A stretch of 64,000 bases of DNA from Agathobaculum sp. Marseille-P7918 (GTDB lineage Bacteria > Bacillota > Clostridia > Oscillospirales > Butyricicoccaceae), in the NCBI RefSeq assembly GCF_900625105.1, contig NZ_UYYD01000001.1:496001-560000 (forward strand), written 5' to 3'. This document shows positions 1 to 64,000 of the stretch, piece by piece; position 1 is the first letter of the stretch, and each line of letters begins with the position of its first letter. The notes beneath the pieces were generated by a model that was not told where the DNA came from, ran no database searches, and was given only the letters and a program-made list of their open reading frames with translations. Position numbers and translations under genes: made by a program.

Positions 1-636
1 GCAAAACACCACCGCGCGCGTCGCCCAGCGAAAAGCGAAATCCATGTCGTGCGTGGAGATCAACAGCGTGCGTCCCTCGTCCGACAGGCGGGCGAGCACA
101 CGCTCCAGCCGTTCCTCTCCGGTCGGGTCGAGCGACGCGGCGGGTTCGTCAAACAGTAATATCTCACTCTGCATCGCCAGTATATCCGCGATTGATACGC
201 GTTTTTTCTCCCCGCCGGACAAATCGTGCGGCGGGCGGGCGCGGAAAGGCTGCAACTCCATGTAATCCAGCGCATGATCGACCCGCCGCGCGACCTCGTC
301 CCGCGGCAGGCGCAGGTTCATCGGCCCGAAAGAGACCTCAGCGGCGACGGTCGAGGCGATGATCTGGTCATCCGCGTTCTGGAACACGATCCCGACCCGC
401 TCGCACAATTTTTTGCGTGCTTTGCGGTCCACCGGCTTGCCGTCCAGCAGGATCTGGCCGCTCTCGGGCGCCAGCACCCCGTTCAGGCACAGGAAAAACG
501 TGGATTTGCCCGCCCCGTTCGGACCGAGCACCGCGATGCGCTCGCCTGCATACACATCGAGCGACACGCCGTCCAGCGCGGGCGCGCCGGAATCATAACA
601 AAACCGCAGGTCTTTCGCCTGCAAAATCGGCTGCAT
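1..636 (-). CDS. cbiO: Cobalt-type ECF transporter ATPase CbiO (3' end cut by window edge)
   Basis: ABC ATPase of an energy-coupling-factor importer, which powers uptake of cobalt or another micronutrient through the CbiQ partner encoded just upstream. The frame is open from an ATG at 636 to the window edge (212 codons). Seen: Walker A GPNGAGKST near residue 35, a Q-loop (FQNADDQI), the signature LSGGEKKR, Walker B ILLFDEPAASLD, and the switch His in STHDMD. An AGGAGG-like ribosome site lies just before the ATG, and the gap to cbiQ is 17 bases, so the two are co-transcribed. The last residues seen are those after the switch His, so only the C-terminal regulatory part is missing. Substrate is inferred from the partner's type. 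Confidence 0.9.
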   Translation of the reverse strand, partial: MQPILQAKDLRFCYDSGAPALDGVSLDVYAGERIAVLGPNGAGKSTFFLCLNGVLAPESGQILLDGKPVDRKARKKLCERVGIVFQNADDQIIASTVAAEVSFGPMNLRLPRDEVARRVDHALDYMELQPFRARPPHDLSGGEKKRVSIADILAMQSEILLFDEPAASLDPTGEERLERVLARLSDEGRTLLISTHDMDFAFRWATRAVVFC

Positions 637-653
637 CCGTCTTTCCCCTCCTT

Positions 654-1439
654 TCACACAGCGGCAAGCGCCAAAAGCGCCGCCCAAAACAACAGCATCC
701 AGAGCACCTGCGCCCCGCGCACCGGTTTTTCCTCCGCAAGGAAGCGCAGCTCCCCGTCATATCCGCGCGCGGCCATCGCGTCCGCATAGATGCGCGACCG
801 TCGCAGCGACAACACCAGCAGATTGCCCGCCGTACCGCCGAACGACCGGCATGACGTGCGAAAATCCCGCCAGCCCAGCCGCGCGCCCGCGGCCTGTCGC
901 ATGCGCCCGTACATATCCAGCAGCACGAACACAAAGCGATAGATCAGGTACATCAGCTCGCACAAAAGCGGCGGCAGATGCGCGCGGCGCAGCACATCTA
1001 CGAGCTCGCAGGCAGTGGTCGTCAGCGCAAGCAGATACATCGCACTGACCGCGCCGAGCGCCTTGAGCACCAGCGCCGCGGCAAACCGCACACTGTCCGC
1101 GTCGGCGCACACATAGAACCACGGCAGACGCAGGTTCCAGTCGCCGGCGGGTGCGAAGACGATATCGCACGCAACCGCCGCGCCGCCCAGCAGCAAAAAG
1201 GCAAGCGGCACCAGCAGCAAGCCGAAATAGTCCCGCAGCGGCAGCCTTCCCTTCCCCTTTTGCAGCGCCGCCAGCACGAGAATGACCGCCGCGGACACCG
1301 CAGGCCGGTCGGCAGCCAGACACAGGATGAGCGTTCCCACCGCCAGCACGGTCTTAAACACGGGATTCCACCTGCGCATGCCGGACTGATAGGCCAGCCG
1401 GTCGATCGAACGCGGTCCGTGTGCATGCCGGTGCGCCAT
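654..1439 (-). CDS. cbiQ: ECF transporter transmembrane T component CbiQ
   Basis: Membrane scaffold (T component) of an ECF importer, coupling the CbiO ATPase to a substrate-binding S component. 261 residues with about six hydrophobic segments and the family's two coupling-helix arginine motifs (AAGARLG region and AMAARGYDG near residue 225). The N-terminus is His-rich (MAHRHAHG) and continues IDRLAYQSGMRRWNP, typical of the cobalt CbiQ subfamily. I chose the ATG at 1439 because GGAGG precedes it; an upstream in-frame start would add 41 residues of unlikely composition. It is the first gene of the operon; no cbiM/cbiN lies upstream, so the S component must be downstream beyond the window or elsewhere. 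Confidence 0.88.
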   Translation of the reverse strand: MAHRHAHGPRSIDRLAYQSGMRRWNPVFKTVLAVGTLILCLAADRPAVSAAVILVLAALQKGKGRLPLRDYFGLLLVPLAFLLLGGAAVACDIVFAPAGDWNLRLPWFYVCADADSVRFAAALVLKALGAVSAMYLLALTTTACELVDVLRRAHLPPLLCELMYLIYRFVFVLLDMYGRMRQAAGARLGWRDFRTSCRSFGGTAGNLLVLSLRRSRIYADAMAARGYDGELRFLAEEKPVRGAQVLWMLLFWAALLALAAV

Positions 1440-1549
1440 ACCGCACGCCTCCCTTCCGTTGCAATATGTGACATTGTATCGTCTGCGCCGCACTTTGTCA
1501 ACGAAAGAAAACCGTGCATTTGGACAAGCAGGCTCGATTCGATCAGCGC

Positions 1550-1735
1550 TCAGCCGCGCCAATCAGCTTCTTCACAGTAAATGTTTTCCGTTGTTTTGCA
1601 GCAGACATGGAACATTCTTGCCTGCCCTCTGCCCAGCGGCAGCGCACCAAAGCGGCACCGTGAAATGCCGATCCGATCGGTAAACACGCCGGTTTCATTC
1701 TGGCACAGCATCCTGTCACCGCCAATGATAGTCCA
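1550..1735 (-). pseudogene. Out-of-frame C-terminal domain of the collagen-like protein
   Basis: In the frame one base off from the collagen-like gene, an open stretch of about 60 codons begins at the A5 run (1736-1740) and ends at the stop at 1550-1552. Its translation includes [20 protein letters not shown] and later RMFHVCCKTTENIYCEEADW, which looks like a compact globular domain such as caps bacterial collagen stalks. The main frame here ends after DYHWR. I do not recognise the domain family. Either a base was gained in the homopolymer or the read is wrong. Confidence 0.5.
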
Positions 1736-2573
1736 TTTTTATGACTCCCTTGTTTTGCTTGGGTTGTGCATAAAATACAGCATCCGTCGCTCCGGTCGCA
1801 CCACTCGGGCCGGTGGGGCCTGTCGGGCCGGTTGCACCGCTCGGGCCGGTTGCGCCGCTCGGGCCGGTTGCACCGCTCGGACCGGCGGGTCCGGTCGGGC
1901 CGGTTGCACCACTCGGACCAGTGGGTCCTGTCGGGCCAGTTGCACCGCTCGGGCCGGTGGGTCCAGTCGGGCCGGTCGCACCACTCGGGCCGGTGGGTCC
2001 TGTGGGACCGGTTGCACCGCTCGGGCCGGTGGGTCCTGTCGGGCCGGTTGCACCACTCGGGCCGGTGGGGCCTGTCGGGCCAGTTGCACCGCTCGGGCCG
2101 GTGGGACCCGTGGGGCCGGTTGCACCGCTCGGGCCGGTGGGTCCTGTCGGGCCAGTTGCACCGCTCGGGCCAGTTGCGCCGCTCGGACCAGTGGGTCCTG
2201 TGGAACCGGTTGCGCCGCTCGGTCCGGTAGGTCCTGTCGGGCCGGTTGGGCCACCCGCAGGCCCGGTTGCTCCCGTAGCTCCCGTTGAGCCGGTTGCGCC
2301 TGTTTGACCTGCAGGTCCGGTCGCGCCGGTTGCGCCCGTCGGACCGGTGGCTCCGGTTACACCGGCAGGACCCGTTGCGCCCTGCAATCCCATCCGTCCC
2401 ATCGGCCCACGCTCACCGCGGCAACCCCGCGGTCCTGCCGGGCCGGTGGCTCCGGTCGGGCCGGTCGGGCCGCGTCTGTCTTCCGCACCGCAATCACCGC
2501 AAAACGGTTCTATCCATTCGTCGGACGCGCGATCTCTGCCGCCGCATCCGCCGAATTGAGGGCGATGATACAT
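1716..2573 (-). CDS. Collagen-like Gly-Pro-Thr repeat surface protein, C-terminus frameshifted
   Basis: 285 residues. A short Cys-containing head of about 35 residues (no signal peptide) is followed by about 225 residues of uninterrupted Gly-X-Y triplets, mostly GPT, GAT and GPS, as in BclA-type exosporium or spore/cell-surface collagen-like proteins. Such stalks are usually O-glycosylated on Thr, and a glycosyltransferase gene lies directly upstream in the same direction. Start at 2573 follows AAAGGAAG. The open frame stops shortly after the stalk, but removing one A from the run of five at 1736-1740 opens the frame to a stop at 1550-1552, adding a well-formed C-terminal domain (340 residues in all). 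The gene is therefore either frameshifted, phase-variable or misread. Confidence 0.85.
1803..2262. repeat. 36-bp tandem repeats coding the collagen stalk
   Basis: Roughly a dozen near-identical units of 36 bases, each coding the 12-residue block [12 protein letters not shown], sit back to back with some 9- and 18-base variants. Such arrays commonly change copy number by slippage, giving stalks of different length between strains. Confidence 0.85.
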
Positions 2574-2658
2574 ATCATTCTTCCTTTCAAGGAATTTGCC
2601 GAATATCCGAATCCGGCACTTCAATCTATGCGCGCCCATGCATATCGGTCACCGCACA

Positions 2659-3726
2659 TCAATGCAGCCCTGCAAAATACCGTCGGTTATATGCAACCGC
2701 AGGCGACTCCGGCCAATACACCGCCGCCCGCTCGTTCCACTCCGCCGCCTCCGCATGCCGCCCCAGCCGGTCGCAGCACACACAAAGTCCCAGGCACGGC
2801 AGATATCCATAGCACAACGGCTTGACAAACCCACCGTTTTGTTCTGCATATGGTGCGCGCAAAGCGGTTTCGTACCAAAATTTTGCCTGTGACAGCCGCC
2901 CATCCTCCATTTCGATGCCAGCCAGCGCACAGCAGGTCTCGCCGCGCGGGCAGTCCATCGCAAAGGAGCACACCAGCGCCTGCCGCGCCGAATCGCGCTG
3001 CCCCAGCGCCAGCAGGCAGTCTGCCAGATTGCGGCATGCCTCAATCCGGTTTTCCACCCAGCCGTCCGGCCGCTGCAAAAATGTTTCAAACGCCGATACG
3101 GCCTGTGCATATCTGCCATGCATCATCAGTTCGCGCGCATAATAAAACTGTCCGCGCGCATCGAGCGTTTCCCCACGCGCCAGCAGCCGCTCGTAAATCC
3201 GCAGATTGCGGTCGCTGTCCGGCGCTTTTTCTTTTCGGTGCGAGACCGCCGCGTCGCCGTACTTGATGTTGCCGCGCGGCGTGATGCACTCATGCACCGC
3301 GCCCTTCCACCGGAAACCTGCCGCGCGCCGCAGCAGCCGCTCCCGGTAATAGGTGTACGCCGGCCGGCCGCGTTCATCAAACGCCGTATGATACGGCAGC
3401 ATCACAACATCGGTTGTGTCATCCAACTCCTGTTTGAGCTGCAAAAACCGCTCGCGGTTTTCCGGCGTGATGATATCGTCCGCATCCAGCCACAGGATGA
3501 ACAACTGCGTCGCCTGCGCAAAGGAAAAATTGCGCGCCGCGGCAAAATCATCCTGCCAGTCAAAATCCACAACCCGCCCATATCGGGCGGCGATCTCCTT
3601 GGTTTTGTCAGTCGAGCCGGTATCCACGATAATAACTTCATCCGCAATCCCCGCTGCGCTGTCTAAGCAGCGCGCCAGTACCTCCTGCTCATCCTTGACA
3701 ATCATGCACAAGCTGATCGTTGTCAC
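2659..3726 (-). CDS. Family 2 glycosyltransferase with TPR-like C-terminus
   Basis: Transfers a sugar from a nucleotide-sugar donor. 355 residues. The GT-A domain (about 1-190) shows the TISLCMIVKDEQ opening, VDTGSTDKT, and the DXD-type LDADD metal motif. The C-terminal half is helical with Ala/Leu-rich repeats (for example QFYYARELMMHGRYAQAVSAF), a TPR-like part that can bind the protein acceptor. The start is the GTG at 3726: GGGAGG lies seven bases before it, better than the in-frame ATG at 3741, and it gives the family's usual N-terminus. It ends 86 bases before the collagen-like gene in the same direction, so the stalk threonines are the likely acceptor (inference). Confidence 0.88.
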   Translation of the reverse strand: MTTISLCMIVKDEQEVLARCLDSAAGIADEVIIVDTGSTDKTKEIAARYGRVVDFDWQDDFAAARNFSFAQATQLFILWLDADDIITPENRERFLQLKQELDDTTDVVMLPYHTAFDERGRPAYTYYRERLLRRAAGFRWKGAVHECITPRGNIKYGDAAVSHRKEKAPDSDRNLRIYERLLARGETLDARGQFYYARELMMHGRYAQAVSAFETFLQRPDGWVENRIEACRNLADCLLALGQRDSARQALVCSFAMDCPRGETCCALAGIEMEDGRLSQAKFWYETALRAPYAEQNGGFVKPLCYGYLPCLGLCVCCDRLGRHAEAAEWNERAAVYWPESPAVAYNRRYFAGLH

Positions 3727-3897
3727 ATCAATCCCTCCCATCCAGCTTATGCCTTTTTCCGCCAAATGGGGACTGCACCGAACAGTCTGCACAAAAATCT
3801 CTGTTACGTTTTTCCAAATTCTGCGTCTATTCTCTGTTTTTTTAACGGAAATTGATTTATAATAAAGACAGAGTTAGCCTGAACCGGAGGTGCTAAT

Positions 3898-5214
3898 ATG
3901 AACCAAGCGTATCAAGATGCGCTGTTGAAAGTAGACAGTTACGGCGCTATTTTTATGTATGCAACGCACAAAGACCTGACCACGGCACCGCGCCATATCA
4001 TTCGCATGACTGAGCCGGTTGACCCGCGCGTGCTGCTTGCCGCGGTGCGCACCGCGCTGGACCGTTATCCGCAGTTTGCGCTCGGTCTGGTCCGCGGCGA
4101 AACCCAATACAGCTACCGCTTGCTCTCCAAACCGCCCAAGGTGCTGCCGATGGACGACCTGTCGCCGTACTATATCGGTTCGGACGACACCAACGGCTAT
4201 CTGTTCCTGTGTGGTTACAAGGATAATACCATCTATCTGGAATATCAGCACTGCATTTCGGATGGCCGCGGGTTTGACCAGTTCATCCGCACCATTTTAT
4301 ATTATTATCTCAAAGACATGGGACACGACGTGGATCCCGGCCGCTCGATCCGCACCAACGAAACCGAATTTACGCCGCAGGACTGCGAGGACGGCTATCT
4401 GCGTCTGCGCGGCATGCCGCAGTCGGACGCCGACCATCATCCGGACGTCCCCTCTTTCCACATGCCGGAATACGACAGCCGCAACGACGACAACGAACTG
4501 ACCACCGAACTGACCATGTCGCTGCCGCAGTTGCTGGCGTATACCAAGGGCAACGGTGTCACCCCGATGACCTTCCTGATGACCGCAATCTCCATGGGCA
4601 TGTACCGCACCTATTATGAGGGCACCGACCGCAAGGAGCCGATCATCGCAGAGGTGCCGATGGATCTGCGCGCCTATGTCAAAACCACGACCACGCGTTT
4701 TTTTGTGTCCCTGCTCGACCTGCCGTTCTTCTACGACTATTTCAGCATGCCTTTCCTGGAAGCCTGCCAGGCGTGCAAAGCCTATTTCGATACGCAGAAA
4801 AATCTGCCGCACGCGGTCTACTGGGCGCTCAAGAACGCCAACCGCGTTGCCAAGTCGCACAAGCTGGACATGCCCATCGACGAAAAAGAGCAGATGATGC
4901 GTCAGCAGGCACGCGACTATATCCGCCGCGACAGCTTCATCCTGACCAACATCGGTGAATTCAAGCTGCCGCCCAGCATGGAACCGCTGGTGGCCGATTA
5001 TTCCGCGATCCTGCCCTGCGCCTTCCAGCCGTTCGGCATTCTGGTCAGCTCGTACAAGGATACGCTCAAGGTTTCCATCTCCCAGCGTGATTTCAACTAT
5101 CATCTGGTGGAAAACATCCGCGCCGTGCTGCGTGAGATCGGCTTTGAGACCACCGCACTGCCGTACACCTTCCACGTCACCCGGTATGACGGCCTGCATC
5201 TGGCCAAGGATTAA
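3898..5214 (+). CDS. Condensation-domain-like CoA acyltransferase / alcohol acetyltransferase family
   Basis: 438 residues with the two-lobed chloramphenicol-acetyltransferase/condensation fold. The catalytic HxxxDG motif is at His118-Gly123 (HCISDG); the first His of the usual HHxxxDG is Gln here, as in many alcohol acetyltransferase-like and PapA-like members. A second core motif, near residue 270, reads DLRAYV. The likely role is acyl transfer from a CoA thioester to an alcohol or amine; no substrate can be named. It stands alone, divergent from the glycosyltransferase, with TATAAT at 3858-3863, GGAGG before the ATG, and its own terminator downstream. No carrier-protein or adenylation gene is nearby, which argues against a peptide synthetase part. 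Confidence 0.72.
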   Translation: MNQAYQDALLKVDSYGAIFMYATHKDLTTAPRHIIRMTEPVDPRVLLAAVRTALDRYPQFALGLVRGETQYSYRLLSKPPKVLPMDDLSPYYIGSDDTNGYLFLCGYKDNTIYLEYQHCISDGRGFDQFIRTILYYYLKDMGHDVDPGRSIRTNETEFTPQDCEDGYLRLRGMPQSDADHHPDVPSFHMPEYDSRNDDNELTTELTMSLPQLLAYTKGNGVTPMTFLMTAISMGMYRTYYEGTDRKEPIIAEVPMDLRAYVKTTTTRFFVSLLDLPFFYDYFSMPFLEACQACKAYFDTQKNLPHAVYWALKNANRVAKSHKLDMPIDEKEQMMRQQARDYIRRDSFILTNIGEFKLPPSMEPLVADYSAILPCAFQPFGILVSSYKDTLKVSISQRDFNYHLVENIRAVLREIGFETTALPYTFHVTRYDGLHLAKD

Positions 5215-5226
5215 CAAACAAAAAAA

Positions 5227-5255
5227 CCCACCGGATAACATCCGGTGGGTTTTTT
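5227..5255 (+). terminator. Rho-independent terminator after the acyltransferase
   Basis: Ten-base perfect stem (CCCACCGGAT / ATCCGGTGGG) with a three-base loop, followed by six T. The A run on the other side means it could also stop the converging SLH gene. Confidence 0.9.
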
Positions 5256-5268
5256 ATGCGCATTTTCG

Positions 5269-6360
5269 TTATGTTTTGGAATAATAGACCACTGCAACCT
5301 CGCCATTGACCACAGACGGATAGCAATACCGGTACACATCCCCCGTGCTGACCGGTTCCTTGATCTGGTGGTACGGCTGCGTCACGTCAACCGCGACACA
5401 ATCCGCCGCTGCGGGCAGGGTCAATACGTCGTTGCTCTGCGCGCTCTTGAACGAAAACTGTCCGTCCGCATAGACGACCGTGCGGTCGATCTGCTGGCGG
5501 TTGGTCAGCGTGATATAGATCACGCCGTTTTCCTGCCGCAGGCTGGTGTACTGCATCAGGCCTTCATACTTGACGCTGGCATCATAATTCTCGATCACCA
5601 CATCGCAGTAGCTCTGCGCGCCGATGCACACATTGACCACATTGTTGCGCTGTTCATACACCGCATTCGTACCCGCATCGAGCAGATGCGTGGCGCGGTA
5701 CAGCATGATCGCCATTTCCGCGCGGGTGACATTGGCCGTCGGGTTGAGCTTGCCGTCCGAACCGCCGATCACCCTGGCGTTGACCAGTGCGCTGACCGAT
5801 TCGCGGGCGTAATCCGCAACCTGACCGGCATCCGAAAAAGCCGCCAGCGAGCCGGCCTGCAGCGTCAGCTGCGTGCGGTCGAGTGTGCGCTTGAGGAACA
5901 CCATGGCATCCTGCCGCGTCATGTTCTGATTCGGCAGAAACCGGTTGTCGTCCGTACCGGTGGCCACGCCGAAGGCTTTCGCCGCCGTGACCGACTTGCT
6001 GTAATACATGTTGCCCGGCACATCCACAAAGGTTCCCTTGGAATCGATCTGTCCGCTGTCCAGCGCCTGACTCATACCGAAGGCGCGATCCAGCATCACG
6101 ATGAAATCCGCGCGGGTGATTGCGTTTCCCGGGTAAAACAAATGATCTCCGCTGCCCTTAATGACACCTGCGACCGCAAGCGTGTCAATTTCGCGGTGGG
6201 CCCATGCGTACTCCTCTGTAACGTCATAGAAATAAACAGAGTGATTGGGCAGATACGCATAGGTTTCCGTGTTGTCCGTCGCAAGCGCTGCTGTCAGCAC
6301 GCTTACCGCAACGACGGCCACCAGCAGCATTGCTGCTACCAGCTTACGCGTTCTTGTCAT
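5269..6360 (-). CDS. SLH-domain surface protein
   Basis: 363 residues. A signal peptide (MTRTRKLVAAMLLVAVVAVS, cleaved near ALA-T) is followed by three S-layer homology repeats at about 45-215: FYDVTEEYAWAHREIDTLA, FVDVPGNMYYSKSVTAAKA and FSDAGQVADYARESVSAL, each with the family's ITRAD/MTRQD/VTRAE motif. SLH triplets bind pyruvylated secondary wall polymer. The remaining 150 residues are beta-rich with no recognised domain. Start at 6360 was chosen because it begins the signal peptide. It is transcribed alone, converging on the acyltransferase. Confidence 0.85.
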   Translation of the reverse strand: MTRTRKLVAAMLLVAVVAVSVLTAALATDNTETYAYLPNHSVYFYDVTEEYAWAHREIDTLAVAGVIKGSGDHLFYPGNAITRADFIVMLDRAFGMSQALDSGQIDSKGTFVDVPGNMYYSKSVTAAKAFGVATGTDDNRFLPNQNMTRQDAMVFLKRTLDRTQLTLQAGSLAAFSDAGQVADYARESVSALVNARVIGGSDGKLNPTANVTRAEMAIMLYRATHLLDAGTNAVYEQRNNVVNVCIGAQSYCDVVIENYDASVKYEGLMQYTSLRQENGVIYITLTNRQQIDRTVVYADGQFSFKSAQSNDVLTLPAAADCVAVDVTQPYHQIKEPVSTGDVYRYCYPSVVNGEVAVVYYSKT

Positions 6361-6580
6361 AATCTTCTCCTTGCCGTAAGGTGAAAAACATGGGGAAAAT
6401 CCTCCACCCATGCAAACTTACTGCAAAATTATAACACATCCATCCCCACTTGGCAAGTTAAAAGTTGACTAAATTTGTTGTATCGGTTTTCGTTATTCGT
6501 GTTTTTCCGTGTTTTTCCCGGTTTTCCACCGGTTTTTCGTCCTCACTTTGCGTGGAGGGCTTTAGCGGCACCAGATCCGG
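6361..6580. other. Intergenic region upstream of the SLH gene
   Basis: A 220-base AT-richer gap holding the 5' leader of the SLH gene and the tail of the SdpI-like gene. Short direct repeats of a GTTTTTCC-like word occur at about 6500-6540. No gene, RNA or clear terminator is seen. Confidence 0.4.
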
Positions 6581-7234
6581 TCAGGATGCCCGCTGCTCCG
6601 CCTGATACCACAGATAGCTGAGCACGGTAGACACCAGTGACGCCGCCAGAATCGGTACGAGCAGCAGCGCCAACCGCACCACGTTATTCGGCACAAACGC
6701 ACCGATCAATCCCAGTACGCCGGCGGCGAAAAACAGCCGTCCCGCCACGCGATGCGTGCGCGTCCATACGGTTTCGCTCGACAGCGTCCACGGCGTTTTG
6801 ATGCCGCAGAACCAGTTCATGCGGAATTTGGGCATGACATTGCCCAGATACACCATCATCAGGCTGATGACCAGACAGACCACCATCGCCACATCGACCG
6901 TGCCCGGACGCAGGCCCTCTACCACGCAGATACCGTTCATCACCAGCAGGAACAGCATCATAATCACCTGAAACCCAAGATAGGAACCAAAAAATTTATT
7001 GTAATTGCGGGTTTTCGGATCAAACCGCGGCAGAAAATAAAACAACGCCGCCAAAGCAGGTCCCAGACACGCCACCAGCCACAAATGCCACTTCGGTTCA
7101 TAACCGACCTCGCCCCCGAAGTCCCACTGCATCGGGATCTCCGCCGGAAGCCGACGGTAGACCGCCGCCGCGAGAATGATCGGCAGAAGGGATAAAATCC
7201 ACACAGCCACTTGGCCTTTACTGATCTTTTTCAT
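6581..7234 (-). CDS. sdpI: SdpI-family membrane protein (toxin immunity / signalling)
   Basis: 217 residues with about six membrane segments. The N-terminal half matches the DUF1648 pattern (RRLPAEIPMQWDFGG) and the C-terminal half the SdpI pattern (GNVMPKFRMNWFCGIKTPW). In Bacillus subtilis, SdpI gives immunity to the SdpC toxin and sequesters the SdpR repressor at the membrane. Start at 7234 has AAAGGTGG nine bases upstream; it lies inside the end of the ArsR-type gene (17-base overlap), so translation is coupled. No sdpA/B/C toxin genes are nearby, so here it is a stand-alone immunity or sensing module, a common arrangement in Firmicutes. Confidence 0.85.
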   Translation of the reverse strand: MKKISKGQVAVWILSLLPIILAAAVYRRLPAEIPMQWDFGGEVGYEPKWHLWLVACLGPALAALFYFLPRFDPKTRNYNKFFGSYLGFQVIMMLFLLVMNGICVVEGLRPGTVDVAMVVCLVISLMMVYLGNVMPKFRMNWFCGIKTPWTLSSETVWTRTHRVAGRLFFAAGVLGLIGAFVPNNVVRLALLLVPILAASLVSTVLSYLWYQAEQRAS

Positions 7235-7502
7235 CGTTGCTGCCACCTTTCAGCGCCGTGACCCATTCCAGAATCTCATCGACCACGGACATATTCAGCT
7301 CATAATAAATGTACTTTCCCTGCTTGTCGTCGAGCACCAGACCGGCGTCCCGCAGAATGGACAAATGATGCGAGATCGTCGCGCCGGACACCGAGAAATG
7401 CGACGCGATATCCCCTGCCGCCATCGGACCGGCGCGCAGCAGGCTGAGGATATCCCGCCGGATCGGGTCGGACAGGGCTTTGAACGTCTGCTGAAAGCTC
7501 AT
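7218..7502 (-). CDS. sdpR: ArsR-family autorepressor, SdpR-like
   Basis: 94-residue winged helix-turn-helix repressor. The recognition region reads GDIASHFSVSGATISHHLSI and the family's ALSDPIRRDILSLL helix precedes it. It has no Cys pair for metal sensing, which fits SdpR-type regulators that are controlled by membrane sequestration rather than by metal. Start at 7502 overlaps the upstream small gene by four bases, and its end overlaps sdpI. The perfect inverted repeat at 7760-7775, placed over the start of the operon's transcript, is its probable operator. Confidence 0.88.
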   Translation of the reverse strand: MSFQQTFKALSDPIRRDILSLLRAGPMAAGDIASHFSVSGATISHHLSILRDAGLVLDDKQGKYIYYELNMSVVDEILEWVTALKGGSNDEKDQ

Positions 7503-7738
7503 CTTCCGTCCTCCTTCTTGCGGGGCCGCCGCGCCGGGCACCAGCCCTTGCAGCCGCAATGCGGACAGGTCAGCCGCCACTCATCGTTCACATGCTGGCG
7601 GAACAGCAGTTTGGTCCACGGCAGGGAAAACAGCGTGCCGCACGACTGGCACCAGAACCGACAGCGGGACAGCGCGCGCGCCTGCCCCACGATCAGCGCT
7701 GCCAAAATCAGCAGCACCACGCATACCTCGATCACCAT
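7499..7738 (-). CDS. Small membrane protein with zinc-ribbon motif
   Basis: 79 residues: one N-terminal membrane helix (IEVCVVLLILAALIVGQ), then two cysteine pairs (CQSC and CPHC, with a further CGCKGWC) that look like a zinc ribbon, and a basic tail. First gene of the sdpR-sdpI operon. The ATG at 7738 is preceded by AAGGAAGGG at a good distance; an upstream in-frame ATG at 7759 is less well placed. Not recognised beyond this. The short gene overlaps sdpR by four bases, so it is real and coupled. It may act with SdpI in the membrane (inference). Confidence 0.7.
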   Translation of the reverse strand: MVIEVCVVLLILAALIVGQARALSRCRFWCQSCGTLFSLPWTKLLFRQHVNDEWRLTCPHCGCKGWCPARRPRKKEDGR

Positions 7739-7759
7739 ATTGCAGCCCTTCCTTCTCAT

Positions 7760-7775
7760 TTAGACCATTGTCTAA
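7760..7775. promoter_or_regulatory. Probable SdpR operator
   Basis: Perfect inverted repeat TTAGAC-N4-GTCTAA, five bases downstream of the -10 box and therefore over the transcription start of the sdpR operon. Position and symmetry fit an ArsR-family dimer repressing its own operon. Confidence 0.65.
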
Positions 7776-7779
7776 TTGA

Positions 7780-7808
7780 AGAATAGCAAACCCCATCAGG
7801 TCTGTCAA
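7780..7808 (-). promoter_or_regulatory. Sigma-A promoter of the sdpR-sdpI operon
   Basis: On the minus strand, TTGACA (7808-7803), a 17-base spacer and TATTCT (7785-7780). Confidence 0.75.
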
Positions 7809-7860
7809 GCATTATTTTGATATTTATCTAAATGTTTGTCGGCAGCAGCGCAGGGCAATA

Positions 7861-7893
7861 AAAAAATCCCGAGACATATGTCTCGGGATTTTC
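7861..7893 (-). terminator. Terminator of rpsT
   Basis: Perfect 12+12 palindrome (ATCCCGAGACAT / ATGTCTCGGGAT) flanked by A and T runs, 15 bases after the rpsT stop. Confidence 0.88.
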
Positions 7894-7907
7894 TGCGTAT
7901 CGGGAAC

Positions 7908-8171
7908 TTACGCCATGCCGTTGAGCTTGACAGTCATCTTGCTCTTCTTGTTGGCCGCGTTGTTCTTATGCAGGAGGTGCTTGGCAGCCGCCTGATCAAC
8001 CGCCTTGACAGCGGTCGTATAAGCAACAGTCGCTTCCGCCTTATCACCGGCAGCAACAGCCGTATCGAACTTCTTCAGCGTGGTCTTGAGCGCGCTCTTG
8101 GCCATCTGGTTGTTCATCGCCTTGACAGCGTTAACCTTAACACGCTTCTTTGCAGACTTGATGTTGGGCAT
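7908..8171 (-). CDS. rpsT: 30S ribosomal protein S20
   Basis: 87-residue basic helical-bundle protein that binds 16S rRNA early in small-subunit assembly. The sequence opens MPNIKSAKKRVKVNAVKAM and has the expected Lys/Ala-rich composition and normal length. GGAGGTG precedes the ATG. Single-gene unit, divergent from gpr: the same rpsT-gpr pairing is seen in many Clostridia. Confidence 0.97.
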   Translation of the reverse strand: MPNIKSAKKRVKVNAVKAMNNQMAKSALKTTLKKFDTAVAAGDKAEATVAYTTAVKAVDQAAAKHLLHKNNAANKKSKMTVKLNGMA

Positions 8172-8310
8172 TCCGAAAACACCTCCTTCGTTTTCTATTC
8201 GTCAGTGTTTCTATTCTACCATCCCTTTCTCCAAAATGCAAGTCTTTTTTCCACGAAATTGTATAAAAAATCCGACGCACCGCAAAATATAGGAAAAGGA
8301 GTGGATATAC

Positions 8311-9198
8311 ATGGCTTTTCGCACGGATCTGGCAGTAGAAGCCATCCAAAATGCCGAAAAAACCGCCGATTTACGGCAGGTCAGACAGACCGAGCGCTCG
8401 CTGGAAGGCTTTTCGGTCAGCGAAGTGGAGATTCTGGGCGACGACGCCGCGCGCGAAATCGGCAAACCGCGCGGACGGTACCTGACGCTCGAACTCGACG
8501 CGCTGGTCCGGCGCGAGGAGGACGCCTTCCCCCGCGCCTGCCGCGCACTGAGCACGCTGCTGCGCGAGCTGCTGCCCAAAAACGCCCCCGCCGGGCCGGT
8601 GCTGGTCGCGGGGCTGGGCAACCGCATGATCACCCCGGACGCAATCGGCCCGCAGGCGGTCGATCATGTGATCGCGACGCGCCATCTGGTTGAGCAGGTG
8701 CCGGACGTATTCGCCTCGTGGCGGCCGGTGTCCGCGCTCGCCCCCGGTGTGCTCGGCCAGACTGGCGTGGAAACCGGCGAGATCATCTGCGGCGTGCTCG
8801 ACCGGGTCAAGCCCGCAGCGGTGCTCGCTGTGGACGCGCTGGCCGCCGGACGGCTTTCCCGCCTGCTGCGCACCATCCAGCTGGCCGACACCGGCATCAC
8901 GCCCGGCGCAGGCGTGGGCAACGCACGGGCGGCGCTCAACCGGAATACGCTCGGCGTGCCGGTCATCGCCATCGGCGTGCCGACCGTGGTGGACGGCGCG
9001 ACCCTGGCCCACGAGATCGCCGCCCAACTGGGCAGTCCCTCCTGCGAAGCACTCGACGACCTTTCCCTGCCGGTCATGGTGACCACGCGCGATATCGACC
9101 GCGAGGTCGCAGATATTGCGCGCGTGATCGGCTATGCGGTCAACATGGCGCTGCACCCGCATCTGACCGTCAGCGACATCGACCTGTATTTGTCCTGA
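8311..9198 (+). CDS. gpr: Spore germination protease GPR
   Basis: Aspartate-type endopeptidase that degrades small acid-soluble spore proteins at germination. 295 residues, slightly shorter than the Bacillus enzyme. The N-terminus (MAFRTDLAVEA) fits the propeptide region with the TDLA start of the family. Conserved blocks GLGNRMITPDAIGP, APGVLGQTGVETGE, VDALAA and TDTGI-like ADTGITPGAGVGN carry the catalytic and structural residues. In B. subtilis gpr is read by sigma-F and sigma-G; a GTATA box at 8261-8265 with an A-rich -10-like stretch near 8284 may be such a promoter, though it sits close to the ribosome site. spoIIP follows. Confidence 0.95.
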   Translation: MAFRTDLAVEAIQNAEKTADLRQVRQTERSLEGFSVSEVEILGDDAAREIGKPRGRYLTLELDALVRREEDAFPRACRALSTLLRELLPKNAPAGPVLVAGLGNRMITPDAIGPQAVDHVIATRHLVEQVPDVFASWRPVSALAPGVLGQTGVETGEIICGVLDRVKPAAVLAVDALAAGRLSRLLRTIQLADTGITPGAGVGNARAALNRNTLGVPVIAIGVPTVVDGATLAHEIAAQLGSPSCEALDDLSLPVMVTTRDIDREVADIARVIGYAVNMALHPHLTVSDIDLYLS

Positions 9199-9216
9199 TT
9201 ACTCCGCCATCTTTCG

Positions 9217-9246
9217 GTCATACTCGCGCGCGGACGGGCGTATGAT
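9217..9246 (+). promoter_or_regulatory. Candidate sigma-E promoter of spoIIP
   Basis: GTCATACT at 9217-9224, 14-base spacer, CGTATGAT at 9239-9246. This resembles the sigma-E pattern (GKMATATT, N13-15, CATACAHT) with three mismatches in the -10, and spoIIP is a sigma-E gene in Bacillus. Confidence 0.45.
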
Positions 9247-9273
9247 AAAACAAAACACAGGGAGGTGGCAACC

Positions 9274-10335
9274 ATGACTCGGCACAGGAAACCCATTCGG
9301 CGGCGGCACGGCATCAGTCTGCCCGCCGCCGTTACGCTGTGCATCGCCGCCTCGCTGCTGCTGTTTGCGCGCGCGGGCGGCGAATCCACCGCACAGCAGG
9401 CGCTGGCGCGGCTGGCCGGCAACGGCGACTTCATTCTGCGCGCAGTGTCACTCGAGCTGGGGCTTTCGCCCGATCAGGCATCGGTTTATGTGCCCCGCAC
9501 GGCGGCATCCGCTTTGAGCGAGGACGCCGACAACCCACTTGCCGAGAGCACCTATATCCCGCAAACCGAGGAAAACGACAACCCTGTGCTGGATGCCGCA
9601 GACAAGGCCGCCACCATCACCATCAACAACGAAACGTCCTATGACGTCGATGTTGCCGCCTGTCTGGCATCGGACGCCGCGATCCACGTCAGCGGCGACG
9701 GGCCGCAGGTGCTCATCGTACATACCCACGGCAGCGAAAGCTACACGCCGGACGCCGCCTTCCCCTACACGCCGACCGAAACCGAACGCACGACCGACAC
9801 CCGGTATAACGTAGTGCGCGTGGGTGACGAACTGCAAAACATTTTACAGGACAACGGCATCCAAACCATGCACATCCGCGATATTTTTGACTCCCCTGTC
9901 TATTCCGGTTCGTATGACCGGTCGCTTGCGGCAATCGAGCAGGCCGTGGCGGAATACCCGTCCATTCAGATCGTCATCGACCTGCACCGTGACTCCATTC
10001 TGACCGACGACGGGCAGGCATACAAGACATCCTGCACCATTAACGGCGAAGAAATGGCGCAGCTGATGTTCGTGGTCGGCACGGACGACGGCGGTCTGAC
10101 CCATCCGAACTGGCGGGAAAACCTCAATTACGTCACCGGCCTGCAATATCAGCTCAACCGCGCCTATCCCGGCCTGATGCGCCCGGTCAACCTGCGCACG
10201 CAGCGCTTTAACCAGCATGTGCGCACCGGTTCCATGCTGATTGAAGTCGGCTCCTCGGGCAACACGATGCCGGAAGCACTCGCCGCGATCCGCCTGTTCG
10301 GACAGACGCTGGCAGACGACCTCAACGACGCATAA
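9274..10335 (+). CDS. spoIIP: Stage II sporulation protein P (peptidoglycan hydrolase)
   Basis: Membrane-anchored amidase/endopeptidase of the SpoIIDMP engulfment machine, acting in the mother-cell membrane on septal peptidoglycan. 353 residues: one N-terminal membrane helix (GISLPAAVTLCIAASLLLFA), a linker, then the SpoIIP catalytic domain with the zinc-ligand blocks VLIVHTHGSESY near residue 150, DIFD, and VIDLHRDS near 240. The ATG at 9274 is chosen because GGGAGG stands eight bases before it, rather than the in-frame GTG at 9265 that overlaps that site. It lies between gpr and the gerA-type operon, 45 bases from the latter. Confidence 0.95.
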   Translation: MTRHRKPIRRRHGISLPAAVTLCIAASLLLFARAGGESTAQQALARLAGNGDFILRAVSLELGLSPDQASVYVPRTAASALSEDADNPLAESTYIPQTEENDNPVLDAADKAATITINNETSYDVDVAACLASDAAIHVSGDGPQVLIVHTHGSESYTPDAAFPYTPTETERTTDTRYNVVRVGDELQNILQDNGIQTMHIRDIFDSPVYSGSYDRSLAAIEQAVAEYPSIQIVIDLHRDSILTDDGQAYKTSCTINGEEMAQLMFVVGTDDGGLTHPNWRENLNYVTGLQYQLNRAYPGLMRPVNLRTQRFNQHVRTGSMLIEVGSSGNTMPEALAAIRLFGQTLADDLNDA

Positions 10336-10380
10336 TCCTGCCTTTTCCGGCACAAACTACCCCTGATAAGGGGTGAAGCC

Positions 10381-11832
10381 ATGGACCATTTCACATTTTC
10401 CACCGATCTGGAAAGCAATGTCCGCCTGATGCAGTCGCTTTTCCGGGGGGATAACACCTTTGTGACCCGCCGCGCGGTCGGTCACAAAGGGCTTTCCTGC
10501 GCGGTGTTCTTCTTTGACGGCATGGTCAACAACATCGCGATCAACCAAAGCGTCATCCGGCCGATCGTATGCTCCGATCTGTCCCGCGCCTCGGCGGAAA
10601 CACTCTGCCAGACCGTCCTGCAAATCAACGACAGCCGTGTCGAAACCGACTGTGCCAAGCTGTTTGCTTCCTTCCTCTACGGCGACACCGTGGTGTTCAC
10701 CGAAGGGGACGCGCGCCCGGTTGTGGTCAATACCAAAGGGTTTTCCGTGCGCAGCGCGTCCGAGCCGGAAAACGAACGCGTGCTTTCCGGCCCGCGTGAG
10801 GGCTTTACCGAATGCTTTATGCCCAACCTCGCCCTCATTCGCCGCCGCCTGAACGACCGGCGGCTCAAGTTCACCTTTCTGCGCGTCGGCAGCCGCACCA
10901 ACACGGTCGTCTGCCTGTGCTATCTGGCCGGCGTGTGCGAACAAAAGCTTATCACCCATCTGCGGCGCAAGCTGGAAGCCCTCGACATCGACAGCGTGCT
11001 CGACGCCAACTATCTGGCCGAACGCATCCGCGACCACCGTTTTTCGCCCTTCCCCACTCTCGGCACGACCGAGCGGCCGGATGTGGTCGCGGCGCGGCTG
11101 GTCGAGGGACGCTGCGCGATCGTGGTAGACGGCAGCCCGGTCGTGCTGACCGCGCCCTTCCTGTTTCAGGAGTGTTTTCAGTCCAACGACGACTACTATA
11201 TCAACTTTTTGCAGGCCAATCTGTCCCGCTTGCTGCGCGCAGCGGGTTTTCTCTTCACCATCACCTTTCCCGCGGTGTACGTCGCACTCATGCTATACCA
11301 TCGCGAATTGGTGCCCGCCCGGCTGCTGTTTGCCGTCTCGGCGGCGCAGCGCGGCGTGCCGCTGCCCATCGGCTGGGAAACCTTTTTGCTGCTGCTCGTG
11401 CTGGAAGCGCTCAAGGAAGCCGGTGCGCGCACGCCGGGCGCGATGGGCCAGACCATGAGCATCGTCGGCGGTCTTGTGCTGGGACAGGCCGCGGTTTCGG
11501 CGCGCTTTGCCGCCGCGCCGACCGTCATTGTGGTCGCCATCGCGGGCGTCACCGGCCTGATGGTGCCCAAGCTGCAAACCGCTGCACTCTGGCTGCGGTT
11601 CGCCCTGCTGGCTGCCGCCGCTGCCTATGGCCTGTACGGCGTCGGCTTTGTGCTCGCGCTCACGCTGACCTGGCTGTGCCGCATGCACTCGTGCTCGGTG
11701 CCCTATCTGCTCAACCTCGTCCCGCGCGTGCAGGCGGAACAGGAGGACGCGTGGCTGCGCGCGCCGTGGTTTTTCATGCGGCACGACCGCTTTGCGGTCA
11801 AACGGAATCCATCAAAGGGGGACAAACCTTGA
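10381..11832 (+). CDS. Spore germinant receptor A subunit (GerAA/GerKA/SpoVAF family)
   Basis: A subunit of a Ger-type germinant receptor in the spore inner membrane. 483 residues, the normal family length. The soluble N-terminal domain carries GHKGLSCAVFFFDGMV and the central DYYINFLQANLSRLLRAAGF motif that precedes the membrane part. The C-terminal part has four or five hydrophobic helices (GFLFTITFPAVYVALML, PIGWETFLLLLVLEALKEAG, GLVLGQAAVSARFAAAPTVI). Followed without a gap by the C and B subunits (order A-C-B), and TGA overlaps the next TTG start. Confidence 0.92.
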   Translation: MDHFTFSTDLESNVRLMQSLFRGDNTFVTRRAVGHKGLSCAVFFFDGMVNNIAINQSVIRPIVCSDLSRASAETLCQTVLQINDSRVETDCAKLFASFLYGDTVVFTEGDARPVVVNTKGFSVRSASEPENERVLSGPREGFTECFMPNLALIRRRLNDRRLKFTFLRVGSRTNTVVCLCYLAGVCEQKLITHLRRKLEALDIDSVLDANYLAERIRDHRFSPFPTLGTTERPDVVAARLVEGRCAIVVDGSPVVLTAPFLFQECFQSNDDYYINFLQANLSRLLRAAGFLFTITFPAVYVALMLYHRELVPARLLFAVSAAQRGVPLPIGWETFLLLLVLEALKEAGARTPGAMGQTMSIVGGLVLGQAAVSARFAAAPTVIVVAIAGVTGLMVPKLQTAALWLRFALLAAAAAYGLYGVGFVLALTLTWLCRMHSCSVPYLLNLVPRVQAEQEDAWLRAPWFFMRHDRFAVKRNPSKGDKP

Positions 11833-12461
11833 AACTGCCCGGAATCATGCTGGTGCTCTGCCTGCTGCTATGCGGCTGCGCACGCGAAGTTTCGCCGGTC
11901 TCGGCGCTTGCGCTCGACCGGGAGGACGATGTCTACCGACTCACCGCCGAGGTCGTGCGGCAGGACAGCTTGGATGACGCGGCCTCGCCCGCCTATCTTT
12001 CCGCCACGGGCCGCGACCTGCCCGAACTGCTGACCAACCTGAGCAACATCCTGCCCGGTGAGCTGCACCTGAGCCATGCGCAAGTGCTGCTCATCAGCGA
12101 ATCGGTGGCAGAAGAGAGCATCCTGCCGCTGGCGGATTACCTGTGTACGGATGACGACGTGCGGCTCAGCCTGCGCGTCGCGGTCGTGCGCGACGGCACG
12201 GCGACCGAGCTGCTGCAAAGCGACGACGAGGTCTATGCGCTCAGCGAACTGCTCGACCGCGCCGCGCAGCAGGGCACGCTGCCCGATATGCCGCTCTACC
12301 GCATGTCCGAAGTGCTGCATGCCGACGGCACCGCGATCCTGCCCGCGCTGTATCTGGACGAATTCGGCCAAACCGCACCCGCGGGCACGGCGGTGTTTGC
12401 GGGCGAGCGCCTGTCCTGCTTTCTCGACGGCAGCGAGATTGGAGGCGGCAGCGATGCGTGA
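11829..12461 (+). CDS. Ger(x)C-family lipoprotein, short form
   Basis: C subunit of the germinant receptor. The start is the TTG at 11829, which overlaps the A-subunit stop and follows AAAGGGGG; it gives a lipoprotein signal with lipobox LCGC (Cys17). The mature part shows the first-domain pattern of the family (VSALALDREDDVYRLTAEVV, ELHLSHAQVLLI). At 210 residues it is little over half the usual 370-400. The sequence ends in an F-G-E-L-like block of domain 2, so the third domain of standard GerAC proteins is absent. The reading frame is intact to the overlap with the B subunit, so this looks like a compact family member rather than a decayed gene. Confidence 0.78.
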   Translation: MKLPGIMLVLCLLLCGCAREVSPVSALALDREDDVYRLTAEVVRQDSLDDAASPAYLSATGRDLPELLTNLSNILPGELHLSHAQVLLISESVAEESILPLADYLCTDDDVRLSLRVAVVRDGTATELLQSDDEVYALSELLDRAAQQGTLPDMPLYRMSEVLHADGTAILPALYLDEFGQTAPAGTAVFAGERLSCFLDGSEIGGGSDA

Positions 12462-13287
12462 ACGCCTGTTTCCGCGCTGGGGCGCTGCACTGTTCGCCCT
12501 GCTGCCCCTGAGTGAGATCCTATACACGCCCGCAACCGGCCAGACCGTTTATGCGGCGGCGCTCGCCAGCCTGATCTGTGCGCTGGTCTGCGCGGGCGGC
12601 GCCCGTCTTGCACCGGCTTGGCAAAGATCGCGCGTGCTGCAATGGCTGCTCGCCCTGTTCTCCCTCTGGCCGATCACCGCTTCGCTCGCCCGCATGGGGC
12701 TGTTTTTGCGCACCACGGTATTCTCTGCCCGGCCGCTCTGGGCGCTGATCCTGATTCTGACGGTCTGCACGCTGCTTGCCGCAACGTCCGGCCTCAACCG
12801 CTGCGCGATGTGGGCGCTGCCGGTGGCATGGATCGCGGGCGCGGTCGTGATTGTAAGCGGCGCGCTGACCGTATCGCAGTTGCAGCCCGCCCACTGGAGC
12901 ATGCCGGACGCTTCCCTGCCGCGTGAGACCGGGCGCATCCTGCTGCGCCTGCTGCCCGCCGCGCTTGCACTTTCCCTGTCGCTGCCCGAACGGCTTTCGG
13001 GCGCGGCAGCACGCGGTCTGTCCGCCGGCGGCGCGCTGTTTGCGCTGATCTCGCTGCGCACCACCCTTCTGCTGGGCGTGCACACCGCTGCGCTGCTGCC
13101 CTACCCCAACTTCTCCGCGGCCGGACTTGCCGCCGTCGGCGACTTTGCGCGCCACGGCGAGGTGTTTTTCGCCGTACCACTGCTGCTGTGCGAACTGGGG
13201 CGCTGCGCCGCGCTCGCCTGCGTGCTGCTGCTTCCCTTCTCACACTCTTACGGCGTGCTGCGCCTGTCGCGCCGCGCCAAGCAATAA
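12454..13287 (+). CDS. Germinant receptor B subunit-like permease (GerAB family), short
   Basis: 277 residues with about eight membrane helices, in the position of the amino-acid-permease-like B subunit that binds germinants. Usual GerAB proteins have about 365 residues and ten helices, so one or two helices are missing. Assignment rests mainly on order (A-C-B), the tight eight-base overlap with the C subunit, and features such as the ILYTPATGQT first helix and LLPYPNFSA segment. Primary similarity is weak by eye. Together with the short C subunit this makes a reduced receptor. Confidence 0.7.
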   Translation: MRERLFPRWGAALFALLPLSEILYTPATGQTVYAAALASLICALVCAGGARLAPAWQRSRVLQWLLALFSLWPITASLARMGLFLRTTVFSARPLWALILILTVCTLLAATSGLNRCAMWALPVAWIAGAVVIVSGALTVSQLQPAHWSMPDASLPRETGRILLRLLPAALALSLSLPERLSGAAARGLSAGGALFALISLRTTLLLGVHTAALLPYPNFSAAGLAAVGDFARHGEVFFAVPLLLCELGRCAALACVLLLPFSHSYGVLRLSRRAKQ

Positions 13288-13297
13288 CAGATCGCCC

Positions 13298-13326
13298 TTG
13301 CGCCCGGCCGCGCGCTTTGCTATACT
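13298..13326 (+). promoter_or_regulatory. Promoter of the ArsC/Spx-like gene
   Basis: TTGCGC, 17-base spacer, TATACT. The gene's ATG is 23 bases downstream of the -10. Confidence 0.6.
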
Positions 13327-13348
13327 GTTTAAAAAGGAGAAGGGCGCA

Positions 13349-13684
13349 ATGAACATTCAGATTTTCGGCAAAAACAAATGCTTCGACACCAAAAAAGCGC
13401 AGCGCTGGTTCAAGGAGCGCGGCATCAAGTTCCAGATGATCGATCTGGCGCAAAAGGGCATGTCCCGCGGCGAGCTGGACAGCGTGCTCAAAGCCGTCGG
13501 CGGGCTGGACGCAGTGCTGGACGAAAAGAGCAAGGGTTATGCCTCGCTCGCCTATCTTGCCTATGACGAGGACAAAAAGGAGAAGCTGCTCGAGGACGGC
13601 ACGCTGCTCAAGACCCCCATCGTGCGCAACGGCAGACAGGCCACGGTCGGCTATCAGCCGGACGTATGGGCAAACTGGGAATAA
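13349..13684 (+). CDS. ArsC/Spx-family thioredoxin-fold protein
   Basis: 111 residues. The opening MNIQIFGKNKCFDTKKAQRW is the arsenate-reductase/Spx/YffB fold with a single active-site Cys11 in place of a CXXC pair, and the LLKTPIVRNG block carries the cis-proline. Members act as glutaredoxin-like reductases or transcription modulators; this one lacks the RxxxR pattern of ArsC that I would want before calling it an arsenate reductase. Own promoter and terminator, so a single-gene unit. GGAGAAGGG lies before the ATG. Confidence 0.85.
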   Translation: MNIQIFGKNKCFDTKKAQRWFKERGIKFQMIDLAQKGMSRGELDSVLKAVGGLDAVLDEKSKGYASLAYLAYDEDKKEKLLEDGTLLKTPIVRNGRQATVGYQPDVWANWE

Positions 13685-13701
13685 GATTGACACCAAACAA
13701 A

Positions 13702-13727
13702 AAAGGACGGCTTTCGCCGTCCTTTTT
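13702..13727. terminator. Bidirectional terminator
   Basis: Stem AAAGGACGGC / GCCGTCCTTT with four-base loop, flanked by A and T runs, between the converging ArsC-like and gatZ-like genes. Confidence 0.88.
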
Positions 13728-13756
13728 CATTTCACTGAGATTTCAATCCAGAAATC

Positions 13757-15076
13757 TTACATCAGTTCCTTCTGATGGGTTGCATACAGATACTCGTCCA
13801 TCGTGTTGATGATGCGGTCCTCGACCAGCGCCACCGGATCATTCTCCAGCAGGCCCTCGCGCACCTTGGTATACTGGATGGGCATAAACTGGCTGAGCAG
13901 GTTGAGCGGGATGCCCAGCTTGCGCAGGTTGCCGATCAGGCGATCCTTGGCCGCTTCCACGCCGGGGGTCGGCATGTAGTAACGGCAGCGGTCGGAGAAG
14001 GAGAATTTGCGCTTCATGCGAATCTCCAGCTCGGTGCCCTGATAATGCTTCTTCCAGTGCTTGTCGTCGGCGAGCATCGCCTCGTCCAGCGCCTCGATGA
14101 AGTGGCTCGGCTCGATATCCGTACCGTAGAGCAGCTCCTGCTCGATATACGCCAGCGCGAACATGCCCTCGCGCATCGCAAACGTCAGCGCCGGGCCGAC
14201 CTTGAGGATGCCGACACCGTCCTCGACCAGCTCGCGCAGCTTGATCTTGGTCTGATAGTCGGTCGAATGGCCCTCGAACACGAGGTTCGGGAAGTCCTTG
14301 ATCGACGCCATCAGCTCGGCTGCCTTGGCACGGTCGTATTCGGTGCAGCCGCTGTCCTTCTCTTCCACGCCCGGCTGTACGACAACCGCGATGACGTTGT
14401 TCCACGCCTCGTCCAGACCTTCCTTGCGGAACGCGTTCTCAAAGGTCGCGACCGTGTTCTTGAAGTCCTCCACGCGGGTGACCTGCACGCCCTGATCCGC
14501 GCCGACCTGACCGCCCGGAATCGGCACTTCGCTGCCGACAATGTAAACCGGTGCGATCGCGTCCGGATCGGTCTCGAGCAGTTTGTGATAGGTATCCTCC
14601 GCCACACGCGCCAGACGCGCGCCGCGGCGGGCGATCGTCTCGTCGCTCAGTCGGGTGTTCGGATCGTCGTCCGCAACCTTCATGCTGGTGTCGATGTGGA
14701 TCTTGGTGAAGCCCGCACCAACATAGTGACGGATAAGCTCCTCCGCGTCCGCCATGGCTTCGGCTTCCGGCTTGCCCGCAAAGGTCAGCGGGCCGAGATG
14801 GTCGCCGCCGAGGAACAGCTTGGACTTGTCAAAGCCGACCTTATCCGCAAGACCCAGCACGAACTGCTTGAAATCCATCGGCTTCATACCGGTGTAACCG
14901 CCGTTCTGGTCGCACTGGTTGGCGGTGGACTCGATCAGCACGCAGGAGCCGTTCGACAGGCCGCGCTTGAGCGCCGCTTCGATGACATAGCCATTGGCCG
15001 AGCACACCGAATAGATGCCCACGTTCTTTCCCTGCTTCTGGAGTTCTACCAACTTTTTCAGCGGATTATAATTCAT
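13757..15076 (-). CDS. gatZ: Tagatose-1,6-bisphosphate aldolase non-catalytic subunit (GatZ/KbaZ family)
   Basis: Subunit needed for full activity and stability of class II tagatose-bisphosphate aldolase. 439 residues, close to KbaZ (426) and GatZ (420). Family blocks seen: MNYNPLKKLVELQKQGKNVG at the start, VLIESTANQCDQNGGYTGM, LFLGGDHLGP, KIHIDTSM, FEGHSTDYQT and LKVGPALTFAMREGMFAL. The catalytic partner is encoded divergently 214 bases away. The pair cleaves tagatose-1,6-bisphosphate to glyceraldehyde-3-phosphate and dihydroxyacetone phosphate, the last step of galactosamine, GalNAc or galactitol breakdown. GAGGAGG precedes the ATG. Confidence 0.93.
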   Translation of the reverse strand: MNYNPLKKLVELQKQGKNVGIYSVCSANGYVIEAALKRGLSNGSCVLIESTANQCDQNGGYTGMKPMDFKQFVLGLADKVGFDKSKLFLGGDHLGPLTFAGKPEAEAMADAEELIRHYVGAGFTKIHIDTSMKVADDDPNTRLSDETIARRGARLARVAEDTYHKLLETDPDAIAPVYIVGSEVPIPGGQVGADQGVQVTRVEDFKNTVATFENAFRKEGLDEAWNNVIAVVVQPGVEEKDSGCTEYDRAKAAELMASIKDFPNLVFEGHSTDYQTKIKLRELVEDGVGILKVGPALTFAMREGMFALAYIEQELLYGTDIEPSHFIEALDEAMLADDKHWKKHYQGTELEIRMKRKFSFSDRCRYYMPTPGVEAAKDRLIGNLRKLGIPLNLLSQFMPIQYTKVREGLLENDPVALVEDRIINTMDEYLYATHQKELM

Positions 15077-15212
15077 CAGAAATTCCTCCTCTTATTTTTC
15101 CGGCAATGCCGCAGGAACCCCTTCGGCACTGCTTTGATGGTACCTTACAATCGGCCTTTCGGCCGGAATGATCTACAAATGATGCCGCCAGCGCGTTTTT
15201 CCGCCCCGAGAC

Positions 15213-15241
15213 TTTTCATCCGCACGCCCCTGTGTTACAAT
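15213..15241 (+). promoter_or_regulatory. Promoter of the aldolase gene
   Basis: TTTTCA, 17-base spacer, TACAAT, about 50 bases before the ATG, in the divergent gatZ-gatY gap. Confidence 0.55.
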
Positions 15242-15290
15242 AAAGGCATCAAATACATCCCGCATAAGCAGGAGAAAGAGGGGTATTACA

Positions 15291-16142
15291 ATGCCTTTGG
15301 TAACAACAGAAAAAATGCTGCTGGATGCGCAGGCCGGTCATTACGCCGTCGGCGCGTTCAATGTGGAAAACATGGAAATGGTCATGGCCGTCCTTCAGGC
15401 AGCGGAAGAGATGCGCTCCCCTGTCATCATGCAGACCACGCCGTCCACCGTCAAATATGCCGGTCTGGACTACTATCTCGCGATGGTCCGCACGGCGGCT
15501 GCCCGCACCGATGTGCCGGTTGCGATGCATCTGGACCACGGCGACAGTTTTGACCTTGCCATGCAGGCGCTGCGCACCGGCTACACGTCCATCATGATCG
15601 ACGGCTCGCACGAAGCCTTTGAGGACAACATTGCGCTGACCCGCCGCGTCGTCGATGCCTGTGCGCCCTCCCGCATCAGCGTGGAAGCCGAGCTGGGCAA
15701 AGTCGGCGGCAAGGAAGACGACCTCGAAGGAGGCAACGGCAATCCGTTTACCGATCCGCAGCAGGCCAAGGAATTTGTCGAGCGCACGAGCGTCGGTTCG
15801 CTTGCCGTTGCCATCGGCACGGCGCACGGCCTGTACAAAGGCACGCCCAAGCTGGATTTCGAGCGTCTGAGCGCGATCCGCGAAGTCGTTTCCATCCCGC
15901 TGGTGCTGCATGGCGCTTCCGGCGTGCCGGACGACGCGGTGCGTGAGTCCATCACCCGCGGCATCTGCAAGGTAAACTTTGCCACCGAGCTACGCATCGC
16001 GTTCAGCGACGGCGTCAAGGCGTACCTGCAAAAGGACCCGAATGTATTCGACCCGAAAAAATACTGCAAGGTCGGCATTGCGAACGTCGTCGAGACGGTC
16101 AAGGGCAAAATCGCAATCTGCGGTTCCGCCGGCAAGGCCTGA
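15291..16142 (+). CDS. gatY: Class II tagatose/fructose-bisphosphate aldolase catalytic subunit
   Basis: Zinc-dependent aldolase, 283 residues, the size of GatY/KbaY. Visible: catalytic Asp82 and zinc His83 in HLDHGD, Glu132/Glu134 in SVEAELGKVGG, zinc His179 in GTAHGLYKG, a third zinc His in VLHGASG, and the phosphate-binding NFATELRIAF. A tagatose role is inferred from the adjacent gatZ and from the amino-sugar PTS region; on sequence alone fructose-bisphosphate could also be the substrate. Own promoter and terminator. Confidence 0.93.
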   Translation: MPLVTTEKMLLDAQAGHYAVGAFNVENMEMVMAVLQAAEEMRSPVIMQTTPSTVKYAGLDYYLAMVRTAAARTDVPVAMHLDHGDSFDLAMQALRTGYTSIMIDGSHEAFEDNIALTRRVVDACAPSRISVEAELGKVGGKEDDLEGGNGNPFTDPQQAKEFVERTSVGSLAVAIGTAHGLYKGTPKLDFERLSAIREVVSIPLVLHGASGVPDDAVRESITRGICKVNFATELRIAFSDGVKAYLQKDPNVFDPKKYCKVGIANVVETVKGKIAICGSAGKA

Positions 16143-16160
16143 TCCCATATTTCCGGATAA

Positions 16161-16188
16161 AAACCCATCGCTTATGCGATGGGTTTTT
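16161..16188 (+). terminator. Terminator after gatY
   Basis: Eleven-base stem AAACCCATCGC / GCGATGGGTTT with loop TTAT, then T run. It may also serve the converging membrane-protein gene. Confidence 0.88.
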
Positions 16189-16194
16189 CCTTTG

Positions 16195-16725
16195 TTACTT
16201 CATTCGCGTGAGCGCAATGATATGCAGCACACAGAAGTACACGCCCACGATGGCCAAACCCACGCTGAAGACCATCAGACCGATGGAATACTGCTCCGTA
16301 TAGGCGTTGACCAGTACGAGCACCGCGAAAACCGCCCACAGCACGATCAGCGCGAGCACTTTTTCACGGCTCTTTCTGGCAACGATGGACTGGAGCGGCG
16401 TCAGGCGTCGCCCGAAATCCACATCCGTGACCACGTCCAGTTTTTTGAAGAACACGGCGCGGTAATAGATCTCGGCCACTGCGAACAACGCCACGCCGAC
16501 CAGCGTCGCCTGCATCCAGTTGAGGAAGGTGCCAGCGCACAGAATCGCGATGAACAGGATGATCACAATCCGATTCTGGAAGAACAGGATCCTTCCTTCG
16601 TTCTTCTTCTCGATCAGGTAACCCTGCTTGGTCAGGCTGTCATAATAAATGACCCGCTTTTTCTTGTCCGTATAGATGTTGCGGCCGGAAAGTTGGGTAT
16701 TGGGGATTTGCTGTTTCTTACTCAT
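16195..16725 (-). CDS. Hypothetical four-helix membrane protein
   Basis: 176 residues: a polar N-terminus of about 47 residues, two membrane helices (IVIILFIAILCAGTFL, TLVGVALFAVAEIYY), a basic cytoplasmic loop (RRLTPLQSIVARKSREK), and two further helices (LALIVLWAVFAVLVLVN, IGLMVFSVGLAIVGVYF). No family recognised. It overlaps the end of the deacetylase gene by eight bases, so it is the second gene of that operon and translated by coupling. No catalytic motif is visible. Confidence 0.75.
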   Translation of the reverse strand: MSKKQQIPNTQLSGRNIYTDKKKRVIYYDSLTKQGYLIEKKNEGRILFFQNRIVIILFIAILCAGTFLNWMQATLVGVALFAVAEIYYRAVFFKKLDVVTDVDFGRRLTPLQSIVARKSREKVLALIVLWAVFAVLVLVNAYTEQYSIGLMVFSVGLAIVGVYFCVLHIIALTRMK

Positions 16726-17863
16726 CTAACATTCCTTTTCCCTTGCAATATGTCTGAAGCACGTTGTAATCGCGATCCAGCACCACCAGATCTGCGTCCA
16801 GACCAACCTTGATCGAACCCTTGCGGTCATCGATGCCCAGGCAGGCGGCCGGGTTCTTGGTGCAGGCGTTGATCGCCGCGCTGACCGGCACCTGTGCCTC
16901 TTCGATCAGGATGCGCAGGCCCTTGTTGACGCACAGCGTCGAACCAGCCAGACCGCCGGTCGAGGTCAGATGCGCGCTGCCGTCCGGATAAATCTCGATT
17001 TCATTGCCGCCGAACAGGAACTTGGAGCCGATCGGCTTGCCCTTGGCCATGAGCGCATCGGTGACCAGCACCGCGTGGTCCGCACCCTTCTCATGGAAAA
17101 ACTGGTTGAGAGCCGCAGGCGTGGAGTGGTTGCCATCGCAGATGACTTCGCCGTACATGCTGCGGATGCGGTATGCCGCACCGACCAGACCGTTGGCGCG
17201 ATGGTTGAACGGCGTCATGCCGTTGTACACATGGGTCATCGTGCGCGCGCCGTTCGCCCACGCCATGACCGCCTGCTCGTAGGTCGCAGCGGAGTGACCG
17301 ATGCTGACCACAACGCCGTTTGCCGCGCAGTAACGGGTCAGGGCGAAGTCCTCGTCGGTCTCGGTGGCCATGGTGATATACTTGATCAGGCCGTTTGCCG
17401 CTTCCTGATACTTTTTGAACTGCTCCACCGTCGGCTTGACGATGTACTGCTCGGGCTGTGCACCTTTATAAACCATATCCAGATACGGGCCCTCGAAATG
17501 CGCACCCAGGATCTCAGCGCCTTCGTAGCCGTCGGCCACGACCTTGGCGACATTCTTGAGCGCCGCGGTCAGCACCTGCTCGCTCTGGGTGATCGTGGTC
17601 GGCAGGAATGCCGTCACGCCTTCCTGTACGATGTGGCGCGTCCAGTAGCGCAGGCCTTCCTCTTCCGCGTCGTTGGTATCAAACCCATAGGCGCCGTGGC
17701 AGTGTACATCGATAAAGCCCGGCAGGATGCGCTCGCTGCCGTAGTCCTTGTCAACCGGTTTGCTGTCGTACGGATAAACGCCGGTGATTTTTCCGTCCTG
17801 CATTTCCACCTGCGCCGCAACAAACTGGTCCGCAAACCAGACTTTTTTACTTTGAATAATCAT
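16718..17863 (-). CDS. nagA: N-acetylglucosamine/galactosamine-6-phosphate deacetylase
   Basis: Removes acetate from GlcNAc-6-P or GalNAc-6-P in the cytoplasm. 381 residues, the usual length. Metal and catalytic motifs: FIDVHCHGAYG, HFEGPYL, SIGHSAATYEQ, MTHVYNGM and the catalytic Asp in VTDALM. Start at 17863 has AGGAGG upstream. In the company of AgaS, tagatose-bisphosphate aldolase and a mannose-family PTS, the GalNAc-specific version (AgaA) is as likely as NagA; no GlcN-6-P deaminase gene (nagB) is in the window. Divergent from the AraC gene, with an inverted repeat between them. Confidence 0.9.
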   Translation of the reverse strand: MIIQSKKVWFADQFVAAQVEMQDGKITGVYPYDSKPVDKDYGSERILPGFIDVHCHGAYGFDTNDAEEEGLRYWTRHIVQEGVTAFLPTTITQSEQVLTAALKNVAKVVADGYEGAEILGAHFEGPYLDMVYKGAQPEQYIVKPTVEQFKKYQEAANGLIKYITMATETDEDFALTRYCAANGVVVSIGHSAATYEQAVMAWANGARTMTHVYNGMTPFNHRANGLVGAAYRIRSMYGEVICDGNHSTPAALNQFFHEKGADHAVLVTDALMAKGKPIGSKFLFGGNEIEIYPDGSAHLTSTGGLAGSTLCVNKGLRILIEEAQVPVSAAINACTKNPAACLGIDDRKGSIKVGLDADLVVLDRDYNVLQTYCKGKGMLDE

Positions 17864-17948
17864 TTTTCTTTCCTCCTGCTTTCCCGATTCTACTCCGGTA
17901 TTCCCCTGCTTTTTCCTGCCGTTTTCAGGAAACAATCTATTTCTACTA

Positions 17949-17974
17949 TACAGGTATGCTTGCAATTACCTGTA
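17949..17974. promoter_or_regulatory. Inverted repeat in the divergent nagA / AraC promoter region
   Basis: TACAGGTA (17949-17956), ten bases, TACCTGTA (17967-17974): perfect arms about 18 bases centre to centre, roughly two helical turns. It sits just upstream of TATAAT (17979-17984), the likely -10 box of the AraC-type gene. A regulator binding site is likely, but which protein binds is unknown. Confidence 0.5.
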
Positions 17975-18048
17975 AAATATAATAGAATAGAGGGTAGATT
18001 TGTACCTCATACAAGATATGCAAAGCGGCGATAAATAGGGGATTCACC

Positions 18049-19224
18049 ATGAACAATCAAGCATTATTTGACAGTTTTCTCGAATTCGGATCGGTTTATT
18101 ACGAGCCGATCGACTTGGAGGAACACCATCTTGCCTGTATGCAATTTTTTACGCATACCAAAACCATGGAACAGCTTTTCTGCTTTCCCTGCGAAGTATA
18201 CATTGAATTGATCAGCGGGCTGGCTTCGATTGTCATCGGCACGCAGCCCGATCCTGTTGATCTGAAAACCTTTGCCATTCACCATTATCTGAAAATCAAT
18301 CCCGGCGTCTGCTTCAATATTCTGCCGGTTTCCGACGAGGCAACCTATTACCTGCTTGCACCGGAAAACCGCTATACCAAGCTGACGCTGCGCGAACCAT
18401 ACACCTTCCAACTCAAGCCGGTTCGCTTCAATGTGTTGGAAATTCTGGATTACAACTACTTTACCGAGGAGCGGGCCTATTGCTTCAACCGCGCGGGACA
18501 TGAATATTTCGAACTCATCTATGTGAACAGCGGAACGCTGTCTGTATCCCACGCCGACACCCGCTGCACCCTTGCCGCCGGTGATCTGATCCTGTACGAA
18601 CCGGATGGCGAACACGCCAAGCGGCTGACCAAGGACAGCAGCTGCAATTACTTATCCATTTCCTTCGATATGGACTATCCCGATCCGCAGCGGCTGATCG
18701 GACATGTGTTTCACTGCACCAACGGGCTGCGCGACGCAATTCACAAGATCATTGAAGAATGCCCCATGCACTCTCCGCATGCACAAACGCTCATGCTCTG
18801 CCACTTGCAGGAGGTCATCACGCGTCTGATCCTGCTTTGCAACGAACTCGACGAAGAGCGCAGCCTGCTCAGCTCCAACCAGAATTCACAAAGCGACCTG
18901 CTGCAGCAGATCTTGGCATACATGGACGAAAAAGTCACCGAACCGATCACCATTGAACAGATCTGTCACAAGTTCTTTATGTCCCGCACTTCTTTGCAGG
19001 CCTTATTCAAAATGTATCTGCACAATTCCCCGAAAAGCTATCTCCTGAGCATCAAACTGCAAAAGAGCAAAGACCTCATTCGGGAAAATCAATACACCAT
19101 CAGTGAAATTGCGGATATGCTCGGTTTCAGCTCCATCCACTATTTCTCCCGGCTGTTCAAAAAATACTTCGAGCTTTCCCCCAGCGAATATGCAAAGGAA
19201 ATCGCGGCCAGCGAGAACAGCTGA
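18049..19224 (+). CDS. AraC-family transcriptional regulator
   Basis: 391 residues. Middle part (about 140-210) is a cupin ligand-binding region (HEYFELIYVNSGTLSVSHA, AAGDLILYEPDGEHA); the C-terminal 100 residues hold two helix-turn-helix motifs (ITIEQICHKFFMSRTSLQAL and YTISEIADMLGFSSIHYFSR) ending with the FSRLFKKYFELSPSEY signature. The N-terminal 130 residues look like a further sensing domain I do not recognise. Placed between the deacetylase and the PTS genes, it most likely controls this amino-sugar region (inference). Confidence 0.92.
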   Translation: MNNQALFDSFLEFGSVYYEPIDLEEHHLACMQFFTHTKTMEQLFCFPCEVYIELISGLASIVIGTQPDPVDLKTFAIHHYLKINPGVCFNILPVSDEATYYLLAPENRYTKLTLREPYTFQLKPVRFNVLEILDYNYFTEERAYCFNRAGHEYFELIYVNSGTLSVSHADTRCTLAAGDLILYEPDGEHAKRLTKDSSCNYLSISFDMDYPDPQRLIGHVFHCTNGLRDAIHKIIEECPMHSPHAQTLMLCHLQEVITRLILLCNELDEERSLLSSNQNSQSDLLQQILAYMDEKVTEPITIEQICHKFFMSRTSLQALFKMYLHNSPKSYLLSIKLQKSKDLIRENQYTISEIADMLGFSSIHYFSRLFKKYFELSPSEYAKEIAASENS

Positions 19225-19239
19225 CCGCCCTGCCTGCTT

Positions 19240-19515
19240 TTATTCCGCTGTCTGGATGCTGTAACGGGAGATCTGGATCACAACGCCCTTGCTCACTTCC
19301 ACGTCGATCAGGTCATCCTTGATCTTGACGATCGTGCCGTAAATACCGCCTGCAAACATGATGGACGCGCCCACCTTGATATCCGACTGCAGCTGCGCCA
19401 TCCGCTCACGGCTTCTGCGCATGTTGCGCGCCGACAGGATGGAGACGATCAGCGCCACGATGATCAGCAGCACGGCAATGGTTGCACAGGTCCACAGGAT
19501 TACTTCCCAATTCAT
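19240..19515 (-). CDS. yajC: Preprotein translocase accessory subunit YajC
   Basis: 91 residues: an N-terminal membrane helix (VILWTCATIAVLLIIVALIV) then a small soluble domain with the family pattern SDIKVGASIMFAGGIYGTIV and a C-terminal IQISRYSIQT. Start at 19515 follows AAGGAG; longer in-frame starts run through the upstream terminator and are rejected. It associates with SecDF/SecYEG. Here it lies alone between the sugar genes rather than beside secD or tgt. Confidence 0.85.
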   Translation of the reverse strand: MNWEVILWTCATIAVLLIIVALIVSILSARNMRRSRERMAQLQSDIKVGASIMFAGGIYGTIVKIKDDLIDVEVSKGVVIQISRYSIQTAE

Positions 19516-19570
19516 ATTGTTATTAAACTCCTTGCTTTTGGTTTCCCCGTTTTCTTCGGCGGACAAATAC

Positions 19571-19599
19571 AAAAGGGGCGGCTGCGGCCGCCCCTTTTT
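19571..19599 (-). terminator. Terminator at the end of the PTS/agaS operon
   Basis: Stem AAAGGGGCGGC / GCCGCCCCTTT with loop TGCG, flanked by A and T runs, about 110 bases beyond the agaS stop and before yajC. Confidence 0.85.
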
Positions 19600-19706
19600 C
19601 TCTGCCAGTGCCGCACGGGTGAAAACATGATGCGCCGTTCCGCCTGCGCACAAACTCTGCGCTGCCGAAGCGGGACGTCATGCTTTTGTTTTTTTACAGG
19701 CCGATG

Positions 19707-20888
19707 TTACGCTCTGGTGTACGGATACAGCGTAACGCCCTTAACAACACGGTTAACCTCGCCGGTCGGGCACGGATTGTCCGGCGTAATGCCCATGGAC
19801 AGGCTCTTCAGGACCGCCAGCGTCTGCGCGAACAGGATATAATCCAGGCCAAGTTCGCCGTTCTCATAATCGTCCGCCAGATCGCAAACCACCGTGTAAT
19901 CCACCAGTGCCGCAACCGCATCATCCTGCTTGCTCATCACGGCGACAATCTTGTTGCCCTTGCGCTGGCCGCTCATCTCCTTGACCAGATCGATCTCGTA
20001 CTGGCGGGTGTAAGCGTTATCGCTCAGGTAAACCACCGTGATGGTGTTATCGTCGATGATGGACTTGGGGCCATGGCGGAAGCCAAGCGGCGTGTCATAC
20101 ATGGTGACAACGCGGCCCGCGGTCAGTTCGAGCATCTTCAGCGCGGATTCCTGCGCAAAGCCCTTCAGGCAGTTGCTGCCAAGGTATACGATGCGGTTGA
20201 AGTCGTACTCGCTGACGATCTTCTGCGCGATGCCATACTTGTTGTCGAGGAAGTTCTGGCCGGCTTCCATGATCTTTTCGATCTGGGCAATGGTCTCGTC
20301 CAGCGTATCCAGATGGAAGCACAGATAGGTTGCCAGATACATGTTCGAGAAGCTGGAGGTCATCGCGAAGCTCTGGTCATGGGTCTCCTCGGTCAGGTTG
20401 ATGGCATAGCAGTTATCGGTCGTCGCCGCACGCTTGGACAGTGCGCCGTCCTTGTTGCAGGTGACAAACAGATGATGGATGTTGTCGCAAACCGCCTCGG
20501 CAGCGTCGATCGCACCGACGGACTCCGGCGAGTTGCCGGAACGGCCGAAGCTGATGAGCAGCGTGGGCTTGGTGCGGGACAGGTATGCTTCCGGCGTTGC
20601 AACGATATCGGTCGTGCCGTAGGACTTGACCTTGTAGTTCAGCTTGCCGGTCAGCGCCGGGAACAGCGCGTTGCCTACAAATTCGCTGGTGCCCGCGCCG
20701 GTCAGGATCACGTCAAAATCCTCGCAGGTGATGACCTGATCGATGAACTGCTTAAGCTCATCCTTGTGCGCCTTGATCTGTGCGCAGGTCTTTTTCCAGG
20801 TCGCCGGCTGCTGATAGATCTCATTGAGCGTAAAGGTGGACATGGTCTCCTGCATCTTATCCGCAGTGACGTCAAAAATCTTGTTCAT
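19707..20888 (-). CDS. agaS: SIS-domain sugar-phosphate aldose-ketose isomerase, AgaS-like
   Basis: 393 residues with two SIS (sugar isomerase) domains. Motifs: ILTGAGTSEFVGNALFPAL, LISFGRSGNSPESVGAID, YLGSNCLKGFAQESALKMLE and TPLGFRHGPKS, all typical of AgaS, the galactosamine-6-phosphate deaminase/isomerase that yields tagatose-6-phosphate. The start is set at 20888 because AAAGGAG is nine bases away; an ATG two codons earlier is too close to that site. Last gene of a six-gene operon with PTS IIB, IIC, IID, a membrane protein and IIA. Confidence 0.9.
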   Translation of the reverse strand: MNKIFDVTADKMQETMSTFTLNEIYQQPATWKKTCAQIKAHKDELKQFIDQVITCEDFDVILTGAGTSEFVGNALFPALTGKLNYKVKSYGTTDIVATPEAYLSRTKPTLLISFGRSGNSPESVGAIDAAEAVCDNIHHLFVTCNKDGALSKRAATTDNCYAINLTEETHDQSFAMTSSFSNMYLATYLCFHLDTLDETIAQIEKIMEAGQNFLDNKYGIAQKIVSEYDFNRIVYLGSNCLKGFAQESALKMLELTAGRVVTMYDTPLGFRHGPKSIIDDNTITVVYLSDNAYTRQYEIDLVKEMSGQRKGNKIVAVMSKQDDAVAALVDYTVVCDLADDYENGELGLDYILFAQTLAVLKSLSMGITPDNPCPTGEVNRVVKGVTLYPYTRA

Positions 20889-21000
20889 TTTCATTTACTC
20901 CTTTCGGGCCTGCATGTCACGCAACCGTGCATGCCAGGTCATGTTCCGAAACGTTTCTATTTGTGCAAGGAAAATACAGCGGGTTCGGCAAGCCGTATCC

Positions 21001-21429
21001 TCAGATACCGTCTTCCGACTCCTGCTGTTCAACCTTCTTGAATTCGTATTTAACAACCTGCTCCTTGCCGGTTTCCAGCGCGGTCTGCGTCAGCGTTTCC
21101 AGATCGTCAATGAACTTGCGCGACATGGCGATCTCCACCATCATCGGCAGGTTCGTGCCCGCGATGACATTCACGTTGCCGCGCGGGAAGCCAACCTCCA
21201 CCGCGGTCTTGAACGGCGTACCGCCCGGCAGGTCGGAGAATACCAGGATGCCCTCGCAGTCCTTCAGCTCATCCATCGCCTTGGTCAGCTCACGCGACAG
21301 ATCTTCCAGGCTGTACTCCGGCAGAAAGTCCACATACTTATAGTTTTCCTGCTCGCCAGCAATCAAATTGAGCGAGCTGGTCAGGCCGGAACCGAAATTT
21401 GCATGTCCAGTTACCAGTAATCCGATCAT
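21001..21429 (-). CDS. PTS mannose-family IIA component
   Basis: 142 residues. The phosphorylated His9 is in the opening LLVTGHANFGSGL, and FSDLPGGTPFKTA is the family's second landmark. Accepts phosphate from HPr and passes it to IIB. AgaF-like by context. The gene is separated from IID by the membrane-anchored protein at 21460-22155, so IIA is distal to the other PTS parts. Confidence 0.93.
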   Translation of the reverse strand: MIGLLVTGHANFGSGLTSSLNLIAGEQENYKYVDFLPEYSLEDLSRELTKAMDELKDCEGILVFSDLPGGTPFKTAVEVGFPRGNVNVIAGTNLPMMVEIAMSRKFIDDLETLTQTALETGKEQVVKYEFKKVEQQESEDGI

Positions 21430-21459
21430 TGTTCTTCTCCTATCTCCATCATAATGATT

Positions 21460-22155
21460 TCAGCGACGGCGTGCTCTCGCACGCATCCCTTCCTGTATGT
21501 CGTCCGGTTGTCCCAACCGCTTCAGGCTCTCCTGTATCACTGGGATATAGATCGCCTTGGGCGGGAAACAAACCTTGGCATTCCGATAATTGATCCCTGC
21601 GTTTTCCTCATCGCCAAGATATTCAAATTGCTTTGCAATCATGAACAAAATGACGCCCAACGGGAAACCGTAATACTGTTTTGCATCGATCTGCGCATCC
21701 ATGGTATCGATCAGATCGCTGCGCTTGTTGATCATCACTTCATATGCCTGCTCCGTGTAGCGTATGAATTTCTCATCCCCGGTCTTGCGGATGGCATCCA
21801 GCAGCCAATCCACATATTTCTGATTCTCCTTTAACAGAAACGTGTGGAAATACTGCTCGAGAAAGCTTTTCTTGTCCGCTGGGTTTTTATAGGTTGCCGC
21901 GATCATATACCGCAGCATTTCCTCAAACCGCTCCGTATCACGGGCAAGGTACAAAGCACGCAGCTTGTACAGATCGCAGGTATACTCACCCAGCAGCCTG
22001 CGGGACATCGGCATATCTGCCAGCTTTTCCACTGTCTCATAGTCCTTGCGTCCCAGGCTGCCGTTCAACTGCCGAAGCTGAAAATTTTTCATCACCTGAA
22101 CGCCGACATAGCAGGCAAACAGAAGGAAAATGACCGACGCCGTAATTGCACTCAC
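21460..22155 (-). CDS. Membrane-anchored helical-repeat protein in the PTS operon
   Basis: 231 residues. One N-terminal membrane helix (ITASVIFLLFACYVGVQVM), then an all-helical soluble part resembling TPR repeats (RRLLGEYTCDLYKLRALYLA; GFPLGVILFMIAKQFEYLGD). No catalytic motif and no family recognised. It lies inside the PTS operon, in frame and with normal spacing to IIA (30 bases), and is preceded by a stem-loop. A membrane scaffold role for the PTS or a small toxin-like passenger are guesses. Composition matches its neighbours. Confidence 0.75.
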   Translation of the reverse strand: MSAITASVIFLLFACYVGVQVMKNFQLRQLNGSLGRKDYETVEKLADMPMSRRLLGEYTCDLYKLRALYLARDTERFEEMLRYMIAATYKNPADKKSFLEQYFHTFLLKENQKYVDWLLDAIRKTGDEKFIRYTEQAYEVMINKRSDLIDTMDAQIDAKQYYGFPLGVILFMIAKQFEYLGDEENAGINYRNAKVCFPPKAIYIPVIQESLKRLGQPDDIQEGMRARARRR

Positions 22156-22183
22156 ACGAACACCTGATTTCTTTCATTTCAAT

Positions 22184-22224
22184 CAATAGGGGGAAATGAT
22201 CCATAACGCCATCTCCCCCTATTG
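22184..22224 (-). other. Stem-loop between IID and the membrane-anchored gene
   Basis: Arms CAATAGGGGGA / TCCCCCTATTG around a 19-base loop, with no T run after it. It may protect the upstream IIB-IIC-IID message or act as a partial attenuator, setting lower levels of the two downstream products. Confidence 0.45.
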
Positions 22225-22265
22225 CTTTCCTCAACAGAACCTACATTCTGCCAAGCTCTTCGATT

Positions 22266-23267
22266 TTATTCGGGCATGGTAACCGTTACGCCGCCATCCT
22301 GCAGCTCGGTTACAACCGCAGTCAGAGCATCCCAAGCCTGCTGGCCGGTCTTTTCAGCCGGAGCGGGTTCCGGATAGTCGTACCACTCAACCAGCGGATT
22401 GTAGCCGCCGGGGATGGTGTTGCCGTCAGCGTCCATAGCCTGAGAGTTACCGGTCCAGATACCGAACGCACAGCCAACGATACCGCAAACCAGAATGAGC
22501 AGGATGCACTTAACCGGCGTCCAGCCCTTCTTGATCAGGGCATACAGAGCGAGGGTGATCAGCAGCGGGATCAGCTTGGGCAGGATGCCGTCCAGCAGAG
22601 ACTGGATGTTGATCTGGGTATCACCAACGATCATACGAACGGTGGTGCTGCCGTAGTTTGCAATCAGACCGCCGACTACGAATACGCCGAGGATGGACGC
22701 CGCACGGGTGAACTCCTTCGCGCTCGAGGTCAGCATGGTAACCGCCTTGGTGCCCAGGCCATAAGACCAGTACATCAGGCCGAAACGAATGGCAAACTGC
22801 ACTGCATTAAAGATGATCAGGAACAGGATTGCGCCGAGGATATTGCCCTGCAGGGCGATATTCGCGGTCAGGCCTGCGGTGATCGGAACCAGCGTCAGCC
22901 AGAACAGTGCGTCGCCGATGCCGCCGAGCGGGCCGGCAGCGGAAATACGTACAGAACGGATCGTCTGGGTGTCGGCCTTGTTCTGCTCGAGCGAAAGCAC
23001 GATGCCCATTACGAACGTTACGAGGAACGGGTGGGTGTTCAGGAAGTCCAGGTTATGTGCCATGGAAGCCTTAAGGTCTTCCTTGTTGGTGTGGATCTTC
23101 TGAAGGCCGGGAAGCATGCCCCACAGCCAGCCGCAAGCCTGCATTCTCTCGTAGTTGAAGGATGCCTGCAGGAAGCAGGACAGCCATACCATCTTATTCA
23201 GGGTCTTTTTGTCGACCTGCGGTGCAGGTGTCAGATCCTGATATTTCTCGGGAATATTATATGCCAT
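22266..23267 (-). CDS. PTS mannose-family IID component
   Basis: 333 residues, slightly longer than the usual 280-300. N-terminal soluble helix bundle with the family pattern LNKMVWLSCFLQASFNYERM and QACGWLWGMLP; C-terminal membrane part including RISAAGPLGGIGDALFWLTL, the hallmark of ManZ/AgaD-type subunits. The extra length is an acidic tail of about 40 residues. Start at 23267 follows GGAGGTG and overlaps the end of IIC by 11 bases. With IIC it forms the sugar channel. Confidence 0.93.
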   Translation of the reverse strand: MAYNIPEKYQDLTPAPQVDKKTLNKMVWLSCFLQASFNYERMQACGWLWGMLPGLQKIHTNKEDLKASMAHNLDFLNTHPFLVTFVMGIVLSLEQNKADTQTIRSVRISAAGPLGGIGDALFWLTLVPITAGLTANIALQGNILGAILFLIIFNAVQFAIRFGLMYWSYGLGTKAVTMLTSSAKEFTRAASILGVFVVGGLIANYGSTTVRMIVGDTQINIQSLLDGILPKLIPLLITLALYALIKKGWTPVKCILLILVCGIVGCAFGIWTGNSQAMDADGNTIPGGYNPLVEWYDYPEPAPAEKTGQQAWDALTAVVTELQDGGVTVTMPE

Positions 23268-24081
23268 CCGAGTCACCTCCCATGTTGCCAGCGCCAGCAT
23301 TCGCCTTGATCTTCGTGTTGATCGAGAAGTCATAGATCGCGATCGCAGCGCCTACGAATGCGCACAGAATGAGGGTCGCGCCAGAAGTGGAGGCGTTAGC
23401 AGCGCACAGCAGAGCCATGGCAAAGCCGGCCAGCAGGAAGCCCCACATCTCGTTGGACATCATAACCTTCATCAGGATTGCGAAACCTACAAACTTCATT
23501 GCGCCGCCAGCAGCGTCGAGGCCCGCCATGACCCAAGAGAACTGGAACGAGAAGTTCTGCAGGGTCTGGCCGAGTACGGAACCGCCGTACAGACCGGCAA
23601 CCGACAGCAGGCCGAACAGCGTGCCGAGGATCGCCATTTCCATGAAGTTGATGTTGCGGATACCCTTGACGTCCGCGTTCTCCGCGCACTTGTCAGCCTT
23701 GGCCATCATACCGGACATGATGGTGAAGGTCAGGGTAACAGCGTACTGGCCGAATACCGCGAACGGAATTGCCAGACCCAGCGCAGCGCCGACGCCTTCC
23801 GGCGTGGCTTCCATGCCGAGCGAAACCGCGAATACGGTAGCCATGATGCCGCCGAGGATCGCGTTGGGGGGCTGAGCGCCGCCGATCGGCATCGAGCCGA
23901 TCTGGATGAGCTGATAAGAACCGCCGACTACGACGCCGAGCTCAAAGTTGCCAAGGATGGCACCGATGATCGGGCAGGTTACGATCGGCTGATACAAAGA
24001 TTCCAGGAAGCTGAACTGGTCAATACCCATGATAAAGGCTACCACAAAGACCAAGATCGCCTGGATGATGGTAATTTCCAT
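23257..24081 (-). CDS. PTS mannose-family IIC component
   Basis: 274 residues, about eight membrane helices. Landmarks: FIMGIDQFSFLESLYQPIV, the GGSYQLIQIGSMPIGGAQPP motif that contacts sugar in ManY-type channels, and a long Gly/Ala-rich C-terminal half. Sits between IIB and IID as in manXYZ, agaVWE and levDEFG operons. The sugar cannot be read from sequence; GalNAc or galactosamine is inferred from agaS and gatYZ. Confidence 0.93.
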   Translation of the reverse strand: MEITIIQAILVFVVAFIMGIDQFSFLESLYQPIVTCPIIGAILGNFELGVVVGGSYQLIQIGSMPIGGAQPPNAILGGIMATVFAVSLGMEATPEGVGAALGLAIPFAVFGQYAVTLTFTIMSGMMAKADKCAENADVKGIRNINFMEMAILGTLFGLLSVAGLYGGSVLGQTLQNFSFQFSWVMAGLDAAGGAMKFVGFAILMKVMMSNEMWGFLLAGFAMALLCAANASTSGATLILCAFVGAAIAIYDFSINTKIKANAGAGNMGGDSDGI

Positions 24082-24115
24082 TACTTACTCCTTTCCAGGT
24101 GCTTTCGGGTAAATA

Positions 24116-24592
24116 TCACTTAAACAATTTTTCGATATTCTCCGCGGGCGTGTCCGGAACTCGCTTGATTTCAAGTTCCACACCCAGCTCCTGCAGCTTT
24201 CTAAAGCATGCTACATCATCGTCGTTCACCGCGACGGAAGTTGCAACCTGGCGCTTCCCATCCGCCATATGCATATTTCCAATGTTCACCTTTTTGATCG
24301 GTACGCCGCCTTCGACCAGCTTCAGGACGTCCTGCGGCGTTTCACAAATGATTGCGATATGCTGGTTCGGCGATGCCTTTCCGATGATGTTGATGGTCTT
24401 CTGAATCGAGAAGAAACGAGTCTGCGCATAAGACGGCGCAGCCATGTTCATCAAACCCTGACGGAATTCATCAGTCGATACAGCATCGTTTGCTACAAGC
24501 AGCAGATTGGCCCCGACAACGCCGCACCACTGGGTTGCGACCTGTCCATGGATCAAACGGTTGTCGATTCTCGTTAATACAATATCTGGCAT
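24116..24592 (-). CDS. PTS mannose-family IIB component
   Basis: 158 residues. The phospho-accepting His15 is in the opening block LTRIDNRLIHGQVATQW, the diagnostic motif of the mannose-family IIB. GVPIKKVNIGNMH is a second conserved block. First gene of the IIB-IIC-IID-x-IIA-agaS operon. GAAAGGGGAAGG stands before the ATG. Confidence 0.94.
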   Translation of the reverse strand: MPDIVLTRIDNRLIHGQVATQWCGVVGANLLLVANDAVSTDEFRQGLMNMAAPSYAQTRFFSIQKTINIIGKASPNQHIAIICETPQDVLKLVEGGVPIKKVNIGNMHMADGKRQVATSVAVNDDDVACFRKLQELGVELEIKRVPDTPAENIEKLFK

Positions 24593-24945
24593 ATTCCTTC
24601 CCCTTTCTCCAGTATTTGCATTGGCCGTGTTGACTAATTCCCCTCTCTTTCACATAGCGGAAGTGTTCCATTTGGGAATGATGAAACCCATCCTCTAAAC
24701 TACAAGTTTTATTCTACCAGAAAAGTGTTTTAATGAATTTGCACTTTTTATCCGTTTTTTTGCATTTTTGATTTGGTCATTTTACCCAAAATGCACAGGA
24801 CATATGTCTTTCTGATGCGGACACTGTACATTTTCGTCCTCTCGAGGCGGATAAATGCACAAAAACAAGTTTATTCGTAAACAATCTGGCAAGCTTATCC
24901 AATTCATTTTTTACCTTGATAAAACAATTTCTGTTAAAAAGTACA
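24593..24945. other. AT-rich control region upstream of the PTS operon
   Basis: About 350 bases with no gene, much more AT-rich than its surroundings. On the minus strand an extended -10 (TGG-TAGAAT, the hexamer at 24716-24711) lies about 120 bases before the IIB ATG; the -35 is poor, which suggests an activator. Upstream, GTGCATTTATCC and its partial mirror GGATAAAAAGTGCA, plus several TGCATTTT words, could be binding sites. No sigma-54 GG-GC pair was found. Confidence 0.4.
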
Positions 24946-24978
24946 AAAAGGCCGTCGGCATAAGCCGACGGCCTTTTT
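24946..24978 (-). terminator. Terminator of the tRNA-Pro gene
   Basis: Stem GGCCGTCGGC / GCCGACGGCC with loop ATAA, flanked by A5 and T5. Confidence 0.88.
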
Positions 24979-24982
24979 CAGA

Positions 24983-25059
24983 TGGTCGAGGTGACAGGAT
25001 TTGAACCTGCGGCCTCTTCGTCCCGAACGAAGCGCTCTACCAAGCTGAGCCACACCTCG
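24983..25059 (-). tRNA. tRNA-Pro (anticodon CGG)
   Basis: Full cloverleaf on the minus strand: acceptor stem CGAGGTG pairs with CACCTCG, the D arm contains GGCTCAGCTTGGTAGAGC, the anticodon loop TTCGGGA (anticodon CGG) closes on stem CTTCG/CGAAG, and the T loop is GTTCAAATC. The 3' CCA is encoded (24983-24985). Confidence 0.95.
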
Positions 25060-25146
25060 AAGTCGCTGTCACTGTTCGCTCAACCGTGACAGCTTTTATA
25101 TTATATCGCGCTATGCGCCTTCTGTCAACACCTTTTTTCGATTTTT

Positions 25147-25965
25147 TTAGATTTTTTCCACGAGCGCCCAAATCAGCCGCCGGAAGTCGGTTCCGCGCTG
25201 CACGGCGATCTCGTTTACCTCTGCGCCGGACAGCGGCTGCATCAGCACACCCGCCGCCATATTGGTGATCATCGCTATGGCAACCACGGGCAAACCGCAG
25301 TGCGCCGCCGCGATCACTTCAAACACCGTGGACATGCCGACCGCATCCGCCCCCAGCGTGCGGAACGCACGGATCTCCGCCGGCGTCTCGAACTGCGGCC
25401 CGTTCACGCCGCAGTACACGCCGCGGCGCAGCGTCAGGCCGCAGGCGTCCGCAGCCGCCTGCGCCTTATCGCGCAGCGCGGGTGCGTAAGCGAAGGTCAT
25501 ATCCGGAAAACGCGTGCCGAGCTGATCGTCATTCGGACCAGTCAGCGGGCTTTTGCCCGTCAGGTTGATCTGGTCCTCGATCAGCATGAAGTCGCCGACC
25601 GAAAAACCGGTATTGATGCCGCCGGATGCATTGGTCAGGATAAGCGCCCGCACACCCAGCGCGCGCATCACATACACCGGATACGCGATCTCATCCGGCG
25701 CATAGCCTTCGTAGCCGTGCAGGCGCCCTTGCATGCAGGCAACGCGCCGTCCTGCCAGCACACCGCAGACCAAACGTCCCGCATGGTCGGGTGCGGTTGA
25801 AATCCGGAAATGCGGGATCTCCGCATAGGAAATGATGACAGGATCCTGTAACTGCTCCGCCAGCGGCCCCAGTCCTGAGCCGAGCACCAGCCCGACCTCG
25901 GGCAGATACGGCAGCCGCGAGCGCAAATAAGCCGCGGATTCCTCCACCTGCTTTTTGGTAATCAT
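25147..25965 (-). CDS. Purine nucleoside phosphorylase, trimeric type
   Basis: Cleaves inosine/guanosine-type nucleosides with phosphate to base and ribose-1-phosphate. 272 residues. Landmarks: LVLGSGLGPL phosphate site, CMQGRLHGYEGY, LTNASGGINTGF, the substrate block GVYCGVNGPQFETPAEI, and VGMSTVFEVIAAAHCG. Follows the amidohydrolase gene by 15 bases in the same direction; together they can turn methylthioadenosine or adenosine into the inosine form and then to base plus sugar phosphate. Confidence 0.93.
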   Translation of the reverse strand: MITKKQVEESAAYLRSRLPYLPEVGLVLGSGLGPLAEQLQDPVIISYAEIPHFRISTAPDHAGRLVCGVLAGRRVACMQGRLHGYEGYAPDEIAYPVYVMRALGVRALILTNASGGINTGFSVGDFMLIEDQINLTGKSPLTGPNDDQLGTRFPDMTFAYAPALRDKAQAAADACGLTLRRGVYCGVNGPQFETPAEIRAFRTLGADAVGMSTVFEVIAAAHCGLPVVAIAMITNMAAGVLMQPLSGAEVNEIAVQRGTDFRRLIWALVEKI

Positions 25966-25980
25966 GTTGTTTTTCCTCCC

Positions 25981-27267
25981 TTACAGACGGCGGATGATGT
26001 CATCCGTGCAGCGCTGCGTCTCCGCCTTGACGCGCTCGATGTCGATCGTGGTATATGCGCCGTCGCGGTACAGCACCTCGCCATCCACCATGGTCAGGCG
26101 CACATCCGCGCCCTGCGCGGCGTAAACCACGTTGCAGGCCGCATCGGTCATGGGCGTAAACTGCGGCGTGTCCGTATTGATCACGCACAGATCGGCGCGG
26201 CAGCCGACACGCAGCAGACCGCAATCCGTTCTGCCCTGCGACAGCGCGCCCGCGCGCGTTGCCGCGTGCAGCGCCTCAGCCGGTGTAATGAGCGTCGAGT
26301 CGCGGTAATATCCTTTATATACCACGCCGAACAGATAGAGGTCCTGCAAAATGTTCAGATTGTTGTTGGACGCCGCGCCGTCCGTGCCGAGCGCAACGTT
26401 GATGCCCATATCGAGCAGCTTGGGGATATTGGCATAGCCGGACGCGAGCTTGAGATTGCTCGCCGGGCAGCAGGCCACGGTCACACCGTGCGAGCGGAGG
26501 ATCTCGAAATCCTCCCCTTCCAGCCAGACACAGTGCGCCGCCGTCGTCGGCACGTCAAACACGCCGTGCGCCTGCATATACGCCGCGGGCGTCATGCCGT
26601 GGCGCTGCTTGCATTCCTCGTGCTCGGCCTGCGTTTCGGACAGATGGATGTGCATGCGCGCGCCGCTCGCCTTGGCGTGCGCGGCGACCGCCTCGACCAC
26701 CTTGGGCGTCGAAGTGTACTCGCCGTGGATGCACAGATCGCCGATCAGGCGGCCGTCCCCTGCCCCGTTCCACTCGCCCAGCAGACGCAGGTTGTCCTGA
26801 TAGGCCGCGGTCTGTGCATAATCGCTGTCGTCGAACACGGTCAGTCCGCGGCTGAGGTTGCACTTGATTTTGCTTTCCAGAATGGCCTTGGTCATGCCGT
26901 CAAGGAAGAAGTACATATCGGAAAACGACACCGTGCCGCTTGCCAGCATTTCCGCAATGGCAAGTTGGGTCGCGTAATACACCGACTCGTCGCTCAGCTG
27001 ATCCTCAAACGGGAATACGCGCTCGTTCAGCCAGCGCTGCAGCGGCAGATTTTCCGCATAGCCGCGCAGCAGCGTCATCGGCGCATGGCTGTGCACATTA
27101 TAAAAGCCCGGCAGCAGCAGACGATGGCGGCCGTCGTAGCGCTCGCCGTAGTCCTCCTGCGGTTCGGTCTCGCCTATGTACGCAATGCGGCCGTCCTTGA
27201 CGCCGACATACTGTCCGCGCCGGAGCGCAAAGTTTTCATCCAACAAATCGATATGGCAGAATAGCAT
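25981..27267 (-). CDS. Amidohydrolase, MTA/SAH (or adenosine) deaminase type
   Basis: 428 residues of the metal-dependent amidohydrolase superfamily. Metal motifs: LPGFYNVHSHAPMTLLRGY, IHGEYTS, HIHLSETQAEHEEC, TTAAHCVWL and LGTDGAASNNNLN, closely matching 5-methylthioadenosine/S-adenosylhomocysteine deaminases (MtaD). Start at 27267 follows AAAGGAG. Its start lies within the last 32 bases of the truncated sigG frame, so its transcription probably now depends on what reads through sigG; no separate promoter is obvious in the 70 bases before it. The deamination step pairs with the purine nucleoside phosphorylase that follows. Confidence 0.88.
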   Translation of the reverse strand: MLFCHIDLLDENFALRRGQYVGVKDGRIAYIGETEPQEDYGERYDGRHRLLLPGFYNVHSHAPMTLLRGYAENLPLQRWLNERVFPFEDQLSDESVYYATQLAIAEMLASGTVSFSDMYFFLDGMTKAILESKIKCNLSRGLTVFDDSDYAQTAAYQDNLRLLGEWNGAGDGRLIGDLCIHGEYTSTPKVVEAVAAHAKASGARMHIHLSETQAEHEECKQRHGMTPAAYMQAHGVFDVPTTAAHCVWLEGEDFEILRSHGVTVACCPASNLKLASGYANIPKLLDMGINVALGTDGAASNNNLNILQDLYLFGVVYKGYYRDSTLITPAEALHAATRAGALSQGRTDCGLLRVGCRADLCVINTDTPQFTPMTDAACNVVYAAQGADVRLTMVDGEVLYRDGAYTTIDIERVKAETQRCTDDIIRRL

Positions 27268-27640
27268 TGGTTTCTCCTTTGTCTTTCTCAACGGGGTTTT
27301 GTACAGTCTCTTTGTTTCTGTGAGGTGAGGAGGGATTTCCCCAAATACCGTTCATCGGCACGGCATAGGTGGAAAAACGCACGCCGAGCTCGGTGTTGAA
27401 ATGGTCGATGGATTTCATCAGCCCGATGCAGCCCACCTGAAACAGGTCATCCGGCGACTCGCCGCGCCCCTGAAACCGCTGGATTACCGACAGCACCAGC
27501 CGCAGGTTGCCGCGGATCAGTTCGTCCCGCGCCTGCTTGTCGCCCTTGCCCGCGCGCACCAGCAATTCATCCGTCTTTGCCGCCGACAGGGTCGGCAGCC
27601 CCGATGTATTCACCCCGCAAATCTCTACTTTGGTTTGCAT
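27236..27640 (-). pseudogene. sigG: Truncated forespore sigma factor sigma-G (N-terminal third only)
   Basis: Residues 1-96 are textbook sigma-G: MQTKVEICGVNTSGLPTLSA, then GKGDKQARDELIRGNLRLVL, DDLFQVGCIGLMKSIDHFNT and RFSTYAVPM. Right after that Met the similarity stops: NGIWGNPSSPHRNKETVQ and a stop follow, giving 134 residues against about 257 in intact proteins. Region 2.4 (-10 recognition) and all of regions 3 and 4 (-35 recognition) are missing, so this product cannot be a working sigma factor. In the +1 frame a short GEI occurs where IIGEIRRYLRD is expected, but nothing beyond it matches. The gene keeps a sigma-F-type promoter. Its place after spoIIGA-sigE is the normal one. Confidence 0.85.
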
Positions 27641-27683
27641 GGAAAAGTCCCTCCCGTCCTGCGCACCCGATGTGCGTCTATCA

Positions 27684-27712
27684 GGATTTTCCCCTGTGGG
27701 CGGGCGGAATAT
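27684..27712 (-). promoter_or_regulatory. Sigma-F/sigma-G-type promoter of sigG
   Basis: Minus strand: GTATA (27712-27708), 15-base spacer, GGGGAAAAT (27692-27684), an excellent fit to the forespore consensus (GYATA, N15, GGNNANAHT). Intact although the gene it serves is truncated. Confidence 0.75.
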
Positions 27713-27783
27713 ACCGACGAAATATTTTGCCGAGCGCCATGCTTCGACACACTTTTTCCCGTTTATGTGCTTTATGGCGTGCC

Positions 27784-28275
27784 TTACAGCAAATGATAAT
27801 GTGGGATGATATCCTCAAACGAGCCATCCTTCATGCGGAAACCGCCGGGGATGACGCCCAGCTGCTCAAAGCCCAGTTTTTTGTACAGCCGCAGCGCGGG
27901 CACATTGGTCCTGACCACAGCGTTGAACTGCAAAATGCCAAACCCCAGTTCCTTGGCTTTGTCCATGCAGTGCAGCACGAGTTTTTCCCCGATATGCTGT
28001 CCGCGCAGGCTGCCTTTGACCGCATAGCTGGCGTTGCAGATATGGCCGCAGCGGCCGACGTTGTTCGGATGCAGGATGTACAGGCCGACGATCTCGCCGT
28101 TTTGTGCATCATACGCGATGCCCGTAAACGACTGCGACGCGAAAAACGCATGGCCGCTCTGCGCATCGAGCAATTCGGTCTGCGGGAAGGCCACGCCGTC
28201 CTCCACAACCTCGTTCCACACCGCAGCGGCCTGCTGCGCGTCGCTCTGTTCGTATTCTCTGATTTCCACCTGCAT
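27784..28275 (-). CDS. GNAT-family N-acetyltransferase
   Basis: 163 residues. Acetyl-CoA binding block near residue 85-95 reads VKGSLRGQHIGEKL (the R-x-x-G-x-G/A-type loop), followed by FNAVVRTNVPALRLYKKLGF, the usual GNAT motif B. Resembles L-amino-acid or phosphinothricin acetyltransferase-type members (YEQSDAQQAAAVWNE start). The substrate is unknown. It sits between sigE and sigG, which are normally adjacent in Clostridia, so it was probably inserted there. Start at 28275 follows GGGGAG. Confidence 0.85.
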   Translation of the reverse strand: MQVEIREYEQSDAQQAAAVWNEVVEDGVAFPQTELLDAQSGHAFFASQSFTGIAYDAQNGEIVGLYILHPNNVGRCGHICNASYAVKGSLRGQHIGEKLVLHCMDKAKELGFGILQFNAVVRTNVPALRLYKKLGFEQLGVIPGGFRMKDGSFEDIIPHYHLL

Positions 28276-28347
28276 GACACACACGCTCCCCGTCATTTTT
28301 TGCGGTTTTATTGTACCGCATTTTATCCCGCCATGCAAGCGCGCCGC

Positions 28348-29049
28348 CTATGCAAAGTTTTTCAGGATGTCCTTGCGCATGCGCGCAATGATCCGCTTTT
28401 CCAGCCGCGAAATGTAGCTCTGCGAAATCCCCAGCAGCTCCGCGACCTCCTTTTGCGTCATACATTCGGGCAGCCCCAGCCCAAAGCGCAGCGAGATAAT
28501 CTGCTTTTCCCGCGCAGGCAGGCGATCGAGCGCGTGATGCACCAGCATACGGTCAACATCGTCCTCGATCGGGCGCATGACGCTGTCCGGCTCGGTGCCG
28601 AGGATGTCGCTGAGCAGCAGCTCGTTCCCGTCCCAGTCGGACGACAGCGGCTCGTCGAACGAGACTTCGGTGCGCCGCCCCGACAGCTTGCGCAGGTGCA
28701 TCAGGATCTCGTTTTCGATGCAGCGCGAAGCGTAGGTCGCGAGCTTGACATTTTTGTCGCTGCGGTAGGTGCCGACCGCCTTGATCAGCCCGATCGTGCC
28801 GATCGAGATCAGATCCTCCGTGCTGACCGCCGCGGATTCAAATTTGCGCGCGAGGAACACCACCAAACGCAGGTTGTGCTCGATCAGCTTGTTGCGCGCC
28901 TGCGCATCCCCCGCCTGACAGGCCTCGACCGCCGCCTGCTCCTCCTCGGGCGAGAGCGGCGGCGGCAGCACTTCGCTGCCGCCGATGTAGTAAACCGTCC
29001 GCCGGTTCCACCAACGTAAAAACGCCTGCAACATCCGTTTGAGTATCAT
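28348..29049 (-). CDS. sigE: Mother-cell sporulation sigma factor sigma-E (pro-sigma-E)
   Basis: 233 residues. Pro-sequence of about 20 residues ([19 protein letters not shown]) then the conserved processing and mature start [18 protein letters not shown]. Region 2: [43 protein letters not shown]; region 4: [17 protein letters not shown] and the helix-turn-helix [20 protein letters not shown]. The ATG at 29049 follows AAAGGAAG. The pro-sequence is around seven residues shorter than in B. subtilis. Its gene follows spoIIGA, whose product cleaves it. Confidence 0.96.
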
Positions 29050-29063
29050 ATGTATTCTTCCTT

Positions 29064-29903
29064 TCATACCCCGATCAGTCCGTCATACGCGCCCTGTCCG
29101 ATGCTGTCCGGCCCAATGGCGCACACACAGTCGAGCACGGTGCCGTCCGCGCGGCGCACGCTGTCTGGCCGAAAATACAGCAGCAGCCCGCTCTCCACGC
29201 CGACCGCGCGATACGGCAGCAGGCCGAACCGGCTTGCCGTTTCCGGCGGCAGCGCGGCAAGGCAGGCGGCAGCATCCTTCGTCCCGGCCCAGGCCTGCCG
29301 GATCTGCGCACCCAGCAAACTGTCCGCCGCCGTCCGCCCCAGCACCAGCGCCGGACGGCCGGACGCCGGTTCGGTCAGGCTGTTTCCCGTATCGTGCAGC
29401 AGGCGCACCTCGCGCTCGCGGCCGTCAAAGCGGATGATCAGCCGCTCCACCTCGCGGCGCAGCGGGCCGTGCAGCGCGTCGCCGCGCAGCAGCACGCCGC
29501 TGAGCGCATATCCGGCCGCGGCGGCCAGCAGCAGCACGCGGAACGGCACGGAAACATAATACCCCGCACCAAACAGCAGTTTTCGCCCGGTTGCCACGCC
29601 CAGTGCAGCGGCGAGTCCGGCAAAGGACGCCGCCACCACGAAATACAGCGCGCACACCCGCCCGAAGGCGGGCTTTCCGCCGAATGCCGCGGCGCACAGG
29701 CCGACGCCCGCGAGCAGCCGTACCGGCAGCGCCGACAAAGCCGGCAGCACCGCGGCCAGCACCGCATACCCGCCGCCCAGCGCGGACGCGGCCAGCCACC
29801 GGATGCGGCCGGCGCGCACGCCGCCCAAGGCCGCCGCCGCGAGCAGCGTCACGCCATCCATCAGCGCGTTGACCGCGAACAGCACATCCAGATAAACAAC
29901 CAT
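29064..29903 (-). CDS. spoIIGA: Sigma-E processing aspartic peptidase SpoIIGA
   Basis: Cleaves the pro-sequence from sigma-E in the septal membrane after a forespore signal (SpoIIR). 279 residues: five N-terminal membrane helices ([20 protein letters not shown] onward), then a soluble retropepsin-like domain with the catalytic Asp in [12 protein letters not shown]. Composition is unusually Ala/Gly/Arg-rich, giving strong ORFs on other frames, but the family blocks are clear. CGGAGGTG precedes the ATG. First gene of the spoIIGA-sigE pair. Confidence 0.94.
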
Positions 29904-29951
29904 AGCTCACCTCCGCCGACCTTCATCTTATCACAGTGCGCGCACATTATT

Positions 29952-29958
29952 TGCCGAA
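29952..29958 (+). promoter_or_regulatory. Possible Spo0A box upstream of spoIIGA
   Basis: TGCCGAA matches the 0A-box core TGNCGAA, about 50 bases before the spoIIGA ATG; spoIIGA is activated by Spo0A in Bacillus. A seven-base match is weak evidence alone. Confidence 0.3.
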
Positions 29959-29972
29959 CGCGGGACGGGAGC

Positions 29973-30014
29973 AAAAAAGCCGCACACCGGTTTTGTCCGA
30001 TGTGCGGCTTTTGA
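29973..30014 (-). terminator. Terminator of the ACT-UPF0210 operon
   Basis: Stem of AGCCGCACA against TGTGCGGCT around a loop, with an A6 run on one side giving U run on the minus-strand transcript. Confidence 0.8.
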
Positions 30015-30024
30015 TTCGCCTTGT

Positions 30025-31389
30025 TCAGTTTTTCAGGCTCTGGATGGGAGCCGGGATGCGGCCGCCGCGATGGATGAACTTCGCGGGAGAGCCGGTCGCG
30101 ATCGGCATGATGGGCGCCGCGCCCAGCAGGCCGCCGAATTCGACCATATCGCCCACCGTTTTGCCGATGGCGGGAATGACGCGCACCGCCGTCGTCTTGG
30201 AGTTGACCACACCGATGGCGATCTCGTCTGCGATCAGGCCAGAAATAACCTCAGCGGTGGTGTCTCCCGGGACAGCAACCATGTCGATGCCGACCGAGCA
30301 GACTGCGGTCATCGCTTCGAGCTTTTCGAGCGTCAGCGCGCCCGAAGCCGCCGCCGCGATCATGCCCTCGTCCTCAGACACCGGGATGAACGCGCCCGAC
30401 AGGCCGCCGACCGACGAGGACGCCATGACGCCGCCCTTCTTGACCGCGTCGTTGAGCATGGCGAGGATCGCGGTCGTGCCGCAGCCGCCGCAGACCTCCA
30501 GACCGACTTCCTCTAGGATACGCGCGACCGAGTCGCCGATCGCCGGGGTCGGCGCAAGCGACAGGTCCACGATGCCGAACGGCACGCCCAGACGCTCGCT
30601 CGCGATCGCGCCGACCAGCTGGCCCATGCGCGTAATCTTGAACGCGGTCTTTTTGATGACCTCAGCCACTTCGTTGATCGAGCAGTCGCCCGCGCGGCGG
30701 ATGGCCGACTGGACTACGCCCGGGCCGGAAACGCCGACGTTGATGACGGTCTCCGGCTCGCCGATGCCGTGGAACGCGCCCGCCATGAACGGGTTGTCGT
30801 CCACCGCGTTGGCAAACACCACAAGCTTGGAGCAGCCCATCGAGTCGTTGTCCTTGGTCAGCTCGGCCGTCTGCTTGATGATGCGGCCCATCAGGCCGAT
30901 GGCGTCCAGGTTGACGCCCGCCTTGGTGGACGCAACATTGACCGACGAGCAGACCAGCTCGGTCTCGGCCAGCGCTTCGGGGATGGAGTTAATCAGGATT
31001 TCGTCGCCCTTGGCAAAGCCCTTCTGCACGAGGGCGGAAAAACCGCCGACGAAGTTGACGCCGGTCGCGGTCGCCGCGCGGTCGAGCGCCTTGGCCAGCG
31101 GCACATAGCTGTTCGCCGTTGTTACCGCGCCAATCATCGCGATCGGCGTGACCGAAATGCGCTTGTTGATGATCGGGATGCCCAGCTCACGCTCGATCTG
31201 TTCGCCGGTCGCAACCAGCTTTTCCGCGCGGCGGGTCACCTTGTCGTAAATCTTGTCCGCCAGCACGTTGATATCGTCGCTGGCCAGATCACGCAGCGAA
31301 ATGCCCATCGTGATCGTACGGATATCGAGGTGTTCCTCCTCGATCATCTTGATGGTTTCCAGAATGTCCTTGGTATTGATCATTGACAT
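30025..31389 (-). CDS. UPF0210/DUF711 family protein
   Basis: 454 residues, the usual family length. Related by fold to the radical/pyruvate formate-lyase-like DUF711 family; no reaction is established. Landmarks: [15 protein letters not shown], the Gly-rich [56 protein letters not shown] and [13 protein letters not shown]. The ATG at 31389 has GAGGTG six bases upstream, preferred to the in-frame GTG at 31398 that overlaps this site. Always paired with an ACT-domain gene, as here. Confidence 0.92.
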
Positions 31390-31399
31390 GGATGGCACC

Positions 31400-31669
31400 T
31401 CAAATCTTGTGCATCGCGTCGAAGATATCCTCGTGCATGGTGTGGATCTTCATGCCGAGTGCTTCGCCGTCCTGATCGAGCAGATCGGCAAGCTTGGTAA
31501 AGTCCACCGTGCACTTGTCGATGTTGACCAGCATGACCATGGCGAACATATCCTCCATGACGTTCTGGGAGATGTCAACGATGTTGACCTCGTGCTGATA
31601 GAGCGTGTCCGAGATCTTGGCGATGATGCCGGTGCGGTCCTTGCCGACCACCGTGATGACTGCGCGCAT
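31400..31669 (-). CDS. ACT-domain protein (UPF0237)
   Basis: 89 residues forming one ACT domain: [20 protein letters not shown] then [17 protein letters not shown] stand-alone ligand-binding module found next to UPF0210 genes throughout Firmicutes; its ligand is not known. Ten bases separate it from the UPF0210 start. Confidence 0.93.
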
Positions 31670-31720
31670 ACTTTTTCCTCCAGTTTATATGTTTATTTTT
31701 ATCGAACACAAAATAAGTTT

Positions 31721-32889
31721 TTACAGAAACATCGGCGCCGCAGACGCATCCGCCTGCTCCTGCCCTGCTTCCACGATGGTATTGATGATGCTGTTGGACA
31801 CCAGAAAGCCCTTTTCGGTCAGATACCAGCGAGTTCCCTGATGCGCGACCAGCCCGTTGCCCATCAGGCTGCGGAACGCCTCCTCATAAGGCGTCGAGTC
31901 GATGTTATAGCGCTTTTCGAGTTCGAGGAAATCCACGCCCTCCGCCGTGCGCAGGCGCACCATCAGGTATTCGCCCTGCCGCTGGAAGGTCGGCACCTCG
32001 TCCTCATCCCGCACGATATCCTCGCCGTTTATGTACGCCTTGATATCCCGTGCAAACTCAAACCGGCGGCCGTTCATAAAGGAATGTGCGCCCGGTCCGA
32101 GGCCGAGATACTCGGACAGATCCCAATATTTATAATTGTGCCGCGAGCGGAAGCCGGGCTTGGCAAAATTCGAGATCTCGTAATGCTCAAAGCCGTTTTT
32201 GCGCAGCAACTCGCACATGGCGAGATAGGTATCCGCCTGCGCGTCGTCGTCCGGCAGAACGGGGTTTTCGCGCCCCATCGGGGTCGCAGGCTCAAGCTTG
32301 AGCCCGTAGCACGACAGGTGTTTGGGGCCAAGCGCCAGACACTGCTCGACCGAGTCGAGGAATTTCTCCTGCGTCTGGCCGGGCAGGCCGTACATCAGGT
32401 CAAGGCTGATGTTGTCAAACCCCTTTTCGCGCGCCAAATCAACCGCATCTTTCGCCTGCTGGAACGTATGGATACGCCCGATGCGTTTCAGTTCGTCCTC
32501 CTGCGCGGACTGCACGCCGAAGGACAGACGGTTGACGCCGTGCTTTTTCATCGCGTCGAGCACCTTTTTATCCGTGCTCTCCGGGTTGCACTCGACCGTA
32601 ATCTCCGCGTCGTCCGCGAGCGGGAACTTGTTCCGCACCTCCTGCAAAATGCGGCCGAGGTACTTCGGCCCCAGACAGGTCGGCGTGCCGCCGCCGATGT
32701 ACACGGTGTCCACCGTGTAGCCGCTGCACGTCCTCCCGTATTCGCGGATATGCGTCAGCAGCGCCGAAACATAGCTTTTCATCAAATCCGCGTCGGTCAC
32801 CGAATAAAAGTCGCAATAGGCGCACTTTTTGACGCAAAACGGAATGTGCAGGTACAGCCCAAGCGGCCGGTTATTATAACTGAACTTAC

Positions 32890-32893
<4 letters not shown>
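31721..32893 (-). CDS. hemW: Radical SAM heme chaperone HemW
   Basis: 390 residues. The iron-sulfur cluster ligands are Cys20, Cys24 and Cys27 (CVKKCAYC), followed by VYIGGGTPT and the HemN-like blocks [33 protein letters not shown] and [10 protein letters not shown]. The HemN-specific extra N-terminal residues are absent, so this is HemW (formerly called oxygen-independent coproporphyrinogen oxidase-like). Its ATG overlaps the lepA stop by four bases, the common lepA-hemW operon. Confidence 0.95.
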
Positions 32894-34701
<1,808 letters not shown>

Positions 34702-34971
34702 CCTGAAAGCTCCTTATCTGTTCCAGAATAGCAATATGGAAATATTATAACACGTTCCCGCCACTCTCACAAGCGTTCTTTTCCGTTTTGCCGCCCGTCC
34801 CGGCCCGCTTCTGCTTTTTTGCACAAATTTAATGTGGTTTTGGGGCGGATTTGATGTTGCCGCGCTATCATAAAAACTGTAATCAAGCTATACTCTTTCT
34901 CTTTTCTTTTATACTCTTCCCAAAAGCGGAGGCGGCCCAAGGCCGCCTCCCCATATTTTTTCACAAAAGGC
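34702..34971. other. Intergenic region between lepA and the rib promoter
   Basis: No convincing gene. It holds the lepA leader and, at 34928-34951, a ten-base stem (GGAGGCGGCC / GGCCGCCTCC, loop CAA) followed by a T-rich stretch, which looks like a plus-strand terminator although no plus-strand gene precedes it; it may insulate the rib promoter or mark a lost gene. Confidence 0.5.
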
Positions 34972-35000
34972 TTGCATTCTTTGGAGGGCGGGTATATACT
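34972..35000 (+). promoter_or_regulatory. Promoter of the rib operon
   Basis: TTGCAT, 17-base spacer, TATACT, about 50 bases before the FMN riboswitch. Confidence 0.75.
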
Positions 35001-35047
35001 GTGTTCAGCAAAGCACATAGCTGCTGTGCTAAAAACCGAATATCAGG

Positions 35048-35172
35048 ATTCTTCAGGGCAGGGTGCAATTCCCTACCGGCGGTACAGCCCGCGAGCGGAT
35101 GCCTTTCCAAAAGGCGGATGCATGATTCGGTGAAACTCCGAAGCCGACAGTATAGTCTGGATGAAAGAAGAA
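35048..35172 (+). ncRNA. FMN riboswitch (RFN element)
   Basis: Contains the conserved blocks AGGGCAGGGTGCAATTCCCT, ACCGGCGGT, GAAACTCCGAAGCCGACAGT and AGTCTGGATGAAAGAAGAA in order, with the six-helix RFN architecture. The leader continues into a terminator hairpin at 35262-35296, so FMN binding should stop transcription before ribD. Confidence 0.97.
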
Positions 35173-35261
35173 TGTGCGGAAAAACGGATTTTGTTCCGTT
35201 TCCGTCTGTTTGCTGTTCTGAAACGCGTTTTGTGTTTCAGATTTTTTATTTTTATGACGTT

Positions 35262-35296
35262 TCGCCCCGAAGCATCTGCTTTCGGGGCGATTTTTT
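35262..35296 (+). terminator. Riboswitch-controlled terminator
   Basis: Stem TCGCCCCGAA / TTCGGGGCGA followed by six T, between the riboswitch aptamer and ribD. Confidence 0.88.
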
Positions 35297-35339
35297 CATT
35301 TCACAGCCTTGTCAAGGCTCTTAACACGAGGTGATCCGG

Positions 35340-36425
35340 TTGCAAAACCAAACGGAAACTTACATGCGCCGCGCACTCGAGCTGGCAAAACGCGGCGCGG
35401 GACACGTCAGCCCCAACCCGATGGTCGGCTGCGTCATCGTCAAGGACGGGCGCATCATCGGCGAGGGCTGGCACGAATACTGCGGCGGCCTGCACGCCGA
35501 GCGCAACGCGCTGAAAAACTGCACAGAGGACCCGGCGGGCGCGGATTTATATGTCACGCTTGAGCCGTGCTGCCACTGGGGCCGCACGCCCCCCTGCACG
35601 GACGCGATTCTGGAAAAGCGCATCGGCCGCGTATTCGTCGGCTGTCTGGATGCCAACCCGCTCGTCGCGGGCAAGGGCGCGCAGATCCTGCGGGATGCGG
35701 GCATCCCGGTCGAGACCGGCATCTGCGAGGACGAGTGCCGCCGGTTAAACGAAGTGTTTTTCCACTATATCACAAACAAAACGCCCTATGTCGTGCTCAA
35801 GTACGCGATGACGCTCGACGGCAAGATTGCCGCCTACACCGGCGACAGCCGCTGGGTGACGGGCGAAGCCGCCCGCCGGCATGTGCACGAAACCCGCGCG
35901 CAGCTGTCCGGCATTATGGTCGGTGTCGGCACGGTGCTCACGGACGACCCGCTGCTCACCTGCCGCATCGAAGGCGGCCGCAACCCCTATCGCATCATCT
36001 GCGACAGCCATGCGCGCACCCCGCTGGACTGCCAGCTCATCCGCACTGCGCACGAAATCGACACGGTCATCGCCGTGACCGAATGGAACGAGCGCGCCGC
36101 AGCGCTTAAAAAAGCGGGCGCACATCTGGTGCTGTGTCAGGCGAAAAACGACAAAGTAGACCTCACCGACCTGATGCACCAGCTCGGCGCGCACGGACTG
36201 GACAGCATCCTGCTCGAGGGCGGCGCGGAACTCGCGTTTGCGGCGCTCGAAGCGGGCATTGTCCACAAGGTACAGGCGTACATCGCGCCCAAGCTGATCG
36301 GCGGTGCAGCCGCCAAAACGCCGCTCGGCGGCACGGGCTTTGCCAAAATGGCGGACGCGATGCCGCTCAAAAACGTCACCGTTACGCCGCTGGGCGAGGA
36401 TTTTCTCATAGAGGGGGTACTATAA
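35340..36425 (+). CDS. ribD: Bifunctional riboflavin deaminase/reductase RibD
   Basis: Second and third steps of riboflavin synthesis. 361 residues. Deaminase domain with zinc ligands in LHAERNAL and EPCCHWGRTPPC; reductase domain from about 145 with KYAMTLDGKIAAYTGDSRWV and LLEGGAELAFAAL. The start is the TTG at 35340: GAGGTGATCC, a near-perfect match to the 16S 3' end, lies directly before it and covers the alternative in-frame GTG at 35331. First gene of ribD-ribE-ribBA-ribH. Confidence 0.95.
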   Translation: MQNQTETYMRRALELAKRGAGHVSPNPMVGCVIVKDGRIIGEGWHEYCGGLHAERNALKNCTEDPAGADLYVTLEPCCHWGRTPPCTDAILEKRIGRVFVGCLDANPLVAGKGAQILRDAGIPVETGICEDECRRLNEVFFHYITNKTPYVVLKYAMTLDGKIAAYTGDSRWVTGEAARRHVHETRAQLSGIMVGVGTVLTDDPLLTCRIEGGRNPYRIICDSHARTPLDCQLIRTAHEIDTVIAVTEWNERAAALKKAGAHLVLCQAKNDKVDLTDLMHQLGAHGLDSILLEGGAELAFAALEAGIVHKVQAYIAPKLIGGAAAKTPLGGTGFAKMADAMPLKNVTVTPLGEDFLIEGVL

Positions 36426-36426
36426 C

Positions 36427-37080
36427 GTGTTCACCGGTATCATTGAGGAAATCGGCACGGTACGGCGCATCGAGCGCGGCGCCGCCGGCGCCCGGCTCAC
36501 CATCGCGGCAAAAACCGTGCTCGAAGGCACCAAGCTCGGCGACAGCATCGCAACCAACGGCGTGTGCCTGACGGTCGTGTCCCTGACCGCGGACAGCTTT
36601 TCGGCCGATGTCATGGCCGAATCGCTGCGGCGCTCGAGTCTGGGCGCGCTGCAAAGCGGCTCACCAGTCAATCTCGAGCGTGCGATGCCCTTAAACGGCC
36701 GTTTCGGCGGTCACATCGTGTCCGGCCATATCGACGGCACGGGCACGGTCGCGTCCCAGCGCCGCGAGGACAACGCGGTCTGGGTAACCGTGCACGCCCC
36801 CGCCGCCTTACTGCGCTACATCGTGGAAAAAGGCTCGATCGCCATCGACGGCGTCAGCCTGACGGTCGCGGCGGTGGACCAAACCGGCTTTGCGGTGTCT
36901 ATCATCCCGCACACGGGCGCCGAGACCATCCTGCTGGGCAAAAAACCGGGCGAGACGGTCAACCTCGAGTGCGACGTGATCGGCAAATACGTTGAAAAGC
37001 TGCTGACGCCGTATGCGCCCGACCAAAAAGCGAAGCCGAGCGGCATCACCATGGAATTTCTGGCCCAGAACGGGTTTTGA
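36427..37080 (+). CDS. ribE: Riboflavin synthase alpha chain
   Basis: Dismutates two 6,7-dimethyl-8-ribityllumazine molecules to riboflavin. 217 residues made of two similar barrels: [10 protein letters not shown] opening, [13 protein letters not shown] in the first repeat and [13 protein letters not shown] in the second. Starts with GTG two bases after the ribD stop, so translation is coupled. Confidence 0.95.
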
Positions 37081-37103
37081 GCAATACAAGGAGGAAAACC
37101 ACT

Positions 37104-38312
37104 ATGGAACAGCAATACTGCACGGTCGAGGAAGCGCTGGACGAACTGCGCGCCGGCCGCATCATCATCACGATCGACGACCCCGACCGCGAAAATGAGG
37201 GTGACATGATCTGCGCCGCCCAGTTCGCCACGACCGAAAACGTCAACTTCATGGCCGTCAACGCCAAAGGCTTGATCTGCACGCCGATGAGCGAAGCGGT
37301 CGCCCAGCGGCTGGGGCTGGAACAGATGGTCAAGGTCAACACCGACAACCACCAGACCGCGTTCACCGTTTCGGTGGACCATGTGAACACCACGACCGGT
37401 ATCTCGGCCGAGGAGCGCGGCTACACCTGCCGCATGTGTGCCGACCCGAACACCAAGCCGGAAGAGCTGCGCCGTCCCGGCCATGTGTTCCCGTTGGTCG
37501 CGCGCTACGGCGGCGTGCTCACCCGCAACGGCCACACCGAAGCGACCGTAGACCTGTGCCGGCTGGCAGGGCTGGAAGAGTGCGGCCTGTGCTGCGAGAT
37601 CATGCGCGACGACGGCACGATGATGCGCACGACCGAGCTGCTCGAGCATGCGAAGCAATGGGGACTCAAGGTCATCACGATCAAGGAACTGCAGGACTAC
37701 TGCCGCCGCCACGATAAACACGTCGTGCGCGAGGCATGCGCCAAGCTGCCCACCCGCTTCGGCGAGTTCCAGATCTACGGCTACATCAACGACCTGACCG
37801 GCGAACATCACGTCGCGCTGGTCAAGGGCGACATCGGCGACGGCAAAAACCTGCTGTGCCGCGTGCACTCGGAATGCCTGACCGGCGACGTGTTCGGCTC
37901 GCGCCGCTGCGACTGCGGCCAGCAGCTGGCAGCCGCCATGCAGCAAATCGAGCGCGAAGGCCGCGGCGTGCTGCTCTACATGCGGCAGGAAGGCCGCGGC
38001 ATCGGCCTGATCAACAAGCTGAAAGCCTACGAATTGCAGGAACAGGGCTGGGACACGGTGGAAGCCAACGTCAAGCTCGGCTTTGCCCCCGACCTGCGCG
38101 AATACTGGATCGGCGCGCAGATCTTACAGGACCTCGGTGCGAAGGAGCTGCGTCTGCTCACCAACAACCCGGAAAAGATCTATGGTCTGGACGGCTTCGG
38201 CGTCGAGATCGTCGAGCGTGTGCCGATCGAGATCGCCCCGCAGGAGGACGATGCATTCTACCTGCGCACCAAGCAGATCAAGATGGGCCACCTGTTCAAG
38301 CATGTACTGTAA
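37104..38312 (+). CDS. ribBA: DHBP synthase / GTP cyclohydrolase II (RibBA)
   Basis: Both entry reactions of riboflavin synthesis. 402 residues. N-terminal DHBP synthase with [15 protein letters not shown] and the substrate loop [21 protein letters not shown]-terminal GTP cyclohydrolase II with zinc cysteines in [15 protein letters not shown] and [14 protein letters not shown]. Start at 37104 follows AAGGAGG. Confidence 0.96.
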
Positions 38313-38350
38313 AGCAATATATTTGAAATAAAAAAACGGAGGAAATCACT

Positions 38351-38812
38351 ATGAAGGTACTCGAAGGAAAACTGGTTGCCGGCAAGGGCAAATTCGCCAT
38401 CGTCGCATCGCGTTTCAATGAATTCATCGTCTCCAAGCTGGTCTCCGGCGCAGAGGATACGCTCGTGCGCCACGGTGTGGACACGGACGATATTACGCTC
38501 GTCTGGGTGCCGGGCGCGTTTGAGATCCCGCTGGCGGCGCTCAAGCTGGCGCAGTCGGGCAAATACTGCGCCGTGCTGTGCCTCGGCGCGGTCATCCGCG
38601 GCTCGACCTCGCACTACGACTATGTCTGCAACGAGGTTTCCAAGGGCGTGGCGCAGGTCAACCTGCAGACCGGCGTGCCGACCACGTTCGGCGTGCTAAC
38701 CACCGAGAACATCGAGCAGGCGATCGAGCGCGCCGGCACCAAGGCCGGCAACAAAGGTGCGGACGCCGCCATTGCCGCGCTCGAGCTTGCCAACCTGCTG
38801 CCGCAGCTGTAA
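38351..38812 (+). CDS. ribH: 6,7-dimethyl-8-ribityllumazine synthase
   Basis: Penultimate step; forms the icosahedral or pentameric lumazine synthase. 153 residues with [44 protein letters not shown] and [19 protein letters not shown]. Last gene of the operon, followed by a hairpin. Confidence 0.97.
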
Positions 38813-38846
38813 GCATCCCAACTGCATCTAAAAAACAGCGCAAAAC

Positions 38847-38884
38847 GGGCTTGCCGCCTGCAAATTGCAGACGGCAAGCCCTTT
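38847..38884. terminator. Terminator between ribH and the DUF4340 gene
   Basis: Stem GGGCTTGCCG / CGGCAAGCCC with an inner CTGCAAATTGCAG palindrome; short T run. Converging genes share it. Confidence 0.75.
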
Positions 38885-38908
38885 GTCTGTTGATACGCAA
38901 AAATTAGA

Positions 38909-40333
38909 TCAGTTCAAAACAATCGCATTGACCGCCTCGATCAGGTCGACCACATAGCTGCGTCCGATGAGCGAAACCGGTTTTCCATCCACCACGGCAA
39001 GACAGTTATTGCCGTCGTAGCGGTAGAGCGCAATGCTGACGCTCGGATAGTTTTCGTTGTCCAGATGCACCGTCAGGCTGATTTCCTCCTTCTGATCGGG
39101 CTCTTCGTTGGTAAAGCTGTTCGCGCTGAGCGACGTCAGGGCATCCTGGAACTCCGTGATGTCGATTTCCTCATCGCCGTAGGAGTAGGTTCTGTCATCC
39201 GCGTCACCCTCGGTCGTGATCGTATAGGTTTCGCCCTCGAGCGTGATATCCACCTGATTGATATCAGCAAAGTCCGCTGTCAGTACTTCCCGATGCCGCA
39301 GGTCGTTATAAGTTGCGGCGATCAAGGCGTAGTACTCCTCCTGCGTAATTTTATAGAGGATCGGCGACTCGCCCACCCGCACATATGCGGTAACGGTCTC
39401 CTCCTCGTCGGTTTCAGCGGTATCCGTGTCGGATTCCGCCTCCTCCTGCGCCTTTTCACGCTCTTCCGGGTCGCGGCTGAGGTGCAGCACAAAGCTGTTC
39501 TGGGTCTCGTTGCCGTCGTCATCCTCTTCGGTGTAGTCCACCTGCACCGTCAGCTCCGGATCGTCCAGCCCATAGGTCTGCAAATCCTCGTCGGTCGCCT
39601 TATAGGTCATATAATCGGTCAGATCCAGGTCGCTGATTGCTTGCAGATAATTGTCTACCTGCTCGGTATCGAGCGGCACGGTTTCCCCGTCCTGCTGCGT
39701 GAAATATACGTCGTCCGCGCAGTAGCTTGCGTCGCTGTCCGCATCATAGGTGATCTCATACTCCGCCGCACCCCAGAAGGTGATGCTGTCCGCCTGCTCC
39801 ACGTCCGGCGTCTCGTCGTTGTCGATCATCTCGCTGAGCGGCGCGTCAAAGTCATCCAGCGGGTCGTTCTGCACCAGATACACGTTCCCGTCGCCGATCG
39901 AGACATACCGTTCTTCATCCATCTGGCTGTAATCGCCCAGCAGGATATCATACGTTTGATCCTCGGTCGTGATCGTGATGGTGCAGACCGGATCGTCCAG
40001 ACCATACTGTCCCAAGTCCTCCGGTTCCTCGATGATAAAGGATACGCCGAACTCCGCAAAGCGGCTGAGCATTTCCTGTATTTTATCCGCGTCCACCGGG
40101 AATTCCGCGTCATCGTCATACTGCCAGACGTCCTCTTCCTTGTGGAAGGCCAGCGTGCGCGCATCATACTCCCAAGACAGGGACTGTACCGTGTCGGTAT
40201 CCAGTTCGAGCACCACTTCGTCGCTGTTCCGGATCTCTTCCTGCCGCTCCTCATACCGGCTGAGCACAAACGTCGCCGCGCACGCGACCACCAGCACGCC
40301 CAGCAGAATCATCAGCCGCTTAGACCGCTTCAT
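38909..40333 (-). CDS. DUF4340-domain protein, ABC export accessory
   Basis: 474 residues: one N-terminal membrane helix (LMILLGVLVVACAATFVLS) then a long, strongly acidic extracytoplasmic part made of repeated beta-rich units with the family pattern DKIQEMLSRFAEFGV, EDLGQYGLDDPVCTITI and LQTYGLDDPELTVQVDY. Two copies of the QYGLDDP/TYGLDDP block show an internal duplication. DUF4340 proteins accompany GldFG-like ABC systems; this one overlaps the GldG-like gene by 14 bases. Function unknown. Confidence 0.85.
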   Translation of the reverse strand: MKRSKRLMILLGVLVVACAATFVLSRYEERQEEIRNSDEVVLELDTDTVQSLSWEYDARTLAFHKEEDVWQYDDDAEFPVDADKIQEMLSRFAEFGVSFIIEEPEDLGQYGLDDPVCTITITTEDQTYDILLGDYSQMDEERYVSIGDGNVYLVQNDPLDDFDAPLSEMIDNDETPDVEQADSITFWGAAEYEITYDADSDASYCADDVYFTQQDGETVPLDTEQVDNYLQAISDLDLTDYMTYKATDEDLQTYGLDDPELTVQVDYTEEDDDGNETQNSFVLHLSRDPEEREKAQEEAESDTDTAETDEEETVTAYVRVGESPILYKITQEEYYALIAATYNDLRHREVLTADFADINQVDITLEGETYTITTEGDADDRTYSYGDEEIDITEFQDALTSLSANSFTNEEPDQKEEISLTVHLDNENYPSVSIALYRYDGNNCLAVVDGKPVSLIGRSYVVDLIEAVNAIVLN

Positions 40334-41774
40334 TTTGCCCCCTCCTCCTTCTCAGCACCACATAAATGCCAATGCCCAGATACGCCAGCGGGAACACGCC
40401 GATCATAATGACCTTGAGCAGCGAAGAAGTGGAATCGCTGATGGTCAGATAGTTATAATTAAGCGATTTGCTGCGGATCGCCATGGCTTCGCTCTCCCCG
40501 ATCAGCGAGGACAGCCCGTTCATACCCAGATTGACGTTTGCGCCCGAAGAATAGGCGTTATACATATCCTCCAAAAAGCTGGACGAGGCAAACCAGAGAA
40601 TCCTGCCGCCGCTGGTGCACTCGACAGAGACTGCCACAGCAAATGGGCCGTCGATATCGCCGTCCTCCTTATCGTAGGTCGTCATGTCATAGCCGTCCTG
40701 CTTGCTGAACGAAGCGTCCGAGGTGGTCAGCAGTTCGGTAACCGTCGCACCGGCCGTATCCTCGCCCACGGTCAGACCCTGCGCAATCGGGAAAATGGGG
40801 TAATAATGCTCTTCGATCAGGGAGTCCGTCAGATCGCTGCTGTTCATATCCGGCATCAATGCCAAGGGCGACTGAAACGCGTAGTGTTCCCGATCCCCTT
40901 CGACCACGATGCCGTCGGCTGCGGAGACGCCATAATCCCCGATGACACTGTACAGATTATCCAGACTGCCGTCCTGCACCGGCCCCGCCACGACCATCAG
41001 CTTGCCGCCGTCGGCCACATAGTCGGCCAGCAGGTCCTTCTCCTCTGTGGAAATATCGCTCGACGGGGCGTAAATCAGGATGCAGTCCGCGTCCTCCGGG
41101 ATGCTGTCCACGTTGAGCAGCGAGAAGGTCTGCAATTCCATATTCTCCTTTTCGATCTGCTCGCGGAAGGTTTCCGGCAGATCCGCCTCGCCATGGCCCT
41201 CGAGCACATAGACCTGTGGCTGTTCGTCGCTGACCACATAGTCGATCGCCGACGTGATCGCGCCTTCGCCGTCAAAAGAGGTGTTGTACGAATAGGAATA
41301 CAGATCCGCCTCGGCCAGATAGATGTCATCATAGCCGATAAACCGGTATTTGTCGCCGCACTCGACCACCAGACTGTTGTTTTCCACGGTTTCACTGGTG
41401 TACTGCTCGGCAAAGGTGGGATACACATCCGGGTTCTTTTTGACCACCTCGATATGGTCGGACAGGCTGTCGTACTTGCTCAGCAGGTTTTCGATGACCT
41501 CATCTTCCTCGCCCGACTGCACAATCCAGTAGATGGTCACATCCTTTTCCAGGGCGTTCACCACCACCTTGGTGTTGCTGGTGATCGAATAGAGCTTGGT
41601 GGAACTGATGTCGTATTTGGTCAGGGTCGTCGGCAGCGCCGACACAAAGATATTCACGACGATCACGAGCGCCAGTACGATGGCCGTAATCATCAGCGAA
41701 TACGAACCGCCCTGAAACGCGATACGGTTGCGCGCCGCAGGATCGATCCGGAAAAAGGACAGTATCTTTTTCAT
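40320..41774 (-). CDS. GldG-like ABC system auxiliary protein
   Basis: 484 residues with one N-terminal and one C-terminal membrane helix enclosing a large external domain. LPTTLTKYDISSTKLYSIT and the VYVLEGHGEADLPETFREQI and ADCILIYAPSSDISTEEKDL blocks match the GldG/IFT52-like family. It forms a complex with the permease (abutting gene at 41774) and the ATPase. Bacteroidetes GldFG drives gliding, but Firmicute versions have no known role in movement. Confidence 0.87.
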   Translation of the reverse strand: MKKILSFFRIDPAARNRIAFQGGSYSLMITAIVLALVIVVNIFVSALPTTLTKYDISSTKLYSITSNTKVVVNALEKDVTIYWIVQSGEEDEVIENLLSKYDSLSDHIEVVKKNPDVYPTFAEQYTSETVENNSLVVECGDKYRFIGYDDIYLAEADLYSYSYNTSFDGEGAITSAIDYVVSDEQPQVYVLEGHGEADLPETFREQIEKENMELQTFSLLNVDSIPEDADCILIYAPSSDISTEEKDLLADYVADGGKLMVVAGPVQDGSLDNLYSVIGDYGVSAADGIVVEGDREHYAFQSPLALMPDMNSSDLTDSLIEEHYYPIFPIAQGLTVGEDTAGATVTELLTTSDASFSKQDGYDMTTYDKEDGDIDGPFAVAVSVECTSGGRILWFASSSFLEDMYNAYSSGANVNLGMNGLSSLIGESEAMAIRSKSLNYNYLTISDSTSSLLKVIMIGVFPLAYLGIGIYVVLRRRRGQNEAV

Positions 41775-42637
41775 CAGTTATACCTCCTTTTCTCCAGCGA
41801 CTGCACGGACAGAAACAGGAAAAATGCAATCACGCTCAGATAATAGACCACAGCCGTCATATCAAACATGCCGTTGACAAAAACCTTAAAACGCTCAAAG
41901 AGCGAAAGCTGGGTCATAATGCTCGGCAGCAGGCCCTCAAACGAGGTGCTGTCGATGAAATACAGCAGCAGCACCGCTGCCAACAACACCAGACAGATGC
42001 CGGACGCCAGATTTTCATTCCGCGTCAGATAGCGGATCACCGCACCCAACGCCACAATGATCACCAACAGCGCGATCACCGACCCTGCCGCGGTGGACGA
42101 AACATACTCCGACAGGCTGACGCTGTAATAGTTAAACAGGATCACCGCGATGCCGATACCGGCCGCAAGGCCCTGATTGTCCGTCAGGGACGAAAGGAAC
42201 ATACCCACAGCGATCAGCGCCGCGCCCATCAGGAAAAAGGCGAAGATCGAACCATAAGAAGTCAGCAGGTACACATCGCCGAACTGCGCAAAAATCAGCG
42301 GATAGACCGAAATGATCGCCAGCGGGATCAGATAGATGATGAGCAGTGCCAGATATTTGCCGGCAATGACCTGCAACGTCGTGATCGGCAGCGAATACAG
42401 CAGCTGGTCGGTCTTTTGCCGCCGCTCCTCCGCAATGACGCGCATGGTCAGCACCGGCACGATCACCACAAACACCAGACTGCCGAAACTCAGCACATAT
42501 TCGAAATTGCTCACCGCCGCCTGAATGTTATACAGCATCGCGCCGATGCCGATGAATGCCAGCAGGAAGGCGCCGAACACATACGCCGTCAGCGAGTGGA
42601 AATAGCTTCTGATTTCATGCTTGAATACCGCAATCAT
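41774..42637 (-). CDS. ABC-2-type permease (GldF-like)
   Basis: 287 residues, six membrane helices: FHSLTAYVFGAFLLAFIGIG start, VFVVIVPVLTMRVIAEERRQ with the conserved T-D-Q-L-L-Y segment (KTDQLLYSLPIT), and further Leu/Ile/Val-rich helices to the end. ABC-2 permease subunit for the ATPase next door; overlaps it by four bases and the GldG-like gene by one. Confidence 0.9.
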   Translation of the reverse strand: MIAVFKHEIRSYFHSLTAYVFGAFLLAFIGIGAMLYNIQAAVSNFEYVLSFGSLVFVVIVPVLTMRVIAEERRQKTDQLLYSLPITTLQVIAGKYLALLIIYLIPLAIISVYPLIFAQFGDVYLLTSYGSIFAFFLMGAALIAVGMFLSSLTDNQGLAAGIGIAVILFNYYSVSLSEYVSSTAAGSVIALLVIIVALGAVIRYLTRNENLASGICLVLLAAVLLLYFIDSTSFEGLLPSIMTQLSLFERFKVFVNGMFDMTAVVYYLSVIAFFLFLSVQSLEKRRYN

Positions 42638-43641
42638 TCCGCCTCATCCTCGCTTTCTACCCATTCGATCTCCACCGGCTCCGCCGGGGCCGCGGACGGC
42701 TCTTCGGTTTTCTCGGTCAGTTCGATGAAGATATCCTCGAGGTTTGCCTTCTTGAGGTTGACTTCGAGCAGCGCCTTTTCCCGTCCGGCAAAGGCAAAAA
42801 ACAGCGCGCGGGACAGCGCGTAGATATCCGTCCCATCGGTTTTGACCCGCGCACGGACATAGCCGGTCTCCTGCGCCTCGACCTGTATCTCGGCGATGTG
42901 CTCAAGCACGCCGAGGATCTCTTCCGTTTCTTCCGGCGTCGCTTCCGCCGTCAACACGATCTCGCTGGGCGACAGCAGCTGCTTTTCCAGATTATCCGGC
43001 GTATCAAAGGCGATCAGCTTACCCTTGGCAATGATCAGAATCTTTTCGCAGATGGTCTGCACCTCGGACAGGATGTGCGAGCTGAGAATGACCGTATGCG
43101 TCTGCCCAAGCTGCTTGATCAGATCGCGGATCTCAATGATTTGCAGCGGGTCGAGGCCGACCGTCGGCTCATCCAGAATGATGACCTTCGGGCTGCCCAG
43201 CAGCGCCTGCGCAATGCCGACGCGTTGCCGGTAGCCCTTGGACAGCGCCGCGATCGAACGGTGTTTGACCTCCTGTATTTTGGTCTGCTCGACCACCTCG
43301 GCCACCTGCCGCTCCAGTTCCGCGCCCCGCAGCCCTTTGGCCTCGCCCACAAAGCGCAGATATTCCAGCGGGGTTTCGTTCAGATAGAGCGGCGGCTGCT
43401 CGGGCAGATAGCCGATCCGCTTTTTCGCCTCGCCCGGCTGCTCGAAAATATCATAGCCGTCGATCCGGACATGTCCCTTGGTCGCAGACAGGCAGCCGGT
43501 CATGATATTCATGGTCGTGGACTTGCCCGCGCCGTTCGGCCCGAGAAATCCGTACACTTGCCCCTCCTCAATCTCAAAGGACAGGTCGTCCACCGCCATG
43601 AAATCGCCGTAACATTTCGTGAGATGTTCCACTGATATCAT
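42634..43641 (-). CDS. ABC transporter ATP-binding protein
   Basis: 335 residues. Walker A GPNGAGKST near residue 42, signature block LSKGYRQRVGIAQAL, Walker B VIILDEPTVGLDP and the switch His in LSSHILSEV. A C-terminal extension of about 100 residues (from EIVLTAEATPEETEEIL) is acidic at the end, as in GldA/NosF-type ATPases. Start at 43641 with GAGGAGG-type site; the longer open frame upstream lacks one. First gene of the ATPase-permease-GldG-DUF4340 operon. Confidence 0.92.
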   Translation of the reverse strand: MISVEHLTKCYGDFMAVDDLSFEIEEGQVYGFLGPNGAGKSTTMNIMTGCLSATKGHVRIDGYDIFEQPGEAKKRIGYLPEQPPLYLNETPLEYLRFVGEAKGLRGAELERQVAEVVEQTKIQEVKHRSIAALSKGYRQRVGIAQALLGSPKVIILDEPTVGLDPLQIIEIRDLIKQLGQTHTVILSSHILSEVQTICEKILIIAKGKLIAFDTPDNLEKQLLSPSEIVLTAEATPEETEEILGVLEHIAEIQVEAQETGYVRARVKTDGTDIYALSRALFFAFAGREKALLEVNLKKANLEDIFIELTEKTEEPSAAPAEPVEIEWVESEDEAE

Positions 43642-43741
43642 GCTTGACCTCCTCGTTGAACGATGCGGCATCCCGCACCGGTTTGCAAGGATATTGTAAC
43701 GGCTGACGCTGAAACGACGCTGAAAGCTGCGCCAAAACCGC

Positions 43742-43776
43742 AAAAAAAGAGGAAGTCCCGCAAGACTTCCTCTTTT
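43742..43776. terminator. Terminator after the histidine kinase gene
   Basis: Stem AGAGGAAGTC / GACTTCCTCT with loop CCGCAA, A7 and T5 flanks. It separates the two-component genes from the ABC operon on the same strand. Confidence 0.88.
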
Positions 43777-43779
43777 TCG

Positions 43780-44991
43780 TCAGCATACACAGGGCAATTC
43801 CACAAAAAAGCGGTTGACGCCGTCGCGGCTTTCCGCCCAGATCCTGCCGCGGTGCTGCCTTGCGATGCTTTCCGCGATGGAAAGCCCCAGCCCGAAGCTG
43901 CCCGACCGGCTGCGCGCCGGATCGGCGCGGTAAAACCGCTTGAAAATGTTTTGCAGCTCTTCCGGCGCAATCTCGGCGCCTTCATCCGCCACCGTCAGCA
44001 CGCAGCGGGTTTTGCCGCGTTTTTGCAGCGTGACCCAAGTGCGCCCCTTCTCTTTTGCGTATTTCTGCGCATTGTCGAGTAAAATCTCCACCAATTCGCG
44101 CAGCTGCGCCTGTCCGCCCGACACGCGGATGCCGTCCTCGATCTCAGTGGAAAGCGTCATGCCTTTTTCGAAAAACACGGATTCAAACGGCAGGACGGTC
44201 TGCGATACCAACCGGCTGAGATCCACCTCGGCAAACACCTCTTTGGGCTCCGCGTTGTCCGCCCGCGCAAGCTCCAGCATCTGCCCGATCAGCCGCTTCA
44301 TCTGCGCGGACATGGTCAGGATGCTGCCGAGGAATTTTTCCCGTTTGCCCGCGTCATAGGACGGGTCCTGCATCAGCTCCGCACTCGTCATGATGACGGT
44401 CAGCGGGGTTTTCAGCTCATGCGACGCCGCCGCGACAAACTGCCGCTGCTGCTGCCACGCACGCTCGACCGGACGCACCGCCCATTTGGACAGCAAAATG
44501 CTGACCCACAAAAACAGCAGAAATCCAACCACGCCAATAATGCAGCAAGTTTTGATCAGCCCGTTCAGTGTGGCACGTTCGCTGGAAATATCCGCAAACA
44601 CAAGACACCGATTGAGCGGCGTATCCGCGCGGTAATACCGCAGATTATACTCGGACAGCACGCCGAACTGCTTGGGGGACGCGAACGTTTTCTCGATCAG
44701 GTTATCCAGAAAAGCGTTGTCCGACAGGTCGTAATACCCGCCGCCGGTCGCAAGCAGATCGCCGGTCGGCCCCAGCCGCAGCGCAAAAAACGGCAGACGC
44801 ACATCGCTGTCCGGCTCGTCCGGCGTGTCCAGCCGGAACGGCTGCGCCGCGATGTTGCGCATCATGTTCAGGCTTTCCTGCTCCATGTTGGCACTGGTGA
44901 AATAGAACACCAGCCCCAGAATAACGCAGAGCAGGATGGTGACGATGGTCATGTTAATGAGCACAAATTTCAGCCGCAGCTTTTTAATCAT
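43780..44991 (-). CDS. Sensor histidine kinase
   Basis: 403 residues. Two membrane helices (about 10-30 and 155-175) enclose a 120-residue external sensor. The cytoplasmic part has the phospho-acceptor block FVAAASHELKTPLTVI, then N box LLDNAQKYAKEK, G boxes VADEGAEI and GSFGLGLSIAES. EnvZ/PhoR-type. Overlaps the response-regulator gene by eight bases. The signal is unknown; the ABC operon beside it is a candidate target. Confidence 0.93.
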   Translation of the reverse strand: MIKKLRLKFVLINMTIVTILLCVILGLVFYFTSANMEQESLNMMRNIAAQPFRLDTPDEPDSDVRLPFFALRLGPTGDLLATGGGYYDLSDNAFLDNLIEKTFASPKQFGVLSEYNLRYYRADTPLNRCLVFADISSERATLNGLIKTCCIIGVVGFLLFLWVSILLSKWAVRPVERAWQQQRQFVAAASHELKTPLTVIMTSAELMQDPSYDAGKREKFLGSILTMSAQMKRLIGQMLELARADNAEPKEVFAEVDLSRLVSQTVLPFESVFFEKGMTLSTEIEDGIRVSGGQAQLRELVEILLDNAQKYAKEKGRTWVTLQKRGKTRCVLTVADEGAEIAPEELQNIFKRFYRADPARSRSGSFGLGLSIAESIARQHRGRIWAESRDGVNRFFVELPCVC

Positions 44992-45661
44992 CGTCCTGCA
45001 CCTCCAGATGATAGCCCATCCTGCGGATGGCCGCAATACGGATATTCGAGCCGATGCTGGCCAGCTTTTTGCGCAGGAAACCGATGTATACTTCCACATG
45101 GTTTTCCACCGCGTCCGAATCAAAGCCCCAGACCCGCGCCAGGATCACTTCCTTGGACAGGTTGCGTTCGCCCGCCTGCAGCAGAAACCGCATGATATCG
45201 AACTCCTTGGCGGACAGGCGGATGCTGTTTTCGCCGCAGACCAGCATGGCGGAATCCAGATCGAGCGACGTATTGCCGAACGTGATTTCGTCCACCTGCG
45301 CGCCCTGCCGGCGCAGCAGCGCATTGATGCAGGCAAGCAGCTCCCGCGTGTCAAACGGCTTGGTCAGATAGTAATCCGCCCCGGCGTTCAGCCCGGTGAT
45401 CCGATCCTCCAAACCGGAGCGCGCCGTCAGCATCAGGATCGGCGTACCCAGCCGCTTGGCGCGCACCTGACGCGCCACCTCGTAGCCGTTCATTTTTGGC
45501 ATCATCACATCCAGAATCAGCAGGTCGTATACGCCCAGCTCCGCATACTGTGCGCCGCTCTCCCCGTCATAGACGATCTCCACGTCAAAGCCCTTCCCCC
45601 GGAGCAATTCCCCGATCGAATCCGCCAGCAGCTGTTCATCTTCGATAATCAGGATTTTCAA
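44984..45661 (-). CDS. OmpR-family response regulator
   Basis: 225 residues. Receiver with the phospho-acceptor Asp51 in LLILDVMMPKMNGYE, acidic pair in IEDEQ, and Lys in LTKPFDTREL. C-terminal winged helix with ARVWGFDSDAVENHVEVYI and FLRKKLASIG. It is the first gene of the pair and is followed by the kinase gene. Confidence 0.95.
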   Translation of the reverse strand: MKILIIEDEQLLADSIGELLRGKGFDVEIVYDGESGAQYAELGVYDLLILDVMMPKMNGYEVARQVRAKRLGTPILMLTARSGLEDRITGLNAGADYYLTKPFDTRELLACINALLRRQGAQVDEITFGNTSLDLDSAMLVCGENSIRLSAKEFDIMRFLLQAGERNLSKEVILARVWGFDSDAVENHVEVYIGFLRKKLASIGSNIRIAAIRRMGYHLEVQDDD

Positions 45662-45895
45662 TGTTTGTCACCACGCTTTTGAGTTGCCACTATCATAATA
45701 TACAAGTTTGTTGAAACGAAGCTGAAAACGTGTGCAAACGGTGTCTTTTTGCCGGCGGCAACACAAACGATTTTATACAGATAGTGCAGATACCGGTCTT
45801 TTTACATGGCAGAAGAGAATTTCCCTCCAACCTCTGTCCTTTTTGCCAGTAAAAGCGTATAATAGGACATATCATACGGAATTTTGGGGTTGGAA

Positions 45896-46630
45896 ATGAT
45901 GAAGGATGAAAAAAAGGATGGAAAGTATTTTCTGGTCTGTGAGCGCAACTGGGTTTACTTCACCTTAATCACCGTCGCCGGGTTTTGGGGCGCCTATACC
46001 TATGCCCTGCGCGGCAATGTGTTCTGCAACGCGCAGACCGGCAACGTGGTACTGATGGGTCTGGCGCTCGGCAATGGGCGCTGGGGCGAGGGGCTTTATT
46101 ATCTGGTGCCGATCTCCGCCTATGTGCTGGGCGCTTTTGTTTCCGAGCTGCTGCCCAACCCGATCAAGCACCGCCTGTATGTACGTTGGGACACGATCCT
46201 GATCTGCATCGAAATGCTCGCGGTGCTCGCACTGGGCTTTGTCCCGGAATCCGCACCGGTGCAGATCTCTCAGGTTGTGATCAACTTTATCGCTTCGATG
46301 CAGTATAATACCTTCCGGCAGGCGCAGGGCATTCCCGTGGCGACCACGTTTGCCACCAACCATATCCGGCAAATCGGCATCGGGCTGGCCAAAGAGCTGC
46401 GCCACCGGCACAACCCAGACAAAAGCCATCGTGTCAAGCTGGCAAAACACGCCCAAATGCTGTTCTTTTTCGCCTGCGGTGCCACGATAGGCGCAGCCCT
46501 CTGCCATTTCTTTCTCGGCAAGGCCATTTGGGCGACGGCTCTGCCGCTGTGCGTCATCTTTGTGACGCTGCTGCACGCGGATCTGACCACAGAGCGAGAC
46601 TTGGTCGAGCAAAAGCCGGCGGGCCACTGA
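45896..46630 (+). CDS. YoaK/DUF1275 family membrane protein
   Basis: 244 residues, six membrane helices. The DUF1275 landmarks AYTYALRGNVFCNAQTGNVV and NFIASMQYNTFRQAQGIPVA are clear. The family is unassigned functionally; some members relate to transport or lipids. Start is the first ATG after GGGGTTGG; a second ATG follows immediately. Single-gene unit with a strong terminator downstream. Confidence 0.88.
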   Translation: MMKDEKKDGKYFLVCERNWVYFTLITVAGFWGAYTYALRGNVFCNAQTGNVVLMGLALGNGRWGEGLYYLVPISAYVLGAFVSELLPNPIKHRLYVRWDTILICIEMLAVLALGFVPESAPVQISQVVINFIASMQYNTFRQAQGIPVATTFATNHIRQIGIGLAKELRHRHNPDKSHRVKLAKHAQMLFFFACGATIGAALCHFFLGKAIWATALPLCVIFVTLLHADLTTERDLVEQKPAGH

Positions 46631-46651
46631 TCCGATACGGCAAAGCGATAT

Positions 46652-46695
46652 AAAAAGGCCATATCCCACAGAATACGCGGGATATGGCCTTTTTG
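46652..46695. terminator. Bidirectional terminator
   Basis: Stem GGCCATATCCC / GGGATATGGCC with an 11-base loop, flanked by A5 and T5, between converging genes. Confidence 0.88.
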
Positions 46696-46721
46696 TGTGC
46701 CGTGCGGCATGCTTTTTTGTC

Positions 46722-47762
46722 TTAAAGTTTCTGATTGCCGACCGACCAAACATGGCTTTGTTTTGCCGCCGCTGCGGTATTTTGTGCCATCACGCCCACA
46801 AGCGGATGCGGCACATAGCATTCTTCCAAAAATGCGCATTCCTCCGCGGTCAGTTCCAGCGACACGGCCTTGACCGCGCCCTCGATATGGTGCGGCTTGG
46901 TGGCGCCCACGACCGGAGCAGTCACCTTGGTCAGCAGCCATGCCAGCGCAATTTCGGTCATGGACACACCTCTGCGGTCCGCGAGCTCCGCCACACGGGC
47001 CAGAATGGGAGCGTCCAGATCATGCGCCGCACCATACTTTAGCTGGGCATAGCTGTCCTCCCGCAAACGCTGCGAGGTCTCACCCGGCCGTTTGGACAGA
47101 CGCCCGCCCGCCAGCGCGCTGTATGGCGTCAGCGCAATGTTTTCTTCCCGGCAATATGGAACCATCTCCCGCTCCTCTTCGCGGAAGATCAGATTATAAT
47201 GCCCCTGTACGGAGACAAATTTGTCAAATCCCTCCCGCTCAGCCAACGCATTGGCTTTGGCCAGCTGCCAAGCAAAGCAGTTGGAAATGCCAATATACCG
47301 GACTTTTCCTGCCTGGACAGCCTGATGCAACCCTTCCATGATCTCATACAGCGGTGTCTGATAATCCCACATGTGATAGATATACAGATCGATGTGATCC
47401 ATGCCGAGATTGCGCAGGCTTTTGTCCAGCATACGCCGGATATGCTCCTGTCCGCTGATGTTCTGTTCGATTTCTGCCTCGGTGCGGGGCAGGAACTTGG
47501 TAGCGACGACCACCTCATCCCTTTTGGCAAAATCCCGCAGGGCACGGCCCACATACTGCTCGCTGGTGCCGCTCTGATAGGCAATGGCCGTGTCGAAAAA
47601 GTTGATCCCTTGTTCCAGGCCCTGCCGGATGATCGCGCGTGTCTGCGCTTCGTCAACCGTCCAGGAGTGCTGCCCGTTTTGGGCATCTCCGAACCCCATG
47701 CATCCCATGCAGATGCGGGATACCCGCAAATCCGAATGGCCCAGTTTGGTATACTGCATCAT
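46722..47762 (-). CDS. Aldo/keto reductase
   Basis: NAD(P)H-dependent reductase, 346 residues, similar to the YdhF/YhdN-type proteins. Catalytic Asp and Tyr lie in NFFDTAIAYQSGTSEQYVG; Lys in VVVATKFLP; His in DLYIYHMWD. IGISNCFAWQL and VSVQGHYNLIFREEER follow. Start at 47762 is six bases after GAGG. The next gene upstream is a flavodoxin (start codon overlap of the stop region), so the pair may be co-expressed in a redox response. Confidence 0.92.
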   Translation of the reverse strand: MMQYTKLGHSDLRVSRICMGCMGFGDAQNGQHSWTVDEAQTRAIIRQGLEQGINFFDTAIAYQSGTSEQYVGRALRDFAKRDEVVVATKFLPRTEAEIEQNISGQEHIRRMLDKSLRNLGMDHIDLYIYHMWDYQTPLYEIMEGLHQAVQAGKVRYIGISNCFAWQLAKANALAEREGFDKFVSVQGHYNLIFREEEREMVPYCREENIALTPYSALAGGRLSKRPGETSQRLREDSYAQLKYGAAHDLDAPILARVAELADRRGVSMTEIALAWLLTKVTAPVVGATKPHHIEGAVKAVSLELTAEECAFLEECYVPHPLVGVMAQNTAAAAKQSHVWSVGNQKL

Positions 47763-47770
47763 CGATTCCC

Positions 47771-48250
47771 TCACAGATCCAATCCGTCTACCCAGTTTTT
47801 CAGGTTTGCCTCGGACAAATGGCCGCTCATCATTCGTCCATCCACGATGCGGGCGCCCGGTGCGCTGCTGCGCAGACCGTCCGCCGATTGCCCCAGTCCG
47901 CTGCCGCCGGAAGTTGCGAACAGGACAATGGTCTTGCCGGAAAAGTCATAGCTTTCCAAAAAAGTGTTGATGATCGTGGGCGCCACATACCACCAGATCG
48001 GGAAGCCCAAAAAGATCACATCACAGTCCGCGACCGGCGCATCCGTATCCGCGAGCGCAGGGCGGGATTGCCTATCCGCCATTTCCACGCTGCTGCGGGA
48101 AGTTTTATCCATCCAGTTCAGATCCGCTCGGGTATACGGAACCGCGGGCTTGATCTCATAAAGCGCCGCTTCTGCGGCTTTTGCCAACGTCTTTGCCGCC
48201 TTTGCGGTGTTGCCGCTGGCGGAAAAATATGCAACCAATGCTTTTTTCAT
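47771..48250 (-). CDS. Flavodoxin-family protein
   Basis: 159 residues, FMN-binding electron carrier. Phosphate loop SASGNTAKAAKTLAKA after MKKALVAYF; isoalloxazine loops in GFPIWWYVAPTIINTFLES and LFATSGGSGLGQSADGL. These are the long-chain-like flavodoxins common in gut Clostridia next to LysR regulators, as here. Divergent from the LysR gene. Confidence 0.93.
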   Translation of the reverse strand: MKKALVAYFSASGNTAKAAKTLAKAAEAALYEIKPAVPYTRADLNWMDKTSRSSVEMADRQSRPALADTDAPVADCDVIFLGFPIWWYVAPTIINTFLESYDFSGKTIVLFATSGGSGLGQSADGLRSSAPGARIVDGRMMSGHLSEANLKNWVDGLDL

Positions 48251-48395
48251 CGCAATCTTCTCCTTGACTTCTATTGTAATCCGGCTGCGTAAAAATGTAA
48301 AATACTCATTTTTTATCTATATGTATACTCGAAAAGCATTTCTTTCTTGTGTCGCCGCGCAAGAAATGGTACCATAGGAGCAAGGAGGGATCTAT

Positions 48396-49283
48396 ATGGA
48401 ACTGCGTGTTTTGAAATATTTTCTGGCGGTTGCACGCGAGGAAAACATCACCCGCGCCGCAGCGCTGCTTCACCTGACCCAGCCGACCTTATCCCGGCAG
48501 CTGATGCAGCTGGAGGACGAACTCGGGGTACAGCTGTTTCACCGCAGCCGATACCGCATTGTGCTGACCGACGACGGCATGCTGCTGCGGCGGCGGGCGC
48601 AGGAACTGGTGGATCTGGCGGAAAAAACCGCCCGGGAATTTCATCAGAAGGACAAGCTGCGGGGCGAGATTTCCATCGGCAGCGGCGATCTGGAAGGCAT
48701 GTCACTGCTCGCCGAACTGCTTGCCTCCTTTCAGCAGCTCCATCCTGAAGTGACCTATCAGATCTGCACCGGCAACGCCGACCAGACCAAGGAGCGGATC
48801 GAAGGCGGCACACTTGATCTGGGGCTGCTGCTGGAACCGGTTGATATCAGCAAATATGATTTTATCCGCATGCCGGTGCAGGAGCAGTGGGGTGTGTTGG
48901 TCCATCAGGACGACCCGCTGGCCCAAAAAGACAAAATCACGCCGGACGATCTGGCCGACGTTCCGCTGATCATCACCCACCGCGAACTGATCCAGCAGGA
49001 GATGGAGCGCTGGTTCGGTGCGCACGCCCAGCGGATTCAGGTGGCCGCCACCGGCAACCTGCCCTATAACATGGCGCTGCTGGCCGGCGCACGCATCGGC
49101 GCTTATCTTACGCTCAAGCTGCACTGCACCTATGACAACCTGCGGTTTGTTCCGCTCTCCCCGCCACTGTCCTCCAGCACCGTACTGGCATGGAAAAAGG
49201 CAGAGACCTTTTCCCCTGTGGTCAGCGGCCTGATCAGCCATATCAAAAAATGCCTGAGCACTATGTCTGACCATCCGGAATGA
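48396..49283 (+). CDS. LysR-family transcriptional regulator
   Basis: 295 residues. N-terminal helix-turn-helix LAVAREENITRAAALLHLTQ then PTLSRQLMQLEDELGVQLF; C-terminal substrate-binding-type domain (ISIGSGDLEGMSLLAELL onward). Divergent from flavodoxin-aldo/keto reductase, so it likely controls them. AAGGAGGGA stands before the ATG. Confidence 0.94.
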   Translation: MELRVLKYFLAVAREENITRAAALLHLTQPTLSRQLMQLEDELGVQLFHRSRYRIVLTDDGMLLRRRAQELVDLAEKTAREFHQKDKLRGEISIGSGDLEGMSLLAELLASFQQLHPEVTYQICTGNADQTKERIEGGTLDLGLLLEPVDISKYDFIRMPVQEQWGVLVHQDDPLAQKDKITPDDLADVPLIITHRELIQQEMERWFGAHAQRIQVAATGNLPYNMALLAGARIGAYLTLKLHCTYDNLRFVPLSPPLSSSTVLAWKKAETFSPVVSGLISHIKKCLSTMSDHPE

Positions 49284-49314
49284 GTATTAGACATTGCCAT
49301 GCCCTCGATCTAAA

Positions 49315-49352
49315 ATGTAGATGTCCGTACGGGGCATCTGCATTTTTCTTTT
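49315..49352 (+). terminator. Possible terminator after the LysR gene
   Basis: AGATGTCC / GGGGCATCT hairpin around GTAC followed by TTTTTCTTTTT; imperfect stem. Confidence 0.4.
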
Positions 49353-49365
49353 TGGGAGGCAAACC

Positions 49366-49737
49366 ATGACGATACAGGAAGCGAGCGAACATTATCAAAT
49401 CCCCATGAACATCCTGCGGGAATATGAAAGCTGGGGGCTGTGCGGCGTCGTCAAAAAAGTGATGGGACTCTGGCAATACGATGATACCGATCTGGAACGG
49501 CTGAGCATCATTATGACACTGCACGATATCGGATTTTCCTCGGAGGAAGTAGAAACCTATATGCGCTTGCTGCTCGAAACAGAACATTCCGAAGCACAGC
49601 GGCTGCGGATGCTGGAGCAAAAGCGCAGCCGTGCACTGGATGAAATCCATTTCAAGGAGCACCAGCTCCAGCGTCTGGATTACCTGCGCCATGAAATTTA
49701 CCAATCGCAAAAACAACCGGAGGGAGCCAAACGATGA
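49366..49737 (+). CDS. MerR-family transcriptional regulator
   Basis: 123 residues. N-terminal winged helix (MTIQEASEHYQIPMNILREY, then DTDLERLSIIMTLHDIGFS) and a coiled-coil dimer helix (ETEHSEAQRLRMLEQKRSRA). No C-terminal ligand domain or metal cysteines. Start at 49366 after GGGAGG. Overlaps the damaged flavodoxin gene start, so it probably regulates it. Confidence 0.85.
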   Translation: MTIQEASEHYQIPMNILREYESWGLCGVVKKVMGLWQYDDTDLERLSIIMTLHDIGFSSEEVETYMRLLLETEHSEAQRLRMLEQKRSRALDEIHFKEHQLQRLDYLRHEIYQSQKQPEGAKR

Positions 49738-50038
49738 AACGCTGTTGACCGCGCTTCTGTGCACCTGTTCGTCGGCAGCCTGCGGCGGCCGGATTGCTAT
49801 GATACCATGTTTCCGGGTCACCGCATTTGGAGAGGAGCAGGCGACAAAAAACATCTCCGCATTTGGGGAGAGTGCCGACTTTACCGGCAAACCCATCATT
49901 CCGTTCTGCACTTCCGGCCCGGACAGCACCGACGCCAGTGTCGATCCGCTCCGCACGCTGACGCCGTCTGTAACAGCCACCGCCAAGCCAACCACCCCGA
50001 CCGAAACTGCATCCGCGATCGTCTTGCAAACAATATAG
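49734..50038 (+). pseudogene. Decayed flavodoxin-like lipoprotein
   Basis: The ATG at 49734 overlaps the MerR stop but is followed by an in-frame stop within four codons. Allowing a one-base shift there gives a lipoprotein-like signal (LLTALLCTCSSAACGG), and later NISAFGESADFTGKPIIPFC and the TSGPDSTDASVDPLRTL block resemble the C-terminal part of flavodoxins (compare DFSGKTIVLFATSGGSGLG in the intact flavodoxin at 47771-48250). The FMN phosphate loop is missing. Probably a fused lipoprotein-flavodoxin gene reduced by frameshift and deletion. Confidence 0.45.
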
Positions 50039-50220
50039 ATTTTAAGCATATAAATGCATTCTTTATAGGTATTTGCTATTGCATTTCCCTGATGTTACAA
50101 TAGAATCACAAAGCAGAAGCACGCCTGCCGGGCAAAGCTTCTTGCCGCCGGACAGCCTCCGACGGATTACATCCTGCAGCCTTGTACCCATTTCTGATCG
50201 ACCCAAGGAGGACGACAACC

Positions 50221-51195
50221 ATGCATTCCAAATATAACGGCTACTCTTTCCCGATGCGCAACACCGTCACGCGGGAGAAAGTACATTTTCATAACCGCTA
50301 CGGCATTGAACTGGCAGGCGATCTGTATCTGCCCAAAGATACTGCCGGAAAGCGCGCTGCCATTGCCATTTCCGGCCCCTTCGGCGCTGTCAAAGAGCAG
50401 TGCGCCGGGCTGTACGCGGAAGAACTGGCCAGCCGCGGCTTTGTTGCTCTGGCGTTTGACCCCTCGTTCATCGGCGAAAGCGGCGGCACTGTGCGCAACG
50501 TTGCCTCCCCCGACATCAACACCGAGGACTTTTCCGCCGCGGTAGACTATCTTTCGGTCCGTGACGACGTTGATCCGGAGCAGATCGGCATTCTGGGCAT
50601 CTGCGGCTTTGGCGGCATGGCGCTCAACGCGGCTGCGATGGACACGCGCATCAAGGCGACCGTCACGTCCACCATGTATGACATGACCCGCATCAGTGCC
50701 AAGGGGTATTTCGATGCGGACGACAATGCAGATGCCCGCTATCAGATGAAACAAGCGCTCAACGCCCAGCGTACCGCGGACTACAAAAACGGTTCATATG
50801 CACGCGCCGGCGGGGTTGTGGACCCGCTGCCCGAAGATGCGCCGTTCTTTGTCAAGGATTACTACGACTACTACAAAACCGAGCGCGGCTATACCGAGCG
50901 GTCGCTCAACTCCAACGACGGCTGGAACGTGACCTCTTCCCTGTCCCTGCTCAACATGGCGATTCTGCGTTACAGCAACGAGATCCGCAGCGCGGTGCTG
51001 ATGATCCACGGAGACAAGGCGCACTCCTGCTACTTCAGCCGGGACGCTTACGCGGACATGATCCGGGACAATCCCTATACCGACAACAAGGAGCTGCTCA
51101 TCATCCCCGGCGCAGTCCACACCGACCTGTACGACCAGAAGGACATCATCCCCTTTGATAAAATCGAACAATTCTTCCGGACATACCTGAAATAA
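50221..51195 (+). CDS. Alpha/beta-hydrolase, YcjY/dienelactone-hydrolase type
   Basis: 324 residues of the alpha/beta-hydrolase fold. After FHNRYGIELAGDLYLPKD, the nucleophile elbow reads GICGFGG, i.e. Cys in place of Ser in the G-x-C-x-G elbow, as in dienelactone hydrolases; the acid and His lie in VLMIHGDKAHSC and PGAVHTDLYD. Substrate unknown. Start at 50221 after AAGGAGG. Followed by a lipoprotein gene 24 bases on. Confidence 0.88.
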   Translation: MHSKYNGYSFPMRNTVTREKVHFHNRYGIELAGDLYLPKDTAGKRAAIAISGPFGAVKEQCAGLYAEELASRGFVALAFDPSFIGESGGTVRNVASPDINTEDFSAAVDYLSVRDDVDPEQIGILGICGFGGMALNAAAMDTRIKATVTSTMYDMTRISAKGYFDADDNADARYQMKQALNAQRTADYKNGSYARAGGVVDPLPEDAPFFVKDYYDYYKTERGYTERSLNSNDGWNVTSSLSLLNMAILRYSNEIRSAVLMIHGDKAHSCYFSRDAYADMIRDNPYTDNKELLIIPGAVHTDLYDQKDIIPFDKIEQFFRTYLK

Positions 51196-51219
51196 TTTAA
51201 TTGCAGGAGGAAATGCTGC

Positions 51220-51714
51220 ATGACCAAACTCTTCTGTATCCTTTTGGCGGCCCTCGGCCTGTCCGGCTGCGGCGAAGTGCCGGCTGACCCCGCGCTTCCC
51301 CCCACGACGGAACCGTCCATCACGCAGCCGCAGCCGCCGGAAACATCCGAACCCGATCAGGAGGAATCCGCTTTGAAAATCACCGTTGGCGAATATGAGC
51401 TGCTGGCTACCTTTGCAGACAACCCCTCCGCAGAGGAATTCAAAGCGCTGCTCGCGCAGGGGCCGATCACCGTCCAGATGGATGACTACGGCGGTTTTGA
51501 AAAGGTTGGGCCTTTGGGCACCACGCTGACGCGCAGCGATGAGCAGATCACCACGCAGCCCGGTGATGTGATCCTCTATCAGGGCAATCAAATTACCATC
51601 TACTACGGCACCAACTCCTGGAACTTTACTCGACTTGCCCGCATTGACGACCCCACCGATCTGCAAGCCAAGCTGGGTGACGGAACGGTATCGATCACAT
51701 TTTCTCTTGTCTGA
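51220..51714 (+). CDS. Cyclophilin-like-fold lipoprotein
   Basis: 164 residues. Lipoprotein signal with lipobox LSGC (Cys17), a Pro/Glu/Thr-rich spacer to about residue 50, then a cyclophilin_like (PF18050-type) domain: KITVGEYELLATFADNPSA, GPITVQMDDYGGFEKVGPLG, PGDVILYQGNQITIYYGTN. Such domains are common in gut anaerobes beside flavodoxins and hydrolases; function unknown. Confidence 0.85.
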   Translation: MTKLFCILLAALGLSGCGEVPADPALPPTTEPSITQPQPPETSEPDQEESALKITVGEYELLATFADNPSAEEFKALLAQGPITVQMDDYGGFEKVGPLGTTLTRSDEQITTQPGDVILYQGNQITIYYGTNSWNFTRLARIDDPTDLQAKLGDGTVSITFSLV

Positions 51715-51921
51715 CTGATCCGGGCAATCCGGACACAATAACGCGGCACGGCCTTTGGGGACGCGCCGCGTTTGCATTTGCTAGGCTGCCAATGGGTTTT
51801 GCCGCAATGCAGCGCCGAAAAAGCCTCCCTGTTGCCCCGTTGACGAACCGCCGATTTTGCTCTACAATATGGCAGGAAGCCCGATTTTCTTCCGCAAAAC
51901 GCCAAGCAAGGAGCACTTCCT

Positions 51922-52656
51922 ATGATTTTTTATTTTTCCGGCACCGGTAATTCCCGGTGGGCGGCAGAGCAAATCGCAGCCCTCACCGGTGACAAAGCCC
52001 TTGATATCATTGCACTGGACCCTGTGCCCGATCTGCACAATGAAGCACAGATCGGTCTGGTTTTCCCCGTTTATGCGTGGGGTGTGCCCGAACCCATGCT
52101 TGCTTTTGCTCAATCGCTGGGCAAAACCGACGCCTTTACCTTCGGCGTATGCACCTGCGGCGAGGAAGCCGGCTACACGATGAAAAAGCTCAGTGCGGTT
52201 TATCCGCTTCGCAGCAGTTACAGCCTGGTGATGCCCAACAACTACGTCATCGGCAGCGAGCTGGACGACGAGATGACGGTTCGGCACAAAATCGACACGG
52301 CATCCGCCGAATTGCAGACGATTGCGCAGGAAATTTTGCAGCGCAAACCGGTGTACCGCGTATCGGAAGGCACGCATGCGGGACTGAAATCGGGTATGGT
52401 CAACTTTGGGTTCAATCGATTTGCCCGCAGTACAAAATCCTTCTACGCGACAGATGCCTGCAACGGCTGCGGCCTCTGCGCCCGGCACTGCCCCACCCAA
52501 ACCATCACGCTTGCAGACGGCAAGCCCCGCTGGGGCAAGCAATGCTATCAGTGCCTGCGCTGCATCAATGCATGCCCGCAGCGCGCCATCCAGTATGGCA
52601 AGCAGACCGAAACCCGCGGCCGCTACACGATCGATCCATATGTGAAAAGCCGCTGA
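51922..52656 (+). CDS. EFR1-family ferredoxin with flavodoxin domain
   Basis: 244 residues. N-terminal flavodoxin-like FMN domain (MIFYFSGTGNSRWAAEQIA) and C-terminal double 4Fe-4S ferredoxin with CNGCGLCARHCP and CYQCLRCINACP. An electron carrier of anaerobes. Single-gene unit ending in a terminator shared with the converging XRE gene. Confidence 0.92.
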   Translation: MIFYFSGTGNSRWAAEQIAALTGDKALDIIALDPVPDLHNEAQIGLVFPVYAWGVPEPMLAFAQSLGKTDAFTFGVCTCGEEAGYTMKKLSAVYPLRSSYSLVMPNNYVIGSELDDEMTVRHKIDTASAELQTIAQEILQRKPVYRVSEGTHAGLKSGMVNFGFNRFARSTKSFYATDACNGCGLCARHCPTQTITLADGKPRWGKQCYQCLRCINACPQRAIQYGKQTETRGRYTIDPYVKSR

Positions 52657-52669
52657 ACTGCACAAAACA

Positions 52670-52702
52670 GCGCCCGGAACCTTGGTTCCGGGCGCTTCTT
52701 TC
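52670..52702. terminator. Terminator between EFR1 and XRE genes
   Basis: Twelve-base stem GCGCCCGGAACC / GGTTCCGGGCGC with a two-base loop, then TTCTTTC. Confidence 0.82.
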
Positions 52703-53150
52703 ACATCTCGCCCTTCCAGACACGGGCCAGAATATCTTTGAGCACCAGCATGGCGTCGGTGTGGTTGTAACCGTAATCCACCCGCAGCTGCGTCAGCATC
52801 TCCCGCAAGGCGGGCGCATAGTCGCCGATGCGGACTGTTTTGTGATAGGTTGCCAGCACCGGATATTTTTTGCTCCACACCTTGTTCCAGTCGATCCGGG
52901 CCTGTGCCTCGTCGCTGACGCTGTCGATCATCTGCTGTGCCTGCTGCTCGTCAAAGTCGTATTCAATCAGCTCGTCGAGCGTCATGTGATACAGCACCGC
53001 CAGCCGCTTGGACTGCCGGATATCCGGCAGCGTTTCGTCGGTTTCCCATTTCGAGATGGTCTGACGGCTGACGCCCAGCTTTTCGGCCACATTTTCCTGC
53101 GAAAGTCCGCTCTTCTTGCGGGCGTGATACAAACTGCTTCCCAAACCCAT
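52701..53150 (-). CDS. XRE-family helix-turn-helix regulator
   Basis: 149 residues. N-terminal HTH_3 domain (LYHARKKSGLSQENVAEKLG, then VSRQTISKWETDETLPDI) and a C-terminal part of about 80 residues without a recognised domain. Start at 53150, preceded by AGGAGG; longer in-frame starts lack a ribosome site. Its target is not obvious; it converges with the ferredoxin gene. Confidence 0.88.
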   Translation of the reverse strand: MGLGSSLYHARKKSGLSQENVAEKLGVSRQTISKWETDETLPDIRQSKRLAVLYHMTLDELIEYDFDEQQAQQMIDSVSDEAQARIDWNKVWSKKYPVLATYHKTVRIGDYAPALREMLTQLRVDYGYNHTDAMLVLKDILARVWKGEM

Positions 53151-53378
53151 TGTTTCCCCTCCTGTTTTTCTGTCCTGTCTGTCAGTATACCGACACGGCA
53201 AGCAAATGTCCACCAATCAAACCGGTCAGTTGCGCCCGATTTGTTAACAACGCGCCCCGCCGCCAGCGGGATGGCTCAAAACGCGGCCGTCCCCGCACCC
53301 AGACCGAAAAAATACCGCATAACCGGATTCTCTGCATGATATTTTAAGGATATGGAAAAAACAGGAGCGCGCTTTGCG

Positions 53379-53407
53379 TTGACCTGTTTTTTCACAAGGC
53401 GTACAAT
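53379..53407 (+). promoter_or_regulatory. Promoter of the PNPOx-like gene
   Basis: TTGACC, 17-base spacer, TACAAT. Confidence 0.7.
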
Positions 53408-53435
53408 AAAAGCATCACGGAAGGGAGCCATCGTC

Positions 53436-53981
53436 ATGGATCAGACTACAAACCAATCCTACTACACCGAACAGACATTGCAGGCCGCCGCCCGCTACTG
53501 GGATGAAAAAGACGCGGGCAGCGTCAAACTTGACCAAGCCAAACTGCAAACGATGCTCGAAACCTACATTCAGGCCAACAACACCTGCGCGCTGGCCACC
53601 GGCACCGGGGACTATGTGCGCTGCACGCCCATCGAGTACAGTTATCACGATGGGTGCTTCTGGCTGTTTTCCGAGGGCGGCAAAAAATTCATCGGACTGG
53701 CGCATAACCCCAACGTGTGCCTCGCCATCTTTGACAAGTACGAAGGCTTCGGCAAGCTGCACGGCGTGCAGGTCATGGGCAAAGCCGAGCTGATCGAGCC
53801 GTTTTCCGCACCGTATCTGGCGCATGCCGAATATAAAAAGATTGCGCCGGAATTTCTCAAAAAGCTGAAAAGTCCCATGCACCTGATCTGCATCCACCCC
53901 ATCCGCATCGACTGCCTGTTCTCCGACTGCAAGGAGCTGGGCTGCGATGCCCGGCAGACGCTGGTGCTGGACAAAGCATAA
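53436..53981 (+). CDS. Pyridoxamine 5'-phosphate oxidase-family FMN protein
   Basis: 181 residues with the split-barrel FMN-binding fold: NNTCALATGTGDYVRCTPIE, FWLFSEGGKKFIGLAHNPNV and LHGVQVMGKAELIEP. Family members bind FMN, F420 or heme and are mostly uncharacterised. The N-terminal 45 residues (TEQTLQAAARYWDEKDAG) form a helical lead-in seen in gut anaerobe members. Start after AAGGGAG; own promoter. Confidence 0.85.
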   Translation: MDQTTNQSYYTEQTLQAAARYWDEKDAGSVKLDQAKLQTMLETYIQANNTCALATGTGDYVRCTPIEYSYHDGCFWLFSEGGKKFIGLAHNPNVCLAIFDKYEGFGKLHGVQVMGKAELIEPFSAPYLAHAEYKKIAPEFLKKLKSPMHLICIHPIRIDCLFSDCKELGCDARQTLVLDKA

Positions 53982-54061
53982 CCAAACCCTCCGGACGAAA
54001 ACCGGGCAGGCATCTTCCTTTGTCGGAGACGCCTGCCCGTTTTTTCTCTTCCGTAAAAAGG

Positions 54062-54622
54062 TTATTTGAGCTTCAGCCCGTCCCGGAAGGCATTGCCCAC
54101 GGTTTCTCCCAGCTTGCGGTAAGTATGGTGAACGGGGTCAAAGGTGATGGGTTCCAACTTGTCCGGGTCGATCTTGCCGTTTGCATCCAGCACGGACTCG
54201 TCCGCGCTGACGTTGACGATCTCACCCACCAGGCGGCAGGTCTCCGGATCGTAACAGATCAGGCGGCACTCCAGCGCCATCGGCAATTCGTCGATCAGCG
54301 GCGCATCCACAAATTCCGAACGGGTGGTGTGAAAGCCCGCCTTTTCCAGCTTGTTTGCCTCTTTGTTGCCGGACGCGATGCCTACATAGTCGCAGGCAAC
54401 GACCTGCGCCGCCGTGGCCATGCTGACCGTGAACGCTTTCCGCGCCAGAATGTTCGCCGTCGTCTTGTGCTCCGCACTGATGCACATGGAAAGCTGCGCT
54501 TCCTCGCTGATGCCGCCCCACGCCGCATTCATGGCGTCCGGTGTGCCATCCTCCCCGTAGGTCGCGATAATCAGCACCGGCTGCGGATAGGTCCACGGCT
54601 TTGCTCCAAAGTTTTTACGCAT
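54062..54622 (-). CDS. Flavin reductase-family protein
   Basis: 186 residues of the flavin-reductase-like split barrel: KPWTYPQPVLIIATYGEDG, then NAAWGGISEEAQLSMCISAE and DYVGIASGNKEANKLEKAGF, which is a common anaerobe subfamily. Binds FMN; electron donor unknown. Start at 54622 after AGGAGG. Upstream on the same strand is the AmmeMemoRadiSam radical SAM gene 37 bases away, so it may be in that operon. Confidence 0.9.
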   Translation of the reverse strand: MRKNFGAKPWTYPQPVLIIATYGEDGTPDAMNAAWGGISEEAQLSMCISAEHKTTANILARKAFTVSMATAAQVVACDYVGIASGNKEANKLEKAGFHTTRSEFVDAPLIDELPMALECRLICYDPETCRLVGEIVNVSADESVLDANGKIDPDKLEPITFDPVHHTYRKLGETVGNAFRDGLKLK

Positions 54623-54659
54623 GACAACATTCCTCCTGAGAATTTCTTTCACTTTTTTA

Positions 54660-55484
54660 TCAGCAGTTGCCCGTATACACCGCTTGCAGGTTTTCCTGGG
54701 CAATGTCGGCCAGACGGTAAACCGTCTTAACCGGCGTAGGCGGCCGGTCGGTCATGTGATGGCGCGGGAAAAAGCGTGAAATATGCAGCGGGATATCCGG
54801 GCGGACCGCGGCCAGCCAAGCGGACAGCGCGCGCATTTCGTCCTCGCTGTCGTTTTCCCCCGGCACGATCAGCGTCGTGACCTCAACATGGCAGTTCTGC
54901 GCCGCCAGCGCGATCGATCGCTTGACCGTTTCCAGATCGCCGCCCAGCCTGCGGTACCATTTCGCGGTAAAGCCCTTGAGATCGATATTGACCGCGTCGA
55001 TCCACGGCAGCAGGGCGCGCCACGGCTGCTCCTCAATCGTTCCGTTGGTCACCAAAACATTTTTCAGCCCCGCCTCGTGCACCAGCGCGGCGCAATCGCG
55101 CACATATTCATAGCCGACCAGCGGCTCGTTATAGGTATACGCCACGCCGATATTGCCGCGCGCCCGCAGCCGGACGGCCTCGCGCACCAACGCTTCGGGC
55201 GGGCAATCCCGCGTGGGGATGTCCGCGCCCGAAGCGGCGATCGCGGCATTCTGGCAGAACGGACAGCGCAGGTTGCACCCGAAGCTGCCCACAGACAGAA
55301 TCATGCTGCCGGGATGAAACCGGCGCAGCGGCTTTTTCTCGATGGGGTCGAGCGCCAACGCGGTCAGCTTGCCGTAATTGATGGAAACGATCTGCCCGTC
55401 CCGGTTGGCTCTGGCGCGGCACAGGCCGGTCTGCCCTTCGTCCAGCGTGCAATGATGAAAACAAAGCTCACATACCGCGCTCAT
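54660..55484 (-). CDS. amrS: AmmeMemoRadiSam system radical SAM enzyme (AmrS)
   Basis: 274 residues. CxxxCxxC cluster ligands in GCNLRCPFCQN near residue 73, an N-terminal Cys-rich opening CELCFHHCTLDEGQTGLCRA that is typical of this family, and blocks YTYNEPLVGYEYVRD and VNIDLKGF. Related to pyruvate formate-lyase activating enzymes but acting, with the AMMECR1 and Memo proteins, on an unidentified target. Overlaps the AMMECR1/Memo gene by four bases. Confidence 0.94.
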   Translation of the reverse strand: MSAVCELCFHHCTLDEGQTGLCRARANRDGQIVSINYGKLTALALDPIEKKPLRRFHPGSMILSVGSFGCNLRCPFCQNAAIAASGADIPTRDCPPEALVREAVRLRARGNIGVAYTYNEPLVGYEYVRDCAALVHEAGLKNVLVTNGTIEEQPWRALLPWIDAVNIDLKGFTAKWYRRLGGDLETVKRSIALAAQNCHVEVTTLIVPGENDSEDEMRALSAWLAAVRPDIPLHISRFFPRHHMTDRPPTPVKTVYRLADIAQENLQAVYTGNC

Positions 55485-56878
55485 ACATGCCGCACCACCT
55501 CAAACCGTTCCAGCCGATACGGCTCGTTTGCACGAATGCCGCCCTTTTCCCGCGCGATCTCGATCTGCTGCGCTGCTGTGTCCACACCGTCCAGATCGGG
55601 CAGCAGCAAACCGCGGCGCGTGCCGCAGGAGACGATCACGCCATAACGCTTGGGGTCGAGCTGCGCGGGCGAATCGACCGGTTCGGGCGCGCCCAGCACG
55701 TCCACACTGTATTCCAGCGCGTCCAGCTCCTCGGGATGCACCGGCGGAAAGCGCGGGTCACGCGTCCCGGCGGACACGGCGTTGCGCACGATCTCCTGCG
55801 CGACGTTTTTCTGGGTCGGGGAGATGGTGCCGATGCAGCCGCGCAGCCGCCCATCCAGATGCAGCGAGACGAACGCGCCCGCCGCCCGCTGGGTCAGCTC
55901 ATCCGGCAAGTCCTCCGGCAGCGTTTCCAACCGGCTGCCGGTGCGGATATAAGTCTCCAGTGACAGCCGCGCCAGACGCACCCAAGCGTCCTCGCCCGCG
56001 CGGCGCGCGGCCAGCCGGTCGCGCTGCGCCTGTTCGCAGGCCGCCGCAAAACAGCGGGTTTGATCCCGGCCGGTGACCGGGAACAGCGCCACCGCATACC
56101 CCACCCCGAACGGCCCTTCATGGCTCAGCAGCTGCGGCTGCACCGCCTGTCCGTCCAGCGCACCGGCCATCATCTGGAACGAGCGCAGGCCGCATTCGGC
56201 CGCCCGCTCGCACAATGCCGGGTTCATCATAAGGAATTGCAGGAAATCGCCCGACGCCATGGTCTGCGTCACCGCCTCGTCGAATTTCGGGCCTTCGGGC
56301 GCAAACCCATACGGGCCGTCGTCTTTCAGCTTGTGCGACAGGTCGCCGCTCGCCACGAACACCGCGCGGCGTCCCAGCGCCTCGACCGCCGCGGCGACGC
56401 ACTGCCCCAGCCGGTAATGTGCAAGCGGCGAAAAGCCGGACAGTCCCATGCGCACGATCGGACAGCTGACGCCCGCCTTTTGCAGATAATACAGCGGAAT
56501 CAGCACGCCGTGGTCGAGCGCCGGGTCGCGCTGACCGAGAAAACCGGCTTTCAGATCAGCCTGCTGCGCCCGGCGCACGATCTCCTCGCGCAGCGCAGTG
56601 TCATACCGGGCGAGGATACGCACCTGCGGCGCCCCAAAGGCCGACATATCGCCCACCGCGGCTTCGCCGGGGCTGATGTGAAAGTAATCCCCATACAAAA
56701 TGGTGTGCGGCGAAGCCACAATGAGCACATCCGGCTTCCACCGCGTCACCTGCTCGGCCGCGGCGCGCATCGCGCGGTCTGTGGCGGCAATTTCTTTTTC
56801 CCGCCCACGGCCCACTTCAGGCAGCAGCACGGGCGGATGCGGGGTCAAAACAGCGCCAAGCATCGTCATATCGGTCAC
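55481..56878 (-). CDS. AmmeMemoRadiSam fusion protein: Memo (AmmB) plus AMMECR1 (AmmA)
   Basis: 465 residues carrying two domains usually separate or adjacent. Residues about 1-265 are Memo-like (LigB/aromatic dioxygenase fold): LTPHPPVLLPEVGRGREKE, the metal His in VIVASPHT-like LIVASPHTILYGDY, DHGVLIPLYYLQ and VASGDLSHKLKDDGPYGF. Residues about 290-465 are AMMECR1: LARLSLETYIRTG, GAFVSLHLDGRLRGCIGTI and EIVRNAVSAGTRDPRFPPV. First gene of the operon with amrS; GAGG before the ATG. Confidence 0.93.
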   Translation of the reverse strand: MTDMTMLGAVLTPHPPVLLPEVGRGREKEIAATDRAMRAAAEQVTRWKPDVLIVASPHTILYGDYFHISPGEAAVGDMSAFGAPQVRILARYDTALREEIVRRAQQADLKAGFLGQRDPALDHGVLIPLYYLQKAGVSCPIVRMGLSGFSPLAHYRLGQCVAAAVEALGRRAVFVASGDLSHKLKDDGPYGFAPEGPKFDEAVTQTMASGDFLQFLMMNPALCERAAECGLRSFQMMAGALDGQAVQPQLLSHEGPFGVGYAVALFPVTGRDQTRCFAAACEQAQRDRLAARRAGEDAWVRLARLSLETYIRTGSRLETLPEDLPDELTQRAAGAFVSLHLDGRLRGCIGTISPTQKNVAQEIVRNAVSAGTRDPRFPPVHPEELDALEYSVDVLGAPEPVDSPAQLDPKRYGVIVSCGTRRGLLLPDLDGVDTAAQQIEIAREKGGIRANEPYRLERFEVVRHV

Positions 56879-57225
56879 TCCTCTCGATTGCGTGCTCTAT
56901 ATGTTCAGTATAGCACGGCAAACCGCAAAGCAAAAGTCCGCGCCGCCGTTTTTCCCTCCCCTTGCGTGCCATGTCTGCCTGCTGCACAAGGCTCGCTTTC
57001 AAAGTTTACTTTTGTGGTATACCATGCACGAAGACATTCACAGGAATGATTCTCCTTTTGTGTATCCAGCCGAATCTTGCAATTTGCATATTTTTCTATT
57101 ATACATATGGGTTTACTTATGTTACAATATGCCACGCTGACCAAAAAATGATTTGTATTTTGGGCTGCACATCACCCAGGCCAAACCGCTTTGCACGGCC
57201 TGAGCGAAAGAAAGGAAAAAAGCAC
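56879..57225. other. Divergent control region, AmmeMemo operon and M60 peptidase gene
   Basis: About 350 bases, AT-rich in its second half. It holds promoters for both sides; the stretch 57000-57140 also shows several TATG/TACAT words. In the plus direction an open frame runs through it from 56962 but lacks a ribosome site and signal peptide, so it is leader rather than coding. Confidence 0.5.
57077..57105 (+). promoter_or_regulatory. Promoter of the M60 peptidase gene
   Basis: TTGCAA, 17-base spacer, TATACA, leaving a leader of about 115 bases. Confidence 0.55.
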
Positions 57226-60200
57226 ATGAAATGGTATCAAAGAACAATGTCCGGTGTGCTGACGGCCGCAATGGGCCTCAGCCTGCTGGGCGGCTTACCG
57301 ACGGCAGCGGCCGCCGAACCTGCGGCCGTCCCCCTGACATTGTCCACCCCCGCCGATGCAACGGGAGATATTTTGACCGTTGTGCAGATGGATTACCCGA
57401 TCTACCAGGACAAGCTGAACGGCTCCGCCGTTACGCTGTACCGCGGCGACACGGTGATCGCAACCGGCAGCTTGCAGGACGGTACGCTGACCTTTACCGA
57501 CGGCAGCGGCGCGTCCGGTTTGGTCACACAGCAGACCAGCGGCCCGCGGGTCACCTCTGTCCGGGTGCAGATCACCGGCTTGTCCGCGTCGGACGGGAAA
57601 AACCGGTATCGTCTGAAACTGACGGGCGACGGTTTCAAAACGTATGAAAGCGACGTGCTGGAGCTGTCCGACTATTCCTTGGGGCTGCAGCTCGGCGCCG
57701 GCGCCTTCACGCCCGGCGACCTCAACGGCGACGGCGCGGTTGACGCCGCCGATATCGAAGCCGTCAAGCGCCAGCTGAGTACCTCCGACAGCCAGGCCGA
57801 CCTCAACGGCGACGGCACGGTGGATATTTCCGACCTGGCCATCGTCACCATGGGCGCGGACGCGGCCGAACAGGCGCAGGTCTACCATACCGCGGCCATC
57901 GCCGCCAAGGTCGTAGACAGCGCCGCGGTGCAGACCGCGCTGCAAGAGGAAGCCACCATCAAAACCGTTTCCGGCGAAGTGACCGACCTGTTCACCGGCG
58001 ACGGCTTTGTCAGCATCACCCCGCAGGCGGATGCCGAGAGCGTTGCGCTACCCATTCCGCTGACCGAACAGGGCATCGAAATGGAGCAGGTGGAGATCAC
58101 CAGCTCGGTGGGCAACCCGGTGGAAAAAGGCACGCTGGTGGCGGAAACCGCGGACGGCGAGATCATTGAGATCCCCTTTGACCAGAGCGCACCCGCCGGC
58201 GTGTATGCCATCCAGACCCGCGACGACGGCCGCAAGGTCGTGACCATCTCGCTGGGCAAGCGCGTGCCGGTCAAGAAAATCACCATCAAGGTCGATCTGG
58301 ACGAGGCCGGCAAGGAAGTGGTTGTCGAGCAGATCAAGTTCGTGCAGGACATCGTGCCGGAAAACGCCGCCACTGAAAACACGCAGGTGCAGAATGTGAC
58401 GGCGCAGGCAGACAGCAAGCAAGTGACCCTCACTTGGGATGCCTTCGCCAATATCACCGGCTACAAGGTCTATTACGGCACGAGCGAAGCCCAGATGACC
58501 ACAGTGGTCGAGACCGAGAAAACCACTTGCACTGTCACCGGGCTGGAAAACCTGAAAACCTACTACTTTGCCGTTGCGCCGGTGTCGAACGCCGGCGGGC
58601 AGATCTGGGAAGGCACCAAATCCGCCGTGGTGCAGGCGACCCCGCAGCCGGGCAGCGTGCCCGACAAGCCCGACAACGTGACGGTCACCCCCGGTGACGC
58701 GCTGCTGTCGGTCAGCTGGAAACCCGGCAAGGACACGGCATACAGCAAGGTGCAGTACCGCGTGCAGGGCGAAGATGCCTTCACCGTGCTGGACGGTTCG
58801 TTCCAATCGACCGCCACGATCACCGGTCTGACCAACGACGTGACCTATGAAGTGCAGGTGTTCGGCGTCAACGACAAGGGCAACGGCCCGGTCTCGCTGA
58901 CCGCCGTCGGTACGCCCAAGCAGGAGGTCATTGCAGAGCCCGACCTGCCCACGGTCAACCGGCTGGACAACACCATCATCACATCGGCAGAAGTGCCGTG
59001 GAACAACACGGACTATACGTTCAGCAAGGGCTCCATGCCCGCTTCCGTCTACGACGGCGACTACCAGACCGGCTGGATCGCAAGCGCATGGTGGAAGGAG
59101 CGCAAGTTCACCTTCCATTTCGATCAGGCATATGAGATGGATTACCTGATCTATGTCCCCAATCTGGGCAAGGACGTCCAGAGCAATAACGGCAAGCTGT
59201 TCCGCGACTACTTCACCGCGTTCAGCGTATGGCTCAACGGCGAGCAGGTAGAGGCGTCCAAGGTTTCCTTTGAGCGCGCCAAGGACAACGAATACTTCAT
59301 CGTCAAATTCCCCAAGACGACGGTCACTTCGATCGCGGTCGAAGGCAAGCAGTGGGACGGCGCGGGCAACATCAGCCTGTCCGAAATTGCTTTCTATCAG
59401 TATGACGGCCTGGCGGAGGAGATTTCCGCATTGTTCTCCAACGACAGCCACACCGCGCTGGCGCAAGGCGTGGACAGCGGCAAAATTGACGCGCTGCGGG
59501 AAAAGGCCGCAAGCGCCGACGCCTACTATGTCGATCGCGCAGTTCTGCTCGACGAGCTGGACAACGCGCAGCAGCTGCTGGACAGCAAGGCGAGCGAGCT
59601 GATCGTGCGCGACGGCTTCACCTCCCGCAGCGGCGCGGCCGACAGCCAGTATGGCCAGTCCGCCTCCGCATTGCAGCCGCTCGGCATCTCCGCACTGTCC
59701 AACCAGTACATTTCCCTCTATGTTGAGGGGCTGGGTGCAGGCGAAAGCATGCGTCTGGTGCAGTGGCAGCAGTACGCCGAGGCCGGAACCTCGTCCCAAA
59801 GCTACACGCTGCACAACGGCCGCAACCGCGTTTATCTGAATCAGATCGGCAACAGCGGCTCGGGCGAGCGCGGCGGCGCGCTGTACATCGAGTACGCGGG
59901 CAGCAACGCCGCCAACCTCAAAATCCAGGTGCGTGACACTTCGGCAAACCGGAACGTCGTCACCGTCCTGCCCCTGCTGAACATCCAGCCCGGCCAGTGG
60001 TACGGCAAGAGCGAGGCCGAGCGCAAGGCGCTGATCCACCCGTATGTGACCGCGCTGCAGGCGTATGTCTCCGGCCTGACGTTCAACAACGAAGGCAGCA
60101 AGCGCACCAACACCCGCAACTGCACCGATATCGCGACCCCGAGCGTGCTGCTCTCGCTTCCGGCCGATCAGGTGCTGACCGGTCTGGGCGGCGCATCTGC

Positions 60201-62175
60201 GAGCGCGGACGCCATGACGAATCAGCTCTATGACGCGATCTGCGCGTGGGAGCAGCTGATTTTCTTAGCTAACAAGACGCAAGGCATCCTTGCGGCGGAC
60301 GCAAATTTTGTTTCCTACCAGTATCCCATGCAGACGCGGCAGAACATCCGCATGTCCCGCATGTTCTCCGGCGCGTTCATGTTCGCGGCAGGCAGCTATA
60401 TCGGCATTGACTACAACGAGACCCGCGCCATGGTGACCGGCTATCCGCTGGAAAAGAGCGGCTCGGGCACCGGCATCGACAGCGACGACCTCAACGGTCT
60501 GTACGGCTGGGGCATCGCGCACGAGGTCGGCCACAACATGGACAAGATCGGCTATGCCGAAATCACCAACAACATCTACTCGCTGGTCGCGCAGACGGCG
60601 GACGACGGTGACATGACCGGTGCTTCCCGTCTCGAGGGCATGTATCCGGCGATCTTCAACAAGGTCGCGCTGGGCAAGCCGGGTCAGGCCGGCGACGTGT
60701 TCACCCAGCTGGGCATGTATTGGCAGCTGCATCTGGCCTATGACGAAGCAGGCAGTCCGCTGGACGGCAGCGGCGCGCTGGACTTCTACAACGCGTTCTT
60801 CACCAAATGGAAAGCGGGCGCATACAGCGACGCCGCCAGCAAGGACGACCGCATCGCACTGATCGCGTCCGAGGTGGCAAACAAGAACCTGACCGAATTC
60901 TTCACCCGCTGGGGCATGGAGCTGAGCGACAGCACCAAATCCAAGCTGAAAACCTACGGTGAAGAGACTCGCGAGATCTGGTACCTGAGCGACCAGTCCC
61001 GCCGCGACCGTCTGAACGGCGCCTCTGCGGCCAGCCTGACCGCATCGCTTTCCGCCGCGGTTGAAAACGACACGCAGGTCAAACTCACCGTCACCATTTC
61101 GGCGGACGCCGACCGCGTGCAGGGCTACGAGATCCTGCGAAACGGCACCCCGATCGCCTTCCTGACGGGCGACGACCAGACCACCCAGACCTACACCGAC
61201 ACCGTCGGCGCGGCCAACAACATGGCCTTCACCTACTCGGTGCGCGTGATCGACAAACTGGGCAACGAGGCTGCCACGGCATCTGCCAACGCAGTGCGCA
61301 TTTCGTACGACAAGGTCATCGACGCAGATCAGTATGACATCGCACGTGAAGCCGACGGCACCATCCGCATTACCGCCAGGGACGGTCTGCTGACCACAGG
61401 CGGCATCAAAATCACCGGCAGCAATGTCCCGACGGACGGCAGCTATACCGTGACCGTCTACGCACTCGGAAAGGATACCACCGCCAAGCGCGGCAGCTTT
61501 ACGCAGAATGAGGCGCAGCAGGACAGCACGTTCCTGTCCTACTTCAATAAGCCGGGTGCAGAACCGTCCGACACCCGCATCTGGATGTATGACGCGGGAC
61601 AGATCGCGATTTCCGGCATCCCGCAGACCGTCGCACTCGAGGACATCCACCTGCTCAGCTATCCGGGCGACGACATCGCCTTCACCGAGGGCGCGTCGAT
61701 CGGTGTGCTGGACGCAGACTACACCTACGACACTGGCGACGGCCAGACCGAGACCATCCCGCAGGGCACCATCGTCATCACCGGCAGCTACCGCGGCGAC
61801 CCGCTCTACAACAGCGTGCGCGTCAAGGCCAAGGTGCAGACCATGAAGCCCGGCTCAAGCGATGCGCCCGTCGTATCCGAGCGGACCCTGTCCGGCGAAA
61901 CGCTGCTGTTTGCGGAAATCCCCGCGGACGGCGAAGTCAGCACGATCAGCGACGGCTTCTTCCTGTTCATCCCGGAAGATCAGGACGCATTTAAGCAGGT
62001 CAACGAGGATCACGGCGACAACCACGCCGCCGGCAACGCCGTCATGATCGAACTGCAGGCGCAGATGTGGCGCGCCGAGGACGTCAACGGCACGAACCCG
62101 CGCATGACCAGCGACACGCTGTTTATCAGCGTGCCGCGCTACGACAGCATGCCCGGCATCGTGCTCGAACAGTAA
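57226..62175 (+). CDS. Secreted M60-family (mucinase-type) metallopeptidase with dockerin, FN3 and F5/8C domains
   Basis: 1649 residues. Signal peptide 1-29 (MKWYQRTMSGVLTAAMGLSL, cleaved after AAA). A beta domain (30-160) is followed by a type I dockerin at about 165-215: two EF-hand loops DLNGDGAVDAADIEAV and DLNGDGTVDISDLAIV. Then an unrecognised domain, two fibronectin III domains (about 387-480, 481-565), a coagulation factor 5/8-type C carbohydrate-binding domain (about 578-728), a helical linker, and the M60 domain (about 930-1220) with zinc motif HEVGH at 1099-1103 and Glu1112, fitting HEXXHx8E. C-terminal FN3-like and beta domains complete it. M60 enzymes cut glycosylated mucins. No SLH or sortase signal, so surface retention would need the dockerin. 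The ATG follows AAAGGAAAAAA. Confidence 0.93.
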   Translation: MKWYQRTMSGVLTAAMGLSLLGGLPTAAAAEPAAVPLTLSTPADATGDILTVVQMDYPIYQDKLNGSAVTLYRGDTVIATGSLQDGTLTFTDGSGASGLVTQQTSGPRVTSVRVQITGLSASDGKNRYRLKLTGDGFKTYESDVLELSDYSLGLQLGAGAFTPGDLNGDGAVDAADIEAVKRQLSTSDSQADLNGDGTVDISDLAIVTMGADAAEQAQVYHTAAIAAKVVDSAAVQTALQEEATIKTVSGEVTDLFTGDGFVSITPQADAESVALPIPLTEQGIEMEQVEITSSVGNPVEKGTLVAETADGEIIEIPFDQSAPAGVYAIQTRDDGRKVVTISLGKRVPVKKITIKVDLDEAGKEVVVEQIKFVQDIVPENAATENTQVQNVTAQADSKQVTLTWDAFANITGYKVYYGTSEAQMTTVVETEKTTCTVTGLENLKTYYFAVAPVSNAGGQIWEGTKSAVVQATPQPGSVPDKPDNVTVTPGDALLSVSWKPGKDTAYSKVQYRVQGEDAFTVLDGSFQSTATITGLTNDVTYEVQVFGVNDKGNGPVSLTAVGTPKQEVIAEPDLPTVNRLDNTIITSAEVPWNNTDYTFSKGSMPASVYDGDYQTGWIASAWWKERKFTFHFDQAYEMDYLIYVPNLGKDVQSNNGKLFRDYFTAFSVWLNGEQVEASKVSFERAKDNEYFIVKFPKTTVTSIAVEGKQWDGAGNISLSEIAFYQYDGLAEEISALFSNDSHTALAQGVDSGKIDALREKAASADAYYVDRAVLLDELDNAQQLLDSKASELIVRDGFTSRSGAADSQYGQSASALQPLGISALSNQYISLYVEGLGAGESMRLVQWQQYAEAGTSSQSYTLHNGRNRVYLNQIGNSGSGERGGALYIEYAGSNAANLKIQVRDTSANRNVVTVLPLLNIQPGQWYGKSEAERKALIHPYVTALQAYVSGLTFNNEGSKRTNTRNCTDIATPSVLLSLPADQVLTGLGGASASADAMTNQLYDAICAWEQLIFLANKTQGILAADANFVSYQYPMQTRQNIRMSRMFSGAFMFAAGSYIGIDYNETRAMVTGYPLEKSGSGTGIDSDDLNGLYGWGIAHEVGHNMDKIGYAEITNNIYSLVAQTADDGDMTGASRLEGMYPAIFNKVALGKPGQAGDVFTQLGMYWQLHLAYDEAGSPLDGSGALDFYNAFFTKWKAGAYSDAASKDDRIALIASEVANKNLTEFFTRWGMELSDSTKSKLKTYGEETREIWYLSDQSRRDRLNGASAASLTASLSAAVENDTQVKLTVTISADADRVQGYEILRNGTPIAFLTGDDQTTQTYTDTVGAANNMAFTYSVRVIDKLGNEAATASANAVRISYDKVIDADQYDIAREADGTIRITARDGLLTTGGIKITGSNVPTDGSYTVTVYALGKDTTAKRGSFTQNEAQQDSTFLSYFNKPGAEPSDTRIWMYDAGQIAISGIPQTVALEDIHLLSYPGDDIAFTEGASIGVLDADYTYDTGDGQTETIPQGTIVITGSYRGDPLYNSVRVKAKVQTMKPGSSDAPVVSERTLSGETLLFAEIPADGEVSTISDGFFLFIPEDQDAFKQVNEDHGDNHAAGNAVMIELQAQMWRAEDVNGTNPRMTSDTLFISVPRYDSMPGIVLEQ

Positions 62176-62200
62176 CTGAAACCAAGAAACGGAGGACGCG

Positions 62201-63466
62201 ATGAAGCGTTGGATCAAACACACCTTCTGGGCGCTGACCCTGAGCGCCCTGCTGACAGTCCCTGTGCTGGCAGCCGAGCTTTCCCTTTCCTTTGACAAGC
62301 AGGGCACCACGGCCGCCGTGCAGCTGCGGGACGTTGGCACCGACCGCTATGCGGCCGAAGTCACCTTCCCGATCAGCAGCACCCAGTCGGTGCAGTTTCA
62401 GGGCAAGGCAGACACCTACGCCATGACCCTCGACAGCGCGGCAGGTACGGTCACGCTGTACGCCGCTTCCAGCAAGCCGCTGCCCATGTCGGGCGGCGCG
62501 CTGGATCTGGGCACACTGACGGTGGCGTCCGGCGCCGAAGTAAGCGGCACCGGCAAGGCCATCGTACTGGACCAGTCCCTCAACCGTTACACCTACGCCG
62601 ACACGGCGGTGACAGTGACCCGGAACCAAACGCCGGACGCCCCCGACGGCGACTCTTCCGGCGGCGGTACATCCGGCGGCAACTCGTCCAGCGGCACCCC
62701 GACCGTGGACCGCACGCCTTCCGTGTCGGTCAACGGTGCGGGCGGCAAGGTCAAGGCCGCAAATGACGGCTCGGTCACCATCACCCCGGATGCCGGCTAC
62801 CAAATCGCCCGCATCCTGGTCAACGGCAAAGAAGTCGCCGTGACCACCCGTCTGACCGGGCTGACCGCCGCCGACGTGGTGGTGGTCACCTTCGAGAAGA
62901 TCGCTGCTGAAACGCAGCCGACCTTTACCGACGTCCGGCCCACCGACTGGTACGCGGATGCGGTGCAGTTTGCCGTCTCGAAAAATCTGTTCCAGGGCAT
63001 GAGCGCCACCGAATTCGGCCCCAACGTGCAGATGAACCGCGCCATGCTGGTGACCGTGCTGTACCGCCTGTCCGGCGAGACCGCCCAGAGCGGCAGCGGC
63101 TTTGCCGACGTCGATCCGAACGAATGGTACGGCGCAGCGGTGACATGGGCGCAGCAAAACGGCATCGTGCAGGGCATCACGAGCACAACCTTTGCCCCGC
63201 ACAACACCATCACGCGCGAGCAGATGGCGGCGATCCTGTACCGCTACGCCAAGCGGCAAGGGACGGTGCAGGAAGGCGATGCCTCGGTGCTGTCCGGCTT
63301 TGCCGACGCCGATGCCGTCACGCCTTACGCGCTGCCCGCGATGCGCTGGGCAGTGCAGCAGGGTCTGCTCTCCGGTATGGGCGATCAGACCCTTGCGCCG
63401 GGCGGTTTTGCAACCCGCGCGCAGGTGGCGACCATTTTGCAGCGCTTCCTTACCTCAGCGCAGTAA
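62201..63466 (+). CDS. SLH surface protein with possible cohesin-like N-terminal domain
   Basis: 421 residues. Signal peptide 1-24 (cleaved after LAA), a beta-rich domain at about 25-140 (AGTVTLYAASSKPLPMSGGA, LDLGTLTVASGA) that resembles the cohesin/CBM2-like jelly-roll pattern, a Gly/Ser linker, a short beta repeat (VSVNGAGGKVKAANDGSVTI, ITPDAGYQIARILVNGKEV) common in Firmicute wall proteins, then three SLH repeats at about 242-415 (FTDVRPTDWYADAVQFAV, FADVDPNEWYGAAVTWAQ, FADADAVTPYALPAMRWAV). Twenty-five bases after the dockerin-bearing peptidase, same strand: one operon. Cohesin assignment is by pattern only. Confidence 0.82.
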   Translation: MKRWIKHTFWALTLSALLTVPVLAAELSLSFDKQGTTAAVQLRDVGTDRYAAEVTFPISSTQSVQFQGKADTYAMTLDSAAGTVTLYAASSKPLPMSGGALDLGTLTVASGAEVSGTGKAIVLDQSLNRYTYADTAVTVTRNQTPDAPDGDSSGGGTSGGNSSSGTPTVDRTPSVSVNGAGGKVKAANDGSVTITPDAGYQIARILVNGKEVAVTTRLTGLTAADVVVVTFEKIAAETQPTFTDVRPTDWYADAVQFAVSKNLFQGMSATEFGPNVQMNRAMLVTVLYRLSGETAQSGSGFADVDPNEWYGAAVTWAQQNGIVQGITSTTFAPHNTITREQMAAILYRYAKRQGTVQEGDASVLSGFADADAVTPYALPAMRWAVQQGLLSGMGDQTLAPGGFATRAQVATILQRFLTSAQ

Positions 63467-63514
63467 ACTGCCCGACCGTCTTTCGGCGGCAAACCGATCT
63501 TTGCACGGATAAAC

Positions 63515-63550
63515 AAAGCGGCGGAGAGAGCTCTCTCCGCCGCTTTGCTG
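63515..63550 (+). terminator. Terminator of the M60/SLH operon
   Basis: Perfect 16+16 inverted repeat (AAAGCGGCGGAGAGAG / CTCTCTCCGCCGCTTT) with no loop bases, so a four-base loop would be taken from the stem. Confidence 0.8.
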
Positions 63551-63651
63551 CGTCTGTCTATAAACGGTCGTCTTTCTTGTGCGCGCTGATGAGATAGAAT
63601 CTTTTCGCCGCTATCCCGCTGTGGCACATTCGTTTGCTGATCAGACACAAA

Positions 63652-63684
63652 AGCAGTTGCTGCAACAGGCAGCAACTGCTTTTT
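63652..63684. terminator. Terminator of the AraC gene
   Basis: Stem AGCAGTTGCTG / CAGCAACTGCT with loop CAACAGG, flanked by A4 and T5, just after the minus-strand AraC stop. Confidence 0.82.
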
Positions 63685-63696
63685 ATCTGTGTTCTT

Positions 63697-64000
63697 CTAT
63701 TGTGTGATATTGCCGCGCAGCGCCTCCAAATACTGCTTTTTATAACGAATCGGAGGCAGACCCACGACTTTGGTGAAGATGGTGTTAAAATAATTGGTGT
63801 TATCATAGCCGACCAAGGTTGCAATCTGCGCCGCGGTATAGTCACTGCTGATCAAATAGGTCTGCGCCATGCCGATGCGCCGGCGGATCACATACTGAAT
63901 GGGCGAAAAGCCGGTGATCCGTTTGAAAACGTGTGAAATATACGGCTCGCTGCACTGAAATTCCGCCGCGATGCTTTTGAGCGTCAACGGCTCGGTAAAA
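63697..64000 (-). CDS. AraC-family regulator, C-terminal part (5' end cut by window edge)
   Basis: The frame is open through the window edge. The 100 visible residues are the AraC DNA-binding domain: LTLKSIAAEFQCSEPYISHV as the first helix-turn-helix, YTAAQIATLVGYDNTNYFNT as the second, and the signature TKVVGLPPIRYKKQ. The ligand-binding part lies outside. Adjacent to the M60/SLH operon and converging with it, so a role in its control is possible but unproven. Confidence 0.9.
   Translation of the reverse strand, partial: FTEPLTLKSIAAEFQCSEPYISHVFKRITGFSPIQYVIRRRIGMAQTYLISSDYTAAQIATLVGYDNTNYFNTIFTKVVGLPPIRYKKQYLEALRGNITQ

Follow-up and report, generated by a model that had tools for sequence, protein, structure and literature searches.

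Among sporulation genes that are rebuilt by recombination, sigK is rejoined in the skin/sigK rearrangement by SpoIVCA in B. subtilis, and by CD1231 together with the recombination directionality factor (RDF) CD1234 in C. difficile, as given in the available excerpt of PMC5025042. Furthermore, the excerpts of three reports name SPbeta/spsM, gin/gerE, vfbin/spoVFB, vrin/spoVR and yin/yabG as interrupted genes, joining by a serine recombinase being shown for spsM and gerE, the latter with a 6.5-kDa RDF (PMC4191935, PMC5595907, PMC10747680), and a YabG-like gene is described as sigma-K-controlled in the excerpt of PMC3789822. In the portions of these sources at hand, such rearrangements are described for mother-cell genes, the changed genome being discarded (PMC4191935, PMC5025042, PMC5595907); restricting the rearrangement to the mother cell leaves the phage in place in the genome of the spore, and confinement to this cell, whose genome dies, is given as the reason why the elements survive (excerpt of PMC4191935). 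Sigma-G, according to the same excerpt, is the forespore factor. For the Listeria comK prophage, a regulated excision in cells that go on growing is described (excerpt of PMC5025042). The open-access literature, preprints excluded, yielded no report of a rearrangement in sigG or in a SASP gene, nor a paper on the sporulation of Agathobaculum as such.

Within the window, a stretch of 64,000 nucleotides from Agathobaculum sp. Marseille-P7918 (NZ_UYYD01000001.1, positions 496,001 to 560,000), sigG is represented by its first 96 codons only (Table 1), and the remainder of the gene lies on a different contig. We observe a split sigG with a dedicated recombination system that is under selection, and from its sequences we infer that recombination happens, when and in which cell, what a 62-aa protein does in it, and that it is reversed. 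With a probability of about 0.82, sigG would be rejoined by this recombinase during sporulation, in a skin-like manner, the gene being a forespore (germline) gene and the sites being distant.

The frame at 27236-27640 of the minus strand encodes 134 amino acids, of which residues 2-96 match SigG (PRK08215, E 5.4e-42, profile positions 3-97 of 258); beyond residue 96 no match to SigG models was found, and the top PDB match, the sigma factor chain 1l0o_C, stops at the same residue. This bears out the original prediction of a 96-residue sigma-G N-terminus in a frame ending at 134. It had also called the sequence after the cut unrelated, which is right as far as the SigG models match nothing there, but the DNA from 27355 to 27336 is a conserved recombination half-site; the residues added after codon 96 vary between the species with cut Agathobaculum loci. 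The N half possesses a ribosome-binding site (by eye), and its promoter, which from its consensus we take to be sigma-F-type, is preserved as had been stated; GTATA-N15-GGGGAAAAT recurs with small changes in the 22 aligned Agathobaculum sigG upstream regions. The amidohydrolase gene adjoins the N half in all 21 cut N loci of the genus.

Table 1. Features at and around the N-terminal half of sigG (positions in the window)
Feature	Position	Strand	Basis
sigG N-terminal half, codons 1-96, end ...STYAVPM	27353..27640	-	SigG profile, PDB match
38-residue tail and stop, species-variable, outside sigma-G	27236..27352	-	ORF listing, genus comparison
attL-like half-site: B arm TTTC-N12, core GCCG (27359-27356), P' arm N16-GAAA	27336..27375	-	site comparison
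sigG promoter, presumably sigma-F-type, GTATA-N15-GGGGAAAAT	27686..27714	-	sequence; conserved upstream in genus
amidohydrolase/deaminase frame, TTG start as listed, after half-site	25981..27291	-	ORF and domain match
GNAT acetyltransferase frame, between sigE and sigG N half	27784..28338	-	ORF and domain match
sigE, complete frame, upstream of sigG	28348..29067	-	ORF and profile match
spoIIGA, complete frame; match of 94 bits, below curated cut-off	29064..29903	-	ORF and profile match

The missing half, for which a search of the whole genome had been suggested, was recovered by a sigma-G profile search of the strain's own genome (G000; 2.83 Mb, 99% complete, 36 contigs) at G000:C15:151629-152117 (profile positions 92-254 of 254), the N half being on contig C18. 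Directly upstream of it lies an intact gene for a 458-aa large serine recombinase (L049:3230-4606), with the Pfam domains Resolvase (1.4e-38), Recombinase (2.4e-9) and Zn-ribbon (8.8e-12), a match to the phrog_95 integrase (E 1.1e-114) and PDB matches to the TP901-1 and A118 integrases. Aligned to the TP901-1 integrase (3bvp), it retains the RVST motif, the serine of which is catalytic. A 62-aa ORF (L049:3045-3233) with no match in Pfam or PHROG precedes the recombinase, the start of which overlaps the ORF stop; a small ORF in this overlapping position is present in 15/15 loci. The locus is flanked by a phosphate acetyltransferase gene (pta) on one side and by polysaccharide deacetylase and aminotransferase genes on the other, the latter read by eye as ilvE. 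A second full-length sigG, also looked for, was not found among the stronger, listed ones of the nine matches in this genome, the best other profile-spanning match being a sigma-F-like gene. Whereas a deletion had been favoured at first, the C half in the same genome, the adjoining recombinase and the matching half-sites speak instead for another of the options originally offered, a split gene joined like sigK.

The end of the N half reads TTTC-N12-GCCG-N16-GAAA (attL-like, B-P') and the start of the C half TTTC-N16-GCCG-N12-GAAA (attR-like, P-B'), with a CCCG core at the C half of G002 and G025. In large serine integrases, attB has short arms and attP long ones, the outer motif standing further out in P. 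Throughout the 14 genomes, 13 of Agathobaculum plus G025, for which the two sites were set side by side, TTTC/GAAA stand 12 nt from the core in the B arms and 16 nt in the P arms, and 20 of the 21 cut Agathobaculum N sites carry GAAA at 16, the remaining one (G021) having GAGA. Furthermore, the P arms are mutual inverted repeats (consensus ATGAACGTAC / GTACGTTCAT) with 11-15 of 20 matches versus about 6 in shuffles (each P <= 0.019); the B arms match weakly (7-8 of 16, P 0.06-0.15). Judged by this architecture, the broken ends of sigG form a reciprocal attL/attR-type pair, and exchange at the shared GCCG-ATGA gives an in-frame sigma-G (...VPM-IIGEIRR...). The rejoined attP pattern, which fits 10 of the 13 genomes checked and misses G002, G003 and G011, had no exact match in 25 genus genomes; a rejoined attP would not be expected in vegetative DNA.

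The split is a property of most of the genus. An N half was seen in 23 of 25 Agathobaculum genomes, and comparison of the junction in sister genomes, as had been recommended, puts the break behind codon 96 in 21 of these 23. The ordinary genes after the cut could be read as the trace of an assembly deletion or misassembly, one of the options raised at the outset; yet both the junction and the downstream neighbour are the same in 21 genomes, and because so many share the junction, the probability of such an artefact is practically nil. The recombinase, at 78-100% identity, is free of stops in 22/25 genomes; none was detected in G008 (99% complete), G020 (80%) and G016 (83%, with a cut N half). 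In all 18 Agathobaculum loci read, out of these 22 recombinase-bearing genomes, the C half lies directly behind the recombinase, and searches with the full SigG profile found no full-length sigG in any of the 15 recombinase-bearing genomes searched. G008 and G020, both lacking a detected recombinase, have a contiguous sigG. The split is hence not needed by every species, G020 being only 80% complete.

The contiguous sigG of G008, of G020 and of a Butyricicoccus contig occupies the place of the C half, next to pta in G008 and G020 and to the deacetylase/ilvE genes in G020 and Butyricicoccus; sigE and sigG remain adjacent in five of the contiguous loci compared from other families. In trees, the placement of G008 and G020 is weak, one tree being built with 24 of 31 intended rows (G020 among the seven left out) and one from pta at 16 loci. 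Among the best 80 of 585 named relatives, sigG was contiguous by pattern in 71 and contiguous with a variant motif in 5, split in 2 (both Agathobaculum), at a contig edge in 1, and not read in 1.

Strong purifying selection acts on the recombinase and on the two halves of sigG alike: median dN/dS (NG86; median dS 0.6-1.3) is 0.074 for the N half (21 sequences), 0.035 for the C half (15) and 0.093 for the recombinase (15), and 0.24 for the small ORF (15). Because these values are low, loss of sporulation, initially considered as well, is unlikely. That the locus is a dead remnant, with sigG decaying in a genus that no longer sporulates, would fit the absence of a complete sigG among the matches listed in the own genome and the silence on spores in the excerpts of the Agathobaculum species descriptions; set against the selection just described, the complete frames of sigE, spoIIGA and the sigF-like gene, the SASP matches in 24/25 genomes and the site architecture kept across the genus, we consider it highly improbable. 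Selection on two open frames would also be expected of a sigma factor made of two polypeptides, translated separately and then assembled, as is known from SigO-RsoA of B. subtilis. However, no ribosome-binding site is seen by eye ahead of the in-frame ATGs of the C half, in contrast to the N half; the recombinase and the non-coding arms would be left without a function; and relatives carry compact recombinase elements, so that the chance of such an assembly is extremely small.

In the model of rejoining that we favour, vegetative DNA would hold sigG as two halves, the N half beside sigE with an attL-like half-site and the C half with an attR-like one, directly behind the operon that encodes the recombinase and the 62-aa protein. 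In sporulating cells, this recombinase would join attL and attR at the core GCCG, the 62-aa protein probably serving as its directionality factor and the operon probably being under a forespore (sigma-F-type) promoter. With the frame of sigG thereby restored behind the gene's own sigma-F promoter, sigma-G would be switched on. With regard to the operon, the motif G[GA][TC]T[GA]-N15-GGnnAnAnT occurs upstream of the small ORF in 14/15 Agathobaculum loci, compared to 0.30 loci expected from mononucleotide shuffles, in a set of related loci and with an atypical -35 that was relaxed after the alignment had been viewed; its -10 and spacing resemble those of the sigG promoter, and a similar motif precedes the operon in 4/5 loci of f13g51. 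We regard this as no more than suggestive of a sigma-F-like promoter.

It is conceivable that sigG is instead rejoined stochastically in growing cells, as a phase variation of spore competence and not as part of the forespore programme. The halves can indeed be inverted (G011; G314), as in a classical invertible switch. Yet all 22 recombinase-bearing genomes of the genus show a cut half (N in 20; C in G009 and G010, without a visible N half) and none a joined gene, the sigma-F-like motif stands before the operon in two families, and sigG is useful only in the forespore, all of which makes this alternative unlikely.

How the two halves are oriented to each other would decide whether rejoining during sporulation inverts part of the chromosome or produces two circles. 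For instance, in G011, assembled as one contig, the halves lie 757 kb apart on opposite strands, so that joining would invert a segment; in G013 they are 112 kb apart on the same strand, so that two circles would result. In neither genome do they flank one directly oriented excisable element, which rules out excision of a single compact element as the sole geometry, although it is seen in relatives. A split into an origin-near and a terminus-near half, considered as a translocation check, was unsupported, as G011 and G013, with dnaA taken as origin, carry both sigG halves in that half of each arm which is nearer the terminus. Integration by attB x attP requires the integrase alone, and re-splitting after germination could be this ordinary reaction. 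As the genome with a rearranged sigG is inherited, such a reversal is an expected further step.

Compared to sigK and skin, the resemblance lies in a sporulation sigma factor gene cut in two at attL/attR-like sites, a large serine recombinase, and an attL x attR joining that would be in frame; furthermore, the 62-aa ORF is a candidate for the directionality factor that the C. difficile sigK system has. Among the proteins compared with it, the recombinase is nearest to A118/TP901-1-type integrases. In contrast to skin, the Agathobaculum halves are dispersed and do not flank one element, and while sigK acts in the terminal mother cell, sigG acts in the forespore, on the chromosome of the future spore. 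Systems of the spsM/gerE type likewise concern mother-cell genes in the excerpts seen, a pattern which sigG and the SASP gene described below break. That halves lying far apart would demand a large rearrangement of a germline cell counts against rejoining. The comK prophage offers a precedent for regulated excision in a non-terminal cell, and the integrase of Listeria phage U153 is 33% identical to our recombinase; comK, however, is a competence gene interrupted by a prophage, with neither a sigma factor nor dispersed halves.

The split-sigG system, as read from gene order and sites, extends beyond Agathobaculum, at least to the families f2 and f13, and in several geometries. Recombinases of the same kind (E <= 1e-90) occur in at least 28 of 394 genomes of the order, 10 Agathobaculum and 18 others, a lower bound because at most four candidates were scored per genome. 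The C half lies within about 1 kb behind the recombinase in 8 of these 18 (G079, G109, G163, G235, G314, G279, G404, G212), a cut N half adjoins it in G390 and G398, and in G025 2.7 kb separate the C half from the recombinase, which is on the opposite strand. In 4/5 genomes of f13g51, the N and C halves are directly oriented and about 6.4 kb apart, with the recombinase before C; in the fifth (G314) the N half is inverted, and a flip of about 3.7 kb would join sigG. The small ORF has a homologue upstream of the f13g51 recombinase (41% over 39 aa, E 1.6e-6, in a small comparison set). Direct compact elements are found in G079, G109, G163, G235, G398 (6.7 kb) and G212 (17 kb), that of G079 holding iron alcohol dehydrogenase and aldehyde ferredoxin oxidoreductase genes between the halves. 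The halves lie on different contigs in G025, in G404 and in those f16 genomes in which both pieces were matched. No sigG motif was found within about 1.4 kb of the recombinase homologue in seven of the 18 (six of family f16, and G322); two f16 N sites that were read carry the same N16-GAAA arm, and a connection between the f16 recombinase and sigG would be hypothetical. In G322 the N match contains stops, in G279 only a C half is present, and in G228 only an N-side match. In G390, a contiguous full sigG coexists with the cut N-half fragment beside the recombinase (L314, L315).

Other genes are interrupted in a comparable manner. Within the strain's own genome, an interruption of sigK at ...ISRSYVSR lies beside a convergent large serine recombinase (L003:1147-2583; L200, G000:C17 ~31,000-33,000), with no 3' piece located, a LysM/GH18 gene (YaaH/SleL-like) is truncated next to another convergent one (L242:1427-4015, G000:C34), and a third overlaps the start of a collagen-repeat (BclA-like) gene (L233:1883-4313, G000:C18). 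The interrupted sigK and LysM/GH18 genes lend support to the rejoining of sigG. The SASP gene, which like sigG belongs to the forespore and is intact in the own genome (L197), was one contiguous match in 14 of the 24 genomes with a match (two of them partial), was found as both pieces in 7, and as one piece only in 3. In G001, G004, G005, G006, G013 and G015 (L188-L196), the sole SASP gene found is split, its pieces being 4-23 kb apart with genes between them that look ordinary (by eye, loci listed). A second large serine recombinase of 557-558 aa, with a small ORF, precedes the 3' piece and ends 53-54 bases before its conserved start (six loci read).

Tentatively, and at somewhat less than even odds, the forespore programme may require a reversible surgery on germline DNA, in which a recombinase made after sigma-F rejoins sigG and the genes are re-split after germination. 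The same reading would have SASP restored by the second recombinase in several species, hundreds of kb of the spore's chromosome inverted or split, the cut serving as a lock that bars late forespore expression from every other cell, and possibly as a check on the entry of both distant loci into the forespore. As sigG is needed only in the cell that turns into the spore, a conserved split of this gene implies a heritable rearrangement or a step of reversal. It makes testable how a germline cell rearranges its chromosome and restores it, and whether cutting a gene can act as a developmental lock; moreover, a recombinase becomes available together with its defined sites and a candidate directionality factor. 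For annotation it is a hazard, as species with a split sigG can look sigG-negative and hence asporogenous.

Finally, sigG itself is cut again near codon 240 in G005, G006 and G007, and near 236 in the contiguous gene of G008 (L149:3350-12648 in G006, L150, L152, L151). In G006, the end piece lies 9.2 kb further along, within the frame of a 568-aa recombinase, which reads into it, and in G212 (family f2) the C half is cut again at ...GISLSEK, near the same codon (L268, L313). Large serine recombinase domain matches per genome numbered 17 in G000, 14 in G011 and 27 in G013.
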